Assembly: GCF_000711235.1 (NCBI RefSeq)
Contig: NZ_JOMI01000004.1
Span: 124,001-188,000 of the forward strand
Direction of reading: 5' to 3'
From: Prevotella sp. 10(H)
GTDB taxonomy: Bacteria > Bacteroidota > Bacteroidia > Bacteroidales > Dysgonomonadaceae
DNA length: 64,000 bases
This document shows, in pieces, positions 1 through 64,000 of this stretch. The position numbers were made by a program, and so were the translations under genes. The notes beneath the pieces are model-generated. The model searched no databases. It was not told the origin of the DNA and saw only the letters and a program-made list of their open reading frames with translations. Each line of letters begins with the position of its first letter. Position 1 is the first letter of the stretch.

Positions 1-2
1 CA

Positions 3-56
3 AATAATCCTCTGTTTCAGGCAGTAAAACAATTGGAAAAAGATTTGTATGAATGA
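3..56 (+). CDS. C-terminal end of a truncated upstream gene
   Basis: A reading frame open from the window edge ends at TGA (54-56) and gives a short tail ending QLEKDLYE. Only 17 residues are visible, so no family can be named. The next gene starts 59 nt downstream on the same strand, so the two may be co-transcribed. It could be a chance open frame. Confidence 0.4.
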   Translation, partial: NNPLFQAVKQLEKDLYE

Positions 57-115
57 TTATTCAGAGATTGCCCCTTATATTTTTTATGCTACTTTTGTAT
101 ATACAATCTTTGTGA

Positions 116-1501
116 ATGAATACATCAACTGATATATTTGACCGCATCCTTAATTGTACAAAAGGATTTTACTCCGGCATAGAATCGCAGGTAATAAAAA
201 TAAATAATAGTAAATCTCAAAAAGCGATTTGCTGGATTATTGTTATTACTATATGTTTTTCAGCCCTGCTTGTTCTAAACCTACTCACACCCCTGATTTC
301 GGATGACTTCTCTTATATGTTCATCTACGGAGAAAATACACGCATCGCTTCTGTCAGTGATATAGTACAATCTCAGATAAATCATTATCATCTATGGGGT
401 GGGCGTAGTGTGGCGCATTTTATAGCACAGGTTTTGTTGTTGCTGCCTTCGTATATAACCGATCTGGTAACCTCAGTTGTTTATATGCTATATGTGGTTT
501 TAATTTATTATCACATCAAAGGACATAGTAAACACAGCCTATCCTTATTCATAGTAATCAATCTTGCCATATGGTTTTTGCAACCTGTATTTGGAGATAC
601 GATTCTATGGATCACCGGCTCGGCTAATTATTTATGGTGTACTTTCATTATCCTGTTATTCTTACTGCCATACCGTTTATACAAAGGTAATAAGCAAAAT
701 ATTCCGATAAGTGTATTATCTTCTTTTGTCCTTCTTGTATCAGGAATAATAGCAGGCTGGACAAATGAAAATACGGCCGGAGCCATGATCCTGATAATTA
801 TTCTCTTTTTCTTTTATTACAGATCGAAGAACATTAAAATTCCCGTATGGGGAATATGCGGTCTGATCGGAGCAATTGCAGGATATGCCATATTGATATT
901 TGCTCCCGGAAATCTGGAAAGAGCCGGAGAATCAGCAATAACATTTTATACTGTTATTTACCGGATATTTAATTGTACACTAACATTCTTCTTCTACTCG
1001 GGAACGGCACTGTTGGTTTGTCTGATTACTTTCATACTATACAATAAATTTCACAGGGAAGAAAAGAATAATAAATTCAAACTAAGCCTTATATATTTCA
1101 TTGCTGCTATTGCTGCTGTGTATGCTATGTTATTCTCCCCCACCTTCCCGCGCAGGGCACTGTTTGGTGTAGTCACTTTTCTTATAATAGGGGCAGGAAT
1201 ATTATATTATAATCTGGATTTCCGACATAGATTTCTCCGACAGTTACGAATGGCTGTTATAGCAATTGGACTCATCTGCTTTACTTTTACTTTCTATCTG
1301 GCTGCTAAAGACATTAATATTTTCAGGAATATGATGCTGGAAAGGGAAGCTAAAATTGATGCTGCTAAAAAAGCAAACGCTTCTTCCTGTGAATTTGAAA
1401 GGTATGAAGGAAGTACATTTATACACGGAGAAGACCCTTTTTCAGCCGAACTGATGAGTCGCTACTATGGAATAGAAATCAGATTTAAAAATCAGGATTA
1501 G
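116..1501 (+). CDS. DUF6056 family polytopic membrane protein
   Basis: A 461-residue integral membrane protein with roughly ten hydrophobic segments. The central part has FGDTILWITGSANYLW (about residues 160-175) followed by GWTNENTAG, a pattern I associate with DUF6056 proteins, which look like GT-C or O-antigen-ligase type membrane enzymes of surface glycan pathways. The soluble C-terminal tail (about 395-461) is charged. The ATG at 116 directly follows a TGA at 113-115 that closes a 20-codon hydrophobic frame starting at 52, which is probably chance. Its stop codon overlaps the stop of the convergent LysE gene. Membrane location is clear from the sequence; a glycan role is inferred from the family. 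Confidence 0.6.
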   Translation: MNTSTDIFDRILNCTKGFYSGIESQVIKINNSKSQKAICWIIVITICFSALLVLNLLTPLISDDFSYMFIYGENTRIASVSDIVQSQINHYHLWGGRSVAHFIAQVLLLLPSYITDLVTSVVYMLYVVLIYYHIKGHSKHSLSLFIVINLAIWFLQPVFGDTILWITGSANYLWCTFIILLFLLPYRLYKGNKQNIPISVLSSFVLLVSGIIAGWTNENTAGAMILIIILFFFYYRSKNIKIPVWGICGLIGAIAGYAILIFAPGNLERAGESAITFYTVIYRIFNCTLTFFFYSGTALLVCLITFILYNKFHREEKNNKFKLSLIYFIAAIAAVYAMLFSPTFPRRALFGVVTFLIIGAGILYYNLDFRHRFLRQLRMAVIAIGLICFTFTFYLAAKDINIFRNMMLEREAKIDAAKKANASSCEFERYEGSTFIHGEDPFSAELMSRYYGIEIRFKNQD

Positions 1502-2145
1502 AAGATATCGATACCCATCAGGGAGCCCGTAATAATACCCGCGATTCCTAATCCGATAAGAAGAAGGCCAATAATTCTATTAAATATCTGCAGTCCGCGT
1601 GGATTGAATCTGCTCCTGAGCTTATTTACGAAATAAGTGACCCAAAGCCACCAAAGGAAAGCGCCAATACCGATAAATAAGATAGTTATAAGGTCGTAAC
1701 CGAAAGGTTTCGTGGAATCGATAACATTGAACCGGGCAAATAAGGCTATGTAAAGAAACAGAGTTGCAATATTGGAAACCGTAAGAATAAGTGACGAGAC
1801 AAACACCTTCCATGCCGACATTGTGTTCTCTTTCAGTTTTGCAAGATTTCTCGAAGGGTTTTTATTATAGACAATATATCCGAAAACAATAAGTATAATA
1901 CTACCCACGACCTTTAGCGGTCCTTCGTGTTGCTGGATAAATTCCGTACTAAATCCCAACCCAAGTGCAGCAATAATCGCAAGCAAAGCTATAAGCATAT
2001 CTCCTGCCACCGCCCCAAGACCGGTAATCAATCCGTTTTTCCTGCCTTCGTTCAGGGTACGTTGCACACACAACATACCAACAGGCCCCATAGGAGCTGA
2101 TGACAGGAAGCCGATAAATAATCCTTTTATAATGATGTAAACCAT
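1498..2145 (-). CDS. LysE family amino-acid exporter
   Basis: A 215-residue protein with about six transmembrane helices. The N-terminus KGLFIGFLSSAPMGPVGML is typical of the LysE/RhtB/ArgO superfamily, whose members export amino acids across the inner membrane. I start it at the ATG at 2145 because this gives the usual family length and puts the family signature about eight residues in. The longer frame back to 2280 runs through a TAnnTTTG promoter at 2230-2237 and adds a Cys/Arg-rich leader unlike the family. It converges on the DUF6056 gene and the stops overlap. The substrate cannot be told from sequence. Confidence 0.8.
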   Translation of the reverse strand: MVYIIIKGLFIGFLSSAPMGPVGMLCVQRTLNEGRKNGLITGLGAVAGDMLIALLAIIAALGLGFSTEFIQQHEGPLKVVGSIILIVFGYIVYNKNPSRNLAKLKENTMSAWKVFVSSLILTVSNIATLFLYIALFARFNVIDSTKPFGYDLITILFIGIGAFLWWLWVTYFVNKLRSRFNPRGLQIFNRIIGLLLIGLGIAGIITGSLMGIDIF

Positions 2146-2229
2146 TAAGTACCTTTTATAACAGCCGTTTCTCCTTTGTAAAGAATGTTTGCAACAATTT
2201 TTTACCGAACAACTGACTGTTCTATAGTG

Positions 2230-2237
2230 CAAAGATA
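2230..2237 (-). promoter_or_regulatory. Promoter -7 element for the LysE gene
   Basis: On the minus strand this reads TATCTTTG, an exact match to the Bacteroidota -7 consensus TAnnTTTG. It lies 85 nt before the chosen ATG. No well-spaced -33 TTTG was found. Confidence 0.5.
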
Positions 2238-2668
2238 GTACCAAAATCCCGGAAACATATACAATAGAGGTCAAAAGCAAGTGATTTGTTATACATTTTT
2301 AATCTAATGACACAGGCATGTTAAATATATAAGGTTTATTTTCAACAGAATACATATGGTATATAAATACTCAATGATTAAAATGATAGGCTCCCATATT
2401 CATTATACCGATATCCGGTGTAAATAAAAGAGATAATTTCCCTGATTAATTTTTCTGCTTTATTTATTATTGAGTAAATTGCGACCGTTTTTCCTATACA
2501 GAAACTATTATAAAACAATATCAAGGTGAAGACTGTCTCTATTCTGAACTTTAACAAAATATACAAGACTGTTATAGAACCCGTAATATATTAAAAATCA
2601 TGAATTATAATGTCAGCGGCAAATGAACCATTTAAGTTTTTTTATCTACGATATTGAAACGTTTTATT

Positions 2669-2676
2669 TAAATTTG
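2669..2676 (+). promoter_or_regulatory. Promoter -7 element for the PBP1A gene
   Basis: TAAATTTG matches TAnnTTTG exactly and lies 27 nt before the ATG at 2704. No clear -33 element is seen at the expected spacing. Confidence 0.5.
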
Positions 2677-2703
2677 CAGACTGATTAGATTTACACTTAC
2701 TAT

Positions 2704-5088
2704 ATGGACGATAAGAAAGCGAAATCGAAAAAAAATAAACTTTCCGGCAAATTCTCATCCAAGAAAATTGTAAAAAAACTATGGATTGCTTTTGCCTGTA
2801 TTGTTGTATTAATAATAGGACTATTTGCAGGAATAGGGGTAGGCGTCATCGGGTATATGCCGGATGTGGAAGAACTGGAAAACCCTATCGATAAATATGC
2901 ATCTCAGATATATTCTTCGGATGCCGTGCTTCTCGGCACGTATTCGCAAGCAAAAAACAACCGTATATATTCCAATTACAGTGATCTTTCGCCATACCTA
3001 GTACAGGCCCTTGTAGCTACCGAAGATGCCCGTTATTATTCTCACTCGGGTATCGATGTATATGCACTGGCACGCGCAGTAGTCAAGACTGTAATATTAC
3101 AGCAATCGAGCGGTGGTGGCGGCAGTACAATCACACAGCAGTTGGCAAAGCTGCTTTATTCTCCTCCGGCCGAAAACTGGATGGTGCGTGTTTTCCTGCG
3201 AAAGCCTATCGAATGGGTTATTGCTGTTAAGCTGGAACGATATTACACCAAAGACGAAATTGTAAACCTGTATCTGAATCAGTTCGACTTTCTCAATAAT
3301 GCCGTAGGCATTCAGTCTGCATCACAGGTATATTTTAATAAAACGCCGAAAGACCTGACTATCGAAGAAGCGGCTACACTGATCGGCATGTGTAAAAATC
3401 CTTCTTATTTCAATCCGAGAAGGCATGGTGAACGCACACAGGGACGACGCAATGTGGTGCTCGATCAAATGCGAAAAAATAAATACATTACACAACATCA
3501 ATATGATTCACTGAAACTGATACCATTAAAACTTGATTTCAGAAGAGTAGATCATAAAGACGGGCTTGCACCCTATTTCAGGGAATATCTGCGCCTGACC
3601 TTAAATGCAAAGAAGCCTGATAGGGCAAATTATGCATCGTGGCAAAAAGACCAATTCACCATCGATTCTATAAACTGGGAAACCAACCCGATGTACGGTT
3701 GGTGTAATAAGGTAAAAAAACCGGACGGATCAGCTTACAATCTGGCAACCGACGGACTTAAGATATATGCAACAATAGACTCCCGTATGCAGCAATATGC
3801 AGAAGAGGCGATGACCGAACATATGAGCAAAGAAATACAGCCGGATTTCGACAGGGAAAAAAGAGGCAGATCGTATGCCCCATATTCTTATTCTGTAGCC
3901 AAACAGGTAGACACATTACTACATAAAGCAATGAGAAATACAGACAGATACAGGGCTATGAAAAAAGGCGGTGCTTCCGAAAAGGAAATAATGGCAGCAT
4001 TCAGAAAGCCTGTAGAAATGAAAGTATTCTCGTGGAGAGGCGAAATAGATACCATTATGACGCCGCTCGATTCGGTACGTTATCATAAAGGATTTCTCCG
4101 TTCAGGATTTATGGCAATGGATACGCACACCGGATATGTAAAAGCGTACGTAGGCGGAATAGACTACCGCTACTTCCAGTACGACATGGTAAATATGGGA
4201 CGCCGTCAGGTTGGATCGACTATAAAGCCATATCTCTATGCCCTGTCTATGCAGGAAGGTATGACGCCTTGCGACCAGATGCAATACGAGCAGCAGGTTC
4301 TGGTAGATGAAATCGGCCGTACACATCCGCCACGAGGACTGAGAGCATCGAAGGTAGGAGAAATGGTCAGCATAAAATGGGGGCTGCAAAACTCCGATAA
4401 TATGGTTACTGCATACCTGATGAACAGGACATCACCCTATGCTTTTGCACGGTTCCTGCGTTCTTTTGGATTGACAGGCCATATTGATCCGGTACCGGCC
4501 ATGTGCCTGGGAACACCGGAAGTAACAGTTGCGGAAATGGTAGCTGCATATTCGGCTTTTGCCAATAAAGGTGTTCGCGCAAACCCGATATATATTACAC
4601 ACATAGAAGACCGGAGCGGAAATATCATAGCCAACTTTACTCCAAAATTGGATGAAGTATTCGGAGAAGGCACTTATGTAAAAATGATCGATATGCTTCG
4701 CGGTGTTATCGACGGTGGTACCGGAGGCCGAGTAAGACGCAATTATGGAATAACCGCACCAATGGGAGGCAAAACAGGTACGACACAGAATAATTCCGAC
4801 GGATGGTTTATGGGCTTCACCCCTACCCTTTCTGCCGGTTGCTGGGTTGGCGGTGAAGAACGTGCCATACACTTCGACCGTACTACCGACGGACAAGGTG
4901 CCGCCATGGCTCTTCCTATTTATGGCCTTTTTATGAAAAAAGTATATGCCGACCCTAAGCTGGGTTATAAGCAAACCGAACAGTTCGGAACAGTTTCGGG
5001 ATATGGTGTTTGTGATAAGATAACAGAAGATATTCCGGATGCTCCTGCTCCTTCGACGGCTGTAGGCATCGATAAGATGTTTAATTAA
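2704..5088 (+). CDS. mrcA: Class A penicillin-binding protein (PBP1A type), bifunctional
   Basis: A bifunctional peptidoglycan synthase that polymerises lipid II glycan strands and cross-links stem peptides in the periplasm. A basic cytoplasmic start is followed by one membrane anchor (about residues 26-50). The GT51 transglycosylase domain carries the catalytic Glu in ATEDARYY (E107) and GGSTITQQLAK (139-149). The transpeptidase domain has all three motifs: S505-T-I-K508 (acyl-enzyme Ser), S564-D-N and K690-T-G. At 794 residues the length is normal for PBP1A. A GYF_2 protein gene follows 45 nt downstream. The gene symbol is by family; the local name may differ. Confidence 0.93.
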   Translation: MDDKKAKSKKNKLSGKFSSKKIVKKLWIAFACIVVLIIGLFAGIGVGVIGYMPDVEELENPIDKYASQIYSSDAVLLGTYSQAKNNRIYSNYSDLSPYLVQALVATEDARYYSHSGIDVYALARAVVKTVILQQSSGGGGSTITQQLAKLLYSPPAENWMVRVFLRKPIEWVIAVKLERYYTKDEIVNLYLNQFDFLNNAVGIQSASQVYFNKTPKDLTIEEAATLIGMCKNPSYFNPRRHGERTQGRRNVVLDQMRKNKYITQHQYDSLKLIPLKLDFRRVDHKDGLAPYFREYLRLTLNAKKPDRANYASWQKDQFTIDSINWETNPMYGWCNKVKKPDGSAYNLATDGLKIYATIDSRMQQYAEEAMTEHMSKEIQPDFDREKRGRSYAPYSYSVAKQVDTLLHKAMRNTDRYRAMKKGGASEKEIMAAFRKPVEMKVFSWRGEIDTIMTPLDSVRYHKGFLRSGFMAMDTHTGYVKAYVGGIDYRYFQYDMVNMGRRQVGSTIKPYLYALSMQEGMTPCDQMQYEQQVLVDEIGRTHPPRGLRASKVGEMVSIKWGLQNSDNMVTAYLMNRTSPYAFARFLRSFGLTGHIDPVPAMCLGTPEVTVAEMVAAYSAFANKGVRANPIYITHIEDRSGNIIANFTPKLDEVFGEGTYVKMIDMLRGVIDGGTGGRVRRNYGITAPMGGKTGTTQNNSDGWFMGFTPTLSAGCWVGGEERAIHFDRTTDGQGAAMALPIYGLFMKKVYADPKLGYKQTEQFGTVSGYGVCDKITEDIPDAPAPSTAVGIDKMFN

Positions 5089-5133
5089 AAGAATATTTTC
5101 CTAAATCAACCCGAGCTTTACAAATCTTAGAAC

Positions 5134-5727
5134 ATGATAAAATACTATTATATAGACGATATATCGAAACAGCAATGCGGCCCGTTTCCGATAACAGAGT
5201 TGACAACAAAGAGGATTCGCCCCGAAACAATGGTGTGGAGATCGGGAATGGCCGACTGGGCGAATGCGGGAAGCATTCAGGAACTGTCTTTTTTATTCGA
5301 TACTAAAATACCTGTACCCGAGGAAAAGAAAGAACCTGTAAGACCAAAACCGGAAGTACCTGTCAATACCGTCAATCCTCAGCCGCAAGCGGTACGGCCT
5401 CAGCCTGCACCTGCAAGCAATCCGCAAGCTAATTATAATAACCGACCGAGCGATAATCAGGAAAGATGGAACGATATATTGCCTATGCCAAAGAACTGGC
5501 TGGTAGAATCGATCCTGTTGTCTATATTCTGCTGCTCTCCTATCAGTGTAGTCGGTATCTTTTATGCATCGAGAGTTGAATCTCTGTATTATGCTAAAGA
5601 TTATGACGGAGCTTCGCGGGCAGCCGAGAATGCAAAGAAATGGGCGTTAATAGGTATTCTTTTCCTCCCTGCATGCTATGTTATTTTTTCTATTTTCGGA
5701 GCAGTAATAATTGCAATGTTCAGTTAA
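5134..5727 (+). CDS. DUF4339 (GYF_2) and CD225-like membrane protein
   Basis: A 197-residue protein in three parts. Residues 1-55 form a GYF_2/DUF4339 domain (YYYIDD, CGPFPITEL, VWRSGMADWA), a small fold thought to bind peptides. Residues 60-110 are a Pro/Gln/Asn-rich linker. Residues 118-197 are a CD225/dispanin-like module with two membrane segments around an Ala-rich region (YASRVESLYYAKDYDGASRA). This arrangement is common in Bacteroidota, usually next to a DUF2752 gene as here. The function is unknown; a membrane-tethered adaptor is a reasonable inference. Confidence 0.75.
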   Translation: MIKYYYIDDISKQQCGPFPITELTTKRIRPETMVWRSGMADWANAGSIQELSFLFDTKIPVPEEKKEPVRPKPEVPVNTVNPQPQAVRPQPAPASNPQANYNNRPSDNQERWNDILPMPKNWLVESILLSIFCCSPISVVGIFYASRVESLYYAKDYDGASRAAENAKKWALIGILFLPACYVIFSIFGAVIIAMFS

Positions 5728-6120
5728 GTGTCGGGTGAAATAAAATCAAAATATTTACCAAAGATACTCGTTATTAGTATTTTGCTTTTAATTGTAAGTA
5801 TCGTTTATTACCTTTTCAGTCCCGAAGAATCCGTATTTTTTCCTCAATGTCCGTTCCATTCACTTACCGGATTGGATTGTCCGGGATGTGGCAGCCAGCG
5901 GGCAATACATCATTTATTACATCTACACATCAAAGATGCTTTTTTGAGTAATCCCCTTTTAATACTGGGAATACCTTATATTTTATTCTGCCTGTATCTG
6001 GAATACTTCGGTGGGAAACAAAAGCATCCCAGTATAAGGAAAATCCTATATAGCAGGAATGCTGTTTATGCTGTTTTAATTATTATTATCCTGTTCTGGA
6101 TAGGCAGAAACCTTGTATAA
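5728..6120 (+). CDS. DUF2752 family membrane protein
   Basis: A 130-residue protein with three likely membrane helices. The diagnostic DUF2752 motif is present: CPFHSLTGLDCPGCGSQRA, with Cys residues that may bind metal or form disulphides. The frame starts at GTG (5728), directly after the TAA of the upstream GYF_2 gene, so the two are translationally coupled. No ATG is available at a sensible position. The function of DUF2752 is unknown. Confidence 0.8.
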   Translation: MSGEIKSKYLPKILVISILLLIVSIVYYLFSPEESVFFPQCPFHSLTGLDCPGCGSQRAIHHLLHLHIKDAFLSNPLLILGIPYILFCLYLEYFGGKQKHPSIRKILYSRNAVYAVLIIIILFWIGRNLV

Positions 6121-6121
6121 A

Positions 6122-7042
6122 TTATTTTACAGGTTCTACAGTATAACCTTTCTGAGCCAACTGGTTCAATAAGCCCTCTTCTCCTGCCAAATGCATCACA
6201 CCAACAGCAACAAGGCTCGAAGCATCACTCATTATCTGAGGAAGTTTGAGCATCCATTTGTCATTTCGCTCCTTACCTAATGCATAAGCTTGTTTCTGTG
6301 ACAATTGGCAAGGGTCATCCGGATTATTGAAAGTCAAGTCATATAGAGCGACCAGCTTACCGGCCCTGTAATATGTTTCGAACTTCTCTAATTGCTCCTT
6401 TGCCTGATCTACAGTTTTCGCTGCGCAAACCAACGCTTCGGCCTGTTCTTTTAACGGTTCGAAATCAAATAAAGCATAAATCTGATCTTCTACCGTTTCC
6501 AATCCCGAAACAGCCTTATTATTTTCTTTTGCTATCCGTTGAACATACAAGTCGATCGGTTCGTGCGACATGGGATTAAATCCCGGATAAAATTTTGAAT
6601 AAAGTTTGATGGTAAAGGCTACAGAGATCATTCCCGGCTTGAACATCCCGAATTGATCCAGCCCCACTCCTATTATTGATTTGAGGCCTTCATCCAGTGT
6701 TGCATAATCTTCCTTTGACAATAATTTGTCATAAGTTTGTCCGGCCGGCATCATAGCAGCCTGCTGTACCTTTGCCTGCATAGCAGCCTGATCCGATAAC
6801 AACAATTCACCTACTGTTTGTTGAGTATTCTTCATTGCATCTTTCAGTCCGGGTATGCTATCTACAAAACTTACATGCGTAAGGTGATGCGTCCCCAATA
6901 TATACGAGGGCTGAGACAAGCCATTACCGGAAACTTTCCAAAGCAGCGCACCGTCAAATTGTTTCGCTTTCTGCGCCCAGCCGGCAGACACACTGAGAAA
7001 AAATAATATTACAGAAAAGATTACTGATGTAAGTGTTTTCAT
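6122..7042 (-). CDS. TraB/GumN family secreted protein
   Basis: A 306-residue protein with a signal peptide (residues 1-23, ending SAGWAQ). The TraB/GumN signature has two GxxH-type motifs: ILGTHHLTH near residue 50 and VGVMHLAGEEGLLNQL near the C-terminus. The superfamily includes the Tiki metalloproteases, so a periplasmic metal-dependent hydrolase is plausible, but no substrate is known for bacterial members. It is the last gene of a minus-strand group: sigma factor, four-TM protein (23 nt upstream), TraB. It may therefore be under control of that sigma factor. Confidence 0.8.
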   Translation of the reverse strand: MKTLTSVIFSVILFFLSVSAGWAQKAKQFDGALLWKVSGNGLSQPSYILGTHHLTHVSFVDSIPGLKDAMKNTQQTVGELLLSDQAAMQAKVQQAAMMPAGQTYDKLLSKEDYATLDEGLKSIIGVGLDQFGMFKPGMISVAFTIKLYSKFYPGFNPMSHEPIDLYVQRIAKENNKAVSGLETVEDQIYALFDFEPLKEQAEALVCAAKTVDQAKEQLEKFETYYRAGKLVALYDLTFNNPDDPCQLSQKQAYALGKERNDKWMLKLPQIMSDASSLVAVGVMHLAGEEGLLNQLAQKGYTVEPVK

Positions 7043-7065
7043 TTATTATAAAGATTAAAAATTAA

Positions 7066-7650
7066 TCACTGATTATCTTTTTCAAATTCTTTTATTTCTT
7101 TAATCGAAGCTTCCAGTTTTTTTATATTTTTCGTGTACATATATTTATACAATATTAAAGTCACTGTGATACATAAAATAACAGCAGCAAAAAACTTGAT
7201 AGCTACAATAGTCATAACACTGACAGAAGAATCGTCCGTATCAATTGTCAGATAAGAATAAGATGCAAAGAAAATAAATATGACAATCACGCCAACAATA
7301 ATTTCCCTGTTTATATAAATCTTATACTTATTTACGTGTGACGATATCTCTAATATATTCATATTCACCACATTCAGTTTCTTCAAAAAGTTAAGTTTAT
7401 ATACTTGCCATATAAAACCCGATACCAATATACATGCGAGCATAACAAACAATGTAAAATGTATATTCCATGCAAGAATCAGTATCAATGAACAGGGTAT
7501 AATCAGGAATAAACCTAATTTCTCATACCTCAACAGTTTTCCCAATGAACTGTGACCTTCATTAGAAATCATTTTCTGTATCTTTTCGTCATTAATGACA
7601 GGCTTTATATCAGTTTCCTGCCACGTTTTCTTTATATTGTCCAAATCCAT
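7066..7650 (-). CDS. Four-TM membrane protein encoded with an ECF sigma factor
   Basis: A 194-residue protein with a short soluble N-terminus (about 45 residues), two pairs of transmembrane helices (about 46-90 and 115-170) and a charged C-terminal helix rich in Lys/Glu. I do not recognise a named domain. It starts 5 nt after the sigma factor stop, a position often held by an anti-sigma factor or a small regulator of that sigma. No zinc-binding anti-sigma motif is visible, so an anti-sigma role is only an inference from position. Confidence 0.6.
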   Translation of the reverse strand: MDLDNIKKTWQETDIKPVINDEKIQKMISNEGHSSLGKLLRYEKLGLFLIIPCSLILILAWNIHFTLFVMLACILVSGFIWQVYKLNFLKKLNVVNMNILEISSHVNKYKIYINREIIVGVIVIFIFFASYSYLTIDTDDSSVSVMTIVAIKFFAAVILCITVTLILYKYMYTKNIKKLEASIKEIKEFEKDNQ

Positions 7651-7655
7651 AATGA

Positions 7656-8144
7656 TCAGGTTTTTACGTTCGACATTTCTCTCAGTTTATCCTTTATACG
7701 GCTTATGCGTGTAGCTACATTGGTCAGCGTCAGTCCTGTTATCTCGGCAATCTCTTTATAGGATTTATCATCGAGATAAAGCAAAACCAAAGCGCGTTCT
7801 ATTTTGCCCAAGCGGTTTATAAGTCTATAAAGTTCCTGTATTTCTTCTTTATTTTCAGTTACATCAGGTATATCCATCGAAATATCCACATATGTAATAT
7901 TTTTCTTACTTCTGCGGTAAAACGACACACATGTATTCAATGCAATCCTGTATATCCATGTAGAATATTTACTCTCTCCCCTGAAAGACGGGAATGACTT
8001 CCACAGGTTGAGTACCACTTCCTGATAGAGGTCGCCTATCGGATGTTCAGCATCTGTATAAAAAGAGGTAACCTTGTAAATGATACCTTCATTCTGCCGT
8101 ATCATTTCCAAAAACTGAGCATCCTCTTTTGCTTTATGCACCAT
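7656..8144 (-). CDS. ECF-type RNA polymerase sigma factor
   Basis: A 162-residue sigma-70 family factor. Region 2 is clear (DLYQEVVLNLWKSFPSFRG, then STWIYRIALNTCVSFYRR) and region 4 has the helix-turn-helix YKEIAEITGLTLTNVATRIS near the C-terminus. I start at the ATG at 8144, preceded by AGG. The longer frame to 8177 needs a TTG start. Such factors direct RNA polymerase to a small stress or surface regulon and often activate their own operon. Two genes follow closely on the same strand. The minus-strand upstream region lacks an obvious TAnnTTTG box, which would fit self-dependent expression. Confidence 0.85.
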   Translation of the reverse strand: MVHKAKEDAQFLEMIRQNEGIIYKVTSFYTDAEHPIGDLYQEVVLNLWKSFPSFRGESKYSTWIYRIALNTCVSFYRRSKKNITYVDISMDIPDVTENKEEIQELYRLINRLGKIERALVLLYLDDKSYKEIAEITGLTLTNVATRISRIKDKLREMSNVKT

Positions 8145-8280
8145 CCTAAGAATAACGTTTTTAATTATTTGTCGCAATATCTAACGATAATGTCACATCC
8201 AATAGCTATTTTTTACTTTTTTAAACTAAAACTTATACGCTACCATCGTTTGATATCATTCAAATATAGTCTGTTTTTCG

Positions 8281-8288
8281 TACCTTTG
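8281..8288 (+). promoter_or_regulatory. Promoter -7 element for the lipoprotein deformylase
   Basis: TACCTTTG matches TAnnTTTG, 24 nt upstream of the GTG at 8313. Because it lies inside the upstream-extended open frame, it supports the late GTG start. Confidence 0.55.
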
Positions 8289-8312
8289 TATCAAATCACA
8301 ATTTTTATACCG

Positions 8313-8948
8313 GTGAAAAAAATAATTTTTGTGCTTTTCTTAAGCACGGTTCTTTTTGCTTGTAACTCAACAAAATATATGACTAATAAAGAAAAAACTA
8401 TAACTAACAGTCACGGCGCGGATACCCCGTTCAGAGTCTTACAGACCGACAATTATGACGATTCCCTGTTTTTAAGACAAAAAAGTACGGATATAGATGT
8501 AAAAAACATTGCAGAAAATAAAGACTGGCAACATTTTATAGAACGTCTTAAGTTGACACTGGCAGTAGAATCGGGTGTCGGTATAGCCGCCCCGCAGGTA
8601 GGTGTAGCACGTAACCTGTTCCTTTTTATACGGATAGACCGTGCCAATAAAGCAGTTCAGGTAGCTATTAATCCACGTATAGTAAATTATTCAGATGAAA
8701 CATTTTGCTTCGAAGGTGACGGATGCCTTTCTATCCCTGATTTGGCAGGAAGCACTAAACGTCATAAATGGATAGATGTGGAATATTATAACGAGAAAGG
8801 CGACTTCATTAAAGAACGCCTCTACGGAGCTTCCCGCGAAGGTGATTTTACAGGCGTGATTTTCCAGCATGAGTTTGACCATCTGTCAGGAATTTTATTT
8901 ACCGACAGGCTGTTTGACTGTGCGGCAAGCCTGCATAGAAGCAAATAG
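8313..8948 (+). CDS. Putative lipoprotein peptide deformylase
   Basis: A 211-residue protein of the polypeptide deformylase family, which removes the formyl group from N-formyl-methionyl peptides. All three active-site motifs are intact: GVGIAAPQVG (Q95), GDGCLSIP (metal ligand C138) and HEFDH (H186, E187, H190). Unusually it begins with a lipoprotein signal: KKIIFVLFLSTVLFAC, lipobox LFAC with C17, then a 50-residue linker rich in Thr/Asp. I choose the GTG at 8313 because a -7 promoter box precedes it and the signal peptide starts there. The cytoplasmic def copy is at 11451. Envelope location is predicted from the lipobox; the substrate there is unknown. Confidence 0.75.
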   Translation: MKKIIFVLFLSTVLFACNSTKYMTNKEKTITNSHGADTPFRVLQTDNYDDSLFLRQKSTDIDVKNIAENKDWQHFIERLKLTLAVESGVGIAAPQVGVARNLFLFIRIDRANKAVQVAINPRIVNYSDETFCFEGDGCLSIPDLAGSTKRHKWIDVEYYNEKGDFIKERLYGASREGDFTGVIFQHEFDHLSGILFTDRLFDCAASLHRSK

Positions 8949-9012
8949 GCAAGTACAAAAATAAAAATCAAACTAATTATCAATTTTATCATCCTTATAT
9001 CACTGAAAATAG

Positions 9013-9020
9013 TATTTTTG
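9013..9020 (+). promoter_or_regulatory. Promoter -7 element for ilvE
   Basis: TATTTTTG matches TAnnTTTG, 50 nt upstream of the ATG at 9071. A -33 element is not obvious. Confidence 0.5.
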
Positions 9021-9070
9021 TGGGATAAATAATTCTATCAATATTATTGACTGATAAAACTTTTACTAAT

Positions 9071-10090
9071 ATGAATACAATAGACTGGTCAAATCTGTCT
9101 TTCGGATATATAAAGACAGATTACAATGTGAGAAGCCACTACAAAGATGGCAAATGGAGTACACCAACCGAAACTACTTCGGAATCTATTGATATTCACA
9201 TGGCAGCAACTTGCCTCCACTACGGTCAGGAAGCTTTCGAAGGACTGAAAGCGTTTAGGGGAAAAGACGGTAAAGTACGTATATTCAGAATGCGCGACAA
9301 TGCTTTGCGTATGCAGTCGTCGAGCCACGGTATCCTGATGGAAGTACTTCCGGTAGAAATATTCGAAGAGGCTGTAGTAAAAGCAGTGAAACTGAATGAA
9401 CGTTTCGTACCTCCTTACGGAAGCGGAGCATCATTATATATACGCCCTTTACTTATTGGTATGGGTGCGCAGGTAGGCGTAAAGCCGGCAAATGAATACC
9501 TGTTTCTGGTATTCGTTACGCCTGTAGGACCTTACTTCAAAGAAGGTTTCAAACCTACACCGGTAGTTATCCTGCGCGGGTATGACCGTGCTGCACCATT
9601 AGGAACAGGAACTGTAAAGATCGGCGGCAACTATGCAGCCAGTCTGGTAGCAGGAAATAAAGCCCACGAAATGGGCTATTCTGCAGTATTGTATCTGGAT
9701 GCAAAAGAGAAAAAATATCTGGACGAATGCGGTCCTGCTAATTTCTTCGGTATAAAAAACAATACATATATCACTCCTCTTTCAACTTCTATCCTACCGT
9801 CTATCACCAACAAGAGTCTTATGCAATTGGCTAAAGACACGGGAATGGCTGTAGAACAAAGACCGGTCTTGGAAGAAGAACTGGCTACGTTCGAAGAAGC
9901 GGGACAGGTAGGAACTGCGGCTGTTATCAGCCCGATATTGAGAGTGGATGATATAGATGAAAATAAATCATACGTAATATCCAAAGACGGTAATGCCGGC
10001 CCTGTCAGCACGAAACTCTATAACAAGCTGAAAGGCATACAGCAGGGTGACGAGCCGGACACTCACGGGTGGGTGACTGTTTTGGATTGA
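9071..10090 (+). CDS. ilvE: Branched-chain amino acid aminotransferase
   Basis: A 339-residue PLP-dependent fold-type IV aminotransferase that interconverts Leu, Ile and Val with their 2-keto acids using glutamate/2-oxoglutarate in the cytoplasm. Family features include HYGQEAFEGLKAFRG, SLYIRPLLIG, the PLP-lysine region TVKIGGNYAASL and LDECGPANFF. The ATG at 9071 gives the normal family length; an upstream TTG at 9047 adds eight residues of no merit. It is followed 27 nt later by lptB. Confidence 0.95.
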   Translation: MNTIDWSNLSFGYIKTDYNVRSHYKDGKWSTPTETTSESIDIHMAATCLHYGQEAFEGLKAFRGKDGKVRIFRMRDNALRMQSSSHGILMEVLPVEIFEEAVVKAVKLNERFVPPYGSGASLYIRPLLIGMGAQVGVKPANEYLFLVFVTPVGPYFKEGFKPTPVVILRGYDRAAPLGTGTVKIGGNYAASLVAGNKAHEMGYSAVLYLDAKEKKYLDECGPANFFGIKNNTYITPLSTSILPSITNKSLMQLAKDTGMAVEQRPVLEEELATFEEAGQVGTAAVISPILRVDDIDENKSYVISKDGNAGPVSTKLYNKLKGIQQGDEPDTHGWVTVLD

Positions 10091-10117
10091 TATATTCTAA
10101 AAACAGGCATAGAGCAA

Positions 10118-10951
10118 ATGCAGGCAGAACAACATATGGTGCTACGCACCGAGAATCTTGTTAAACGATATAAATCGAGAACAGTCGTAAACCATGTTTC
10201 AATCGATGTGAAACAGGGAGAGATTGTAGGTTTACTCGGCCCCAACGGAGCGGGTAAAACTACTACGTTCTATATGACTGTAGGGCTTGTGATGCCGAAT
10301 GAGGGAAAAATATTCCTGAACGAACAGGAAATAACAAAATTTCCTGTCTATAAACGGGCCCAGAACGGGATCGGGTATCTTGCCCAAGAAGCTTCTATTT
10401 TTCGCAAGATGACGGTAGAGGACAATATCCGCTCGATCCTCGAGATGACAAAAACTTCACCTGCCTATCAAAAAGAAAAACTGGAAAGCCTGATAGAAGA
10501 ATTCGGTCTGCAAAAAGTAAGGAAAAATCTGGGAGACAGGCTCTCGGGAGGAGAAAGACGCCGCTCGGAAATAGCCCGCTGTCTGGCTATCGACCCCAAA
10601 TTCATCATGCTCGATGAGCCATTTGCCGGAGTAGACCCTATTGCCGTGCAGGACATCCAGGAAATAGTAGCAAAACTGAAATACAAGAATATCGGCATCC
10701 TCATCACCGACCACAATGTGGATGAAACCCTTAGTATTACCGACCGCGCCTATCTGCTTTTCGAAGGTAAAGTACTCTTTCAGGGAACGGCAGAAGAATT
10801 AGCCAATAATGAAATAGTACGGGAAAAATATCTGGGACGCGACTTCGAATTGAAACGCAGGAACTTCGAACACCTGAAAAATTCGGACGATGATGATGAG
10901 AGTAGCGGAATGGCCGATATCATACAAACTGGTATGGATTTGTTCCTGTAA
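10118..10951 (+). CDS. lptB: LPS export ABC transporter ATP-binding protein
   Basis: The ATPase of the LptBFG complex, which extracts lipopolysaccharide from the inner membrane and drives it to the cell surface. Residues show Walker [10 protein letters not shown] (41-49), an LSGGE signature (142-146) followed by the LptB-typical [11 protein letters not shown], and Walker B FIMLDEP (162-168) with FAGVDP after it. At 277 residues it is longer than the 240-residue enterobacterial protein, because of a C-terminal extension rich in Asp after residue 240. An in-frame ATG at 10136 could also serve as the start. Confidence 0.93.
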
Positions 10952-10997
10952 GTGGTATTTACCTGATTTTCATGCAAAGAAATAAAGATTTTTTATC

Positions 10998-11005
10998 TAC
11001 CTTTG
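10998..11005 (+). promoter_or_regulatory. Promoter -7 element directly before ruvX
   Basis: TACCTTTG matches TAnnTTTG and ends only 9 nt before the ATG at 11015. With a usual start about seven bases after the element, the mRNA would have a leader of only a few nucleotides. Confidence 0.55.
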
Positions 11006-11014
11006 CAACTTGAT

Positions 11015-11440
11015 ATGGGACGATTTTTGGCTTTAGATTACGGTACAAAGCGGACAGGAATAGCAGTTTCCGATATTCTTAAGATTATAGCAAACGGCTT
11101 GACTACTGTCCCTACACATACCCTATTCGATTATCTGAAAATCTATTTGGAGAGAGAAGATGTGGAACGCATCATTGTAGGGCTTCCTAAACAGATGAAT
11201 AATGAATATTCAGAGAATATGAAACATATTCGGCCGTTTGTTAAGAAACTACAATCACTTTATCCGGACATTCCCGTTGAATATTACGATGAACGTTTTA
11301 CATCAGCCTTAGCTCAAAAAACAATAATTGATGCGGGTCTTAAGAAAAAAGACAGACAAAACAAAGCGCTTGTAGATGAAATCAGTGCTGTTATTATTCT
11401 GCAAAGCTATATGGAAAGTCTGCGATTACAAAACAAATGA
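11015..11440 (+). CDS. ruvX: Holliday junction resolvase-like / pre-16S rRNA nuclease (YqgF)
   Basis: A 141-residue RNase H-fold nuclease of the YqgF family, needed for 16S rRNA 5' end maturation and once proposed to resolve Holliday junctions. Motifs are LALDYGTKRTGIAVSD at the N-terminus (catalytic Asp), IIVGLPKQM, YYDERFTS (Glu) and VDEISAVIILQSYM (Asp). The ATG at 11015 is preferred over a TTG at 11003 because the latter lies inside the -7 element. def follows 10 nt downstream, so the two are likely one transcript. Confidence 0.92.
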   Translation: MGRFLALDYGTKRTGIAVSDILKIIANGLTTVPTHTLFDYLKIYLEREDVERIIVGLPKQMNNEYSENMKHIRPFVKKLQSLYPDIPVEYYDERFTSALAQKTIIDAGLKKKDRQNKALVDEISAVIILQSYMESLRLQNK

Positions 11441-11450
11441 ACAATAACAT

Positions 11451-12014
11451 ATGATATTACCCATATATTTGTACGGCCATCCGATATTAAGAAAAAAGGC
11501 TAAAGAGATTACGGCCGATTATCCCAACCTGAAAGAACTTATCGATAACATGTTCGAAACCATGTATAATGCAGACGGCATAGGACTGGCTGCACCGCAG
11601 GTAGGGCTTGACATCCGCCTCTTCGTTATCGATCTGGAACCTTTGGCCGAGGATAACCCGATGTATTCAGGCTTTAAGAAAGTTTTTATTAATCCTGTAA
11701 TTGTGGAAGAAACGGGTGAAATAGTAAAACTGGAGGAAGGATGCCTCAGTATTCCCGGGATCAATGAAAACGTAGACCGCGAAGAAAAAATAAGAATCCA
11801 GTATTTTGATGAGAACTTTGTTGCCCATGATGAAACATACGAGGCGTTTTTTGCCCGTTGTATCCAGCATGAATACGATCATATAGAAGGAATACTTTTT
11901 ATCGACAAAATATCGGGTATACGTAAGCAGTTGATTAAATCGAAATTAAACAATTTGATAAAAGGACGGGTAAACTGCCGTTATAAAGTAAAACCTTCGG
12001 ATAGTAAAAATTGA
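11451..12014 (+). CDS. def: Peptide deformylase (cytoplasmic)
   Basis: A 187-residue metalloenzyme that deformylates nascent proteins. Motifs are [10 protein letters not shown] (Q50), EEGCLSIPG (C98) and HEYDH (H140, E141, H144). There is no signal peptide, in contrast to the paralogue at 8313. It lies between ruvX and a polysaccharide export cassette. From what I know of Bacteroidales gene order, ruvX-def is usually followed by a TPR gene and thrS, both of which are found further downstream here. Confidence 0.96.
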
Positions 12015-12033
12015 GAAACCGGATATATAATTT

Positions 12034-12846
12034 ATGAAAAGCGTCACGAAAGCACTTTTGTTATTATTCTGTACCATTTGCTTTTTCAGTTCCTGTATAA
12101 CGAACAAGCAAACTGACTTGTTGCAGGATATCAAGCTAAATTACCCTCAGTTGATGGTTAAAGCCGAAGAATACAAGATTATTCCGGGCGACCAGCTAAG
12201 CATTATAGTTTATGCATGGGATCCCGAAACCGCAAATATGTTTGCCGGCTACAGTCCTCAATTCACATACAGAGGTATAAACGAATCGACGGGTGTAAGT
12301 GTCGGTTCTGAAATAAGAAGTTTGGAAAACACATGGAATATCAGGCCCACCAATGTTTACGCTGACGGTACAATCAACTTTCCTTATATCGGAAAAATAT
12401 ATGTTCAGGGTATGACACTTTTACAAATAAAAACTACTATAAGTCAAAAACTGAATACTTTTTCGGAAGGAACTATGGCCGATGTTACGTTAGCAAACAG
12501 ATATTTTAGTATATTGGGAGAAGGAGGCGCTAATAGGATTACCATGACTAATACATCGATGACAATATTTCAGGCGTTGGCTATTGCATCTAATATAGGT
12601 CCTTATGGAGACAGGTCTAAAGTTACGATCATCAGGCAAAATGCAAATGGTTCAATAACTAAAACTTTTGACATTAGAAGTAAAGAAATTATAGATACAG
12701 AATTCTATTATATACAACCCAACGATGTTATTTATGTACCACAGACAAAGAGCAAATTCTTAGGTGCAACAACATCTTTTACCGGAGTCTTCGGATTGTT
12801 GGCATCATTAGCCGGAGTTGTAATACTAATTCTTAGAATTTTTTAA
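12034..12846 (+). CDS. Polysaccharide export lipoprotein, Wza-like (first copy)
   Basis: A 270-residue outer-membrane lipoprotein of the polysaccharide biosynthesis/export family. The lipobox FSSC follows a hydrophobic leader (Cys near residue 21). The export domain starts at YKIIPGDQLSI (about residue 48), followed by ADGTINFPYIGKIYVQGMT and a ligand-binding SLBB-type region. The C-terminus (about 240-270) is a hydrophobic helix that may cross the outer membrane as in Wza. It is shorter than enterobacterial Wza, as is usual in Bacteroidota. The paralogous gene starts 1 nt after its stop and the Wzc-like kinase follows, so all three are probably one operon. Confidence 0.85.
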   Translation: MKSVTKALLLLFCTICFFSSCITNKQTDLLQDIKLNYPQLMVKAEEYKIIPGDQLSIIVYAWDPETANMFAGYSPQFTYRGINESTGVSVGSEIRSLENTWNIRPTNVYADGTINFPYIGKIYVQGMTLLQIKTTISQKLNTFSEGTMADVTLANRYFSILGEGGANRITMTNTSMTIFQALAIASNIGPYGDRSKVTIIRQNANGSITKTFDIRSKEIIDTEFYYIQPNDVIYVPQTKSKFLGATTSFTGVFGLLASLAGVVILILRIF

Positions 12847-12847
12847 T

Positions 12848-13594
12848 ATGAAATACACAATATATTTTCTGATATTCTGCATATCTATTACCGGACTGTT
12901 TTCTTCATGTATATCCAGTGAGGAAACAAACTACATGCAAGCCATAAACAAACAATATCCAATGCAGGATTTTACAGAATACAAATTAAATGTGGGCGAT
13001 ATGATTACCTGTGCCATTTCATCTAGTGACCGTGAGCTTGTTGCTACATTTAACACCGTACTGACCAGTAGCCAAAATATATTGAAAACTTACACGATCT
13101 ATGAAGACAGTACTGTTATTCTCCCCTTTTTCGGTACAGCCAAGATTGCAGGCCATACGATTCAAGAATCGGAGATCATTATCCAAAGAATTATGCAAGA
13201 ATCTGTAAAGGATGTACAAGTGAAAGTAACAATGGCAAATAATTTCTTTTATATTTACGCTAACGATAAAAGAGGAGCATATCAAGTATATAAAGAAAAC
13301 TTAACTATATATCAGGCTTTGGCTATTTCTCAACAAACAACAGGTTTAATGGATCTGACCAAAGTAAGCATTGTAAGAAAAAGTGAAGACGGAAGCACAC
13401 AGGTTAAAACATTTGATTTGAGAAGTCAGGATGTAATACAATCGGAATTTTATTATATAAAACCGAACGATGTTATTTACTTCCCAACAAATAAGAACTC
13501 TTTCTTTAATATTAGTTCGCTAAGTTCATTTGTAACGACAATGACCATACCACTGCAATTCCTGCTTTATTCAATTATATACAGAGGTTTCTAA
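12848..13594 (+). CDS. Polysaccharide export lipoprotein, Wza-like (second copy)
   Basis: A 248-residue paralogue of the preceding protein. It has lipobox FSSC, the export start YKLNVGDMITC, and the C-terminal sequence SEFYYIKPNDVIYFP, which matches TEFYYIQPNDVIYVP of the first copy. The two clearly arose by tandem duplication but have diverged widely, so they may form a mixed channel or serve different steps. The central region lacks the AWDPETANMFAG segment of the first copy. It precedes the Wzc-like gene by 38 nt. Confidence 0.85.
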   Translation: MKYTIYFLIFCISITGLFSSCISSEETNYMQAINKQYPMQDFTEYKLNVGDMITCAISSSDRELVATFNTVLTSSQNILKTYTIYEDSTVILPFFGTAKIAGHTIQESEIIIQRIMQESVKDVQVKVTMANNFFYIYANDKRGAYQVYKENLTIYQALAISQQTTGLMDLTKVSIVRKSEDGSTQVKTFDLRSQDVIQSEFYYIKPNDVIYFPTNKNSFFNISSLSSFVTTMTIPLQFLLYSIIYRGF

Positions 13595-13632
13595 CTGAGT
13601 TTAGTTACGGATTATAGAAAAAGGCTATAAAT

Positions 13633-16038
13633 ATGGATAACAATAATAAGAAAGTAATAGAATCGGATCCCTATTTTGAGGAAGTAAAGACAAAGACAAA
13701 TATATCGTTTGACTTTGTTCTTTGGTTCTACCGCATCCTCAAATATTGGTATCTTTTCATTATATCGGTCGGATTATTTTTGGCTTATGCATATATTAAA
13801 AATAAGTCATGGGTTCCCGAATATTATGTTCAGGCACTGATGATCCTAGAAGACCGTAATTCGGCCAGTGTAGTCGCAGGATCGGTACCGACAGGAACAC
13901 TTTTGCGCAATACGGAAAACCAACAGATTGTGTTGAGGTCATACGGATTGACTGAACTAACTGTAAAAAGTCTTCCGTCTAAAATGCGGATAGACTATTA
14001 TATACAAACCCGTTTCAAATATATTAGTCTGTATAGCGACACGCCTATCGAGGTTGAAATGATAGACATAAAGCCGGAAGCTTATTATTACTCGTTCGAT
14101 ATCTCATACATAGATGAAGATAAATGCGAAATCAGCTATAAGGAAAATCCCGAATCGGAAACTAAGATATCTCTCATAGTGCCTTTCGATCAGGAAATAG
14201 ATTATAAACTTTTCAAAATCAAACTGCACAAAACAGCTCATTTCAGGACGGATATAAAAGGTGCTTTCAAACCGGATATTTCTACTTTCAGCTTCCGATT
14301 TCTTTCTGAAAGCCAGTTGATCGGTATGTATAGCGGGCGAATCCAATCCTCTCTCCAAAATAATTCTTCCATTTTGGCTATTTCTCTATCGGGAACAAAT
14401 CCTACGAGAGATATCGATTATCTGAATGTCCTACTCGATGAGTTTGAAAAATATAATCTGGGTCTGAAAAATGAACAGGCTGAACTGACCATAGCCTTCC
14501 TCGACAATCAGCTCAAATTAATAAACGATTCATTAGATATTTCACGTTTCAAATTAGAAAAATTCCAAAAAGAAACAGGGGTATATGATGTCTCGTCGCA
14601 ATCCTTACGAATAGCACTCGATAGTGCCGACAGAGAAAAGGATGCCTTGTCTTTGCGGGAGAAATCAATATTACTTCTTACCGAAAAAATGAAAGAAAAA
14701 ATCCTCGGTACCGATGATCTGATGGATCCTGCCAGCATGAATATACGAAATGTAAAACTGAGTGAGTTTGTTAGAAATTATAACGAGTTATTACAAAAAG
14801 CAAGGAATCTGGGAGCTAGAAATCCTCTCTACAATAAAACTGTAGACGAATTGAATGACTTAAGAACCAAGATTCTGCAGGAAATTCAGGTTGTTCAGAT
14901 TAATCTACAAAATCAAAAAGATGCATTGGTCAGGAAATATGAAGTATTACAGTTAAAGATTGACAATCTGCCTCCTCAGGAACGTGATCTGATAAAGTTC
15001 CAAAGAGAATTCCGCGTCAATGAAATGTATCACCAGTATTTGACACAAAGACAATACGAAGCAAAAATACAAAAGGCATCAAACACACCTGATAACTTTG
15101 TATGGGAAGCTCCTCGCCAAATGGGCGGTGCAATAAACGGCGGTATAATAGGTCAGAATTACACCTATTATTTCATGATAGGACTTATACTCCCTTTATG
15201 TTTTGTAGTTTTAAAAGAGGAAATACTTAATTTCTCGATTACAACAAAAGAGGAATGTGAAAAGATATCCGGGCTACCGGTTATCGGAACGATAGAAAAT
15301 GTGTCAAAGAAACTCAGCAATGGTGTCGTCCTCGTCAAGAATTATCCAAAATCGAGCTTTGCCGAATCGTTCCGTAATATGCGTGTGCGTATAGAATACA
15401 TGGCGCAAAGGGAAAATAAGATCATGGTTCTTGTTACCTCGACCGAACCTGCTGATGGGAAAACTTTTATTGCTACCAATATTGCATCTGTATATCAGCT
15501 TATGGGTAAGAAAGTTGTAATTGTCGACTTAGACTTAAGGCGCCCATCCGTAGCAAAAACATTACAGATAGATTCCCAGAAAGGAATATCGAATTATCTG
15601 ATCGGACAAGTATCGCTTGAAGAAATAATCTATACACACCCCGATTATGGCTTCGATGTAATACCGGCAGGGACACTGCCGCCAAACCCTAGTGAGTTGA
15701 TAAAAACAGCAAAAACTAAGCAGGTATTGGAGTATCTTAAAGAACAGTACGATTATGTTGTTGTCGACTGTAGCCCTGTCGGACTGGTATCCGATGCATA
15801 TATCTTATCCGAGATTGCCGATACTACACTGTTTGTCGTTCGGCGCGCCAAAACTAACAAATCATTCTTCAAAAGTGTGATCACTCAATTGAAATATGAC
15901 GGTGTAGAAGATATAGCCCTTGTGTTCAATGATGTAAAAGGAAGGGAAGGGTATTATGGTACGTCCCGCTATTACGGAGACAGGACATATTATCTGAAAA
16001 AGAACTCTTATTATCACGACGATTATTTCGAAAACTAA
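13633..16038 (+). CDS. Wzc-like chain length regulator and tyrosine kinase
   Basis: An 801-residue inner-membrane polysaccharide co-polymerase fused to a bacterial tyrosine kinase. It controls polymer length and export with Wza-type channels. Transmembrane helix 1 lies near 38-56; a long periplasmic part with coiled-coil segments (about 270-480) follows; helix 2 is near 508-528. The cytoplasmic kinase has a Walker A variant ADGKT (607-611), Walker A' VDLDLRRPS (D632, D634) and VVDCSPVG. The C-terminal tail has nine Tyr, mostly in pairs (YYG, RYYG, TYYL, SYYH), the usual autophosphorylation cluster. No flippase, polymerase or glycosyltransferase gene is adjacent. Confidence 0.9.
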   Translation: MDNNNKKVIESDPYFEEVKTKTNISFDFVLWFYRILKYWYLFIISVGLFLAYAYIKNKSWVPEYYVQALMILEDRNSASVVAGSVPTGTLLRNTENQQIVLRSYGLTELTVKSLPSKMRIDYYIQTRFKYISLYSDTPIEVEMIDIKPEAYYYSFDISYIDEDKCEISYKENPESETKISLIVPFDQEIDYKLFKIKLHKTAHFRTDIKGAFKPDISTFSFRFLSESQLIGMYSGRIQSSLQNNSSILAISLSGTNPTRDIDYLNVLLDEFEKYNLGLKNEQAELTIAFLDNQLKLINDSLDISRFKLEKFQKETGVYDVSSQSLRIALDSADREKDALSLREKSILLLTEKMKEKILGTDDLMDPASMNIRNVKLSEFVRNYNELLQKARNLGARNPLYNKTVDELNDLRTKILQEIQVVQINLQNQKDALVRKYEVLQLKIDNLPPQERDLIKFQREFRVNEMYHQYLTQRQYEAKIQKASNTPDNFVWEAPRQMGGAINGGIIGQNYTYYFMIGLILPLCFVVLKEEILNFSITTKEECEKISGLPVIGTIENVSKKLSNGVVLVKNYPKSSFAESFRNMRVRIEYMAQRENKIMVLVTSTEPADGKTFIATNIASVYQLMGKKVVIVDLDLRRPSVAKTLQIDSQKGISNYLIGQVSLEEIIYTHPDYGFDVIPAGTLPPNPSELIKTAKTKQVLEYLKEQYDYVVVDCSPVGLVSDAYILSEIADTTLFVVRRAKTNKSFFKSVITQLKYDGVEDIALVFNDVKGREGYYGTSRYYGDRTYYLKKNSYYHDDYFEN

Positions 16039-16050
16039 AAAATATATTAA

Positions 16051-16084
16051 AAAGAGAGACTGTGATAGCCTCTCTTCTTTTTTG
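16051..16084 (+). terminator. Intrinsic terminator after the Wzc-like gene
   Basis: The stem AAGAGAG (16052-16058) pairs with CTCTCTT (16070-16076), followed by a C then a run of T. It closes the export cassette. Confidence 0.75.
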
Positions 16085-16099
16085 TTAACGTATTATTCA

Positions 16100-16107
16100 T
16101 ATATTTG
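16100..16107 (+). promoter_or_regulatory. Promoter -7 element for the TPR gene
   Basis: TATATTTG matches TAnnTTTG, 26 nt upstream of the GTG at 16134. A TTTG at 16081-16084 lies about where a -33 element is expected, a few bases too close. Confidence 0.5.
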
Positions 16108-16133
16108 CTGCTCAATGATTAATACAATCTATC

Positions 16134-18179
16134 GTGAAGAGATTTATATTTTCGTTACTACTTCTCATCAATAGTCTTTTTACTATTGCGCAGATTAACA
16201 CAGACCGCGTTATACTGATAGGGCGGAATTCGCTCTACTTCGAAGACTACGTATTGGCAATACAATATTTCAATCAGGCAATAAAAGCAAAGCCATATCT
16301 GGCTGAGCCTTACTTCTACAGGGCCATTGCAAAATATTACCTCGACGACTATAAAGGTACAGAAGACGACTGTACACTTGCCCTGGAGCGCAATCCTTTT
16401 ATGTCAAAAGCATATCAGCTGCGCGCCGATGCACGACAGAACCAGAACAAGTACGATGGTGCGCTCGAAGATTACAAAACATCGCTGGAGGTATATCCGA
16501 ACGATAAGTTTGTGCTCATAAATATGGGTATAGTCAACATACAGAAAAAGGATTATGATGAAGCTGAAAAGTACCTTAATACTTTGTTGAAATCATATCC
16601 GTCTTATACTCAGGGTTACCTTACCAGAGGGGCGCTATATCTGGAAAAAGGCGATACGATACAGGCATTTGACAATTATAACCAAGCTATAAAACTCGAT
16701 AAATATCTGCCACAGTCTTATTCGATGCGCGGTTTATTATATTACTACAAAAAAGATTTTGACAAATCACTTGCCGATTTCGACGAAGCCGTACGTTTAG
16801 AACCGCTTCAAGCCGGTAATTATATCAACAGGGGATTAGTGCGCTATTCTAAAAATGACTTGCGTGGAGCGATGTCTGACTACGACAAAGTCATCGATCT
16901 GGATCCGAATAATATTATAGCACGCTTTAACCGTGGTCTGTTAAGATCGCAAGTAGGTGACGATAATCGGGCAATAGCCGATTTCGATGTGGTTATTAAT
17001 TTCGAACCGAACAACTATATCGCCTATTTCAACCGTTCACTGATTAAAAATAATATTGGTGACTACAGCGGAGCATTGGACGACCTGAATACAGTTCTGG
17101 CAGAATATCCTGAATTCTATCACGGATTTTACGCAAGGGCGGAAATTAAACGCCGCCAAAACGACCTGAAAGGAGCGGAGCGCGATTTCAATTATGCGCG
17201 TAACGAAGAGAGCCGTAAGAATAAGGAGATTGCGGCAGGACAAACAGAAGAGCAAGCAGAAAAAACCAGAGAAAAATCAGATAAAGACATCGATAAATTC
17301 AACCTGCTTGTCGTAGCCGATAAGACAGAAGAAGAAAAGAGCAAGTACAACAATGACAGCAGAGGCCGTATACAGAATAAGCAGGTGAAGCTCGATCTCG
17401 AACCTCAGTTTGTAGTATCATACTACGAAAAGCCTAACGATATACGTCGATTTGTCTACTTCAGCCAGTTGATAGATAACCTGAATAAACGGACAGTATT
17501 GCCTAAAAAACTGCGGATAACCAACAGTGAGGCATCACTCAATGAATTTCAGATAGAAGAGCACTTCAAATCTATAGATGATCTGTCGAAAAGAATTGCC
17601 GAGCAGCCTGCAAACGCCGACCTTTATTTCGCACGGGGAATGGATTACATGCTTGTTCAGGATTTCGTAAGTTCTGTTGAAGACTTTAATAAGGCTATCA
17701 GCCTCGATCCAAAATTTACATTGGCATACTTCAATCTGGCGGTTGTATATACTAAACAGCTGAACCTGAAAGAAAACGTTCCTGAATATGAAAAGAAGCC
17801 GGAACAGACAGACTTCACTACGTTGGGAGGAGGGAAAAAAGACCCTACACTGCCGGCAACGACTGTTATTGATCCGGGCAAAATGGAATATGACCTAATA
17901 ATAAAGAATTATAATAAAGTTATTGAACTGAACCCTGAATTTATCTACGCATACTATAATCGTGCCGGAATACGATACAAACAGAACGATTTCCGCGCAG
18001 CGATTCTCGACTATAACGAAGCATTGCGTCGCGACCCTGAGTTTGCCGAAGGCTATTACAACAGGGGTTTGGCACGTTTTCAGGTGAAGGATAAGAACCG
18101 CGCGCTGGACGATATGCGCAAAGCCGGAGAAATGGGCGTTGTGGAAGCATATAGCATTATTAAGCGGATGACCGAATGA
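16134..18179 (+). CDS. Secreted tetratricopeptide repeat protein
   Basis: A 681-residue protein with a cleavable signal peptide (ending FTIAQ) and at least ten TPR units, for example GLLYYYKKDFDKSLADFDEA and NRGLVRYSKNDLRGAMSDYD. The TPRs form two blocks (about 25-360 and 485-680) joined by a charged region (about 360-480). TPR superhelices act as protein-binding scaffolds, here in the periplasm or on the outer membrane. The start is GTG at 16134, after a promoter box. A TPR gene next to def and thrS is part of the Bacteroidales backbone as I recall it. The stop overlaps the ATG of the ASCH gene. Confidence 0.85.
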   Translation: MKRFIFSLLLLINSLFTIAQINTDRVILIGRNSLYFEDYVLAIQYFNQAIKAKPYLAEPYFYRAIAKYYLDDYKGTEDDCTLALERNPFMSKAYQLRADARQNQNKYDGALEDYKTSLEVYPNDKFVLINMGIVNIQKKDYDEAEKYLNTLLKSYPSYTQGYLTRGALYLEKGDTIQAFDNYNQAIKLDKYLPQSYSMRGLLYYYKKDFDKSLADFDEAVRLEPLQAGNYINRGLVRYSKNDLRGAMSDYDKVIDLDPNNIIARFNRGLLRSQVGDDNRAIADFDVVINFEPNNYIAYFNRSLIKNNIGDYSGALDDLNTVLAEYPEFYHGFYARAEIKRRQNDLKGAERDFNYARNEESRKNKEIAAGQTEEQAEKTREKSDKDIDKFNLLVVADKTEEEKSKYNNDSRGRIQNKQVKLDLEPQFVVSYYEKPNDIRRFVYFSQLIDNLNKRTVLPKKLRITNSEASLNEFQIEEHFKSIDDLSKRIAEQPANADLYFARGMDYMLVQDFVSSVEDFNKAISLDPKFTLAYFNLAVVYTKQLNLKENVPEYEKKPEQTDFTTLGGGKKDPTLPATTVIDPGKMEYDLIIKNYNKVIELNPEFIYAYYNRAGIRYKQNDFRAAILDYNEALRRDPEFAEGYYNRGLARFQVKDKNRALDDMRKAGEMGVVEAYSIIKRMTE

Positions 18180-18577
18180 TTATAAAGCAGCAAATTAAAT
18201 TTGGTGGTACGGATAAAGATATAGATGAACTTGCCCAAAAAGTTTTATCCGGAGAAAAAACTGCAACTTCGTCATTGCTTGCCTACTATAAGGCGGGGCT
18301 TAAAGAATTAAGCACGGTAGGCGATCTTTTATCTGTTTTGGATTCGTCGGATAATATAGTCACTATTGTTAAGGTTACCCGTATACAAATTATCAGATTC
18401 GGAGATATCACAGAATCGTTTGCTATCGAAGAAGGTGATGAAAGCTTAGCCAACTGGAAAGCGATTCATCACCCATATTATATGCAACAGTTAGCTGAAA
18501 TAGGAGAAACTTTGACCTATGATACAGAACTTGTCTGCGAATGGTTTCATATAGTAGATGAAGAATTTAAAGATTGA
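18176..18577 (+). CDS. ASCH domain protein
   Basis: A 133-residue cytoplasmic protein. The ASCH fold is shown by KVLSGEKTATSSLLAYYKAG near residue 25, VGDLLSVLDS, and VTRIQIIRFGDITESFAIEEGD, ending with CEWFHIV. ASCH domains resemble PUA domains and bind RNA or modified nucleosides; some members are amidohydrolases acting on acetylated cytidine. The ATG overlaps the TGA of the upstream TPR gene (ATGA), so it is translationally coupled. A precise substrate cannot be assigned. Confidence 0.8.
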   Translation: MIIKQQIKFGGTDKDIDELAQKVLSGEKTATSSLLAYYKAGLKELSTVGDLLSVLDSSDNIVTIVKVTRIQIIRFGDITESFAIEEGDESLANWKAIHHPYYMQQLAEIGETLTYDTELVCEWFHIVDEEFKD

Positions 18578-18606
18578 TTGATCTTTATTCAATCGGAGAT
18601 AATATT

Positions 18607-19449
18607 TTATTCTTCTTCATATTTGTCAAGTCGTTTTTCTAATCTTCCAATCTGTTTTTGCTGGTCTATAATATATAAAGTTAATTCTTCTACTTTTTGT
18701 AATAATTTCATCTGCATATCATTTACACTCACCCCCATTTCTTTCATTTGTTTTTCGGATGGAATTTCGGGCAAATGCTTGTTATCTTTAACGAAAGCCT
18801 CAACATCTGATAGCGGCTTTAATTTATAATCAGATTCAAATACAAAATCGGGTGCCTTATTGACTTTTATTTCCACTTCATCAGCGATTATTTTTCCTCT
18901 CACATCTAGTTTAGCCTTAGGATTTTCTGTCCCGAGACCAATATTTCCTGTTTGATCAGTTGCTGAAAAAACCTCAACAGGATAAGCTCCTGTAACATCT
19001 GTCTTACCGGCAGGATCATAAAAACTTACCGGAAAATATTTTGTTCCAACTAGAACATTAGATTGCACCGGATTTAACAAAATGGATTCTATATAGAAAG
19101 TAGCCCATTTGTGCGCAATTTCTACTACAAAATCATATGCATTATCAGATTCATATATTTTAAACACATATGTATGAGCATCATGACTACCTCCATTTCT
19201 ATGCATAACTACTCTAAGGCCGTTTCTTATAGATATCATATAGTTAGATTCACCCAGATTGGCATTTCCCACTGTTCCTCCAAAAATTTTTATATTTAAT
19301 TTACTGCGAGGCGTCGTTGAGCTTTTAGATAATGATCCCAATAATAACCATTTTGTACCGTCTTCTTCTTTAAAATATGAGTATCCCTGAGCATTGGAAT
19401 AAGAAAAGGCAATAATTAAAAGACTCGTAATCAATAAAAGTTTTTTCAT
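18607..19449 (-). CDS. Secreted protein with tail-fibre-like C-terminus
   Basis: A 280-residue protein with a signal peptide (residues 1-20, YSNAQ). The C-terminal half has GNIGLGTENPKAKLDVRGKI followed by DYKLKPLSDVEAFVKDNKHL, PEIPSEKQM and a closing coiled coil (VNDMQMKLLQKVEELTLYII). This C-terminus recurs in many Bacteroidota secreted proteins and resembles phage tail-fibre knobs that trimerise. The N-terminal part has no recognised domain. It is convergent with the ASCH gene and has its own promoter, so it looks like an accessory insertion between the TPR gene and thrS. Its function is unknown. Confidence 0.7.
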   Translation of the reverse strand: MKKLLLITSLLIIAFSYSNAQGYSYFKEEDGTKWLLLGSLSKSSTTPRSKLNIKIFGGTVGNANLGESNYMISIRNGLRVVMHRNGGSHDAHTYVFKIYESDNAYDFVVEIAHKWATFYIESILLNPVQSNVLVGTKYFPVSFYDPAGKTDVTGAYPVEVFSATDQTGNIGLGTENPKAKLDVRGKIIADEVEIKVNKAPDFVFESDYKLKPLSDVEAFVKDNKHLPEIPSEKQMKEMGVSVNDMQMKLLQKVEELTLYIIDQQKQIGRLEKRLDKYEEE

Positions 19450-19514
19450 AGCTATAAAATTTTAGATTATTTGAAAATTATGATTTGTCTCCTTTTATAG
19501 ATAATTTTAGTCCG

Positions 19515-19522
19515 CAAAGATA
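19515..19522 (-). promoter_or_regulatory. Promoter -7 element for the tail-fibre-like gene
   Basis: TATCTTTG on the minus strand matches TAnnTTTG, 65 nt upstream of the ATG at 19449. Confidence 0.45.
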
Positions 19523-19614
19523 TTCGTTTTTATGGTTTTATCAATATTTACTAATCATATATATTTTTCACCCTAAAATATGAAGGACATTATCATTAAG
19601 TGTGCAAAAATGAT

Positions 19615-19622
19615 TACTTTTG
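19615..19622 (+). promoter_or_regulatory. Promoter -7 element for thrS
   Basis: TACTTTTG matches TAnnTTTG, 55 nt upstream of the thrS ATG. It places the leader hairpin at 19636-19657 inside the transcript. Confidence 0.55.
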
Positions 19623-19635
19623 CAAGTTGGAAAAA

Positions 19636-19657
19636 GCAGCTTGTTTGTAGAAGCTGC
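19636..19657 (+). promoter_or_regulatory. thrS leader hairpin resembling a tRNA-Thr anticodon arm
   Basis: The stem GCAGCTT (19636-19642) pairs perfectly with AAGCTGC (19651-19657). The loop is GTTTGTAG. The last seven loop bases read U-U-UGU-A-G, the order of a tRNA anticodon loop (U33, anticodon, A37) with the Thr anticodon UGU. The hairpin ends 20 nt before the thrS ATG. In Escherichia coli, threonyl-tRNA synthetase represses its own mRNA by binding an anticodon-like hairpin at a similar place. Regulation here is an inference. Confidence 0.45.
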
Positions 19658-19677
19658 ATAATTAAAATAGAAACTAA

Positions 19678-21630
19678 ATGATAAAAATTACATTTCCGGA
19701 TGGTTCTGTACGCGAATTTGCGAAAGGAATTACATCGATGCAGATTGCAGAAAGCATCAGTTCGCGTCTGGCGCAGGAAGTCCTCGCCGCTAAAGTCAAT
19801 GGTGAAATATGGGATTTGACCCGCCCGATTGACACAGATGCGACGGTCGAACTGCTGAAATGGGAAGACGACGATGCAAAGCATGCATACTGGCATTCTT
19901 CGGCCCACCTGATGGCCGAGGCTGTACAGATATTGTATCCACATGCTAAGTTCGGTATCGGCCCGGCTATCGAAAACGGATTTTATTACGATATAGACTT
20001 TGGCGATACTCCGGTGAAAGACTCCGATTTCCCTAAGATAGAGGCAAAAATGATGGAACTGATTGCCAATAAGGAAGAGATTAAACGCCAGAGTATTTCG
20101 AAAGCAGATGCATTGAAAATGTTCGATGACCGTCACGAAAATTATAAGGTCGAACTTATCAACGACCTTGAAGACGGGACTATCACTACATATACACAGG
20201 GTGTGTTTACAGACCTGTGCCGTGGCCCGCATTTGCCAAATACATCTTACATTAAGGCAGTAAAAATCCTGAGTGCAGCAGGTGCGTACTGGCGTGGCGA
20301 TGAGAAGCGCAAGCAGCTTACCCGCCTTTACGGTATCACTTTCCCTAAAAAGAAAATGCTGGATGAATATCTTGTGATGCTGGAAGAAGCGAAGAAACGC
20401 GACCACCGCAAAATAGGTAAAGAACTGGAATTGTTTGCTTTCTCTGAAAATGTAGGTAAAGGGCTTCCATTATGGCTTCCACGGGGAACACAGCTGAGAC
20501 TGAAACTGGAAGATTTCCTGAAAAAAATTCAGAAGAAATTCGAATATCAGCAGGTAATGACTCCGCATATCGGCAACAAGACATTATACGTAACTTCGGG
20601 GCACTATGAGAAGTACGGAAAGGATTCTTTCCAACCTATCCATACACCGGAAGAAGGCGAGGAATTCTTATTGAAACCGATGAACTGCCCTCACCATTGT
20701 GAGATATACAAACTGTTTCCGCGCTCATATAAAGACCTGCCTGTGCGCATGGCCGAATTCGGAACAGTGTACCGCTATGAACAAAGCGGGGAACTTCATG
20801 GTTTAACAAGAGTTCGTGGTTTTACTCAGGATGATGCGCATATCTTCTGTACTCCGGAGCAATTGAAAACAGAATTTCTTAAAGTAATGGATATTGTTTT
20901 CATCATATTCAAAGCACTTGATTTTGAAAACTTCGAAGCACAGATATCTTTACGCGACCCTGAAAACCGCGAGAAATATATCGGTAGCGACGAAAACTGG
21001 GAAAAAGCTGAACGCGCCATTATCGAGGCCTGTGAGGAAAAAGGCCTGCCTGCAAAAGTGGAGCTTGGAGAAGCTGCTTTTTACGGTCCGAAACTCGACT
21101 TCATGGTAAAAGATGCTCTCGGACGCCGCTGGCAGCTGGGAACCATACAGGTAGACTATAACCTGCCCGAACGTTTCGAACTGGAATATACCGGTGCCGA
21201 CAACCAGAAGCACCGTCCGGTGATGATACACCGTGCGCCGTTTGGTAGTATGGAACGTTTTATAGCCGTACTTATCGAACATACAGCAGGTAAATTTCCG
21301 TTGTGGCTGGCGCCTGATCAGGTAGTAATCCTGCCTATCAGCGAGAAGTTCAACGATTATGCTTATCGTGTAAACGGTTACTTTAATCAACAAGGCATTA
21401 GTTCACAGGTTGATGACCGAAACGAGAAAATCGGGCGTAAAATACGCGATAACGAATTGAAAAGAATACCATATCTTCTCATTGTGGGAGAGAAAGAAGC
21501 AGAAACAGAAGAAGTTTCTGTAAGAAAACAGGGCGAAGGTGATAAAGGTTCGATGAAATTTACTAACTTTGCTGCCCGATTGAATGAAGAAATGGAAAAA
21601 ATGATGAATGCATGGGAACATCAGTCCTAA
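19678..21630 (+). CDS. thrS: Threonyl-tRNA synthetase
   Basis: A 650-residue class II aminoacyl-tRNA synthetase that charges tRNA-Thr. It has an N-terminal TGS domain (about 1-60), the editing/SAD domain (about 65-225, with [11 protein letters not shown] and the zinc-like motif at TDLCRGPH), and a catalytic core with [12 protein letters not shown] (zinc ligand C337), [13 protein letters not shown] and a C-terminal anticodon-binding domain (about 545-645). It heads thrS-infC-rpmI-rplT, the same order as in many other bacteria. The leader carries a possible autoregulatory hairpin. Confidence 0.97.
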
Positions 21631-21644
21631 GTATTCATTATTTA

Positions 21645-21652
21645 TATATTTG
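21645..21652 (+). promoter_or_regulatory. Possible internal promoter before infC
   Basis: TATATTTG matches TAnnTTTG, 50 nt before the infC ATG and 14 nt after the thrS stop. It may give infC-rpmI-rplT extra expression independent of thrS. Confidence 0.35.
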
Positions 21653-21702
21653 ATAATTAAAATTTTACAATAAGAAAAAAAAGAAATTCTAACAGTTTTT
21701 GA

Positions 21703-22332
21703 ATGAGGAACAACAGATTTAATAATCGTAAAGAAGAGTTACACAAAATCAATGGAAACATCCGGGCCAGAGAAGTCCGTCTAGTCGGTGACAATGTAGA
21801 ACAAGGTGTATACACCATACACGAAGCCTTACGGCTGGCTGATGAACTTGAACTTGATTTAGTTGAAATATCTCCAACAGCTGATCCCCCTGTATGTAGA
21901 ATTACTGATTATCAAAAATTTCTTTATCAATTAAAGAAAAAACAGAAAGAAGCTAAGGCGAAGTCTGTGAAGGTGGTTGTAAAAGAAATACGTTTCGGGC
22001 CACAGACGGATGATCATGACTTTAATTTCAAGTTGAAACATGCGAAAAGCTTCCTGGAAGAAGGATCGAAAGTAAAAGCTTATGTATTCTTCAAAGGCCG
22101 TTCCATCCTGTTCAAAGAACAAGGCGAAGTGCTATTGCTACGCTTTGCTACCGAACTGGAAGATTACGGAAAGGTAGACCAGCTGCCTGCACTCGAAGGT
22201 AAGAAGATGATCATGATGATGTCTCCTAAAAAGCAACCTGTAAAAGCGGCTCCGGTAAAACCGAAAGAAGGTGAGAAAAAACCGGATAAGAAAGAACAGC
22301 CGAAAGAGGAAGAAAATAGTTCTGAAGAATAA
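21703..22332 (+). CDS. infC: Translation initiation factor IF-3
   Basis: A 209-residue protein that binds the 30S subunit, prevents early 50S joining and checks start codon-anticodon pairing. The N-terminal domain has [16 protein letters not shown] and the core [20 protein letters not shown]; the C-terminal domain has [20 protein letters not shown]. The last 35 residues are a Lys/Pro/Glu-rich tail typical of Bacteroidota IF-3. It starts with ATG, not the AUU that makes the E. coli gene self-regulated, so that mode of control is absent here. Confidence 0.96.
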
Positions 22333-22385
22333 ACAATACATCAATATGTATTTGTGTTTTTAAATAATTAAATTAAAAAACTGAG

Positions 22386-22583
22386 ATGCCAAAAATGAAG
22401 ACTAATTCCGGTGCCAAAAAGAGGTTCGCCCTTACCGGATCAGGAAAAATCAAAAGAAAACATGCTTTCAAAAGTCACATTCTGACTAAGAAAACGAAAA
22501 AACAAAAGAGAAACCTTACTCACGCAACTCTTGTTCACAAATCTGACGAGAACGCAGTGAAGAAATTGTTAGCTCTTAAATAA
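22386..22583 (+). CDS. rpmI: 50S ribosomal protein L35
   Basis: A 65-residue, strongly basic protein of the large subunit. [20 protein letters not shown] and [10 protein letters not shown] are typical of bL35. It lies between infC and rplT. Confidence 0.97.
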
Positions 22584-22640
22584 CCATTCGTTTACTAAAA
22601 AGCAAGTTAAAAGATTTATTAACCGGATGTATGCACCAAA

Positions 22641-22658
22641 GAGTTCCGAAAGGGAGCC
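22641..22658 (+). promoter_or_regulatory. Small GNRA hairpin in the rplT leader
   Basis: In the 100-nt gap between rpmI and rplT, TTCC (22644-22647) and GGGA (22652-22655) can pair around a GAAA tetraloop. L20 controls its own operon in several bacteria by binding rRNA-like leader structures. The stem here is short and contains a G-U pair, so this is only a weak candidate site. Confidence 0.22.
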
Positions 22659-22683
22659 GCTAACATTCAAAACATCGTAAATT

Positions 22684-23028
22684 ATGCCAAGATCAGTCAA
22701 TCATGTTGCTTCACGCAACCGCAGAAAAAAAGTACTAAAACTAACAAGAGGTTACTACGGAGCCAGAAAAAATGTTTGGACAGTAGCCAAAAACACATGG
22801 GAAAAAGGTCTTACCTATGCATTCCGTGACCGTCGCGCTAAAAAACGTAACTTCCGCGCATTGTGGATACAGCGTATCAATGCAGCTGCACGTCTCGAAG
22901 GAATGTCTTATTCCCGCCTAATGGGCGCGCTTCACAAAAACGGAGTGGAAATCAACCGTAAAGTCCTTGCCGACCTTGCAATGAACCACCCAGAAGCATT
23001 CAAAGCAATTGTAGATAAAGTGAAATAA
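22684..23028 (+). CDS. rplT: 50S ribosomal protein L20
   Basis: A 114-residue basic protein that binds 23S rRNA early in 50S assembly. [35 protein letters not shown] and [20 protein letters not shown] identify bL20. It is the last gene of the thrS-infC-rpmI-rplT group and is followed by a strong terminator. Confidence 0.97.
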
Positions 23029-23043
23029 ATATACTTTTTATAT

Positions 23044-23076
23044 AAAAAGACCGGATAAAAATATCCGGTCTTTTTT
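23044..23076 (+). terminator. Intrinsic terminator after rplT
   Basis: GACCGGATA (23049-23057) pairs with TATCCGGTC (23062-23070) around an AAAA loop. The stem is flanked by A5 and T6, so it may extend. The IS copy begins 17 nt after the last G/C pair. Confidence 0.9.
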
Positions 23077-23128
23077 ATTTTAATTTATGTCCCGTCCTAA
23101 AATAGGTTTACAACAAAAACAACTTATT

Positions 23129-23563
23129 ATGGAACATCAAGAAAATGAGTATTATGTCAAACGTACTCAAAAAGACTACAGCCTATCTTTTAAACTTCAA
23201 GTGGTTCAAGAAATTGAATCCCGAGAGCTCAACTTAACTCAAGCAGCTCTCAAGTATGGCATTCAATCAACCAGCACAATTCGCACTTGGCTCAGAAAAT
23301 TTGGTACCTTAGACCGAGAATTACAAGTCAAATTTACTATGGAAAAGACTCCTGAACAACGGTTAATGGAACTGGAAGCTAAAGTTCGTCTGCTTGAAAA
23401 GCAAAAGGCGAGTTTAGAGAAGCAGCTTGAATTTCAACAGGATAAGGCAATCATGTTTGATATTATGATCGACATAGCCGAAAAAGAGTTTAATATTCCC
23501 GTCCGAAAAAAGTCTGTACCCGAAGCATCGAACGCTTCAAAGAAGAAAGGACAGCAACCATGA
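23129..23563 (+). CDS. IS3-family OrfA (copy 1)
   Basis: A 144-residue DNA-binding subunit of the transposase. A helix-turn-helix (SFKLQVVQEIESRELNLTQA, then TIRTWLRKFG) is followed by a leucine-zipper-like coiled coil (about 75-110). I start at the ATG at 23129. A longer frame from 23087 uses an ATG made by the flanking A plus the terminal TG, and copy 2 lacks it. The stop overlaps the orfB ATG. Confidence 0.92.
   Translation: MEHQENEYYVKRTQKDYSLSFKLQVVQEIESRELNLTQAALKYGIQSTSTIRTWLRKFGTLDRELQVKFTMEKTPEQRLMELEAKVRLLEKQKASLEKQLEFQQDKAIMFDIMIDIAEKEFNIPVRKKSVPEASNASKKKGQQP
23506..23512 (+). promoter_or_regulatory. Programmed -1 frameshift site in the IS
   Basis: A AAA AAG occurs in the orfA frame with the correct phase. 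After a -1 shift the frame stays open into orfB, giving a 423-residue OrfAB fusion. A GAAGC/GCTTC hairpin (23522-23538) starts 9 nt downstream and could stimulate slippage. The same site is at 39679-39685 and, on the minus strand, at 58652-58658. Confidence 0.65.
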
Positions 23564-24399
23564 TTTATTCATGTGATGTCTTCGGGATCAGCCGACAGGC
23601 TTATTATAAACGAGTTGACAGAGCTAAGCAGAAACAAGCTTATGGCGAGTATGTTATATCCAAAGTTCAGGATGTTCGAGTGGCTATGCCCAGACTTGGA
23701 ACTCGCAAATTATATTACCTGTTGGGTTCTTCTTTGAATATTGGCAGAGATAAACTATTCAGTATCCTCAGGGCCAATAAAATGTTAATAAGTCCTGTTC
23801 GGTCATATACCAAGACTACTATGTCAAAACATTGGCTACATAAACATCCCAACCTGTTAAAGGATATGATTGTCTATCGCCCCGAACAGGTTTTTGTGAG
23901 TGATATAACCTATATTAAATCAAAACAAAAGACACATTATCTGTCTTTGATTACTGATGCCTGTTCCAGAAAAATAGTTGGATATCATCTAAGTAATGAT
24001 TTGGGTGCACAAAGTGTATCTAAAGCTCTGAAAATGGCGATAAAGACTAGAGTTTACCATAACCCTTTGATTCATCACTCTGATAGGGGATTACAATATT
24101 GCTCTGAATTATATCAGAAAATATTAGCTAAGAATAAAATTACTCCATCGATGACTGATGGCTATGATTGCTATCAAAATGCACTGGCTGAGAGAATTAA
24201 TGGAATACTAAAACATGAGTTCTTATTTACAAAATGCAATAACTATCAGCAATTAAGCCTGTTAATTAAACAATCTATTGATATTTATAACAATAAAAGA
24301 CCACATTTGGCTCTGAATATGAAAACGCCTAACTTTATCCATCTGAAACAAAAAACCAATGAACATAAATCCATCGGTTCTTATACTATTTTAATATAA
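23560..24399 (+). CDS. IS3-family OrfB transposase (copy 1)
   Basis: A 279-residue DDE transposase catalytic part. An HTH_21 region (about 25-85) precedes an rve integrase core with D115 (VSDITYIK), D175 (HHSDRGLQY) and E211 (NALAERINGILKHE), the IS3-type DD(35)E spacing. Its ATG overlaps the orfA TGA (ATGA), so it may be made alone by coupling or as the OrfAB fusion by frameshift. Confidence 0.95.
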   Translation: MIYSCDVFGISRQAYYKRVDRAKQKQAYGEYVISKVQDVRVAMPRLGTRKLYYLLGSSLNIGRDKLFSILRANKMLISPVRSYTKTTMSKHWLHKHPNLLKDMIVYRPEQVFVSDITYIKSKQKTHYLSLITDACSRKIVGYHLSNDLGAQSVSKALKMAIKTRVYHNPLIHHSDRGLQYCSELYQKILAKNKITPSMTDGYDCYQNALAERINGILKHEFLFTKCNNYQQLSLLIKQSIDIYNNKRPHLALNMKTPNFIHLKQKTNEHKSIGSYTILI

Positions 24400-24478
24400 A
24401 TCCTGTAAACCTATTTTAGGACGGGACATTAAGTGAAATATTTCATAATATTTGTTCTGCAAATTGTTAAAAATTAGA

Positions 24479-24486
24479 TACATTTG
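24479..24486 (+). promoter_or_regulatory. Promoter -7 element for the DUF1080 gene
   Basis: TACATTTG matches TAnnTTTG, 42 nt upstream of the ATG at 24529 and 50 nt beyond the IS right end. The promoter core is therefore intact despite the insertion. Confidence 0.5.
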
Positions 24487-24528
24487 TTTGCCAAACATTT
24501 ATTTAATATACCATTAAAAGTAATTATC

Positions 24529-25200
24529 ATGAAACGCATTATTTTATTCGCGACAGTATTGCTGATAACTTGCAGTATCTCGGTTTTTGGAGAAAACAAC
24601 AGTAAAAAATGGAAGCCTCTTTTCGGAACAAACCTCTCGGAAGCACAATACAATGCTGAAGTATGGAGTGAAGAAGGCGGGGTACTCTCCGCTGTAAAAG
24701 ATGAATCTATCTGGACAACAACAGAATATGAAAACTTTGAACTCGACTTGGAATTTAAAACAGACGTAAATACCAATAGCGGAGTAGTGATATACTGTAC
24801 CGACAAAGTAAAATGGATACCTAATTCGGTAGAAATACAGATAGCCGACGACTATGGCGATCATTTTACAAATGCAAAAGCTAACGAAAAGTGCGGTGCT
24901 ATCTATGGTCACTTAGGTGCAACACAGGACAAAGTGGTGAAAAAACCGGGAGAATGGAACCATATGCGCATTAAATGTGTAGGACAGAATATTACTGTAA
25001 CCCTTAACGGAAAGAAAGTAACTGAAATGGATATGAGCAAATGGACTTCAGGAACTACAAACCCAGACGGGACAAGCATTCCAAGCTGGTTACCAAAACC
25101 ATTTGCCGAACTACCGACAAAAGGCTATATCGGTCTGCAGGGCAAGCATGGAAAATCTCTGATCTGGTTCCGTAATGTGAAAATCCGCGACGCGAAATAA
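24529..25200 (+). CDS. Secreted DUF1080 (3-keto-disaccharide hydrolase family) protein
   Basis: A 223-residue protein with a signal peptide (residues 1-20, ISVFGEN). The DUF1080/3-keto-disaccharide hydrolase domain is a concanavalin-like fold, seen in KPLFGTNLSEAQYNAEVWSE, YENFELDLEFKTDVNTNSGV, GEWNHMRIKCVG and GYIGLQGKHG. Characterised relatives cleave 3-keto-glucosides in the periplasm; many others are only carbohydrate binding. The ATG at 24529 is chosen because it begins the signal peptide; a longer frame adds 15 residues and includes part of the promoter. No oxidoreductase partner is adjacent. Confidence 0.85.
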   Translation: MKRIILFATVLLITCSISVFGENNSKKWKPLFGTNLSEAQYNAEVWSEEGGVLSAVKDESIWTTTEYENFELDLEFKTDVNTNSGVVIYCTDKVKWIPNSVEIQIADDYGDHFTNAKANEKCGAIYGHLGATQDKVVKKPGEWNHMRIKCVGQNITVTLNGKKVTEMDMSKWTSGTTNPDGTSIPSWLPKPFAELPTKGYIGLQGKHGKSLIWFRNVKIRDAK

Positions 25201-25224
25201 TAGTATAATCATTCCATAATATTG

Positions 25225-25260
25225 AAAGAGCATATCCTGACAGGTATGCTCTTTTTCTTT
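25225..25260 (+). terminator. Intrinsic terminator after the DUF1080 gene
   Basis: AGAGCATA (25227-25234) pairs with TATGCTCT (25245-25252), followed by T5CT3. Confidence 0.88.
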
Positions 25261-25269
25261 TCCCCGAAA

Positions 25270-25280
25270 ATGTCCTTTTT
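25270..25280 (+). promoter_or_regulatory. Shared box upstream of the AraC gene
   Basis: ATGTCCTTTTT lies 38 nt upstream of the -7 element TAACTTTG at 25308. The same 11-mer is found at 26157-26167, also exactly 38 nt before a -7 element. Flanking bases are similar too (A-A before; T-C-AA after). A likely binding site for the AraC regulator encoded next to it. Confidence 0.5.
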
Positions 25281-25307
25281 ATCCAATTGGGCCTAAGACA
25301 GATATTT

Positions 25308-25342
25308 TAACTTTGTCCCCATTTCTTTTATTTATAAATTTG
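25308..25342 (+). promoter_or_regulatory. Promoter region of the AraC gene (two -7 candidates)
   Basis: TAACTTTG (25308-25315) and TAAATTTG (25335-25342) both match TAnnTTTG. The second is preceded by TTTG (25312-25315) at a 19-nt gap, a good -33/-7 pair, but ends only 5 nt before the ATG. The first has TTG at 25285-25287 and leaves a normal short leader. Confidence 0.5.
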
Positions 25343-25347
25343 TATTG

Positions 25348-26148
25348 ATGGAAATATTCAATATCATACAACCTGCACCGGTTCTGGCTCCGTATATCAA
25401 GCATTACTGGACACTGGAAATCGACAGTATAATATCCGTTTCGGAACGGATTGTTCCCGTCGGGTGTATGCAGATAGTTTTTCATCGTGGCGACCGGATG
25501 AATTCCCTCACCGACAGAAAATTACAACCGCAATCCTTTATCTGCGGCCAGTCCGATGGCTTTACCGACCTGATATCCACCGGAAAGGTAAATATGCTGG
25601 TCATTGTCTTTCATCCGCATGGAGCAAAGGCATTTTTTCCGATGCCGATGAGTGAATTCCACAAAATGGACATTCCTACAGGCGAGATAGGTGATATAGC
25701 GCTTCGGGAACTGGAAGAAAGGATATATGAAGAACCGGACAACACGAAAGCAATAGCATTAATTGAATCGTACTTTATCTTCCAACTTAGAAAGACTTTC
25801 GACAGCTATAATCACAAACGTATCCATGAAGTACTGAAAGCGATAAACAGGGAGCATCAGCCAAATATCACCTCATTATCGGAAATAGCCTGTCTCAGTT
25901 ACAAACAGTTCAACAGGGTATTTACCGAATATATTGGTGCAAATCCGAAAGAGTTTACACGTATTGTCCGTTTTCAGCGGGCTTTATATATGCTGCAGCA
26001 AAATCCTGAGATCAATATTACAGAACTGGCTTTCGACTGCGGATACTACGACCAGCCGCACCTGATAAAGGAATTCAAAAGCTTCTCGGGCCATACACCA
26101 TATGAATATATGGCTGTCTGCAGTCCTTATTCCGACTACTTTTCCTAA
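25348..26148 (+). CDS. AraC family transcriptional regulator (DUF6597 type)
   Basis: A 266-residue regulator. The N-terminal DUF6597 ligand domain (about 1-130) has PAPVLAPYIKHYWTLEID and HPHGAKAFFPMPMSEF. The C-terminal AraC DNA-binding domain (about 160-258) has two helix-turn-helix units, including LSEIACLSYKQFNRVF and the hallmark ITELAFDCGYYDQPHLIKEF. I use the ATG at 25348; a TTG one codon earlier is possible. The VOC gene follows 86 nt downstream with a matching promoter box, so this regulator probably controls itself and that gene. Confidence 0.88.
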   Translation: MEIFNIIQPAPVLAPYIKHYWTLEIDSIISVSERIVPVGCMQIVFHRGDRMNSLTDRKLQPQSFICGQSDGFTDLISTGKVNMLVIVFHPHGAKAFFPMPMSEFHKMDIPTGEIGDIALRELEERIYEEPDNTKAIALIESYFIFQLRKTFDSYNHKRIHEVLKAINREHQPNITSLSEIACLSYKQFNRVFTEYIGANPKEFTRIVRFQRALYMLQQNPEINITELAFDCGYYDQPHLIKEFKSFSGHTPYEYMAVCSPYSDYFS

Positions 26149-26156
26149 CATCTAGA

Positions 26157-26167
26157 ATGTCCTTTTT
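26157..26167 (+). promoter_or_regulatory. Shared box upstream of the VOC gene
   Basis: ATGTCCTTTTT, 38 nt before the -7 element at 26195, repeats the box at 25270 with the same spacing to a promoter. This is the second half of a candidate AraC regulon. Confidence 0.5.
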
Positions 26168-26194
26168 TTACAAGACTCGGAAATCCGGATGCAC

Positions 26195-26202
26195 TAATTT
26201 TG
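26195..26202 (+). promoter_or_regulatory. Promoter -7 element for the VOC gene
   Basis: TAATTTTG matches TAnnTTTG, 32 nt upstream of the ATG at 26235. Confidence 0.5.
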
Positions 26203-26234
26203 TAAAGTCAAACCAATCAAAAAAAACAGATTTT

Positions 26235-26603
26235 ATGAAAAGACTAGTAGCATTCTTCGAAATCCCCTGTAATGATTTCAACAGGGCAGTAAAATTTTAT
26301 GAAACAGTATTCGGTATCAACATGAGTAAGTTCGATTGCGAACACGAAAAAATGGCATTCTTCCCCGAAGAAGAAGGCATATGCCCTGGAGCAATCTCAT
26401 GGGCAGAAGATTTCAAACCCTCGCAGAACGGTGTACTTATCAGTCTGAATTGTGAAGATATAAGTCCTACCCTATCGACTATTGAAGCGAATGGCGGTAA
26501 AGTTGTTATCACGAAAACAAAGATCGAAGCAGAAGGACGCGGATACTTCTGCATTTTCGCAGACTGCGAAGGAAACCATATAGGCTTATACTCTGATAAA
26601 TAA
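26235..26603 (+). CDS. VOC family (glyoxalase-like) protein
   Basis: A 122-residue single-domain protein of the vicinal oxygen chelate superfamily. Features are FFEIPCNDFNRAVKFYETVF, the middle strand GVLISLNCEDI and the C-terminal FADCEGNHIGLYS, where a Glu or His would bind metal. Relatives act as glyoxalases, antibiotic-binding proteins or metabolite chaperones. The ATG at 26235 follows the promoter and gives the normal length; the longer frame to 26157 reads through the promoter. Substrate unknown; probably induced through the adjacent AraC regulator. Confidence 0.83.
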   Translation: MKRLVAFFEIPCNDFNRAVKFYETVFGINMSKFDCEHEKMAFFPEEEGICPGAISWAEDFKPSQNGVLISLNCEDISPTLSTIEANGGKVVITKTKIEAEGRGYFCIFADCEGNHIGLYSDK

Positions 26604-26622
26604 GAATTTAATTATGTAATAG

Positions 26623-26653
26623 AAGAGGCTGAATATATCCAGCCTCTTTTTTG
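26623..26653 (+). terminator. Intrinsic terminator after the VOC gene
   Basis: AAGAGGCT (26623-26630) pairs with AGCCTCTT (26641-26648), followed by a T run. Confidence 0.88.
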
Positions 26654-26812
26654 TATACTAAAATATATGAGAAAACTTAACACTCCTTTAATATTCAAAA
26701 ATAGCTAAACAATCTTTCAAAACTTATTGTTAGCAATATAAAACATTATAAACCTTTACGTTACTGAACACAAAAGCTATAACTGTAAATTTATAATTAA
26801 AACATAAAGCTT

Positions 26813-27892
26813 ATGACATTAAAAGAAAAGATTAAAAAGCTTGCGAATGAAACAAATAATCCATGTGTAACAATCTCATTGAACACACACAGGACGCATC
26901 CCGATAGTCTGAAGGATGAAATATTATTGAAAAATTTATTGAATGAGGCCGACAAACGTGTAACAGATGAGTATGGAAAAAGATCTGCAGCCACAGTATT
27001 AAATAAGATATCTGATGTCGCAGATAAAATAAACAGGGATCATAATCTGGATAGCCTGCACATTTTCCTATCGCAGGATACAGAAGAGATTATCAAATTA
27101 TCATGGCCGACTTATCAGGATAAAGTCAGTATAGGCAATACTTTTGATGTGCGCCCGTTAATTAAAGCTTACAACCGGAGCACAGAATATTTAATTCTTG
27201 TATTATCGCAGGGCGGTGTCACTCTATACGATGCAGTTAATGACAATATAACAAAAGAAATAAAAAACGATGATTTCCGTTTTGGAGAAACTCCTTACTA
27301 TATTCCCGATAGAGAAGAGAGAAGCGATGCTAAAAGAGTTGACGACATGATCCGCGAATTCTTCAATCAGGTGGATAAAGCACTTATAAAAGTAGCAAAT
27401 GAAAAAGAACTGAAATGTATTGTAATCTGTACCGAAGACAATTTCAGCAAATTGATGGAAGTCTCTGATAATCCTGAAACTTATACAGGACATGCGCTGA
27501 TTGATTACGATAAATCCAAGCCGCACGATGTCGTAAAACAGGGCTGGGAGATTATCAAAAATTTACTGGAAGAACAAACGAAAACTGCCATCGCAGAAAT
27601 GGATGATGCCGTTTCGCAACATAAAGTGCTGACCGATTTACAAGAGATATATCAGGCGGCAATCGACGGTCGGGGCGATGTGCTAATCATATACGAAGAT
27701 TTTTCTCAGCCTGTACGTATGAATGACGAAAGAACTTTCGAGTTTATAGCCGAGGCTACTTCACCGGAAGAAAACGACGATATTATCAGCGATATCGCAT
27801 GGGAAGTAATGTCGAAGGGAGGAAAGGTATTTTTTACCAAACAGGAAGAAATAAGAAAGTTTGGAGACATTGTATTAAGAACCAGATATTAA
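26813..27892 (+). CDS. baeRF-type (release-factor-like) protein
   Basis: A 359-residue cytoplasmic protein that resembles the bacterial archaeo-eukaryotic release factor (baeRF) group, probably family 3. Recognisable parts are the N-terminal PCVTISLNTHRTHPD, the middle strand YLILVLSQGGVTLYDAVND and the C-terminal region ending VMSKGGKVFFTKQEE, which corresponds to the eL30/eRF1-like domain. The baeRF group was defined by sequence comparison and is thought to act on stalled ribosomes or RNA; no enzyme activity is settled. It stands alone between terminators. The family call is moderate. Confidence 0.6.
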   Translation: MTLKEKIKKLANETNNPCVTISLNTHRTHPDSLKDEILLKNLLNEADKRVTDEYGKRSAATVLNKISDVADKINRDHNLDSLHIFLSQDTEEIIKLSWPTYQDKVSIGNTFDVRPLIKAYNRSTEYLILVLSQGGVTLYDAVNDNITKEIKNDDFRFGETPYYIPDREERSDAKRVDDMIREFFNQVDKALIKVANEKELKCIVICTEDNFSKLMEVSDNPETYTGHALIDYDKSKPHDVVKQGWEIIKNLLEEQTKTAIAEMDDAVSQHKVLTDLQEIYQAAIDGRGDVLIIYEDFSQPVRMNDERTFEFIAEATSPEENDDIISDIAWEVMSKGGKVFFTKQEEIRKFGDIVLRTRY

Positions 27893-27901
27893 AAATAAAA
27901 A

Positions 27902-27930
27902 AGCCCTATTTTTTAAATAGGGCTTTTTTA
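27902..27930. terminator. Bidirectional terminator between baeRF and fumarase genes
   Basis: GCCCTATTT (27903-27911) pairs with AAATAGGGC (27915-27923), with A runs before and T runs after, so it can serve both convergent genes. Confidence 0.88.
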
Positions 27931-27945
27931 TTTACATCTGTATTA

Positions 27946-29586
27946 TCAGCACGATGTACAATTTATCGGTTTCAACTGCTGGAAGAAGTCATTTCCCTTA
28001 TCATCCACAAGAATGAATGCAGGAAAATCGACCACTTCTATTTTCCAGATAGCCTCCATACCCAGTTCTGGATATTCGAGACATTCGAGGCTCTTGATAC
28101 TGTTCTGCGCCAGAATAGCTGCAGGCCCACCTATACTGCCGAGATAAAAACCGCCATGCTTCTTGCAGGCATCAGTTACCTGCTGGCTGCGGTTGCCCTT
28201 AGCAATCATAATCAAGCTACCGCCATGAGATTGGAATGAATCTACGTATGAGTCCATACGACCTGCTGTAGTCGGCCCCATAGAACCGCTCGCATAGCCT
28301 TTAGGCGTTTTAGCAGGACCGGCGTAATAAATAGGATGATCCTTTATATATTGAGGTAAACCTTCTCCGTTGTCGATTCTTTCCTGCAGCTTAGCATGAG
28401 CGATGTCGCGGCCTACGATAATTGTTCCCGTAAGCGAAAGACGTGTAGATACCGGATATTTCGTAAGCTCTGCCAGTATTTCTTTCATCGGGCGGTTAAG
28501 GTCTATTTGCACCCCTCCTGCTTCGCCTGCGTTGCGTAGTTCTTCAGGAATCAGACGAGCCGGATTATCTTCCATTTTTTCCAGCCATATACCGTCCTTA
28601 TTAATTTTTCCTTTGATATTTCTGTCTGCAGAGCAGGATACACCCATACCGACAGGACATGAAGCGCCGTGGCGCGGAAGACGTATCACACGGATATCAT
28701 GCGCAAAGAACTTACCACCGAACTGGGCGCCGAGTCCAAGCTCCTGAGCGGCTTTCAATAGCTTCGCTTCCATTTCCAGGTCGCGGAATGCACGGCCGCC
28801 TTCATTTCCCGAAGTAGGCAGTTCGTCATAATATTTGGTAGAAGCCATTTTCACAGTCTTCAGGTTTGTTTCAGCAGAAGTGCCGCCAATGGCGAATGCA
28901 ATATGGTAAGGTGGGCAGGCTGCAGTTCCCAGCGATTTCATCTTTTCGATAAGGAACGACTCTAATTTTTCAGGAGTAAGCAATGCTTTTGTTTCCTGAT
29001 ATAAATATGTTTTATTGGCCGAACCGCCACCTTTTGCCACAAACAGGAATTTGTATTCGTTACCGTTCACGGCATATAAATCTATCTGTGCAGGCAAATT
29101 TGTACCCGTATTTACCTCTTTATACATATCCAGCGGAGCATTCTGGGAATAACGCAGATTATCTTCCGTAAATGTATTGTATACACCTTTCGACAAAGCT
29201 TCTTCATCATTACCGCCAGTCCATACATTCTGACCTTTTTTACCCATTATAATTGCCGTACCGGTATCCTGACAGAACGGAAGAACGCCCTTTGCAGAAA
29301 TTTCCGAATTACGGAGGAATGTAAGAGCCACAAACTTGTCGTTATCGCTGGCTTGAGGGTCTGAAAGTATTTTTGCTACCTGTTCCTGATGTTCTGGACG
29401 AAGCAGGAATTCTACATTATGGAAAGCATGCTGCGCCAGCAAAGTAAGCGCTTCTGGTTCCACTTTCAGTATTTCCTGACCTTCGAAGCTTGCTGTAGAA
29501 ACGAAGTCTTTCGATAAGAGATAATACTCTGTCGTATCCTTTCCTAAAGGGAAAGTTTCCTGATACTTAAACGGAGGCGTTGCCAT
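27946..29586 (-). CDS. fumA: Fumarate hydratase class I
   Basis: A 546-residue oxygen-sensitive [4Fe-4S] enzyme that interconverts fumarate and malate in the cytoplasm, used in the reductive branch to succinate in these anaerobes. The three cluster cysteines are at C105 (PFCQDTGTA), C224 (AACPPYHIA) and C318 (GVSCSADRN), the same numbers as in E. coli FumA. The alpha and beta parts are fused in one chain. The C-terminal domain has [11 protein letters not shown] and [14 protein letters not shown]. It has its own promoter at 29623. Confidence 0.95.
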
Positions 29587-29622
29587 GAATTGATAGTTTT
29601 TTTAGTTGATTGATTTTGTATG

Positions 29623-29630
29623 CAAAAGTA
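29623..29630 (-). promoter_or_regulatory. Promoter -7 element for fumarase
   Basis: TACTTTTG on the minus strand matches TAnnTTTG, 36 nt upstream of the ATG at 29586. Confidence 0.55.
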
Positions 29631-29721
29631 GCAAATATCCGCAACCTTATCAAGAATATGTGTTTATAAAAACTTAAATTGAATAACAATATTTGAGAGA
29701 TATTTTTATCTATATTATATA

Positions 29722-29981
29722 AAAGCTTTTAGCAGTTAGCTGATAGCTCTTTGAAATGAAATATTAGACACAAGTAAACCAGTAAACGAGTAGACAAGTT
29801 TTTAACCTGTATCTCGTATTTTGTTTGCTTGTCTACTAAAATATCTGTTACTTTTGTTACCTTTTGCGACTTGGTGTCTATATTGCAAGAGAATCATTGT
29901 TAACTGATAACAGTTGACTGATAGCTGATAATTCGGTTACCTTTGTTACCTTTTAACAATATATTGTTAATTAATATAAAA
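29722..29981 (+). repeat. Diverged intergenic repeat, copy A
   Basis: This noncoding stretch matches the reverse complement of 37411-37643 over almost its whole length, with scattered substitutions and small indels. Conserved blocks include TTAGACACAAGTAAAC, CTTGTCTACTAAAATATCTG and TTACTTTTGTTACCTTTTGC. A GTTACC/TTTGTTACC-type unit occurs twice inside each copy. The distal end holds a perfect 18-bp palindrome (29953-29970). The rest of the 550-bp gap between fumA and the next gene holds only the two promoters. Coordinates are approximate. Confidence 0.8.
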
Positions 29982-30069
29982 ATTGAATTCAGGAATATTA
30001 TCTACCGTTAACAATAAAATGTGATATGCTAATTTTTGCAAGAGTAAAATTTCTTTCGGGAAAAACTTG

Positions 30070-30077
30070 TATCTTTG
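30070..30077 (+). promoter_or_regulatory. Promoter -7 element for the gene at 30137
   Basis: TATCTTTG matches TAnnTTTG, 59 nt upstream of the ATG at 30137. It lies inside the upstream-extended open frame, so it supports the later start. Confidence 0.5.
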
Positions 30078-30136
30078 CTAAAGATATATTAATTAGGTGT
30101 ATTGTATCAAAACATAAATTACATAAAGAGACACAA

Positions 30137-31321
30137 ATGAGTACATGCAAATATATAATATTATTAATAATCCTGTTAGTACTTCCTTTCCTCGCGGAAG
30201 CTCAGATATACCGCGCTCCGACAAAGGTAGAGGCCGAGCAAATAGGAAAAAAAATATATGTCATCAGTACCGGTGATACCACACGCGTTGTAAATACAAT
30301 CAGCGGAGGATTGACCGATGAATATTCAAAATTCCTGTTCCGAAAGAGCAATAGTGCCGAAGTGGATTCTATCCTCTCCGAAGGAAGTACGGATTATAAT
30401 AATCTGGAAGAAGCTGTTTTGGATATCGACAGGCTATTGCGTGAAGTCGGTAATGAGAAAAAGGCAAATAGCGAGAGAAACAGTGCATTGGGCTTCCGTC
30501 TTGCCCGTGAAAACAGAAACCAGAGGAAGAAAGAACAAACTGCCATGCGCATAGCTGACAGCCTAATGAGAAAAGATGCAACAATAGAAGACCTTACACG
30601 CATGTATATCGGCTTCAATGGAAAACCTACTTATTATATTAATGGGCTTGAAGTGCCACAATCGATAACAAACAAGTTATACCCTGAAGAAGTTATCAAA
30701 CGTGAAATGAGGGTGTCGGATACCGCTTCCGGAAATCCTTTTGGTGAAGTATGGTATATTGTATCGGAAAAAACATTAAGCCGGATTAATATCCCGATTC
30801 ACCTGACAAATAATAATTTGTTTGAAACAAACGTAGCAAACTCAGTATCGACTCCGGCTATTGTTGCACCGGCAACAAAAAAACCTCCCAAAGCCCCTGA
30901 ACCTGTGATAAGAAGAGAAATAGGCGCCGACGGTAAGCAGATAGACAGGGTGGTAAAGGCAAGTCCGGATAAAAATACTTCCGAAACTCCCGAAACGGAA
31001 GTCATGGACAATACACCAAAGACTACAACGCGCGTTATATCTAGAACTGTGAATGACGAAAAAGTAGGCACAGATAAAAATGCTACTTATATAATGAATA
31101 GACCGGGAATCAAGCGTGTAGCCAATCCTCCGCAATCTTCGATAAGACAGCAGCATTACGGCAATACGAATGAAGAGAATGTGAGAACAGCCCCGCCTGT
31201 GCGGAATGAGCCTTTGCAAATTGAGGAAAAGGCAGATGAGGACAAGCCGAAAAGTACTCCTAAAAAATCGGTAAGAAGAATAAAGGAAAGGTTACAGAAC
31301 CAATATAAGGATAGAGACTAA
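30137..31321 (+). CDS. Secreted protein of unknown function
   Basis: A 394-residue protein with a signal peptide (residues 1-23, FLAEAQ). I do not recognise a full-length family. The segment PTYYINGLEVPQSI through NPFGEVWYIVSEKTL (about 165-215) weakly resembles the plug motif of TonB-dependent receptors. The C-terminal 160 residues are rich in Pro, Lys, Arg and Thr and look disordered. I use the ATG at 30137 because it begins the signal peptide. The stop overlaps the stop of convergent purN by a few bases. Periplasmic or envelope location is likely. Confidence 0.65.
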   Translation: MSTCKYIILLIILLVLPFLAEAQIYRAPTKVEAEQIGKKIYVISTGDTTRVVNTISGGLTDEYSKFLFRKSNSAEVDSILSEGSTDYNNLEEAVLDIDRLLREVGNEKKANSERNSALGFRLARENRNQRKKEQTAMRIADSLMRKDATIEDLTRMYIGFNGKPTYYINGLEVPQSITNKLYPEEVIKREMRVSDTASGNPFGEVWYIVSEKTLSRINIPIHLTNNNLFETNVANSVSTPAIVAPATKKPPKAPEPVIRREIGADGKQIDRVVKASPDKNTSETPETEVMDNTPKTTTRVISRTVNDEKVGTDKNATYIMNRPGIKRVANPPQSSIRQQHYGNTNEENVRTAPPVRNEPLQIEEKADEDKPKSTPKKSVRRIKERLQNQYKDRD

Positions 31322-31884
31322 TCTTTCAACAGTTTATCTATAACAGCAGGAAAGTGCTTATACTCCAGTGTATGCACTTTTTTTGCGACATCTTCGTATG
31401 TATCCGTCGGTAATACAGGGCATTTGGCCTGAAAGATAACGGCGCCTTCGTCATAGTTCTCATTCACATAATGGATAGTTATACCCGATTCACTGTCTTT
31501 GGCATCTATCACAGCCTTATGTACATTATCCCCGTACATGCCTTTCCCCCCATGCTTGGGAAGCAGGGCAGGATGTATATTGATAATCTTATCCGGATAT
31601 ACATGTAAAAGATTAGCAGGCACTTTCAGCAAAAATCCTGCAAGGACGATAAAATCAATCCCTTTCTGTAATAAATATTCAGGAACTTTATCTGTATTAC
31701 AGAAGTCGCTCTTTGAAAACGTAACCGATTCCACACCCAGATCTTTAGCCCGGTGATGTACATAAGCATCTTCCTTATTAGATACTACAAGCACCACAGA
31801 CGCAGATTTACTGTTTTGGAAATAACGAATGATGTTTTCGGCATTAGTTCCTGATCCTGAAGCAAAAATGGCAATTCGAGTCAT
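31318..31884 (-). CDS. purN: Phosphoribosylglycinamide formyltransferase
   Basis: A 188-residue folate-dependent enzyme of purine synthesis that transfers the formyl group of 10-formyltetrahydrofolate to GAR in the cytoplasm. Motifs are RIAIFASGSGTNAENII at the N-terminus, IINIHPALLPKHGGKGMYG (catalytic Asn and His), HYVNENYDEGAVIFQ (Asp). Length is normal. It converges on the secreted protein gene with overlapping stops and has no purine gene beside it. Confidence 0.95.
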   Translation of the reverse strand: MTRIAIFASGSGTNAENIIRYFQNSKSASVVLVVSNKEDAYVHHRAKDLGVESVTFSKSDFCNTDKVPEYLLQKGIDFIVLAGFLLKVPANLLHVYPDKIINIHPALLPKHGGKGMYGDNVHKAVIDAKDSESGITIHYVNENYDEGAVIFQAKCPVLPTDTYEDVAKKVHTLEYKHFPAVIDKLLKD

Positions 31885-32038
31885 TCAATATATTTTAAGA
31901 TGTTTGCACACAAATAAAAATAATGTGCAATTTTAACTATTTTATCAACAAAATATTTGTTTCATATATATAAAAAACTGTTACTTTGCACCGACAAAAT
32001 TAGAAATAAAAATTTATTATTAATCAAAACTAAAAATT

Positions 32039-32275
32039 ATGTCAGAAGTAGCATCAAAGGTGAAAGCAATTATTGTTGATAAGTTAGGTGTTGAAGAGTC
32101 TGAAGTAACAGATACTGCAAGCTTTACTAACGACTTAGGAGCTGATTCACTTGACACAGTAGAATTAATCATGGAATTTGAAAAAGAATTTGGCATTTCT
32201 ATTCCGGATGATCAAACTGAAAAAATCGCTACAGTAGGAGATGCTGTCTCTTACATTGAAGCAAATGCAAAATAA
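32039..32275 (+). CDS. acpP: Acyl carrier protein
   Basis: A 78-residue acidic carrier of fatty acid synthesis. The phosphopantetheine attachment Ser is S37 in [11 protein letters not shown]. fabF follows 21 nt downstream and rnc after that, a conserved bacterial arrangement. A near match to the -7 box (TACTTTG, one T short) lies at about 31982. Confidence 0.97.
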
Positions 32276-32296
32276 TTTTTTTTCCAATATTTACTT

Positions 32297-33559
32297 ATGG
32301 AATTAAAAAGAGTAGTAGTAACAGGTCTAGGCTCAGTATCCCCATTAGGCAACGATGTCGCAACAACATGGGACAATGCACTGAAAGGGATGAGTGGGGC
32401 TGGACCTATTACTCATTTTGATGCGTCAAAATTTAAAACACAATTCGCCTGCGAGGTTAAAAATTTCGATCCGGCTTTATATCTGGATAGAAAAGAAATC
32501 CGCAAATGCGATAGATATACATTAATGGCTATCGGTTCTTCGGAAGAAGCCATTGCAGATTCAAAACTTGACTTTGAGAAATTAAACTGCGACCGGATAG
32601 GCGTAATCATGTCGGCTGGTATAGGCGGTATCAGGACTTTCGAAGAAGAAGTCGGATATTTCTATACACACGAAGACATGGGACCTAAGTTTAATCCGTT
32701 CTTTATCCCGAAAATGATTTCGGATATTGCTGCCGGATTAATCTCGATCCGTCATGGTTTAAGAGGTCCTAACTATGGAACAGTATCAGCTTGTGCATCT
32801 TCTACGCACAGTGCCATATCTGCGTTCGACCACATTCGTCTGGGTAAAGCCGATGTAATAGTTGTGGGTGGTGCAGAGGCAGCCATATCTGTATCGGGAG
32901 TAGGTGGCTTCAATGCCATGACAGCGCTTTCTACCCGAAATGACTCTCCCGAAACGGCTTCACGCCCGTTCAGCGCAAGCCGCGACGGATTCGTAATAGG
33001 TGAAGGCTCTGCCTGTCTTATTTTCGAAGAGTTGGAGCATGCCTTGGCCCGTGGCGCTAAGATATATGCAGAAGTTGCAGGTGGCGGTATGTCGGCAGAT
33101 GCTTATCATATGACTGCATCACATCCCGACGGTCTGGGAGCTAAGCTTGTTATGAGAAATGCTCTGCAGGATGCGCACATGGATGCAACTGAAATGGACT
33201 ATATAAATGTACACGGTACTTCTACTCCGGTAGGTGATCCTTCTGAAATCAAAGCGATTAAAGAAGTATTTGGAGAGCATGCTTACAATTTAAACATTAG
33301 TTCTACAAAATCGATGACAGGGCATCTACTTGGTGCTGCAGGTGCTTTGGAAGCTATGTTCTGTGTATTGGCTGTTCAGAACGACATCGTACCTCCTACA
33401 ATTAATTTTACAGAGGGTGATGAAGATCCTGAAATAGACTACAAGTTGAATCTTACTTTTAATAAGGCACAACAAAGAACTGTTAATGTAGCACTTTCTA
33501 ATACATTTGGTTTTGGTGGACATAATGCATGTGTAATAGTGAAAAAGTTTAAGAAATAA
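32297..33559 (+). CDS. fabF: Beta-ketoacyl-ACP synthase II
   Basis: A 420-residue condensing enzyme that elongates acyl-ACP with malonyl-ACP in the cytoplasm. The catalytic triad is C166 (VSACASSTH), H306 (VHGTSTPVGD) and H343 (SMTGHLLGAAGALE). The C-terminus has SNTFGFGGHNA. It is coupled with acpP upstream and rnc 9 nt downstream. Confidence 0.97.
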   Translation: MELKRVVVTGLGSVSPLGNDVATTWDNALKGMSGAGPITHFDASKFKTQFACEVKNFDPALYLDRKEIRKCDRYTLMAIGSSEEAIADSKLDFEKLNCDRIGVIMSAGIGGIRTFEEEVGYFYTHEDMGPKFNPFFIPKMISDIAAGLISIRHGLRGPNYGTVSACASSTHSAISAFDHIRLGKADVIVVGGAEAAISVSGVGGFNAMTALSTRNDSPETASRPFSASRDGFVIGEGSACLIFEELEHALARGAKIYAEVAGGGMSADAYHMTASHPDGLGAKLVMRNALQDAHMDATEMDYINVHGTSTPVGDPSEIKAIKEVFGEHAYNLNISSTKSMTGHLLGAAGALEAMFCVLAVQNDIVPPTINFTEGDEDPEIDYKLNLTFNKAQQRTVNVALSNTFGFGGHNACVIVKKFKK

Positions 33560-33568
33560 GGACACAAC

Positions 33569-34393
33569 GTGTTTAAAAAGATATATCGAGGTGTAAGGCT
33601 TCTTCCTAAAAGAGGGAAGGAGCCTTATGTATCTTTTTATAAAATACTTGGCTTTTATCCTTTCAATATAACCTTGTACGAACAGGCCCTGCTTCACAAG
33701 TCGTCGTCTATAAAATTAAGGGACGGCAGGTGGATTAACAACGAGCGTCTCGAATTCCTCGGGGATGCTATTCTGGATGCCATTGTTGCGGATATTGTAT
33801 TTAAGGAATTCGAGTATAAGAAAGAAGGATTCCTTACCAATATGCGCTCTAAGATCGTACAAAGGGAAACGCTGAATAAGCTGGCGCTCGAACTGGGGAT
33901 CGATAAGCTCATTAAAACATCGACCCGAAATACGACCCCGAACACTCATATGTATGGCAATGCACTGGAAGCATTGATCGGAGCCATATATCTTGATCAA
34001 GGGTATCGGGCTGCTAAGAGGTTCGTATTTGAGCGATTAATTCAGGAGCACCTCAATATAGAGTCTGTGGCCGAACTTGAAGCCAATTATAAATCAAGGC
34101 TTATCGAGTGGAGCCAGAAGCAGAAAATATCCGTCAGCTTTGACCTGATAGATAGTTTTGTTGACGAGAATAACACGCCGATCTTCAAAACAGCGGTGAT
34201 CATACTTGGAGAACAGGCCGGAGTGGGCACAGGTTATTCCAAGAAAGAATCGCAGCAGAAAGCAGCAAAGGAAGCTTTCAATAAGTTGCAGATTAACAAT
34301 ACATTCCGAAATCATATCTTTGAGTTGTTTGAACAGCAACAGCAGCTTCACAACGAGAAATATGTCAATTCATCAGAACAAGAGAACGTATAA
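33569..34393 (+). CDS. rnc: Ribonuclease III
   Basis: A 274-residue double-strand-specific endoribonuclease that processes rRNA and some mRNAs. The catalytic signature NNERLEFLGDAILD lies at 57-70, and the second acidic motif in GNALEALIGAIYLDQG. A dsRNA-binding domain (about 175-245) ends with YSKKESQQKAAKEAFNKL. Translation starts at GTG (33569), 9 nt after the fabF stop. A Gln-rich tail of about 25 residues follows. Confidence 0.95.
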   Translation: MFKKIYRGVRLLPKRGKEPYVSFYKILGFYPFNITLYEQALLHKSSSIKLRDGRWINNERLEFLGDAILDAIVADIVFKEFEYKKEGFLTNMRSKIVQRETLNKLALELGIDKLIKTSTRNTTPNTHMYGNALEALIGAIYLDQGYRAAKRFVFERLIQEHLNIESVAELEANYKSRLIEWSQKQKISVSFDLIDSFVDENNTPIFKTAVIILGEQAGVGTGYSKKESQQKAAKEAFNKLQINNTFRNHIFELFEQQQQLHNEKYVNSSEQENV

Positions 34394-34433
34394 TAAATGA
34401 GGCCACCCTCTCGGATAGCCTCTCTATATACTA

Positions 34434-36104
34434 TCAGTATTTGAAACTGCTTCCACCCAAAAACTCCCTGAGTAATGATGTTGGCGGCAGTTCCCTGTCA
34501 TTTATATAGTTAAAGTACTTTAGGAACTTGAGCAAGCGATGTGCTTCCGCATACTCGGGCGCACTATTAGGTACTTGCGATAATATCGGCTCGGCATAAC
34601 GTCGTAAGGCTGCAAACTCATACATCATAGCCGAGTTGAACATTACATCGGCATTTTCCTGATACGGGAATATCCACTTATCTTCCCCTTTGCGTACACT
34701 TGCCCAACGCGACAAAGTATCTATAGCCGAATAACTTCGATAACGGTAGTCACGAATCAGACGACGTAAAAGGCGATTATCTGTAGTAGGTATCCAGTTG
34801 TGGTTATCAAGTGATATAGTAGTCAATGCTGACACATATACTTTGAACTTCTGATAATCAGGTATACCTGCTGTAAGATCAGGATTTAACCCGTGTATGC
34901 CTTCGATTACCAATATAGAATGTTCATCCAGCTTAAGTGTATCACCTTTATACTCCCGTTGACCTGTTGTAAAGTTGAATGTAGGCAAGGCAACTTCTTC
35001 TCCTTTCAGAAGGCTTTCAAGGTCCTCATTGAACTTCGGGATATCAAGGGCATATAGTGATTCAAAGTCATAATCCCCATTCTCATCCAACGGTGTTTGA
35101 TCCCTGTTTACAAAGTAGTTATCTAAAGACAATCCTACAGGCTTCAGTAAGTTAACCATTAGCTGAACTTCGAGCCTCATCCGGAAAGTAGTCTTACCCG
35201 ATGATGAAGGCCCCGAAATAAGTACTACACGAACACCGCTCTCAGACTTTGAGGCAATCTGTTCTGCAATATTGGCTATTGTCTTTTCCTGATAAGCTTC
35301 TGAAACCTTTATCACTCCCGGCATAGCTCCTATCTCATTCGCCTTGTTCATATCGCCTACATTGTCAAGGCCAATTATATTAAGGAACTTAAGATGCTCT
35401 TTGTATACATTATACATTTTCGGTTGCTCAATAATAGGCTCAAGCTCAATTGGATTACTGCGGTTAGGCACACGCAAGAGCAATCCGTCATGATATAAGT
35501 GTAAGTCGAATATATTGATATATCCCGTAGAAGGGACAAGACATCCATAGAAATAATCGACGGTGTCACCCATACGATAATATTTGGAATACAACTCTCC
35601 GGAAGTTTCCAGCAAGATTGCTTTATCGTCGAAGCCTCTTTCCCTAAACATCTTCACGACCTTTTCGGTTTCTTCTTCCACTCCTTCGAACTGCATATCA
35701 TCATCAATATATTCCTGTATTTTGGCTTTGATAGCTGCTATAGCTTTTTCATCAACAACCGACGATACGTTTATGATACGGCAAAAGTAACCCAACGAAA
35801 TCGGATGTTCTATATATAGTTGTCCTTCAGGAAAGACCTCTGCCACAGCCTTTGCTAATAAGAAGCATAAAGAACGTACATAGGTGCGCATACCCGAAGG
35901 TTCAGTCATATCGACGAATGTAACCGTCTTATTATGGTAAGCCTGATAATCTAAAGGCTCCGTCTTATTATTTACTCTTGCATTGACAACCGGAAACTGT
36001 GTTTGTAAAGAGAAGCCTTTCATGATATCGATAAGGCTTGTTCCTGCCGCGAAGTCTTTGTAGCTGTTAGTGTTTGTACAGTGGATCGTAACTTTATTTT
36101 CCAT
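34434..36104 (-). CDS. Nucleoside kinase with ThrRS-like TGS/SAD N-terminus
   Basis: A 556-residue fusion. Residues 1-65 form a TGS-like domain, and about 65-190 resemble the second additional domain of threonyl-tRNA synthetase (HPISLGYFCRI region, without the metal motif of the editing site). The C-terminal part (about 285-500) is a uridine kinase/phosphoribulokinase P-loop domain with GPSSSGKTT (298-306, K304) and LVIEGIHGLNPDL. The family is widespread in Bacteroidota and Firmicutes and is annotated as nucleoside kinase; the role of the synthetase-like part is unknown. It lies 152 nt downstream of asnA on the same strand. Confidence 0.85.
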   Translation of the reverse strand: MENKVTIHCTNTNSYKDFAAGTSLIDIMKGFSLQTQFPVVNARVNNKTEPLDYQAYHNKTVTFVDMTEPSGMRTYVRSLCFLLAKAVAEVFPEGQLYIEHPISLGYFCRIINVSSVVDEKAIAAIKAKIQEYIDDDMQFEGVEEETEKVVKMFRERGFDDKAILLETSGELYSKYYRMGDTVDYFYGCLVPSTGYINIFDLHLYHDGLLLRVPNRSNPIELEPIIEQPKMYNVYKEHLKFLNIIGLDNVGDMNKANEIGAMPGVIKVSEAYQEKTIANIAEQIASKSESGVRVVLISGPSSSGKTTFRMRLEVQLMVNLLKPVGLSLDNYFVNRDQTPLDENGDYDFESLYALDIPKFNEDLESLLKGEEVALPTFNFTTGQREYKGDTLKLDEHSILVIEGIHGLNPDLTAGIPDYQKFKVYVSALTTISLDNHNWIPTTDNRLLRRLIRDYRYRSYSAIDTLSRWASVRKGEDKWIFPYQENADVMFNSAMMYEFAALRRYAEPILSQVPNSAPEYAEAHRLLKFLKYFNYINDRELPPTSLLREFLGGSSFKY

Positions 36105-36134
36105 GTTCTGCTTATTGAATTAATTGAAAAGACA

Positions 36135-36162
36135 AAGGATGTTCTAAAATCGAAACATCCTT
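36135..36162 (-). terminator. Hairpin between asnA and the nucleoside kinase
   Basis: AAGGATGTT (36135-36143) pairs with AACATCCTT (36154-36162). On the minus strand it is followed by TTTGTCTTTTC, so it may be a weak terminator or an attenuator between the two genes. Confidence 0.4.
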
Positions 36163-36256
36163 CGTTTATAAAGTTAAATAAAATTATTTATATCCTGCCG
36201 TTCAATCTCGCCTTTCAAGGCTTTAAGCGGACTGATTTATATCTTTTTATGAAAAA

Positions 36257-37294
36257 TCAGATCAATGGCATGCCCAGGCTTTCAGCCTCAACACGCATTT
36301 TCTCCGGCCATATTCCTGCCTGTATTTCCCCTATATGACCTTTACGCAAGTAGAACATACAAAGGCGTGATTGCCCGATACCGCCACCGATAGACTGCGG
36401 TAATTCACCATTCAACAGGCGTTTGTGGAAGTATAACTCCTTGCGGCTCTCTTGTCCGGACTTTTTCAACTGCTCCAGCAGTATCTCTTTATTGACACGG
36501 ATTCCCATGGATGATAGTTCCATGCCCTGGCACAAAACCGGATTCCATACAATAAGGTCACCGTTCAAACCATGATAACCATTCTCCGACCGGGTAGTCC
36601 AATCATCGTAATCCGGAGCACGCCCGTCGTGTGGCTTACCATTACTCAGGTCGCCGCCAATACCAATGATAAAGACAGCTCCGTTTTCTTCCGCTATTTT
36701 GTTCTCACGCTCTTTGGCTGTCAGATCCGGATACTTTCTAAGTAATTCCTCAGCATGGATAAATGTAATCTCGCTCGGCAAAATAGGCACTATAGATGGA
36801 AACACTTCATATACAAGATATTCTGTGCGCACCATAGCAGCATAAATACGGTTAACTACCTCTTTTAGGAAATCAAGATTCCTGTTCTTTGGCGACATCA
36901 CCATTTCCCAGTCCCACTGATCGACATACAGCGAATGCAGGTTACCCAATTCTTCATCGGCGCGTATTGCATTCATATCAGTATATATACCGTATCCCTC
37001 ATTTATACCGTAATCTGCAAGGGTCAGTCTTTTCCATTTTGCCAATGAATGTACTATTTCGGCACGTTCGTCACCCATATCTTTTATTGGGAAGTTGACA
37101 GCACGTTCCACACCGTTGAGATCATCGTTGATACCCATACCTTTCAAAACAAACAAAGGAGCTGTAACCCGTCGCAGGCGCAGCTCAGATGATAAGTTTT
37201 GCTGGAAGAAATCCTTTATTCTTTTGATACCCAGCTCAGTTTGCTGCAGATCAAGCAAAGCACAGTACTGTTTAGGCTTAATTAAATAGCTCAT
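36257..37294 (-). CDS. asnA: Aspartate-ammonia ligase (asparagine synthetase A)
   Basis: A 345-residue ATP-dependent enzyme that makes asparagine from aspartate and ammonia. It has the class II synthetase-like fold, with LRRVTAPLFVLKGMGINDDL, KWKRLTLADYG, YVDQWDWE and the C-terminal GGGIGQSRLCMFYLRKGHIG. Length is typical for the Bacteroidota enzyme. The minus-strand promoter at 37333 lies 39 nt upstream. Confidence 0.95.
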   Translation of the reverse strand: MSYLIKPKQYCALLDLQQTELGIKRIKDFFQQNLSSELRLRRVTAPLFVLKGMGINDDLNGVERAVNFPIKDMGDERAEIVHSLAKWKRLTLADYGINEGYGIYTDMNAIRADEELGNLHSLYVDQWDWEMVMSPKNRNLDFLKEVVNRIYAAMVRTEYLVYEVFPSIVPILPSEITFIHAEELLRKYPDLTAKERENKIAEENGAVFIIGIGGDLSNGKPHDGRAPDYDDWTTRSENGYHGLNGDLIVWNPVLCQGMELSSMGIRVNKEILLEQLKKSGQESRKELYFHKRLLNGELPQSIGGGIGQSRLCMFYLRKGHIGEIQAGIWPEKMRVEAESLGMPLI

Positions 37295-37332
37295 TTTTAA
37301 GTTTCGAATATTTTTAATGTTAAAAGACTAGC

Positions 37333-37340
37333 AAAGTTAG
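37333..37340 (-). promoter_or_regulatory. Promoter -7 element for asnA
   Basis: TAACTTTG on the minus strand matches TAnnTTTG, 38 nt upstream of the ATG at 37294. Confidence 0.5.
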
Positions 37341-37410
37341 CGGTTTAATATTAATATGGAAATATTTTTCTGTATAATTTAGACAATATGATAAAGTGTT
37401 AATAATATTG

Positions 37411-37643
37411 TTTTACATTAATTAACAATACATTGTTAAAAAGTAACGAAAGTAACGGATTTTACAATTAGTCAACATTATTTCTCGCAAAGACGCTATG
37501 TCGCAAAAGGTAACAAAAGTAACAGATATTTTAGTAGACAAGCAAACAAGATACGGATACAGGTTAAAAACTTGTCTACTCGTTTACTTGTGTCTAACAT
37601 TTCATTTCAAAGAACCAACAGCTAATGGCTACAAGCTATCAAC
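37411..37643 (-). repeat. Diverged intergenic repeat, copy B (inverted)
   Basis: The reverse complement of this stretch matches 29722-29981. The palindrome corresponding to 29953-29970 is at 37422-37439 with its centre changed. Copy A has an extra 8-bp duplication (CAGTAAAC) that this copy lacks. Like copy A it lies between divergent genes (asnA and the SQR-like gene). A 68-codon plus frame at 37498-37704 crosses the repeat and is not supported. Apart from the asnA promoter nothing else is seen in this 542-bp gap. Confidence 0.8.
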
Positions 37644-37836
37644 TAATACTATAGATAAAATTCCCAACACATATTTAATACAAAAAAGAAAAGTTAAAAG
37701 TTAAGAAAAAACGCGAAAACCCGCATGGGGACGGAATTACGTTTGTATCGTGTATAAAAAAAATCTACCTTTACATTTAATAGAGTATACTTTTAAATGA
37801 AAAACAATCTGGAACAATAAATCTTCATAAACACTA

Positions 37837-39189
37837 ATGCCAAGTAAAAAAATTAACCGCAGAAAGTTTCTAAAAATTGCGGCAGCAACAGGTGTAGCAG
37901 GTGTTATCACCGCTACAGGAGTATATAAACTCACAGAATTCTCAAGTAAAGCAAAAGGTAAAATAGTCATTATCGGTGGAGGCGCAGCAGGACTTAGCAT
38001 GGCCGCGCTGTTAGGCCGTTGGCTGGACAATCCCGACATAACGTTAATAGATCCCAGCGACCGCCAGTATTACCAACCGGGATTTACCCTTGTGGCCTCA
38101 GGAGTATACAAACCGGAGGATGTATGGAAAGAACAAAAAGACTGTATCCATAGCCATACCAAATGGATAAAGGACATTGTAAAAGAAGTAAAACCTGTTT
38201 CAAATCAGGTAATAACCGCCGAAAACGGCACTATTCCATACGATTTTCTGGTACTAACTCCCGGTTTACAAATAAATTGGGAAAAGACTGAAGGAATTAC
38301 TCAGCAAACCTTGGGACTGGGAAATGCACATACAATATACGATTTCGAAGGGGCTCAAAAAACATGGGCAGCTATACAGGAATTCTCAAAGACAGGAGGA
38401 AAGGGTATTTTCACCGATACTTATACAAAGCATAAATGTGGAGGTGCTCCGAAGAAAATATGCTTGCTCACCGAACATTATACACGTAAACAGGAAACAA
38501 GAAATAACGTAGACCTGCATTATTATACAGCATCGCACGAACTTTATGATGTACCTTATTATACACCGCGCCTACTGGAAATTTATAATGAAAGAAATGT
38601 GCCTATTAACCTGAATACGCGCCTGAAAGGAGTGGATACCTCTGCTAAACGTGTATATATGGAACGTATAGAAACTATAGGTGATGAAAAGATCACTATT
38701 CCTTTTACTGAAGATTATGACTTTCTTCACTTTACCCCGCCTATGTCAGCGCCTGACTTTGTGAAAGAATCGGGCTTGTCATGGACTGAGGGCAAATTAG
38801 CAGCAGAAGGCTGGGTAATGGTCGATAAAGAAACATTGATTCACAAAACATACTCTAATATTGTTTGTCTGGGCGATTGCGCAGGTATACCTACCAGTAA
38901 GACTTCGGCTGCAGTGCGTAAACAGGTGCCTGTGGCTGCAATGAACCTGATTTCACTTATGGATGGGAAGACTCCCGAAACAAAATATAACGGGTATGCA
39001 GCTTGTCCGATAATAACGGATTACGGCCATGTACTGTTATGCGAATTCGACTATGATAAAAATCCGCAACCATCTACTCCGTTTACTCATCTCGATATGT
39101 CGAGAGAACAGGCTGCGGCATGGCATCTTAAAGTAAGTGTTCTGAAACCAATGTACTTCAATGGCATGCTCAACGGATACGGTATGTAA
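37837..39189 (+). CDS. Sulfide:quinone oxidoreductase-like flavoprotein with Tat signal
   Basis: A 450-residue FAD-dependent oxidoreductase. The N-terminus has a twin-arginine motif (NRRKFLK, R8-R9) and a hydrophobic stretch (about 14-33), so it is probably exported folded or membrane anchored. The FAD site KIVIIGGGAAGLSMAALLG follows at about 42-60. DRQYYQPGFTLVASGVY, the Cys of HKCGGAPKK, and CLGDCAGIPTSKTSAAVRKQ are typical of sulfide:quinone oxidoreductases and related enzymes. The family oxidises sulfide and reduces quinone; substrate here is inferred. A strong terminator follows. Confidence 0.85.
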   Translation: MPSKKINRRKFLKIAAATGVAGVITATGVYKLTEFSSKAKGKIVIIGGGAAGLSMAALLGRWLDNPDITLIDPSDRQYYQPGFTLVASGVYKPEDVWKEQKDCIHSHTKWIKDIVKEVKPVSNQVITAENGTIPYDFLVLTPGLQINWEKTEGITQQTLGLGNAHTIYDFEGAQKTWAAIQEFSKTGGKGIFTDTYTKHKCGGAPKKICLLTEHYTRKQETRNNVDLHYYTASHELYDVPYYTPRLLEIYNERNVPINLNTRLKGVDTSAKRVYMERIETIGDEKITIPFTEDYDFLHFTPPMSAPDFVKESGLSWTEGKLAAEGWVMVDKETLIHKTYSNIVCLGDCAGIPTSKTSAAVRKQVPVAAMNLISLMDGKTPETKYNGYAACPIITDYGHVLLCEFDYDKNPQPSTPFTHLDMSREQAAAWHLKVSVLKPMYFNGMLNGYGM

Positions 39190-39214
39190 CGATTTATAAA
39201 AGAGCGATATAAAT

Positions 39215-39250
39215 AAAAAGCCGCTTTGTTAATGCAAAGCGGCTTTTTTA
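39215..39250 (+). terminator. Intrinsic terminator after the SQR-like gene
   Basis: GCCGCTTTG (39220-39228) pairs with CAAAGCGGC (39235-39243), flanked by A5 and T6. The IS copy begins 17 nt after the last stem base. Confidence 0.9.
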
Positions 39251-39301
39251 TTTGTTATTCTGTCCCGTCCTAAAATAGGTTTACAACAAAAACAACTTAT
39301 T

Positions 39302-39736
39302 ATGGAACATCAAGAAAATGAGTATTATGTCAAACGTACTCAAAAAGACTACAGCCTATCTTTTAAACTTCAAGTGGTTCAAGAAATTGAATCCCGAGAG
39401 CTCAACTTAACTCAAGCAGCTCTCAAGTATGGCATTCAATCAACCAGCACAATTCGCACTTGGCTCAGAAAATTTGGTACCTTAGACCGAGAATTACAAG
39501 TCAAATTTACTATGGAAAAGACTCCTGAACAACGGTTAATGGAACTGGAAGCTAAAGTTCGTCTGCTTGAAAAGCAAAAGGCGAGTTTAGAGAAGCAGCT
39601 TGAATTTCAACAGGATAAGGCAATCATGTTTGATATTATGATCGACATAGCCGAAAAAGAGTTTAATATTCCCGTCCGAAAAAAGTCTGTACCCGAAGCA
39701 TCGAACGCTTCAAAGAAGAAAGGACAGCAACCATGA
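39302..39736 (+). CDS. IS3-family OrfA (copy 2)
   Basis: A 144-residue helix-turn-helix and coiled-coil protein identical to OrfA of copies 1 and 3. In this copy the base before the element is C, so the upstream ATG seen in copies 1 and 3 is absent. This shows that the internal ATG is the true start. A frameshift heptamer is at 39679-39685. Confidence 0.92.
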   Translation: MEHQENEYYVKRTQKDYSLSFKLQVVQEIESRELNLTQAALKYGIQSTSTIRTWLRKFGTLDRELQVKFTMEKTPEQRLMELEAKVRLLEKQKASLEKQLEFQQDKAIMFDIMIDIAEKEFNIPVRKKSVPEASNASKKKGQQP

Positions 39737-40572
39737 TTTATTCATGTGATGTCTTCGGGATCAGCCGACAGGCTTATTATAAACGAGTTGACAGAGCTAA
39801 GCAGAAACAAGCTTATGGCGAGTATGTTATATCCAAAGTTCAGGATGTTCGAGTGGCTATGCCCAGACTTGGAACTCGCAAATTATATTACCTGTTGGGT
39901 TCTTCTTTGAATATTGGCAGAGATAAACTATTCAGTATCCTCAGGGCCAATAAAATGTTAATAAGTCCTGTTCGGTCATATACCAAGACTACTATGTCAA
40001 AACATTGGCTACATAAACATCCCAACCTGTTAAAGGATATGATTGTCTATCGCCCCGAACAGGTTTTTGTGAGTGATATAACCTATATTAAATCAAAACA
40101 AAAGACACATTATCTGTCTTTGATTACTGATGCCTGTTCCAGAAAAATAGTTGGATATCATCTAAGTAATGATTTGGGTGCACAAAGTGTATCTAAAGCT
40201 CTGAAAATGGCGATAAAGACTAGAGTTTACCATAACCCTTTGATTCATCACTCTGATAGGGGATTACAATATTGCTCTGAATTATATCAGAAAATATTAG
40301 CTAAGAATAAAATTACTCCATCGATGACTGATGGCTATGATTGCTATCAAAATGCACTGGCTGAGAGAATTAATGGAATACTAAAACATGAGTTCTTATT
40401 TACAAAATGCAATAACTATCAGCAATTAAGCCTGTTAATTAAACAATCTATTGATATTTATAACAATAAAAGACCACATTTGGCTCTGAATATGAAAACG
40501 CCTAACTTTATCCATCTGAAACAAAAAACCAATGAACATAAATCCATCGGTTCTTATACTATTTTAATATAA
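39733..40572 (+). CDS. IS3-family OrfB transposase (copy 2)
   Basis: A 279-residue DDE transposase identical to the copy 1 protein, with D115, D175 and E211 intact. The ATG overlaps the orfA stop. Confidence 0.95.
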   Translation: MIYSCDVFGISRQAYYKRVDRAKQKQAYGEYVISKVQDVRVAMPRLGTRKLYYLLGSSLNIGRDKLFSILRANKMLISPVRSYTKTTMSKHWLHKHPNLLKDMIVYRPEQVFVSDITYIKSKQKTHYLSLITDACSRKIVGYHLSNDLGAQSVSKALKMAIKTRVYHNPLIHHSDRGLQYCSELYQKILAKNKITPSMTDGYDCYQNALAERINGILKHEFLFTKCNNYQQLSLLIKQSIDIYNNKRPHLALNMKTPNFIHLKQKTNEHKSIGSYTILI

Positions 40573-40611
40573 ATCCTGTAAACCTATTTTAGGACGGGAC
40601 ATTCGAAAAAA

Positions 40612-41067
40612 TTATTTCTTCAAAATATACATATCTGCCATCTCTCCGGTAATCCTGTTACCCTCCATGTCCAGTTGAGTAAGCATGTTTTCTCCTACAA
40701 AATATTGATTTGGTGATTCTTTCACACCGTCAAGTATTACAGTATTACCAGCAGGATTCCAGGTATATTTACCTTTTTCTTCCGATTTACTGTTTTTCTT
40801 GCCTACATATTCAATATTTTTTACGTAAGTGCTGTCATCAAGCTTAATTGACACTATCATACCCTCTCCACTTGCAGTAGGCACTTTTCCAGTGTAAGTA
40901 CCCTTATAGTCGAGTGAGTTTTTGGCATTATGTTGATCAGTTGTATTTTTTGCAACTTCCGAAAACTCATCCACAGATGGTTTTTCTTCCTGATTTTTTT
41001 GAGCGTTTCCACCACCGCAACTATATAGCATACCCATAGCTGCTATGATTACAAATAATTTTTTCAT
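40612..41067 (-). CDS. NlpE-like lipoprotein
   Basis: A 151-residue lipoprotein (lipobox LYSC, Cys at 17). YKGTYTGKVPTASGEGMIVS and the later KGKYTWNPAGNTVIL fit the NlpE N-terminal domain, which in E. coli senses surface and copper stress. The usual Cys-x-x-Cys after the first strand (as in PCADC) is replaced by PTASG, so a redox or copper role by those residues is lost. It starts 8 nt after the HMA-domain gene on the same strand, which suggests a copper-related pair. Copy 2 of the IS lies just past its stop. Confidence 0.72.
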   Translation of the reverse strand: MKKLFVIIAAMGMLYSCGGGNAQKNQEEKPSVDEFSEVAKNTTDQHNAKNSLDYKGTYTGKVPTASGEGMIVSIKLDDSTYVKNIEYVGKKNSKSEEKGKYTWNPAGNTVILDGVKESPNQYFVGENMLTQLDMEGNRITGEMADMYILKK

Positions 41068-41075
41068 TTTAGTTT

Positions 41076-41393
41076 CTATTTTTTCTGTTCACTATTATGT
41101 AGCTTTACCTCATAGCCCAATTTTTCAATGGCAGCCTGAAGTTTTTCTACAGTTGTTTGAGCACTCTTGAACTCAATCTGTACAGTTTTATTTTCCAGAT
41201 CGATCTTCATATCTGTTACTCCTTTTTCAAATGCAATATTTTTTTCAATCTTCTTTACACAATTCTCACAAGTCATAGATACATCGAATGTTACTATTTC
41301 CTTACCATTTTTTACAGGTTTCTTATCCTGAGCTTCCATAGTCGTTCCTATACCAAGCATTAAAACCAATGTAATTAATAAAATTCTCATCAT
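41076..41393 (-). CDS. Exported heavy-metal-associated domain protein
   Basis: A 105-residue protein with a signal peptide (ending TTMEAQ, about residue 21) and one HMA domain with the metal-binding CxxC in MTCENCVKKIEK, ending EKLGYEVKL. Such domains bind Cu(I) or other soft metals; the export signal suggests a periplasmic carrier. It is expressed with the NlpE-like lipoprotein. Confidence 0.85.
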   Translation of the reverse strand: MMRILLITLVLMLGIGTTMEAQDKKPVKNGKEIVTFDVSMTCENCVKKIEKNIAFEKGVTDMKIDLENKTVQIEFKSAQTTVEKLQAAIEKLGYEVKLHNSEQKK

Positions 41394-41480
41394 AGTTTTT
41401 TGTTTTTGTGTTTAATAATAAACAGATTAGCACCAATAAAGTTTATTTACTCGCTGAAATAGCCGGAAATTTATAAAAGT

Positions 41481-41609
41481 TTAACGCCCAGTCAATTCCG
41501 CAATTTTAGCAGACATCTGATCTGCATCTAATCCTCGCTCAATAATCATGCCGTCTTTATCTAAAAGGAGGAGATGAGGAATTCGGTTTATACCATAAAA
41601 TAACTTAAA
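41481..41609 (-). pseudogene. Remnant of a TlpA-like thioredoxin C-terminus
   Basis: In the gap between the HMA gene and the TlpA-like gene, a minus-strand frame reads YGINRIPHLLLLDKDGMIIE, then RGLDADQMSAKIAELTGR and TAA (41481-41483). It matches the C-terminal strand of the adjacent TlpA-like protein (YGIDLIPYYILIDKDGVIME) and typical relatives, but no start, signal or active-site part precedes it. About 43 residues remain. It is best read as the end of a deleted tandem paralogue. Confidence 0.7.
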
Positions 41610-41611
41610 TA

Positions 41612-42646
41612 TTATCGCGTCAGTTTGGATAACTTATTTTCTCCTGCTATTGGTATATTACCCCCTCTCTCCATTATTACCCCGTCTTTATCAATTAAAA
41701 TATAATAGGGGATTAAATCAATCCCATAAGCAGAAATAGACTCGCTATCCCAACCTTTAAGGTCCGATATCTGAGGCCACGTAATATTGAGTTCCGCCAT
41801 TGCCTTTTTCCACTCTTCCACATCTTTATCCAGAGATACTCCTACTACTTCAATATCTTTATTCTTGAATTGAGTATACCGCCCCAAAAGATATGGTATT
41901 TCTCGCCGACAAGATGCAAGGTTCCACGAAGCCCAGAAGCTTACCAGCACATACTTTCCCTTCCCCACATAATCTGATAAGGCAACATCATTTCCTTCCG
42001 GTGTTATCCCTTTTACATCTACATACTTTTTGCCTACAGATGTCTCTTCCCGCTTTTGTAATGTTTTTTCCATATTCTGAACAGCCTTATATTTTAGCAG
42101 TTCAGGCTTAAAGGATGCCAGTATATCTCTGACTTCACTTACATCCAGAAGCCGCGCATTACATGTGAGAAAGTATGCCCCAAGCAGATTCTGATTATTC
42201 TTTTTTGTAAATTCAGCAAGTAACTCACTATCGGGAGCCTCTGAACGAGCCATAGCAGAAAAGAAATCACGAACAGCTTCATTCATCGAAGTTCCCTTTA
42301 TGTCCACCATTCTTCCCGAATCGTCCACACTCAGTTCAATATTGCCTGGTTCGATAAAAATCGGAATCATTGTAACCGTTTTTTCTTCTGGAGAATCTTC
42401 AAACGTAATAAAACAAAGACTTTCACTTTCTTTGACTGTTCTCTTAAACGTAAATTTTCCTCCTTTGACATATGTCGTATCTATATTCACCTTATCTTTC
42501 CAAATAGAATCCAGCGCTTGTAAATATACGGCCTTACCCTCATATTCATTACCGGCTACAGTACCCGATATAGTATATGTATCTTTCTCTGCACAAGACG
42601 TCATTAACAATATAATGACTGCCAAAAACAATGTTACTTTTTTCAT
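41612..42646 (-). CDS. TlpA-like thioredoxin-fold lipoprotein, DUF4369 type
   Basis: A 344-residue lipoprotein (MTSC, Cys at 18). An N-terminal DUF4369 beta-rich domain (about 25-115) is followed by a thioredoxin-like domain (about 205-344) with YVLVSFWASW and YGIDLIPYYILIDKDG. The active site, normally WCxxC, reads WNLASC: only C246 remains and one residue is inserted, so disulphide exchange is unlikely. The C-terminus also differs from relatives, ending NKLSKLTR, while a more typical end survives as a remnant just downstream. It follows gcvP by 26 nt. Confidence 0.8.
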   Translation of the reverse strand: MKKVTLFLAVIILLMTSCAEKDTYTISGTVAGNEYEGKAVYLQALDSIWKDKVNIDTTYVKGGKFTFKRTVKESESLCFITFEDSPEEKTVTMIPIFIEPGNIELSVDDSGRMVDIKGTSMNEAVRDFFSAMARSEAPDSELLAEFTKKNNQNLLGAYFLTCNARLLDVSEVRDILASFKPELLKYKAVQNMEKTLQKREETSVGKKYVDVKGITPEGNDVALSDYVGKGKYVLVSFWASWNLASCRREIPYLLGRYTQFKNKDIEVVGVSLDKDVEEWKKAMAELNITWPQISDLKGWDSESISAYGIDLIPYYILIDKDGVIMERGGNIPIAGENKLSKLTR

Positions 42647-42672
42647 ATTATATAGATTAGTTAGCTAATATC

Positions 42673-45525
42673 TTATCCCATATCACACAGACATGTAATA
42701 AGATTCCTGTCTCCATAAGCATTATCTATACGTGCCACATTAATCCAGAACTTGTTATTCTTTACAAATTCGAGCGGATAAGCAGCTTTTGAGCGCGGAT
42801 AAGCATGTTTCCATTCATCTGCGCAAATTTCATATTCGGGATGTGGAGCATTTACCAGTACATTATCTTCTTTGGTATATGTACCGTTTTCCACCTCTTT
42901 GATTTCTACCCATATCTGGTTCATTGTATCCACAAAGCGGTCAAGTTCAGCCAAGCTTTCACTTTCGGTAGGTTCTATCATCAATGTTCCGTGCACAGGG
43001 AACGATAGTGTCGGTGCATGGTAACCGTAATCCATCAAACGTTTGGCAATATCGGACTCTGTAATACCGGAAGTATCTTTTACTTTACGGCATTCGAGAA
43101 TCAACTCATGCCCTACCCTACCTGTAGTACCACGGTAAACCACTCCGTAAGTATTTTTGAAACATTCTGCCAGATAATTAGCGCTTAGTATGGCAATCTT
43201 AGTAGCACGTGTCAGTCCCTCGGCACCCATCATACGAATATAACCGTAAGTGATAGGCAGAATACCCGCACTACCGAACGGAGCAGAAGCCACCGTATTT
43301 ACCGTACTGCCGTCGAGTTCAGGATGATGAGGCAGGAACGGTACCAGATGTTCCGCAACGCATATAGGGCCTTCGCCCGGACCACCGCCACCGTGAGGTA
43401 TAGCAAATGTCTTATGCAGATTGAGGTGACAGACATCCGCTCCAATAAAGCCCGGATTGGTAAGTCCTACCTGTGCATTCATATTTGCCCCGTCCATATA
43501 TACCTGTCCGCCTTTTTCATGGACAACTTTACACATCTCCTTGATTTCTTTCTCGAAGATTCCGTGTGTAGACGGATAAGTAATCATGCAACCTGCCAGA
43601 TTATCTTTATGCTGGTCAGCCTTTGCCTGCAAATCTTCCAATACGACATTGCCTTGTGCATCACAATCTACCGTTACTGTTTCATATCCGGCCTGTATAG
43701 CAGATGCCGGATTGGTACCATGTGCCGATGCAGGGATAAGAATGATATTACGGTGTCCCTGCCCGATACTTTCCTGATATTTGCGGATTGTCATCAGCCC
43801 GGCATATTCGCCTGCTGCACCCGAATTCGGTTGGAAACTTACGCCTGCAAAACCAGTTATCTCTTTCAAATATTCGCCGAGTTCACCGATAAGTTCGGTA
43901 TAGCCCTGAGTTTGCGACTGAGGAGCAAAAGGATGTATATTTTGGAAACCGGCATGACCGAGAGGCAACATTTCAGATGCCGCATTCAATTTCATTGTAC
44001 ATGAGCCTAATGAAATCATCGAATGAGCAAGTGATATATCTTTTCTGTCGAGGCGTTTTATATAACGCATCAATTCGGTTTCGGTATGATAAGAGTTGAA
44101 TACCTCATTTGTCAGGTATTCACTTTTGCGCAAGAATTTATCTGAGATAACCATCTTTTCCGGAAGGTCGTCTATCATGTATACTTCGCTGCGTCCGGCA
44201 GCCAAAGAGAAAACGGCTAGAAGTTCATGCGCTTTGTATTCGGTAATCGTTTCATCTATACTAAGGCCGACTTCGCCCGCTTCGTAATAACGAAGATTGA
44301 TATCACGCATTTCTGCATATTCGCGAATAGAATATTGAGAAACTCCGCTTGGAAAACCGATTTTCAAGGTATCTAAATACTGCTCGTTAAGAATAGTATA
44401 TCCCAGTGCTTTCAGTTCGTCCGCAATGAGAGCCGTCGCCGAATGAATCCGCTTTGCTATATTCTTCAAACCCTCAGGCCCATGATAAACGGCATAGAAT
44501 CCGGCCATGGTAGCCAGTAAGGCCTGAGCCGTACATATATTAGATGTTGCTTTCTCACGTTTGATATGTTGTTCGCGGGTCTGTAACGCCATGCGGTACG
44601 CAGCCTTTCCGTAAGCATCTTTGGACACGCCGATGATACGTCCCGGCACATTACGTTTATAATCTTCTTTAGTAGCAAAGAATCCGGCAGACGGCCCACC
44701 ATAGAACATTGGGATACCAAAACGCTGACTGCTTCCGAATGCAATGTCTGCACCCCATTCTCCCGGAGGAATGAGCAATGTCAATGCCATAAGGTCTGTA
44801 GCGACCGCTACTTTACATGCTGCATCATGCGCTTTTTCAGTGAATGCTGTATAATTTTCGATATTTCCGTTAGAGTTTGGATATTGGATAATAGCTCCGA
44901 AGAAGCTGTTATCGAATTCGAACGACTTGTAATCACCAACGACTACTTTTATTCCCTGCGGTTCGGTACGGGTATTGATTACTGCCAGTGTTTGAGGAAA
45001 GATATTTTTATCTACAAACAACTTGTTTGCTTCATTCTTTATCTGGTCACGACTGCGAAGCGCATACATCATAGCAGCAGCTTCGGCACCGGCTGTAGCT
45101 TCATCCAATAGCGAACAGTTCGACAAAGGCAAACCTGTGAGTTCGCTCACCATTGTCTGGAAATTCATCAGGGCTTCAAGGCGTCCCTGTGATATCTCAG
45201 CCTGATAGGGTGTATATGATGTATACCATACCGGATTTTCGAATACATTGCGAAAAATAGGTGCAGGGCAAACAGTATCATACCAGCCCATGCCGATATA
45301 TGAAGCACATATACGGTTTTTCGACGCCATCAACGCCATTTCTTCGGCATATTCGTGTTCACTCAGGGCCTCCGGCAATTTCAATCCGCTTTTAAGACGT
45401 ATATTCTGAGGAATAGTCTGGTCTATCAATTCATCGAGCGAGTTCAGCCCGATTTTAGCCAGCATAACTTTTTCTTCTTCTGCACTGATGCCGATATGGC
45501 GATCCTGAAATTTTTCGCTTTCCAT
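42673..45525 (-). CDS. gcvP: Glycine dehydrogenase (decarboxylating), P-protein
   Basis: A 950-residue PLP enzyme of the glycine cleavage system that decarboxylates glycine and loads the methylamine on the H-protein. N- and C-terminal halves are fused in one chain. The PLP lysine is K705 in NLHKTFAIPHGGGGPG; FQPNSGAAGEYAGL and HDYR-like regions also fit. No gcvT or gcvH is adjacent. The MBL hydrolase gene lies 19 nt upstream and the TlpA-like gene 26 nt downstream on the same strand. glyA in this window supplies its substrate. Confidence 0.96.
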   Translation of the reverse strand: MESEKFQDRHIGISAEEEKVMLAKIGLNSLDELIDQTIPQNIRLKSGLKLPEALSEHEYAEEMALMASKNRICASYIGMGWYDTVCPAPIFRNVFENPVWYTSYTPYQAEISQGRLEALMNFQTMVSELTGLPLSNCSLLDEATAGAEAAAMMYALRSRDQIKNEANKLFVDKNIFPQTLAVINTRTEPQGIKVVVGDYKSFEFDNSFFGAIIQYPNSNGNIENYTAFTEKAHDAACKVAVATDLMALTLLIPPGEWGADIAFGSSQRFGIPMFYGGPSAGFFATKEDYKRNVPGRIIGVSKDAYGKAAYRMALQTREQHIKREKATSNICTAQALLATMAGFYAVYHGPEGLKNIAKRIHSATALIADELKALGYTILNEQYLDTLKIGFPSGVSQYSIREYAEMRDINLRYYEAGEVGLSIDETITEYKAHELLAVFSLAAGRSEVYMIDDLPEKMVISDKFLRKSEYLTNEVFNSYHTETELMRYIKRLDRKDISLAHSMISLGSCTMKLNAASEMLPLGHAGFQNIHPFAPQSQTQGYTELIGELGEYLKEITGFAGVSFQPNSGAAGEYAGLMTIRKYQESIGQGHRNIILIPASAHGTNPASAIQAGYETVTVDCDAQGNVVLEDLQAKADQHKDNLAGCMITYPSTHGIFEKEIKEMCKVVHEKGGQVYMDGANMNAQVGLTNPGFIGADVCHLNLHKTFAIPHGGGGPGEGPICVAEHLVPFLPHHPELDGSTVNTVASAPFGSAGILPITYGYIRMMGAEGLTRATKIAILSANYLAECFKNTYGVVYRGTTGRVGHELILECRKVKDTSGITESDIAKRLMDYGYHAPTLSFPVHGTLMIEPTESESLAELDRFVDTMNQIWVEIKEVENGTYTKEDNVLVNAPHPEYEICADEWKHAYPRSKAAYPLEFVKNNKFWINVARIDNAYGDRNLITCLCDMG

Positions 45526-45544
45526 GGTATTTTCCGTATGTTAT

Positions 45545-46186
45545 TTATTGTAGATAAAAATTACTTTTCATTTCTTCTCCGATTGTAGTTAACGGCCCGT
45601 GACCGGAATAGACTACTGTTTCTCTCGGTAATGTCAGCAGTTTCTTTTTAATGCCGTCTATCAGTTTTTCGTGACTGCCTCCTGCAAGGTCGGTACGACC
45701 GACACTTCCGCGGAACAATACATCGCCTGCAAATACGCATCCGGCATCCTGATTATAAAACACAATACTACCCGGCGAATGCCCGGGTATCTCCAATACT
45801 ATCATCCGCTGGTTGCCAAATGTAACCACGTCGTTTTCTTTAAGATATTTTCCAATCTTCGGAACCTCCATATTTTCATTTTTGAAACCGAACATCTGCA
45901 ATTGTGTAGGCAATTGCTCCAACAGGAATTCATCCCCTTTGTTTGCTTCGGTGTCGAGATGAAATTGCTCTTTTATAAAATTGTTCCCGAAGATGTGGTC
46001 GAAGTGAAGATGCGTATTCAACAAATGCTTTACGACAAGGTCGTTATCGAGGATAAAATCCAGCAAGTGTGCTTTTTCGTCTGGGAAGAAACAACCCGGG
46101 TCGATGATAACACACTCCTTTGTTTCGTCGTATGCGACGTATGTATTTTCACTTATCGGGTTAAATTCGAATATTTTTACTTTCAT
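45545..46186 (-). CDS. Metallo-beta-lactamase fold hydrolase (glyoxalase II-like)
   Basis: A 213-residue enzyme with the metal motif THLHFDH (H59, H61, D63, H64), further ligands in IPGHSPGSIVFY and FAGDVLFRGSVGRTD, and YSGHGPLT. This matches the YcbL/glyoxalase II branch, which hydrolyses thioesters such as S-lactoylglutathione; the natural substrate in this group is unsettled. It has no signal peptide and is probably co-transcribed with gcvP. Confidence 0.88.
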   Translation of the reverse strand: MKVKIFEFNPISENTYVAYDETKECVIIDPGCFFPDEKAHLLDFILDNDLVVKHLLNTHLHFDHIFGNNFIKEQFHLDTEANKGDEFLLEQLPTQLQMFGFKNENMEVPKIGKYLKENDVVTFGNQRMIVLEIPGHSPGSIVFYNQDAGCVFAGDVLFRGSVGRTDLAGGSHEKLIDGIKKKLLTLPRETVVYSGHGPLTTIGEEMKSNFYLQ

Positions 46187-46287
46187 ATTTTATTTAAATG
46201 ACTATCTGTTAAAAAAACAAGTTAAAGATATAATTTTTTTGTTGTAAAGGTATCTGGTTATATGCATAACTTATGTTATAACAATAC

Positions 46288-46319
46288 AAAAAGGCAGTAC
46301 ATTTTAATAATTGTACTGC
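46288..46319 (-). terminator. Intrinsic terminator after the PhzF gene
   Basis: GCAGTACA (46294-46301) pairs with TGTACTGC (46312-46319). On the minus strand it is followed by CTTTTTG, so it terminates the PhzF gene transcript. Confidence 0.75.
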
Positions 46320-46346
46320 ACTGTACTTTTAATGTGATATATGATC

Positions 46347-47138
46347 TTATTTCCATAAAGGAAATATTTCATGCATAATCACAGCATTTCCCCTTAAAAA
46401 GACCCTGTTATCAGGAGCAAGTTCACATTCTATACATCCCGACCTCGCGGAAGCCTGAAACCCATACATCTTTGTTTTCCCTAGCTTTTTGGCCCAATAA
46501 GGAGCCAGATAACAATGGGCTGTACCCGTTACGGGGTCTTCCGGCACTCCTACTCCCGGAGCAAAATATCTGGAGATGAAATCGTATTTGGGCAAATCTG
46601 ACTTTACAGTTATAATAAACCTGCCTAAATCATCTGATTTGAGCAGTTCAAAATCAGGCTGTATAGACAGTAGCTTTTCATAACTTTCTATTTCAATCAG
46701 ATATCTGTTGTCATTTTTGCCAATATATAGCGGCCTGATGTCAAAGGCTTTCTCTACAATTTCATTACTTTCAATTTCATCAACAAATAAGCGGGGAAAA
46801 TTGAGCTCTATCTTATCTCCGGTCTTTCTCACCGTTAATGTTCCGCTTGCAGATATAAATTCGATACTTTCCGAAGAGTCACAATATTGCAATTCGTACA
46901 AGATGTGAGCGGCAGCCAGTGTTGCATGCCCACACAGATTAACTTCCATTTTAGGAGTAAACCACTGTATTTTATAGGAATCGTTTTGTGGAAAAACAAA
47001 TGCGGTTTCCGAATAATTTATTTCCCTCGCTATTAATTGAATTAATTCTTCCGGAATTTCATTATCCAGAATACAAACTCCCGCCGGATTACCCGAAAAC
47101 GGCCTGTCTGTAAATGCATCGACTGTAAATATTCTCAT
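46347..47138 (-). CDS. PhzF family isomerase
   Basis: A 263-residue protein of the PhzF/diaminopimelate-epimerase-like fold. It has VDAFTDRPFSGNPAGVC, INYSETAFVFP (catalytic Glu, E44), NLCGHATLAAAHIL and GVPEDPVTGTAHCYLAPYW. PhzF itself isomerises a phenazine precursor, but no phenazine genes are present, so the substrate is unknown. Single-gene unit with its own promoter and terminator. Confidence 0.9.
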   Translation of the reverse strand: MRIFTVDAFTDRPFSGNPAGVCILDNEIPEELIQLIAREINYSETAFVFPQNDSYKIQWFTPKMEVNLCGHATLAAAHILYELQYCDSSESIEFISASGTLTVRKTGDKIELNFPRLFVDEIESNEIVEKAFDIRPLYIGKNDNRYLIEIESYEKLLSIQPDFELLKSDDLGRFIITVKSDLPKYDFISRYFAPGVGVPEDPVTGTAHCYLAPYWAKKLGKTKMYGFQASARSGCIECELAPDNRVFLRGNAVIMHEIFPLWK

Positions 47139-47153
47139 TTCACCTATTTTTTA

Positions 47154-47161
47154 CAAAAATA
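47154..47161 (-). promoter_or_regulatory. Promoter -7 element for the PhzF gene
   Basis: TATTTTTG on the minus strand matches TAnnTTTG and ends 15 nt before the ATG at 47138, giving a leader of only about nine bases. Confidence 0.5.
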
Positions 47162-47185
47162 GGATTTATTTTAAAATCAAATGAA

Positions 47186-47827
47186 TCAATAACCGGCAGT
47201 AAAACGCTGGCGTGAATATTTATGATTTTCCAATTCGTCTACTATGGCTACCGCCAAATCCTGTACGGAAATAACAGAATCACCTTTTTCATTAAATACA
47301 GGGCTTTCGGTAGCCAACCGGTATTTACCTGTCCTCTCTCCCGGAAACATATCCAATGCCGGAGAAACGAAAGTCCAGTCCAGGGTTGTTTCCTTTTTCA
47401 ATATATTCAGATAATCGCGTGCTGCAGTTGCTCCGGCTTTAAATTTGTCCGGAAAATCGGGGCCGTCCACTATTTGCTTTCCGTCGATAAAAAGGCTTCC
47501 ACCTCCACCGACGGTGATATAACGCTTTACTCCGGCATCTTTAGCTGCCTGCTGTATAGCTTCCGACCCTTTAATAAAATCATCGTATATATTCGGATTA
47601 GACCAGCCCGCATTGAAAGCGCTTACTAAAGCATCACTACCTTTTATAGCTTCCGTTAATGCTTTTACATCAGTTACATCGACTGCAACTGTTTTAGGCT
47701 TTCCGTCTTTCACGGGAATTTTATCTACCGAACGGGCGAGCGCCGTCACCTCATATCCTCTGTTTATCAACTCCTGTAACAGGTGTGAGCCGACAAAACC
47801 TGTTGCTCCTATTAATGCTACTTTCAT
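47186..47827 (-). CDS. NAD(P)-binding oxidoreductase-like protein
   Basis: A 213-residue Rossmann-fold protein with the dinucleotide motif ALIGATGFVGSHLLQEL at the N-terminus, then GYEVTALARSVDKI and TVGGGGSLFIDG. It fits the atypical short-chain/NmrA-like group (NAD(P)H-binding, PF13460), often annotated as flavin reductase or histidine kinase-like. A catalytic YxxxK is not evident. It is a stand-alone gene on the minus strand. Confidence 0.82.
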   Translation of the reverse strand: MKVALIGATGFVGSHLLQELINRGYEVTALARSVDKIPVKDGKPKTVAVDVTDVKALTEAIKGSDALVSAFNAGWSNPNIYDDFIKGSEAIQQAAKDAGVKRYITVGGGGSLFIDGKQIVDGPDFPDKFKAGATAARDYLNILKKETTLDWTFVSPALDMFPGERTGKYRLATESPVFNEKGDSVISVQDLAVAIVDELENHKYSRQRFTAGY

Positions 47828-47953
47828 AATTCTTCTTTTTAATGTTATTCTGATTTAAGAACAACCCGATACGAAAGAAGGTTCGGCATTAATAATAAGA
47901 GTACAATATTAACTATTGAATTTCAGAGGAATAGGACAGAATTAATCCGGATA

Positions 47954-48574
47954 TCAAATCAGCACATATACAATCTTCTTTGTCTTAAAATATTCTTCTT
48001 CGAAGAACATAGACAAGTCATCGGCCTCGGCAGTCTTTTTAAATGGTTTCAATTCACCTTCCAGATTACCGCCTTTAAGGCATATCAGCCCGTTAGGCAG
48101 GGCATTGCGCTGCTCTTTAGATATGTTTTTCTTTACAATTTTTACAAGGTCGGGTAAAGGCATTACAGCACGACTGACTACAAAATCGAATTTTTCTTTC
48201 ACGTCTTCTGCACGGCAGTGTCGGAATTGTATATTCTTCAATCCGATAGTTGTAGAAACTTCTGTAGCCACCCTTATCTTTTTACCGATACTGTCCACCA
48301 GTAAAAACTCACATTTTGGAAAAAGTATGGCTAGTGGCACACCGGGAAAGCCGCCGCCTGTACCGACATCCATTATTTCAGTGCCGTCGGTGAACTGAAT
48401 CAGCTTTGCTATAGCCAACGAATGTAATACGTGGTGGGTATACAAGTTTTCTATATCCTTGCGGGAAATGACGTTTATTTTTGAGTTCCAGTCGAGATAT
48501 AAATCATAGAGTGCAGCAAATTGCTTTTTCTGCTCTTCGCTGATATTGGGGAAGTACTTAAGAATTATCTCCAT
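47954..48574 (-). CDS. rsmG: 16S rRNA (guanine527-N7)-methyltransferase
   Basis: A 206-residue SAM-dependent methyltransferase. The SAM site IMDVGTGGGFPGVPLAILFP is diagnostic, with INVISRKDIENLYTHHVLHS before it and VVSRAVMPLPDLV after it. It modifies 16S rRNA in the cytoplasm. The start lies 1 nt after the stop of the DUF3298-like gene, so the two are coupled. Confidence 0.95.
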   Translation of the reverse strand: MEIILKYFPNISEEQKKQFAALYDLYLDWNSKINVISRKDIENLYTHHVLHSLAIAKLIQFTDGTEIMDVGTGGGFPGVPLAILFPKCEFLLVDSIGKKIRVATEVSTTIGLKNIQFRHCRAEDVKEKFDFVVSRAVMPLPDLVKIVKKNISKEQRNALPNGLICLKGGNLEGELKPFKKTAEADDLSMFFEEEYFKTKKIVYVLI

Positions 48575-48575
48575 A

Positions 48576-49421
48576 TTAATCTTCTACGAATATCGATACA
48601 GGTGAATCTTCTTTCAGTATATTCCTTATTTCTTCATAAGGCAGGTACACTTTTATTTCCCCTACCGACGGTGCCGAATATTCTCCCGGATTGAAGATAT
48701 AGGTCACACCATTGCTATCGACATAAAAATTTTCATTCGATGTAAGGTCTTCAATGCCCCAATAACCAAATTCGAGCAGGTCTTCCGGTTTCTGAACCTT
48801 ATTCTGAGCAACTATCTTTCTGATAAGAAGTGTATTCAATATCTTCTTGTAATCATGCATAAAGATATCCTGCTCGCTCAGCATCTTTCCAGTCTTGAGG
48901 TCTATAACTACATTCCGGTAAGCAGTGGAAGAGTTCGCACCACCTTTATAGTCCATAGAAGATATCTGATACGAAAGGAGATTGTCCATATCGAATATCA
49001 CTTTCGTATTTAATGTCTTATAATAGGAAAAATAATCTTCGGTATCACCCGATTCGCGCCAATCCGGAAACTGTTCTTTTGCATCACGCCTGTATTTATC
49101 GATATAATCCTCGATATATTTATTGACGGCATCCTGCGGAGTCATGCTTTCATACTTTTCATCTTCCATAAGGGCGAAATTCAACTCTTTCTGCATGTCT
49201 GCAAGAACCTTTTCGTCTTCAAATTTTACAGGAAAGATATAATTTATCTTCAGTGAACAGGAAGGCTTGGTTGAATCATTATCCAGATGATATATTTTAG
49301 CAACCGAAATGGAATCGTAAGTTATAGCATTAGGCTCATTAGTCTTTTTATCCGGTTTACACGAGATAAAAAGGACGAAAGTGAGTATTAATAAGCCGGC
49401 AAATGTTTGTATGAGTTTCAT
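48576..49421 (-). CDS. DUF3298/RsiV-like lipoprotein
   Basis: A 281-residue lipoprotein (lipobox FISC, Cys near 21). The body has a DUF4163/DUF3298-type arrangement: NYIFPVKFEDEKVLADMQKE, SYQISSMDYKGGANSSTAYR, VIDLKTGKMLSEQDIF and PGEYSAPSVGEIKVYLPYEE. Relatives include the lysozyme-binding anti-sigma factor RsiV and mucin-binding proteins, but no membrane anchor other than the lipid is seen here. I start at the ATG at 49421; the longer frame to 49499 runs through the promoter. The gene is coupled to rsmG. Confidence 0.75.
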   Translation of the reverse strand: MKLIQTFAGLLILTFVLFISCKPDKKTNEPNAITYDSISVAKIYHLDNDSTKPSCSLKINYIFPVKFEDEKVLADMQKELNFALMEDEKYESMTPQDAVNKYIEDYIDKYRRDAKEQFPDWRESGDTEDYFSYYKTLNTKVIFDMDNLLSYQISSMDYKGGANSSTAYRNVVIDLKTGKMLSEQDIFMHDYKKILNTLLIRKIVAQNKVQKPEDLLEFGYWGIEDLTSNENFYVDSNGVTYIFNPGEYSAPSVGEIKVYLPYEEIRNILKEDSPVSIFVED

Positions 49422-49441
49422 AAATACTATTTTTAACAAGA

Positions 49442-49449
49442 CAAATATA
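49442..49449 (-). promoter_or_regulatory. Promoter -7 element for the DUF3298-like gene and rsmG
   Basis: TATATTTG on the minus strand matches TAnnTTTG, 20 nt upstream of the ATG at 49421. Confidence 0.5.
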
Positions 49450-49632
49450 CGACAAAAACAACGAAAGCGGTTTTTTGTCCGGCATTTTTGCATGTACAAA
49501 TTTTACATCCCTTTTCTACAGAGCGTTCCGGACGGAAAGAGCTACTCTCTACATCGGTGAAAGCAGCTCTAACATAAAAACAAAAAACTTAACGGATTTG
49601 TTCGTGCATGTCCACGAAAGACACTAAGAAAT

Positions 49633-50808
49633 TTATTTGCTTATCGTATATCCTTTTTGGTTGGCAAATGCAAGTATAGATTCGTTTATTGCAGCACCGA
49701 GATCATCGCCTGTTGCATCTTTTTTCGACTGTTCATCGATGTATGCCTGACGTTTTTTTGCCAAATCGCTTATTTCTCTCTGAATGGCAGCACGTTCTTT
49801 TTCCTTCTCAGCTATCAGTCGCTGAACTTCGGCCTTTGATTTATTTTGCAGTTCGCGCGGGAGTTCCGACTGTTTGATTTCATTCAGGGCATTCCTGTCT
49901 TCTTTTACTTTGTCGACCAAATCCCATTCGCTGTTGCTGTATACACTTTTGGATTTGCTTACTGCACGTTCTGCAAAATTAGAACGCGATATTTTACTGG
50001 CATTTACATCCTGAGCAACCTGCATTTCTTTACGTGCATAACCTGCATGACCATATGACATATAAGTCGAATTCAGGCGGTCGTTGCAGGCGCTTATCCT
50101 GTCATCATACGGAGTATCATAATAACGTACTCTTGCATTATGGTTGATATTGAAATATTTGCCCTTTCCCCTGATAGCCGCATCGCGCCACATGCCCTGC
50201 ACACCATCACTATCTCTTCCACAATGTATAGTATTTACAAATATATTTTTATTCAACGCCCTATCAATGGCTGTTTTGTAAGATATCCGGCCTTGCGTGA
50301 AAGGTTCGTTGCCGGCAATGTAAATCAGTTTCATATCGGAACTGTTATTTCCCCAATCGAGTCTTTCCACTGCTTTACTGATTACAGCACCGCAATATTC
50401 GTCACCGCCGTATGTAGTAAGGGAAAACAGTTTCTGAGAAATGAGATCGAGGTCGGTAGTCATAGGAGTTATCTGCCGTATATAATCACTTGTGCGGATA
50501 TTATCGTTCCCGTATTCATACAAAGCTATCTCAATACGTGGTGACTGACCGTTATACTTAAGTGTAGTAAGGGTATTTACAATATTCCATAAACGAGATT
50601 TTGCCTGTTCTATAAGCCCGTCCATACTGCTCGAGGTATCGAGGAGAATGGCTACCTGTATCTTTGTACCACGATTCTGTACATCATTAATAATGTTTGT
50701 TTCTGAGACATCTTTTTGTCCGAAATTTTCTGATAATGTATTTGCACTGACAGTAGATGCAAGAGCTAAAGCCATCAGTAACGATGCGGATAGTATAAAC
50801 TTTTTCAT
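49633..50808 (-). CDS. Secreted von Willebrand factor A domain protein
   Basis: A 391-residue protein with a signal peptide (ending STVSAN). A VWA domain (about 48-235) has the MIDAS motif DTSSS (D57, S59, S61), so it should bind a divalent metal and a protein partner. The C-terminal part (about 300-375) is a charged coiled coil. It may act on or outside the periplasm in adhesion or assembly; the partner is unknown. It is monocistronic with a promoter 28 nt upstream. Confidence 0.85.
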   Translation of the reverse strand: MKKFILSASLLMALALASTVSANTLSENFGQKDVSETNIINDVQNRGTKIQVAILLDTSSSMDGLIEQAKSRLWNIVNTLTTLKYNGQSPRIEIALYEYGNDNIRTSDYIRQITPMTTDLDLISQKLFSLTTYGGDEYCGAVISKAVERLDWGNNSSDMKLIYIAGNEPFTQGRISYKTAIDRALNKNIFVNTIHCGRDSDGVQGMWRDAAIRGKGKYFNINHNARVRYYDTPYDDRISACNDRLNSTYMSYGHAGYARKEMQVAQDVNASKISRSNFAERAVSKSKSVYSNSEWDLVDKVKEDRNALNEIKQSELPRELQNKSKAEVQRLIAEKEKERAAIQREISDLAKKRQAYIDEQSKKDATGDDLGAAINESILAFANQKGYTISK

Positions 50809-50836
50809 ATCATTGTGTTTTAATTGGTTTCTTGCT

Positions 50837-50844
50837 CAAATTTA
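50837..50844 (-). promoter_or_regulatory. Promoter -7 element for the VWA gene
   Basis: TAAATTTG on the minus strand matches TAnnTTTG, 28 nt upstream of the ATG at 50808. Confidence 0.5.
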
Positions 50845-50964
50845 TAGTTATAAAAAAAGAAAAAACGGGCAAAATGTGTGAACCAACGTTTTGAATTGGT
50901 GAAATATAAGGAATAAATGTTTTAAAAGTATTTACTTTACAATCTCAAGTAAACAGAATAAGAT

Positions 50965-52785
50965 ATGCACCTGAAATACATACTGACATTCATTTCTTTT
51001 CTCCTTTCATCCGCATGCTGGACACAGCCACCGCAGGATTCGAAAAGTGCTTCAAAAATGAAAGTATCGAGGGAGAATATGCGGATACAGGAAGTATCCA
51101 AAGCCATAGAAGAGGGAAAATCGGATATGGAAATTGCCGCAGGTTATGAAAAACTGGCAAAAGAATTATCCGCCAAAGGTGAGCATGCAAGAGCAGAAGA
51201 TTACCTAAACAGAGCGAAAAGAATATATCAGGCCAAAAAGGATAAAGAAAAGCTGGCAGCAGTAGAACGTGAACTGGCAAAAGTACAGGAAGCGCAAAAT
51301 AAATTGGAGGCAGCATATTTTAATTTCAGCAATGCACAGGCAAATACATCCAACATAAAACTTAAGAAACTGAGTGCTAATGACATGCAACGGGTTGCCA
51401 ACACTAATAATCCCGAAGTGCAATCGGCATTCATCAGTCAGAATATAGCACTATCGGAAGAACTGGGCGATACTGAAGAGCAAGTATTGGCATACCAGCA
51501 AATGGCACAGGTAAACAAAGAAATGGACAATGCGCCGGAAGCCATTAAAAATCTGGAAAAAGCATTGGTTACCGTCAAAGACAAGCCCGAAGCATCAATG
51601 AACATAAAGAGGGAGATAGCCAATACATATGCTGCAGATAATCAAATAGGGAAAGCCATTGCTATAAACAAAGGCCTTGTAGCCGATGCAAAAGAAACAA
51701 ATAATCCTAAAGCTGAAATACAGCAATTGCAGGCGCTATCGGAAAACTATCTGGAAGCCAATAAACTAAAAGAAGGCGTTACTACATTGCAGCAAGCCTA
51801 TGATTTGGCAATAGATAAAGGTCAGACTATCGAGGCAAAAAACAGTTTGGAACTGCTTGTCGAACAATATAAAAGGATGCGGCAACCACAAAAGGCACTG
51901 GACATCTATTCCGACTTTATGACAAAACTGGAGGTTCTGGTGAAGAATGATAGTACCCTCATCGATGAAAGGTTCTTTCAGGTACAGGAAGAGAAAATAC
52001 TGCAACTGGAAAAAGAACGGGAATTGAAAGACAAGCTTATTTCAAAATCCAATACATTTAATTATGTGCTGCTTTTAGCTATTGCACTCATACTTATATC
52101 GCTGATATTTATTGCCAAAGCGCTTTATTCGATAAAAAAGAAAAATAAAAGGATTGCATTGCAGTCATTACGCCGCGAGATGAATCCTCATTTTATCTTC
52201 AACAGCCTCAACAGTGTAAATCAGTTTATTGCACAGAATAATGAATTGGAAGCCAATAAATACTTGTCTTCATACTCGAAACTAATGCGTAATATTATGG
52301 AGAATTCCAATAAAGATTTTATTTCGCTGACCACCGAAATGGAACAGATGAAAGAATATCTCGATCTGGAATACATGCGCTTCCATGATAAGTTTACATA
52401 TAAGATTGAAGTCGATAGCAGCCTCGATACCGATGCGGTCTTTATTCCGAATATGCTTATACAACCGCAACTCGAAAATGCCATATGGCACGGATTGCGC
52501 TATAAGGACAGTATGGGATTGCTTACGCTGACAGTAAAACCTGAGGGTAATCATCTCTCAGTTATTATTGAAGACGACGGAATTGGCCTCACTAAAAGCA
52601 AGGAATTGAAAACCAAACATCAAAAAGAACATAATTCGCGCGGACTGAATAATACGCAGGAACGCATCAATCTCTTAAATAGCCTTTATGCCGCAGATAT
52701 ATCTATTTTTATCGAAGAAAAGACAGGTGAAGAAAGCGGAGTTATAGTCAGATTGCAATTTCCCTTAATGAACAAAAACCTATGA
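50965..52785 (+). CDS. TPR-containing LytS-type sensor histidine kinase
   Basis: A 606-residue membrane kinase. A signal sequence (about 1-18) leads into a periplasmic region of TPR-like helices (about 30-340). One transmembrane helix (about 365-388) precedes the His_kinase domain (PF06580) with the phospho-acceptor in REMNPHFIFNSLNSV (H409), then an ATPase region with PNMLIQPQLENAIWHGLRY and IIEDDGIGL. It senses an unknown envelope signal and phosphorylates the response regulator whose ATG overlaps its TGA. Confidence 0.9.
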   Translation: MHLKYILTFISFLLSSACWTQPPQDSKSASKMKVSRENMRIQEVSKAIEEGKSDMEIAAGYEKLAKELSAKGEHARAEDYLNRAKRIYQAKKDKEKLAAVERELAKVQEAQNKLEAAYFNFSNAQANTSNIKLKKLSANDMQRVANTNNPEVQSAFISQNIALSEELGDTEEQVLAYQQMAQVNKEMDNAPEAIKNLEKALVTVKDKPEASMNIKREIANTYAADNQIGKAIAINKGLVADAKETNNPKAEIQQLQALSENYLEANKLKEGVTTLQQAYDLAIDKGQTIEAKNSLELLVEQYKRMRQPQKALDIYSDFMTKLEVLVKNDSTLIDERFFQVQEEKILQLEKERELKDKLISKSNTFNYVLLLAIALILISLIFIAKALYSIKKKNKRIALQSLRREMNPHFIFNSLNSVNQFIAQNNELEANKYLSSYSKLMRNIMENSNKDFISLTTEMEQMKEYLDLEYMRFHDKFTYKIEVDSSLDTDAVFIPNMLIQPQLENAIWHGLRYKDSMGLLTLTVKPEGNHLSVIIEDDGIGLTKSKELKTKHQKEHNSRGLNNTQERINLLNSLYAADISIFIEEKTGEESGVIVRLQFPLMNKNL

Positions 52786-53540
52786 ACACACTGCAAAGAA
52801 TAAAGAGCGTTATCATTGAAGATGAATCGGCAGCACGCGAAGCATTGAAAAACTACCTGACAAAATATTGTCCGCAGATAGAAATCATAGGGGAGGCACA
52901 TAATTGCAAGGATGCTGTCCCTTTATTGCATGACTTAGAGCCGCAACTCGTATTTCTGGATGTGGAAATGCCGTTTGGAAATGCTTTCGATGTACTCGAA
53001 GGGTGCAAAGATTTATATTTTGAAACAATATTTGTAACTGCTTTTTCCGAATATTCATTAAGAGCATTAAATCAGAGTGCTGCATACTATCTGTTGAAAC
53101 CCGTAAGTATCGAAGAACTCATCCTTGCTGTGAACAAAGTGCAGCAACATATTATGAATAAAGAAATCTTTAACCGCAACAGGATACTTGTCGAAAATTT
53201 TAAAGAAACAAAACCCGAAAAACAACAAGTGATACTTCCTACTCTCGAAGGTTTCGAAGTGGTGAAGATGGAAGATATTGTGCGACTACAAGGTAATGGC
53301 AACTTTACCGATATTTACCTTAGAGATAAAAGTAAGAAAATGGTCTGCCGTTTTCTCAAACATTTCAGCGAGATACTGCCCTACCCTTTCATCCGTGTGC
53401 ATAAATCGCATATAGTCAATTTCAACTTTGTAAAGTCATATCATAAAAATTCGGGCGGATATGTAACTCTTGAAGATGGTACTGAAATAGAGATATCATC
53501 GAGTTATAAGGAAAATTTTCTGCAATTATTTAAACCGTAA
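52782..53540 (+). CDS. LytTR family response regulator
   Basis: A 252-residue regulator with an N-terminal receiver domain (about 8-125; phospho-acceptor D60 in VFLDVEMPFG, conserved K in YLLKPVSIEEL) and a C-terminal LytTR DNA-binding domain (about 150-250; RLQGNGNFTDIYL, FIRVHKSHIVN). It overlaps the kinase gene by ATGA and is its partner. LytTR proteins often control envelope or extracellular polysaccharide genes; the target here is unknown. Confidence 0.93.
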   Translation: MNTLQRIKSVIIEDESAAREALKNYLTKYCPQIEIIGEAHNCKDAVPLLHDLEPQLVFLDVEMPFGNAFDVLEGCKDLYFETIFVTAFSEYSLRALNQSAAYYLLKPVSIEELILAVNKVQQHIMNKEIFNRNRILVENFKETKPEKQQVILPTLEGFEVVKMEDIVRLQGNGNFTDIYLRDKSKKMVCRFLKHFSEILPYPFIRVHKSHIVNFNFVKSYHKNSGGYVTLEDGTEIEISSSYKENFLQLFKP

Positions 53541-53587
53541 AGAATTATTACCAAAGAGAGTATTATTTTTCTGATTATTTCTTGTCA

Positions 53588-53817
53588 AGCGTCAGCCTGC
53601 GCCATTAGCTTCACGGGCGGGGTAAAGGCTGAAAAACGAAAACGTGTTTGAGCTTATTTTCCGATTCGGATTTTGCAATCTTCCGGGCGAGTTTTTTGCC
53701 TCGCCTTCGCTTCGGCGAACGTTGTTTCGTTTAGCCTTTAAGCCCGTTACGGGTCGTACATTGAAGCGGGGCGCTAAAGCGTTTTTGGTTCCTTTTGGGG
53801 ATTAGGTCAAAAGGAAC
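53588..53817. other. Structured, G+C-rich intergenic element
   Basis: Within the 428-bp gap between the LytTR gene and GH92, this block is visibly richer in G+C than its AT-rich flanks. Long imperfect arms pair: ACGGGC (53613-53618) with GCCCGT (53742-53747), TAAAGGCT (53623-53630) with AGCCTTTA (53733-53740), and AAACGAAA (53634-53641) with TTTCGTTT (53725-53732). Inside is GGCGAG/CTCGCC (53686-53705). A second hairpin, GTTCCTTTT/AAAAGGAAC, lies at 53788-53817. No supported coding frame is present. It resembles intergenic repeats I recall from Bacteroidota genomes, but could be a structured RNA. Confidence 0.6.
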
Positions 53818-53968
53818 GTAAGTAATCTTTGATTACGCGCAGCAAATGCTACTTTATTTATTAAAAAAACACAATTAATACCCATTTTAATTATCCATTA
53901 ATCCATTTATTAATTGGTTGGTGTTTAATTTGTGTTTGTTAATTACCAAAAAAATTTAAAACACTATT

Positions 53969-56239
53969 ATGAAACTTAGTAAACTGTATTTTTTATTTTG
54001 TGTTGTTATCCTTTCAACTTTCAATATCAAAGCTGAAAACAAAAACACAAATAAAGAGCAACCTGTCGACTACGTAAATCCTTATATGGGAAATATCAGT
54101 CATCTGCTCGTTCCTACCTATCCTACGATACATATGCCTAACAGCATGCTGAGAGTATATCCCGAAAGAGGCGATTTTACAGGAGATGTTATCAGCGGAC
54201 TGCCCCTGATAATTACCAGTCACAGGGGACGTTCGGCCTTCAATCTAAGCCCGTATAAGGGAAGCAAAGAAAACGTAGCGCCTGTTATCAGATACAGCTA
54301 CGACAACGAAAAAATAACTCCATATTCATATGAAGTAGACCTCGACGACCAGTTGACACATGTACAATATGCACTATCGCATCAGTCGGCTATCTATCAG
54401 ATAGACTTTAAACAAGCGAATACTCCTGCTTACCTGATTCTCAATTCCCGTAACGGTGAGATGAAAGTAGATGGCAATGCAGTTAGCGGATACCAGAAAC
54501 TGGCAAATAATACGGTTGTATATCTGTATCTGGAAACAGAACAGAAACCGCTTCAATCCGGAACATGGAAGAACAACGCCATAGACCAGAGTTCGAAAAA
54601 AGCAGAAGGTAACAACGCTTATGTCGTTCTTTATTTCGGAGATAAGGCACAGACCGTTAATATTCGTTACGGTATCTCTTTCATCAGCGAAGAGCAAGCC
54701 AAAAATAACCTGCAGAGGGAACAAAAAGATTACAATGTAAAACAACTTGCCGAAAAAGGGCGTGCCATATGGAATGAAGCCCTTGGCAAGATAATGGTAG
54801 AAGGAAACGACGATACCGAAAAGACATTGTTCTATACATCTATGTATCGTTGCTATGAGCGTCCGGTATGCATCAGTGAGAATGGCCGCTACTTCAGTGC
54901 CTTCGACGGAAAAGTACACGAAGACGGAGGAAAACCTTTTTACACCGACGACTGGATTTGGGATACTTACCGCGCTACACATCCACTACGTGTAATGATA
55001 GATGCCGGAACAGAAGTTGACATTATCAATTCATTCCTGCTGATGGCCGAACAAATGGGCAAAAACTGGATGCCTACTTTCCCTGAAATCACCGGAGATT
55101 CGCGCCGTATGAACTCCAACCATGCCGTGGCCACCGTAATCGACGGATATGCAAAAGGGCTGAGAGGCTTCGATCTGGAAAAAGCATATATTGCCTCGAA
55201 AAAAGGTATAGAAGAAAAAACATTGATTCCGTGGTCAGGCGCACCTGCCGGATGGCTGGATGAATTTTACAAAGAAAAAGGCTATATTCCTGCACTGCAT
55301 CCGGGAGAAAAAGAAACAGTTGCCAATGTTAGCGGTTTCGAGAAAAGACAGCCTATAGCCGTTACGCTGGGTACTGCTTATGACCAATGGTGTCTGGGAC
55401 AGATAGCTCAAGCTTTAGGTAGAAAAGAAGAAGCAGATTATTACCTGAAATGCTCTTATAACTACAGAAACGTTTACAATCCGGAAACTGCATTTTTCCA
55501 CCCGAAAGATAAAGACGGGAAATTTATCGAGCCGTTCGATTACCGCTGGTCGGGAGGTATAGGAGCCCGCCAATATTACGGGGAGAACAACGGATGGATT
55601 TACCGCTGGGATGTTCCCCACAATGTAGCCGATCTTATCAATCTGATGGGCGGGAATGAAAAATTTATCAATAATCTCAACCAGATGTTCGTTGAACCGT
55701 TGGGCAGAAGCAAATATGACTTTTATGCACAGATACCGGACCATACCGGAAATGTAGGACAGTTCTCAATGGCTAACGAGCCTTGTCTGCATATTCCTTA
55801 TCTGTACAACTACGCAGGTCAGCCATGGAAAACCCAGAAACGTATCCGTACATTGCTGAAACAATGGTTCAGAAACGACCTGATGGGTATGCCGGGCGAT
55901 GAAGACGGCGGCGGTATGTCTGCATTCGTAGCATTTTCTATGATGGGGATCTACCCTGTGACCCCGGGAATGCCTGTATATAACATCGGCAGTCCCGTAT
56001 TCAAGGATGTGAAAATGAAAATGAGCAATGGCAAAGTGTTTGAAATAGAAGCACAGAATTATTCCGAAAACAATAAATACATACAATCGGCAACGCTTAA
56101 CGGAAAAGACTGGAACAAACCATGGTTCAATCATTCCGATATAGAAAACGGAGGCAAACTGGTATTGGTTATGGGCGACACTGCAAATAAGACATGGGGT
56201 GCAAATAGCGCTCCGCCGTCAGCTGCCCCACTTAAATAA
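53969..56239 (+). CDS. GH92 family glycosidase (alpha-mannosidase type)
   Basis: A 756-residue secreted enzyme (signal peptide ending NIKAEN). GH92 enzymes are Ca-dependent exo-alpha-mannosidases of Bacteroidota that trim host or yeast mannans. Family features are VDYVNPYMGNISH at the mature N-terminus, FYTSMYRCYERPVC, YTDDWIWDTYRATHPL, and GMPGDEDGGGMSAFVAFSM (D644, D646) with the MGIYPVTPG segment after it. No SusC/SusD pair is adjacent, so it is an orphan rather than part of a visible utilisation locus. The linkage is not determined. Confidence 0.92.
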   Translation: MKLSKLYFLFCVVILSTFNIKAENKNTNKEQPVDYVNPYMGNISHLLVPTYPTIHMPNSMLRVYPERGDFTGDVISGLPLIITSHRGRSAFNLSPYKGSKENVAPVIRYSYDNEKITPYSYEVDLDDQLTHVQYALSHQSAIYQIDFKQANTPAYLILNSRNGEMKVDGNAVSGYQKLANNTVVYLYLETEQKPLQSGTWKNNAIDQSSKKAEGNNAYVVLYFGDKAQTVNIRYGISFISEEQAKNNLQREQKDYNVKQLAEKGRAIWNEALGKIMVEGNDDTEKTLFYTSMYRCYERPVCISENGRYFSAFDGKVHEDGGKPFYTDDWIWDTYRATHPLRVMIDAGTEVDIINSFLLMAEQMGKNWMPTFPEITGDSRRMNSNHAVATVIDGYAKGLRGFDLEKAYIASKKGIEEKTLIPWSGAPAGWLDEFYKEKGYIPALHPGEKETVANVSGFEKRQPIAVTLGTAYDQWCLGQIAQALGRKEEADYYLKCSYNYRNVYNPETAFFHPKDKDGKFIEPFDYRWSGGIGARQYYGENNGWIYRWDVPHNVADLINLMGGNEKFINNLNQMFVEPLGRSKYDFYAQIPDHTGNVGQFSMANEPCLHIPYLYNYAGQPWKTQKRIRTLLKQWFRNDLMGMPGDEDGGGMSAFVAFSMMGIYPVTPGMPVYNIGSPVFKDVKMKMSNGKVFEIEAQNYSENNKYIQSATLNGKDWNKPWFNHSDIENGGKLVLVMGDTANKTWGANSAPPSAAPLK

Positions 56240-56261
56240 TATTAGGTAAAATAGGGATTGA

Positions 56262-56292
56262 TAGGGAAGGCTGTAGCCTTCCCTACTTTTTT
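56262..56292 (+). terminator. Intrinsic terminator after the GH92 gene
   Basis: GGGAAGGC (56264-56271) pairs with GCCTTCCC (56276-56283) around TGTA, followed by TACTTTTTTG. Confidence 0.9.
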
Positions 56293-56390
56293 GTATAAGT
56301 AGTTTATACTATAAATTATGTTATCCTTCGGGCAGTTTTACGAGTTATATAATTATTAATTGTTCCTTCTTATTATTAATTGTTTTTCGC

Positions 56391-56398
56391 TACTTTTG
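56391..56398 (+). promoter_or_regulatory. Promoter -7 element for glyA
   Basis: TACTTTTG matches TAnnTTTG, 40 nt upstream of the ATG at 56439. Confidence 0.5.
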
Positions 56399-56438
56399 TC
56401 ACTATAATTTTTTCACCTCATAAAAACGTCATTTACTT

Positions 56439-57719
56439 ATGAAAAGAGACACAGCTATTTTTGATATTATCGAAAGAGAGTATCAGCGTCAACTGAAAGG
56501 TATTGAGTTAATCGCGTCGGAAAATTTTGTCAGCCAGCAGGTAATGGAAGCTATGGGTTCATGCCTGACTAACAAATATGCCGAAGGCTATCCGGGGAAA
56601 CGGTATTATGGGGGATGTGAAATTGTAGACCTTAGCGAACAACTTGCAATAGACCGCCTGAAAGAAGTCTTCGGCGCCGTATGGGCAAATGTGCAGCCTC
56701 ACTCGGGTGCACAGGCTAATGCTGCCGTATTTCTGGCATGCCTGAAAGCCGGAGATAAATTCCTCGGGTTGAACCTGTCGCATGGCGGACACTTATCGCA
56801 TGGTTCTCCCGTAAACTTTTCAGGATTGATGTTCCATGCTTTAGAATACAATGTCCGTCAGGATACGGAACAAGTGGATTACGAACAAATGGAGCAGGTT
56901 GCCCGTCAGGAAAAACCGAAACTTATCATAGCAGGTGCATCGGCCTATTCACGTGAATGGGATTATGCCCGCATCCGTAAAATTGCAGACGAAATAGGTG
57001 CAATCTTTATGGTAGATATGGCACACCCGGCAGGACTTATCGCTGCCGGACTGCTGGAAAATCCATTACCGCATGCACATATAGTGACAACCACCACTCA
57101 TAAAACACTTCGTGGCCCTCGCGGAGGCGCTATACTCTTAGGAAAAGACTTCGAAAACCCTTGGGGAAAGAAAACACCGAAAGGCGAAATACGCATGATG
57201 TCGGCATTGCTCGATTCTGCTGTTTTCCCGGGAATACAGGGCGGACCGCTCGAACATGTTATTGCTGCTAAAGCCGTTTCCTTTGCTGAGGCTCTCGACC
57301 CGTCATATAAGGTTTACCAGACACAGGTAAAGAAAAATGCTGCGGTAATGGCGCAAGCATTTACGGATAAAGGATACAAAGTTGTATCGGGCGGTACAGA
57401 CAACCACTCTATGCTTATCGACCTTCGCCCTAAGTTCCCTGAACTGACAGGTAAAATTGCAGAAAAAGCGCTTGTGGAAGCCGATATAACAACTAACAAA
57501 AATATGGTTCCTTTCGATAGCCGCAGCCCGTTCCTTACTTCGGGGCTTCGCTTCGGTACGCCTGCAATCACCACACGCGGAGCAAAAGAACCGTTGATGA
57601 CCGAGATAGTGGAAATGATAGACACAGTGCTTTCAAATCCTGAAAACGATCAGACAATTAAGAGTGTTCGCGACAAAGTGAATTCTATTATGAAAGAATA
57701 TCCTTTATTCGCTTGGTAA
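56439..57719 (+). CDS. glyA: Serine hydroxymethyltransferase
   Basis: A 426-residue PLP enzyme that interconverts serine and glycine and charges tetrahydrofolate with one-carbon units in the cytoplasm. The PLP lysine is K222 in [39 protein letters not shown] and [12 protein letters not shown] are typical. It originally shared a bidirectional terminator with the AAA/M41 gene; IS copy 3 now lies between glyA and that terminator. Confidence 0.97.
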
Positions 57720-57764
57720 TAAATAATTATATTTCTGTCCCGTCCTAAAATAGGTTTACAGGAT

Positions 57765-58604
57765 TTATATTAAAATAGTATAAGAACCGATGGATTTATG
57801 TTCATTGGTTTTTTGTTTCAGATGGATAAAGTTAGGCGTTTTCATATTCAGAGCCAAATGTGGTCTTTTATTGTTATAAATATCAATAGATTGTTTAATT
57901 AACAGGCTTAATTGCTGATAGTTATTGCATTTTGTAAATAAGAACTCATGTTTTAGTATTCCATTAATTCTCTCAGCCAGTGCATTTTGATAGCAATCAT
58001 AGCCATCAGTCATCGATGGAGTAATTTTATTCTTAGCTAATATTTTCTGATATAATTCAGAGCAATATTGTAATCCCCTATCAGAGTGATGAATCAAAGG
58101 GTTATGGTAAACTCTAGTCTTTATCGCCATTTTCAGAGCTTTAGATACACTTTGTGCACCCAAATCATTACTTAGATGATATCCAACTATTTTTCTGGAA
58201 CAGGCATCAGTAATCAAAGACAGATAATGTGTCTTTTGTTTTGATTTAATATAGGTTATATCACTCACAAAAACCTGTTCGGGGCGATAGACAATCATAT
58301 CCTTTAACAGGTTGGGATGTTTATGTAGCCAATGTTTTGACATAGTAGTCTTGGTATATGACCGAACAGGACTTATTAACATTTTATTGGCCCTGAGGAT
58401 ACTGAATAGTTTATCTCTGCCAATATTCAAAGAAGAACCCAACAGGTAATATAATTTGCGAGTTCCAAGTCTGGGCATAGCCACTCGAACATCCTGAACT
58501 TTGGATATAACATACTCGCCATAAGCTTGTTTCTGCTTAGCTCTGTCAACTCGTTTATAATAAGCCTGTCGGCTGATCCCGAAGACATCACATGAATAAA
58601 TCAT
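57765..58604 (-). CDS. IS3-family OrfB transposase (copy 3)
   Basis: A 279-residue DDE transposase identical to the proteins of copies 1 and 2, with D115, D175 and E211 intact. Confidence 0.95.
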   Translation of the reverse strand: MIYSCDVFGISRQAYYKRVDRAKQKQAYGEYVISKVQDVRVAMPRLGTRKLYYLLGSSLNIGRDKLFSILRANKMLISPVRSYTKTTMSKHWLHKHPNLLKDMIVYRPEQVFVSDITYIKSKQKTHYLSLITDACSRKIVGYHLSNDLGAQSVSKALKMAIKTRVYHNPLIHHSDRGLQYCSELYQKILAKNKITPSMTDGYDCYQNALAERINGILKHEFLFTKCNNYQQLSLLIKQSIDIYNNKRPHLALNMKTPNFIHLKQKTNEHKSIGSYTILI

Positions 58605-59035
58605 GGTTGCTGTCCTTTCTTCTTTGAAGCGTTCGATGCTTCGGGTACAGACTTTTTTCGGACGGGAATATTAAACTCTTTTTCGGCTATGTCGATCATA
58701 ATATCAAACATGATTGCCTTATCCTGTTGAAATTCAAGCTGCTTCTCTAAACTCGCCTTTTGCTTTTCAAGCAGACGAACTTTAGCTTCCAGTTCCATTA
58801 ACCGTTGTTCAGGAGTCTTTTCCATAGTAAATTTGACTTGTAATTCTCGGTCTAAGGTACCAAATTTTCTGAGCCAAGTGCGAATTGTGCTGGTTGATTG
58901 AATGCCATACTTGAGAGCTGCTTGAGTTAAGTTGAGCTCTCGGGATTCAATTTCTTGAACCACTTGAAGTTTAAAAGATAGGCTGTAGTCTTTTTGAGTA
59001 CGTTTGACATAATACTCATTTTCTTGATGTTCCAT
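58601..59035 (-). CDS. IS3-family OrfA (copy 3)
   Basis: A 144-residue helix-turn-helix and coiled-coil protein identical to the other copies. A junction-created ATG at 59077 would extend it by 14 residues, but copy 2 shows this is not needed. The frameshift heptamer is at 58652-58658 on the minus strand. Confidence 0.92.
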   Translation of the reverse strand: MEHQENEYYVKRTQKDYSLSFKLQVVQEIESRELNLTQAALKYGIQSTSTIRTWLRKFGTLDRELQVKFTMEKTPEQRLMELEAKVRLLEKQKASLEKQLEFQQDKAIMFDIMIDIAEKEFNIPVRKKSVPEASNASKKKGQQP

Positions 59036-59088
59036 AATAAGTTGTTTTTGTTGTAAACCTATTTTAGGACGGGACATTCAATATATAC

Positions 59089-59130
59089 AAAGAGCCGCCA
59101 ATTTATTTTGACGGCTCTTTTTTTATTTAA
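59089..59130. terminator. Bidirectional terminator between glyA and the AAA/M41 gene
   Basis: GAGCCGCC (59092-59099) pairs with GACGGCTC (59110-59117), including one G-U pair. A strong T run follows on the plus strand; on the minus strand AAA/TTT flank the stem. It can end the AAA/M41 transcript and formerly glyA. Confidence 0.82.
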
Positions 59131-59138
59131 GATTAATC

Positions 59139-61217
59139 TTATAATTTATCTATCTGGTCTTTAAGATGCTTGCGATAATAGAGATGCTCTGCATCTTCGA
59201 TTACTTCCTTCACATCGAAATCGACAGCATACTTCTCTATAAACTCTCGAATCTGCAACTTATTTACAGCCCGTTTATCACTGAGATAATCAGCTAAGCG
59301 CAGCAGCAAGACCTTTTGCTTCTCCAATGTTTCCTGTGCCAGTACCTCAGCTTTATTCAGCATTTCTTTGGCCTCGGCATTGATACCCGTCCTGTCGTCA
59401 TCGAAAATGATGGCGGGTGCTTCATCCATATGTTCATTGCCAAAAGTTGCCAGTGTATTGCCCATACCACATGAATAAAGGATATGAGTAGCCAACTTTG
59501 TAGCATTCGTCAAATCGACATTCGAACCAATAGTTATATTCTCATCGCCGAAAACAATACGTTCGGCAACCAAACCGCCCATAAGTACTGCCAAACGATT
59601 TATGACCTCTTTCTTCGATACATAGTTCCATTGTGGACGAGCCAATACAAAACCGAGACTATTGCTGTCGGCAGTAACTGAAAATACCGAATCGGGTATT
59701 GTTTTCATCAGAATAGAGGATAATACTGCGTGACCACTTTCGTGTACGGCAGTAATAGCCTGCTCATCATTCAGTTTTTCTTTTCGTAGTTTGCCCAAGA
59801 CAAGCGCCTGTTTTTCTGTGATGCTGTGAATCGACTGTTTATCTTTTATAAAATCGATACGGATAGCTGTGATATCCTTTGTCGATTTGGCTTCATCAAC
59901 CGTAAAATCAATAGAATCTATTTCCAGACCTTTCAGGAAAATCTCATTCAGCACATTACCCAAACGTGTATTTATAACCTGATGAATAGTCGTGAATAAC
60001 GGACGGGTGCCCTGTGTAGGATAAACCCCTTCTTCATAAATCAGATTCTCTATCTTGCTGTCGAAATTTGCATTAATCTGATATATATCGTTCAACTTTT
60101 TCTTTATTTTATTCAGTTCGAGCCGGATAATACCATGAAACGCCTTCCTGTTAAATGTAGGATAAATGATATGGATATTACCAAGACGCGCAATCTGCTC
60201 ACTCCGGAAACGTGTCAATAACGCATTCTTAACCTGTGTCACAGTAATCTTTGATGATTGTTTATGAAATTCATCCGCATTCATATCGGGATTGAAGTCA
60301 TAGGTCATTGTGTATACTTCATCCAGATTACCCATTACAAACACAAGGGCTTTAGAACAGTCGACCGTCTTCGGCTTCAATGATTTCTTATACAAATATA
60401 TCAGATAGCTGATTGTTTCTTCCCCGTCCAGCTCGTTAAGTTTATTTCTTAACTCTGCTTTCGACAGGAACATATCCGATACGACATAGAAAATGGTAGT
60501 CAGATTATTTTCTGGTAGGAAGTATACTTTCTTTTCTTTTTTACCTCCGTTTTCTACTGCACCTTCTTCATCGTCATCCAAATCATCACCAGTATTGTTA
60601 TCATCTTCGAGTTCCAATATATCTTTATGGATATCGAACTGGGCCGTGACAACTCCGTTCTCTACTTCAACACCCTTTGCCAGAGCAAGGTCGAGTTTCT
60701 TTATCAGCTTGTTAAAGACACCCATATTGTAATTGAAATCGAGAAGATCGAATTTGCCGCTATCCAACAAATCCCAGATAGCCCGTGAAGAAGCCTTGTC
60801 AACTTCCTCCTGTTTTTCATTTAATGTACGTGCCAGTTGGAATTCATCCAGACTGATAATAAACGGTTCCTTGTCGCAATTTTCGTAAATATCGCGGAAA
60901 GAATCCTGTATATCGTAATATTTGCCGGAACTTTCACCCAGATCGAAACGATAATAACGTTCATTGAAATCTATTAATTCGGCTAAGCGTTTTACAAGAG
61001 AAGTTTTACCAATACCTGTCAATCCCCAAAGGTTTATTACTACAGGTTTTTCCTGCATTTCAGGAAAGTAAAGCCATGAACTCAATGCGTCGGATATCTG
61101 ATCTATTACATTATTAATTCCGACAAATTCTTTTTTTAGTTGAGCTACGGCATTTTCGAGCAGTGCTTTTTTATCAAATAGGTGCTCTCTATATTGTTCG
61201 ATAAGTTTTTGTTCCAT
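59139..61217 (-). CDS. Clp-type AAA+ ATPase fused to an M41 (FtsH-like) metalloprotease
   Basis: A 692-residue predicted ATP-dependent protease. The AAA+ part has Walker A GLTGIGKT (65-72), Walker B SLDEF (D124, E125), sensor 1 VMGN (N298), an arginine-finger region LLTRFRSEQIARL (333-345) and sensor 2 GTRPLF (R405), the pattern of Clp/HSP100 proteins rather than FtsH. A 130-residue insert with an acidic stretch (about 200-230) lies between Walker B and sensor 1. The C-terminal part is peptidase M41: HESGH (H492, E493, H496) and the third ligand D568 in GSNVDLTNAT, after MGGLVAERIVFGD. FtsH has two membrane helices; none is seen here. It should be cytosolic. Substrates are unknown. Confidence 0.85.
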   Translation of the reverse strand: MEQKLIEQYREHLFDKKALLENAVAQLKKEFVGINNVIDQISDALSSWLYFPEMQEKPVVINLWGLTGIGKTSLVKRLAELIDFNERYYRFDLGESSGKYYDIQDSFRDIYENCDKEPFIISLDEFQLARTLNEKQEEVDKASSRAIWDLLDSGKFDLLDFNYNMGVFNKLIKKLDLALAKGVEVENGVVTAQFDIHKDILELEDDNNTGDDLDDDEEGAVENGGKKEKKVYFLPENNLTTIFYVVSDMFLSKAELRNKLNELDGEETISYLIYLYKKSLKPKTVDCSKALVFVMGNLDEVYTMTYDFNPDMNADEFHKQSSKITVTQVKNALLTRFRSEQIARLGNIHIIYPTFNRKAFHGIIRLELNKIKKKLNDIYQINANFDSKIENLIYEEGVYPTQGTRPLFTTIHQVINTRLGNVLNEIFLKGLEIDSIDFTVDEAKSTKDITAIRIDFIKDKQSIHSITEKQALVLGKLRKEKLNDEQAITAVHESGHAVLSSILMKTIPDSVFSVTADSNSLGFVLARPQWNYVSKKEVINRLAVLMGGLVAERIVFGDENITIGSNVDLTNATKLATHILYSCGMGNTLATFGNEHMDEAPAIIFDDDRTGINAEAKEMLNKAEVLAQETLEKQKVLLLRLADYLSDKRAVNKLQIREFIEKYAVDFDVKEVIEDAEHLYYRKHLKDQIDKL

Positions 61218-61404
61218 ACTGTATTAAGAGTTTATAAGAGTCCTTCATCCTCTTATATAGGTAATATAAAGTTATGAAAATAAATAGAATAGGAAGCGGT
61301 GTATCATTATTTATTTTTCCTATCCCTATGCAATGTAGATTAGTGAAGTATCCTATCTTTTTGTTTAGTAATATATTATAAATTTATGCTCCGTAAATTA
61401 TTAA

Positions 61405-62592
61405 CTATTCGACATATAATACCAACCCTTTCAGATATTCTCCCTCGGGATGATAAATGTTCACCGGATGATCGGCAGGCTGTGTAAGCTGATGCAATAT
61501 CCTTACTTTCCGCCCCGTCATTGCAGCAGCACTGAATACGGCTAGTCTGAATGCCTCTTTTGAAATCACCTGCGAACATGAAAATGTGAAAATGATTCCA
61601 CCTTTAGCTATTCTCTCGAATGCTGCTGCATTCAGCCTTTTATATCCCTGCAATGCATTTTTTATGGCTCCCCTGTGCTTGGCAAAAGCAGGCGGATCAA
61701 GTATTATAAGGTCGTATTCATCTTCTTTTACCTTAGCCAGATATTTGAAAGCATCTTCTGCAAAAGCTTCATGCCTCTTGTCTTCCAGAAAGTTTATTTC
61801 TATATTTTTATTCGTCAGCATTATTGCTTTGGATGAGCTGTCTACCGAGTGCACGAGTTTGGCATCTCCCCGCATAGCATAAAATGAAAAACCTCCTGTA
61901 TAGCAAAACATATTCAGTACCGAACGTCCTTTTGCATAATGCTCAAGCAACGACCGGTTGTCGCGCTGGTCTACGAAGAAGCCTGTTTTCTGCCCCTTTA
62001 TCCAGTCAGGATAAAATTTTAGTCCATTCTCTATTGCTATTTCATTAACATCCTTACCACCGTGCAGATACTCATTTTCAGCACCGAGATTGGCTTTAAA
62101 CGGCAATGTGGTCTCCGATTTATAGTAAATATTCTTTAAAGAGTCCCCCAATACGGCTTTTAATGCTTCACAAATCATCATCCGCGATTCGTGCATACCT
62201 ACCGAATGCGACTGTATTACAGCTGTTTCAGCATATATATCTATTATCAGTCCCGGAAGGTTGTCTCCCTCACCGTGTACTAAACGATATGAATTATTAT
62301 TATCAGAAATAAGACCAGCTGCTTTTCTCAGGTCTAATGCCGAAGACAGACGTTTTTCCCAAAAGGATGCATTTATCTCTTCTTCTTCAAATGAAAGGAC
62401 ACGAACTTCAATACTGCCTACCTGATAATGCCCGACTGCAATAAACTCATCGGCGGAAGTATATACAGAAACTACTTCGCCTTCTGTCAGGTCGTTATCT
62501 TTTTGTTGTACAGCGCCGGAGAATATCCATGGGTGAAACCTTTTCAGGGATTCTTCCTTTTTGGGCTTAAGCCTTATTTTTTTATAGTTCAT
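61405..62592 (-). CDS. rlmI: 23S rRNA (cytosine-C5) methyltransferase, RlmI type
   Basis: A 395-residue SAM-dependent methyltransferase. An N-terminal PUA domain (about 1-80; RFHPWIFSGAVQ) precedes the RNA methyltransferase core with KTGFFVDQRDNR, VLNMFCYTGGFSFYA (SAM motif) and LDPPAFAK. The C-terminal FTFSCSQVIS supplies the catalytic Cys region. Known relatives modify C1962 of 23S rRNA. A minus-strand promoter lies at 62618. Confidence 0.9.
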   Translation of the reverse strand: MNYKKIRLKPKKEESLKRFHPWIFSGAVQQKDNDLTEGEVVSVYTSADEFIAVGHYQVGSIEVRVLSFEEEEINASFWEKRLSSALDLRKAAGLISDNNNSYRLVHGEGDNLPGLIIDIYAETAVIQSHSVGMHESRMMICEALKAVLGDSLKNIYYKSETTLPFKANLGAENEYLHGGKDVNEIAIENGLKFYPDWIKGQKTGFFVDQRDNRSLLEHYAKGRSVLNMFCYTGGFSFYAMRGDAKLVHSVDSSSKAIMLTNKNIEINFLEDKRHEAFAEDAFKYLAKVKEDEYDLIILDPPAFAKHRGAIKNALQGYKRLNAAAFERIAKGGIIFTFSCSQVISKEAFRLAVFSAAAMTGRKVRILHQLTQPADHPVNIYHPEGEYLKGLVLYVE

Positions 62593-62617
62593 ATCCGAGA
62601 TGATAGTATAAGAGGCG

Positions 62618-62625
62618 CAAAATTA
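62618..62625 (-). promoter_or_regulatory. Promoter -7 element for rlmI
   Basis: TAATTTTG on the minus strand matches TAnnTTTG, 25 nt upstream of the ATG at 62592. Confidence 0.5.
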
Positions 62626-62642
62626 CAACTTTATTTCCAATA

Positions 62643-63091
62643 AAAAGATGAATAATTGTCAATTATGGTTTATCCCAAAAAGGCAATAAAATAATATTAG
62701 ATTAGTCCACAGACCATTATAAAGGGATGTTTTTATGAATTAAACCATAAAATATTTGTGAAAACAAAAGAAAATTGTTTATTTTGCCATTGAGAATAGA
62801 CATTAAAGACAAATTACAAATCCCTTTTTCAGGGGCATTTTACAAACACATACCCTAATGCAAATTTTCATTCAGGATGATATGGAATTAAAACCTATAC
62901 TTTACATAAAAAGTATAGCAATTAAGCATAATAACAAAACTTTTACGACAAATCAAAATCATTCATACACACATTCACAAACTTGATAATAACCGGCATT
63001 TTTCCTCTTAATAAACAAATATTTCATACCAAATATTAGAATTATTTTTAGTATAATCCCGAAAGACAACATCAAAATATTGATACAAATT
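62643..63091. other. Intergenic region upstream of the secreted protein gene
   Basis: This 449-bp AT-rich region lies between divergent genes. It holds a perfect 9-bp inverted repeat, CTATACTTT/AAAGTATAG (62895-62903 and 62910-62918), with a 6-nt loop and no T tract, which could be an operator or RNA hairpin. A near match to the -7 box (TATTTTG, one T short) is at about 62780. I see no gene. Confidence 0.45.
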
Positions 63092-63919
63092 ATGAAACTA
63101 CCAAAACTTAAGAAGCGGCTATATATCTATATCCTTTTGTTTACAGCGCTTTTGTTTTCCGAAAAATTTAATGCACAGGTCACAGTCGGATCAAACGTTC
63201 CGTCAAACAAGGGCGCTTTACTCGACCTGAAAGAAGACGGTAATCTGCAGGAAAATGCAAAAAAAGGGCTATTACTTCCCCGAGTGAATCTGCAGGCTGT
63301 AAATATTCTCCCTCCCGAAAACGGGACTTTTACCGAAAAAGATATACATGTAGGCCTTACGGTATATAACCTGAAAAACAATACAGGCTATGCAACACGT
63401 AATGACCCCGACATGCTCTGTGAAGGCCCCTACGTATGGGACGGAGACAAATGGGTAAGACTATGGAAAAAATGTATGTGCGAATACCAGATCATCGGCT
63501 GGGGCGATGGTAAGACATATAATATATTGTGTGACGATTTTGAAAACATTACACAAGAGCAGGCAATCAATACCTGCAAGGGTGCAGCCAACGATAAATA
63601 TTCATATCATCTGATGACATATGAAGAATATCAGCAGATATGGTCGCAACCTGTTTCTGTAGACGCTGTCCCGACTACCGACTATGGCTTTTCGAGCGGT
63701 ATAGATTACTTCGTTCACAAAAAGAGTTCAATAACACCTGCTTTGGGATGGGTAACGGTAGGTTTTCAATCCGGGACAAGTTCAGGTGATACAAGAGAAG
63801 TCTTAGCGTGGGACAAACTCGGATATCAGGTAACCGCAACAACAAGTAAATATTTTCCGGGAGGTACTCCTATCGGAGGAGAATTGAGTAGAAATCTGGT
63901 GCGTTGCATAAGAGATTAA
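63092..63919 (+). CDS. Secreted protein of unknown function
   Basis: A 275-residue protein with a signal peptide ending FNAQVTVGS (about residue 28). The mature N-terminus, SNKGALLDLKE followed by KKGLLLPRVNL, is a motif common in large families of secreted Bacteroidales proteins. The central part has Cys-rich CMCEYQIIGWGDGKTYNILC. The C-terminal region, ending ELSRNLVRCIRD, resembles the FISUMP-type end (Fibrobacter major paralogous domain) in having RCIRD. I use the ATG at 63092. Function is unknown; surface location is likely. Confidence 0.65.
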   Translation: MKLPKLKKRLYIYILLFTALLFSEKFNAQVTVGSNVPSNKGALLDLKEDGNLQENAKKGLLLPRVNLQAVNILPPENGTFTEKDIHVGLTVYNLKNNTGYATRNDPDMLCEGPYVWDGDKWVRLWKKCMCEYQIIGWGDGKTYNILCDDFENITQEQAINTCKGAANDKYSYHLMTYEEYQQIWSQPVSVDAVPTTDYGFSSGIDYFVHKKSSITPALGWVTVGFQSGTSSGDTREVLAWDKLGYQVTATTSKYFPGGTPIGGELSRNLVRCIRD

Positions 63920-63972
63920 CCAACGTAAACGAAGTAATTAAAGCAAATACACACAAACATAATACTGGCGAA

Positions 63973-64000
63973 ATGAAAGATATAAAATATACAAAAAAAC
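63973..64000 (+). CDS. Possible start of a truncated downstream gene
   Basis: An ATG at 63973 opens a frame reading MKDIKYTKK to the window edge, 53 nt after the previous stop. Lys-rich starts of this kind often precede a signal peptide. Nine codons are too few to be sure. Confidence 0.35.

Follow-up and report, generated by a model that had tools for sequence, protein, structure and literature searches.

Can one soluble protein join the unfolding motor of one protease family to the peptidase of another, and what would such an enzyme be for? The question is raised by a gene for a 692-residue protein in the window, the whole 64,000-nucleotide stretch of DNA analysed here, from a strain we designate G000. 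To our knowledge, bacterial ATP-dependent proteases come in few pairings: Clp motors with ClpP, HslUV, Lon, FtsH, and the proteasome with Mpa. The first-pass annotation had read a single chain carrying Walker A, Walker B, sensor 1, an arginine finger, sensor 2, HESGH and a third zinc ligand; all of these residues were found, and the Pfam domains scored over their cut-offs (Table 1). A Clp/HSP100 D2-type AAA+ module (residues ~10–457) is followed by an M41 zinc peptidase (~480–663), without a membrane segment. The same annotation had proposed a Clp-type motor and an FtsH-type peptidase in one soluble chain, and on this Pfam, profiles, fold matches and hydropathy agree. The Clp-type AAA+/M41 fusion in the window is confirmed as real.

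The gene starts with ATG, and the open frame around it spans 694 codons, two codons more than the protein, so a longer N-terminus with a concealed membrane helix is impossible. KD-19 hydropathy of the window protein reaches a maximum of 1.51, and 0.83 in the first 100 residues, versus 1.77–2.73 at the N-termini of seven true FtsH proteins used as controls; by this comparison the N-terminal transmembrane helices that characterize FtsH are absent. A hidden N-terminal helix, which the first-pass annotation had named as one of the outcomes that could overturn it, is thus ruled out by the upstream-closed frame together with the hydropathy values. The fusion gene stands alone in G000, with IS3-type transposase genes ~60 bases downstream, and the genome encodes three further M41 proteins (L002, L003 and L004), all FtsH-like and with hydrophobic N-termini.

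Table 1. Features of the fusion gene and its product (positions in the window; conservation among 84 non-redundant members)
Feature	Residues	Position	Strand	Evidence
Whole gene, Clp-type AAA+/M41 fusion, 692 aa		59139..61217, stop codon included	minus	ORF, Pfam, relatives with the same layout
Clp/HSP100 D2-like AAA+ module	1–457	59847..61217	minus	Pfam AAA and ClpB_D2-small; PDB profile; fold match Z 21.8–24.7
Walker A, GLTGIGKT	65–72	61002..61025	minus	sequence; K71 in 82/84, the other 2 gapped
Walker B (D124, E125)	121–125	60843..60857	minus	D124 in 83/84 (1 gap); E125 in 82/84 (1 gap, 1 Asp)
Insert of 129 residues, between the helix after Walker B and the sensor-1 strand	157–285	60363..60749	minus	length and alignment data
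Acidic loop within the insert	202–229	60531..60614	minus	low confidence, pLDDT <50
Sensor 1 (N297)	293–300	60318..60341	minus	N297 in 84/84
Clp-like arginine finger, FRSEQIARLGN (R344)	337–347	60177..60209	minus	E340, Q341, R344 and G346 in 84/84
Sensor 2 G-x-R (G403xR405)	401–407	59997..60017	minus	R405 in 84/84
M41 peptidase	484–663	59229..59768	minus	Pfam; fold match to AFG3L2 and FtsH protease domain 2di4
Zinc motif, HESGH	492–496	59730..59744	minus	HExxH in 84/84
Third-ligand motif, GSNVDLTNAT (D568)	564–573	59499..59528	minus	D568 in 84/84
Terminator-like hairpin immediately past the stop codon		59089..59120	minus	weak: 2 found vs 1.5 expected in shuffles

The domain pair recurs well beyond this locus. 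Full-length fusions, 63–66% identical, occur in 4 of the 25 genomes of the window's genus, G000 included; a narrow profile (E 1e-30) identified the fusion in 5 of the 394 phylum genomes sampled, and a wider one (1e-40) in 21 of 396 genomes of the class, from 16 of 203 genera. These three samples overlap (G000, G077 and G218 recur), and their union is 26 genomes, with the layout present in 25 Bacteroidota genomes besides the window's. We place the window in Bacteroidota by its GlyA, which shares 80% identity with the Parabacteroides protein and 77% with that of Bacteroides, versus 57% at most with the matches listed from outside Bacteroidota. Among 290 genomes from the phylum to which a Bdellovibrio assembly belongs, five matched (four full-length members and one fragment). 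Among IMG/VR contigs the wider profile found 76 fusion loci and the narrow profile one; a third scan returned two loci on contigs already in the set. The PF03237 terminase matched in 14 of 39 IMG/VR records tested, 13 of them over cut-off, so at least 13 IMG/VR members are phages. Matches in plasmid records (153) and phage records (20) included none covering 80% of the fusion query, and those listed (30 and 20, respectively) fell mostly in the M41 part, many being annotated FtsH. A search of genome contigs with the narrow query returned only an ordinary Bdellovibrio FtsH. The first-pass annotation had proposed looking for the pair across genomes. In this search the fusion is found in 26 Bacteroidota genomes, the Bdellovibrio phylum and IMG/VR, and as far as these records go it is a scattered family of bacteria and giant phages.

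From 104 loci (26 bacterial and 78 from IMG/VR, one matching ORF each) we dropped the duplicates L109 and L110 and members more than 90% identical, leaving 84 (26 bacterial, 58 viral). Seven residues, N297, R344, R405, H492, E493, H496 and D568, are invariant throughout this set, in which two viral members (L075 and L099) lack the N-terminal part. Outside it are four full-length fusions of the Bdellovibrio phylum, of which three keep everything and one (L186) has lost HExxH. The KD-19 peak exceeds 1.6 in 12 of the 84, and for two of these (L037 and L038) it lies at an N-terminus translated from a TTG that is probably not the true start codon.

The C-terminal half belongs clearly with FtsH. Pfam Peptidase_M41 covers residues 484–658 (E 1.3e-23, over cut-off), the half matches all seven reference FtsH proteins at 95–117 bits, and the FtsH trait of an M41 peptidase with HExxH and a third-ligand Asp is present in all 84 members of the non-redundant set. 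The best NCBIfam model, FtsH_fam, matches residues 471–655 with a score of 73.5 against a cut-off of 600, and no NCBIfam model exceeds its cut-off for the window protein. PHROGs models match each half on its own (five members scanned), and no model in the libraries searched spans both.

The N-terminal half carries the Clp/HSP100 traits. Pfam AAA (residues 63–152, E 2.1e-5) and ClpB_D2-small (PF10431; residues 357–421, E 5.6e-8) both score over cut-off, and a D2-type AAA+ core with a C-terminal D2-small domain is present by both PF10431 and fold match, as are the conserved finger (R344) and GxR sensor 2 (R405). R338 was considered as the arginine finger and rejected: its position varies (R in 49 and K in 29 of the 84 members), so the invariant R344 fits better. 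Against the PDB, phmmer matched N-terminal stretches to ClpC, Hsp104 and ClpB and the C-terminal half to FtsH. A profile built from 56 AAA halves placed Hsp104, ClpE, ClpC and ClpB first (3e-20 and weaker) and more Clp proteins next, with classical AAA proteins (MSP1, AFG2; 6e-7) after most HSP100 entries and above ClpX (4e-4); FtsH was absent from the best 60 of 262 matches. Scored against 15 reference proteins, the AAA profile gave 78 to 24 bits for Clp proteins, 20 for Lon and at most 8.1 for the seven FtsH proteins, and thus no FtsH-type AAA module was found. Folded alone (pLDDT 90.3), the AAA half matched mitochondrial CLPB/Skd3 first (Z 24.7, rmsd 2.6, 304 residues), along with ClpC, ClpA, ClpB and ClpX (Z 24.7 to 21.8 within the best 50 rows, where rows less than 1 Z apart count as ties); FtsH did not appear among those best 50, and a weaker match is possible. 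The first-pass annotation had suggested comparing this part with ClpX, ClpA D2 and FtsH, and had allowed that a profile might place it inside the FtsH AAA clade. That placement did not occur, and the comparison was Clp-like by both profile and isolated fold: the profile scores assign this half to Clp and not to FtsH.

An AlphaFold2 model of the whole window protein (pLDDT 85.7, from an alignment of the window protein with 54 IMG/VR rows) accommodates both assignments. Whole-chain FtsH heads its fold lists (E 1.6e-12, with the first Clp at rank 39; Z 22.6, rmsd 6–7) because FtsH chains hold both domains. Taken by region, residues 9–457 match ClpC, Hsp104 and ClpB (Z up to 18.7, rmsd 3–3.5) and residues 480–676 the M41 domain of AFG3L2 and FtsH (Z 19.7–21.6, rmsd 2.8–4.0), with AFG3L2 at Z 21.6 and 2di4 at Z 19.7 (rmsd 2.8 over 170 residues).

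Set beside known machines, the fusion shares with FtsH and the i-AAA and m-AAA proteases (MEROPS M41) a single chain in which an AAA+ motor is followed by an M41 peptidase with HExxH and a distal Asp; unlike them it has a Clp/HSP100 motor and an insert of 78–172 residues, and lacks membrane helices and the MFVG motif. With Clp/HSP100 proteins (ClpC, ClpA, ClpB D2, ClpX and CLPB/Skd3) it has in common the AAA+ core, the D2-small domain, the FxxExxxR finger and GxR sensor 2, but it carries its own zinc peptidase and lacks the GYVG pore loop 1. Lon likewise combines an AAA+ motor and a peptidase in one chain; its peptidase is a Ser-Lys enzyme, and the AAA profile gave E. coli Lon 19.9 bits versus up to 78 for Clp. 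From its domain make-up, the fusion would be an AAA+ protease with a new motor–peptidase pairing.

How this motor would handle its substrates is less straightforward. The pore-loop-1 motif, seen as MFVG in E. coli FtsH and as GYVG in ClpA, ClpB and ClpX, is present in none of the 84 fusions, and the segment from strand 2 to Walker B has a median of 32 residues versus 46 in E. coli ClpA and ClpB, about 14 shorter; threading is therefore uncertain. Some aromatic residue lies near the pore-loop-1 site in 62 members. The insert sits, by comparison with ClpB, at what we infer to be about the position of Clp pore loop 2. Its length varies from 78 to 172 residues (median 110.5), and its sequence is unconserved, with no alignment column conserved in 50 of the 84 rows. 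The first-pass annotation had suggested the acidic insert as a substrate or adaptor site. Of its acidic stretch in the window protein, 13 residues have no counterpart in the three closest relatives, one of which keeps a DDDDE run there, and a run of at least four D/E residues occurs in 29 of the 84 inserts. A conserved adaptor site in this low-pLDDT loop is thus unsupported.

Taken together, we think it somewhat likely that the fusion is an ATP-dependent zinc protease, soluble and probably a hexamer, serving as an optional stress or conflict enzyme, beside a WYL gene or in RtcB–PrfH–KptA operons. A single Clp/HSP100 D2-type motor is fused in cis to M41, which would replace the ClpP of ClpX and ClpC. 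By analogy with the two parent families, a hexameric AAA ring may sit on a ring of M41 domains and deliver to them in the cytosol, and substrates may be passed on by a motor without the usual pore-loop-1 motif, perhaps helped by the insert.

A possible, though less likely, reading of the missing motif is that the AAA module does not thread. Torsins are HSP100-type ATPases without pore loops, and a torsin-like switch or remodeller could expose or gate the M41 site so that one particular partner is cleaved to a limited extent. The absent motif and shortened segment fit this reading, as do the variable insert near the pore loop 2 site and a weak Torsin match (residues 24–80, E 0.0093, below cut-off), but the fusions retain the residues that bind and hydrolyse ATP and couple neighbouring subunits, most members still have an aromatic residue close to the loop, and CLPB/Skd3, the closest fold, is titled a disaggregase.

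The conditional role in the preferred reading, a protease used in stress or conflict, is suggested by gene neighbourhoods, in which the fusion has next to it a WYL gene that may regulate it, or belongs to a repair operon. Of the 26 bacterial genomes, 17, from 11 families, have a WYL gene (PF13280) no more than 3 kb from the fusion; by a cluster profile made for this analysis, the count of WYL neighbours is 15 of 26. These 26 genomes hold zero to four WYL genes each, and in nine the fusion-linked gene is the sole one. Chance adjacency would give 0.12 loci (P ~5e-35 under independence), a value that is too small because the genomes are related (5 of the 17 come from one genus); yet the 17 span 11 families. 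By the cluster profile, WYL neighbours were found at none of the 58 viral loci and none of the 5 Bdellovibrionota-type loci. None is near the window gene, and two WYL genes lie elsewhere in G000. PMC4012209 describes a regulatory role of WYL genes in defence systems.

RNA-repair or rescue genes adjoin the fusion in five other genomes (RtcB in four, PrfH in three, KptA in three), linking it to the RtcB–PrfH operon (PMC9223846, PMC6514570). No genome among the 26 combines this context with WYL. The fullest arrangement, with neighbour identities confirmed by Pfam, is in G018, where RtcB, PrfH, the fusion and KptA run in one direction with RNA ligase and kinase genes beyond. Two genomes (G738 and G451) have RtcB–PrfH–fusion, with the PrfH and fusion frames overlapping as called (in G738 depending on the start); G001 has RtcB, two small genes, the fusion and KptA; and G023 has fusion–KptA. 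KptA lies 1–2 bases from the fusion in three genomes, and PrfH 7 bases from it in G018. Adjacency to RtcB in 4 of 26 has P ~9e-6, a rough estimate that assumes two RtcB genes per genome. The five linked fusions form two groups kept apart in a quick tree by branches whose SH-aLRT is 95 or higher, and trusting such branches only, the RNA-repair label requires at least two changes. RNA-repair linkage is the minority context across the bacterial loci (5 of 26), and four loci (G000, G289, G418 and G490, the last where a contig ends) show neither kind of neighbour.

In RtcB–PrfH–KptA operons the fusion is an optional extra and not a constant component, since carriers in the genus mostly lack it and G000 lacks the partners. 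Among the 25 genomes of the genus, RtcB occurs in 12, KptA in 9 and PrfH in 8; seven of the eight PrfH carriers are without the fusion, and only G018 has both. KptA, PrfH and RtcB lie close together without the fusion in G009 and G020, which makes it dispensable in these two genomes. RtcB and PrfH are absent from the window, the whole G000 genome is without RtcB and KptA, and of PrfH it has only a PrfH-like piece of 68 codons, on a different contig.

What a protease might do in such operons is suggested by its partners. In the sections of PMC9223846 covered, the RtcB2–PrfH module rescues and repairs colicin E3-cut ribosomes; in those of PMC1586002, PrfH differs from tmRNA in adding no degradation tag. 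We propose that a protease encoded alongside could make up for this, removing proteins that remain on damaged ribosomes or come off them, with RtcB and KptA repairing the RNA. Section 2.4 of PMC6514570 lists TPR, Pol-beta, zinc-ribbon and charged-helix proteins as RtcB–PrfH accessory genes, and no protease. With PrfH, RtcB and KptA as neighbours in some genomes, the fusion becomes a candidate for a missing protease of damage-induced ribosome rescue; on the favoured reading, a soluble ATP-dependent zinc protease for stress or conflict, it is probably tied to damaged translation.

The same neighbourhoods could instead reflect mere shared mobility in defence islands or operons, with the fusion acting as a general cytosolic quality-control protease. 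This we consider unlikely: the patchy spread across the genome samples (found with differing thresholds), the PrfH carriers without the fusion, and GmrSD-type and DUF2779/Cas4-like neighbours, each at single loci checked, would fit it, but WYL adjacency far exceeds its chance expectation, the frames nearly touch or overlap those of PrfH and KptA on two separate branches, and absence from most genomes argues against housekeeping.

Within ~10 kb of the 58 viral fusions we counted Pth2-like genes at nine loci, Thg1-like at seven, and DnaK-, DnaJ- and IF3-like at five each, these five labels being assigned by eye, together with RtcB at three, KptA at two and a release-factor-like gene at one. RtcB directly adjoins the fusion in L098, as does the release-factor-like gene in L085; the PrfH-profile match of the latter resembles a general class-I release factor and was excluded from the PrfH counts. 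The sections of PMC7824862 covered mention phage ClpA, ClpX and ClpP, and neither FtsH nor M41.

The fusion might instead be a protease that phages use to take over the host, mature virions or counter defences and that bacteria have captured; we regard this as quite unlikely. Most non-redundant members (58 of 84) come from IMG/VR contigs, a share drawn from unequally sampled collections; the terminase matches, a DnaK-like gene at most 560 bases from the fusion in four contigs, and 6 of the 26 bacterial rows lying among viral rows in the tree point the same way, whereas the other 20 lie beyond the midpoint, although support for that branch is 81 and the root is for drawing only. An ordinary FtsH that lost its membrane anchor, which would explain the FtsH-type M41 half and the whole-chain FtsH entries heading both whole-model fold lists, has next to no probability and is, in our view, ruled out by the bit scores of the AAA profile and the lack of FtsH among its best PDB matches.

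Returning to the favoured protease of stress or conflict, a much broader version of it is conceivable but doubtful. Energy-dependent proteases would then gain a new class, in which a Clp motor that lacks the classical pore loop drives M41 in the cytosol, and in some lineages the fusion would be the degradation arm of damaged-ribosome rescue: PrfH would free an untagged chain, RtcB and KptA would mend the RNA, and the fusion would remove the chain or broken parts, a tag-less counterpart of tmRNA with ClpXP. Copies beside WYL genes would be induced by phage or RNA damage, and giant-phage copies would protect phage translation.

In the open-licence literature searched, a scope that leaves the 2016 RNA-repair survey (10.1093/nar/gkw722) outside, we found no description or characterised orthologue of the fusion. 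It would add a motor–peptidase pairing, spread over two bacterial groups and giant phages, in which the catalytic residues are kept and the usual gripping loop is gone, and so lets one ask what parts of a motor unfolding really needs.

Two minor matches complete the survey. A BFVD fold search was topped by FtsH-like and Clp-like entries, several of them unnamed, which may include a fusion. The PADLOC profile for DolB, which we take to be a component of the Dodola defence system, matches the start of the AAA domain, a stretch without M41 (residues 7–86, E 5.7e-9).

The genome that carries the window, Prevotella sp. 10(H), encodes neither RtcB nor KptA. A 68-codon open frame outside the window (G000:C9:335725-335859, genome coordinates) resembles the C-terminal part of PrfH, with 51% identity over 48 residues (E = 2e-5). 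Because RtcB and KptA are absent, this frame may be the remnant of a lost repair operon.

In other bacteria, the RNA ligase and P-loop kinase genes of G018 lie farther along the RNA-repair island that holds the AAA+/M41 fusion gene, and the zinc-ribbon-like gene of G023 recalls an accessory gene with a zinc ribbon that PMC6514570 describes for PrfH-RtcB systems. A large protein with weak Cas4 similarity, assigned to DUF2779 by Pfam for L142 only, is encoded near the fusion on L142 and L143, and members of its sequence cluster were found near 4 of the 26 bacterial fusions. In G289, the end of a membrane-protein gene coincides with the start of the fusion frame.

Viral contigs held neighbours of several kinds. 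On L098 (11248-13379, + strand), an RtcB gene lies directly downstream of the fusion and is interrupted by a 263-residue open reading frame that by eye resembles a homing endonuclease. A DnaK-like gene follows the phage-borne fusion by 56-557 bases on the same strand in L038, L039, L041 and L042, and in a further group (L052, L053, L054, L086 and L103) the fusion is flanked at similar distances by Thg1-like and Pth2-like genes.

Features near the fusion gene and among its relatives
Feature	Location	Strand	Remarks
Genes for an RNA ligase (PF09414) and a P-loop kinase (AAA_33)	L025 5129-6945	-	G018
Zinc-ribbon-like protein	L027 10527-11126	-	G023, upstream of the fusion-KptA pair; label by eye
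Large protein near fusion	L142 7442-8929; L143 12722-14770		Weak Cas4 similarity
Membrane-protein gene, DUF4407-like	L031 2609-3697	+	By eye; G289
IS3-type element adjoining fusion gene	Window 57765-59077	-	Transposase label by eye
FtsH paralogue	L002 277-2151		Prevotella sp. 10(H); hydrophobic N-terminus
FtsH paralogue	L003 1459-3324		Prevotella sp. 10(H); hydrophobic N-terminus
Fusion homologue	L186 2596-4608	-	HExxH lost; signal-peptide-like stretch at start

The IS3-type element has two more near-identical copies in the window (23087-24428 and 39261-40617), with 100% identity over 1342 aligned bases and 99.6% over 1359. Besides the two FtsH paralogues, the same genome encodes a third FtsH-like protein (L004). 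The fusion homologue on L186 is perhaps a dead, exported variant.
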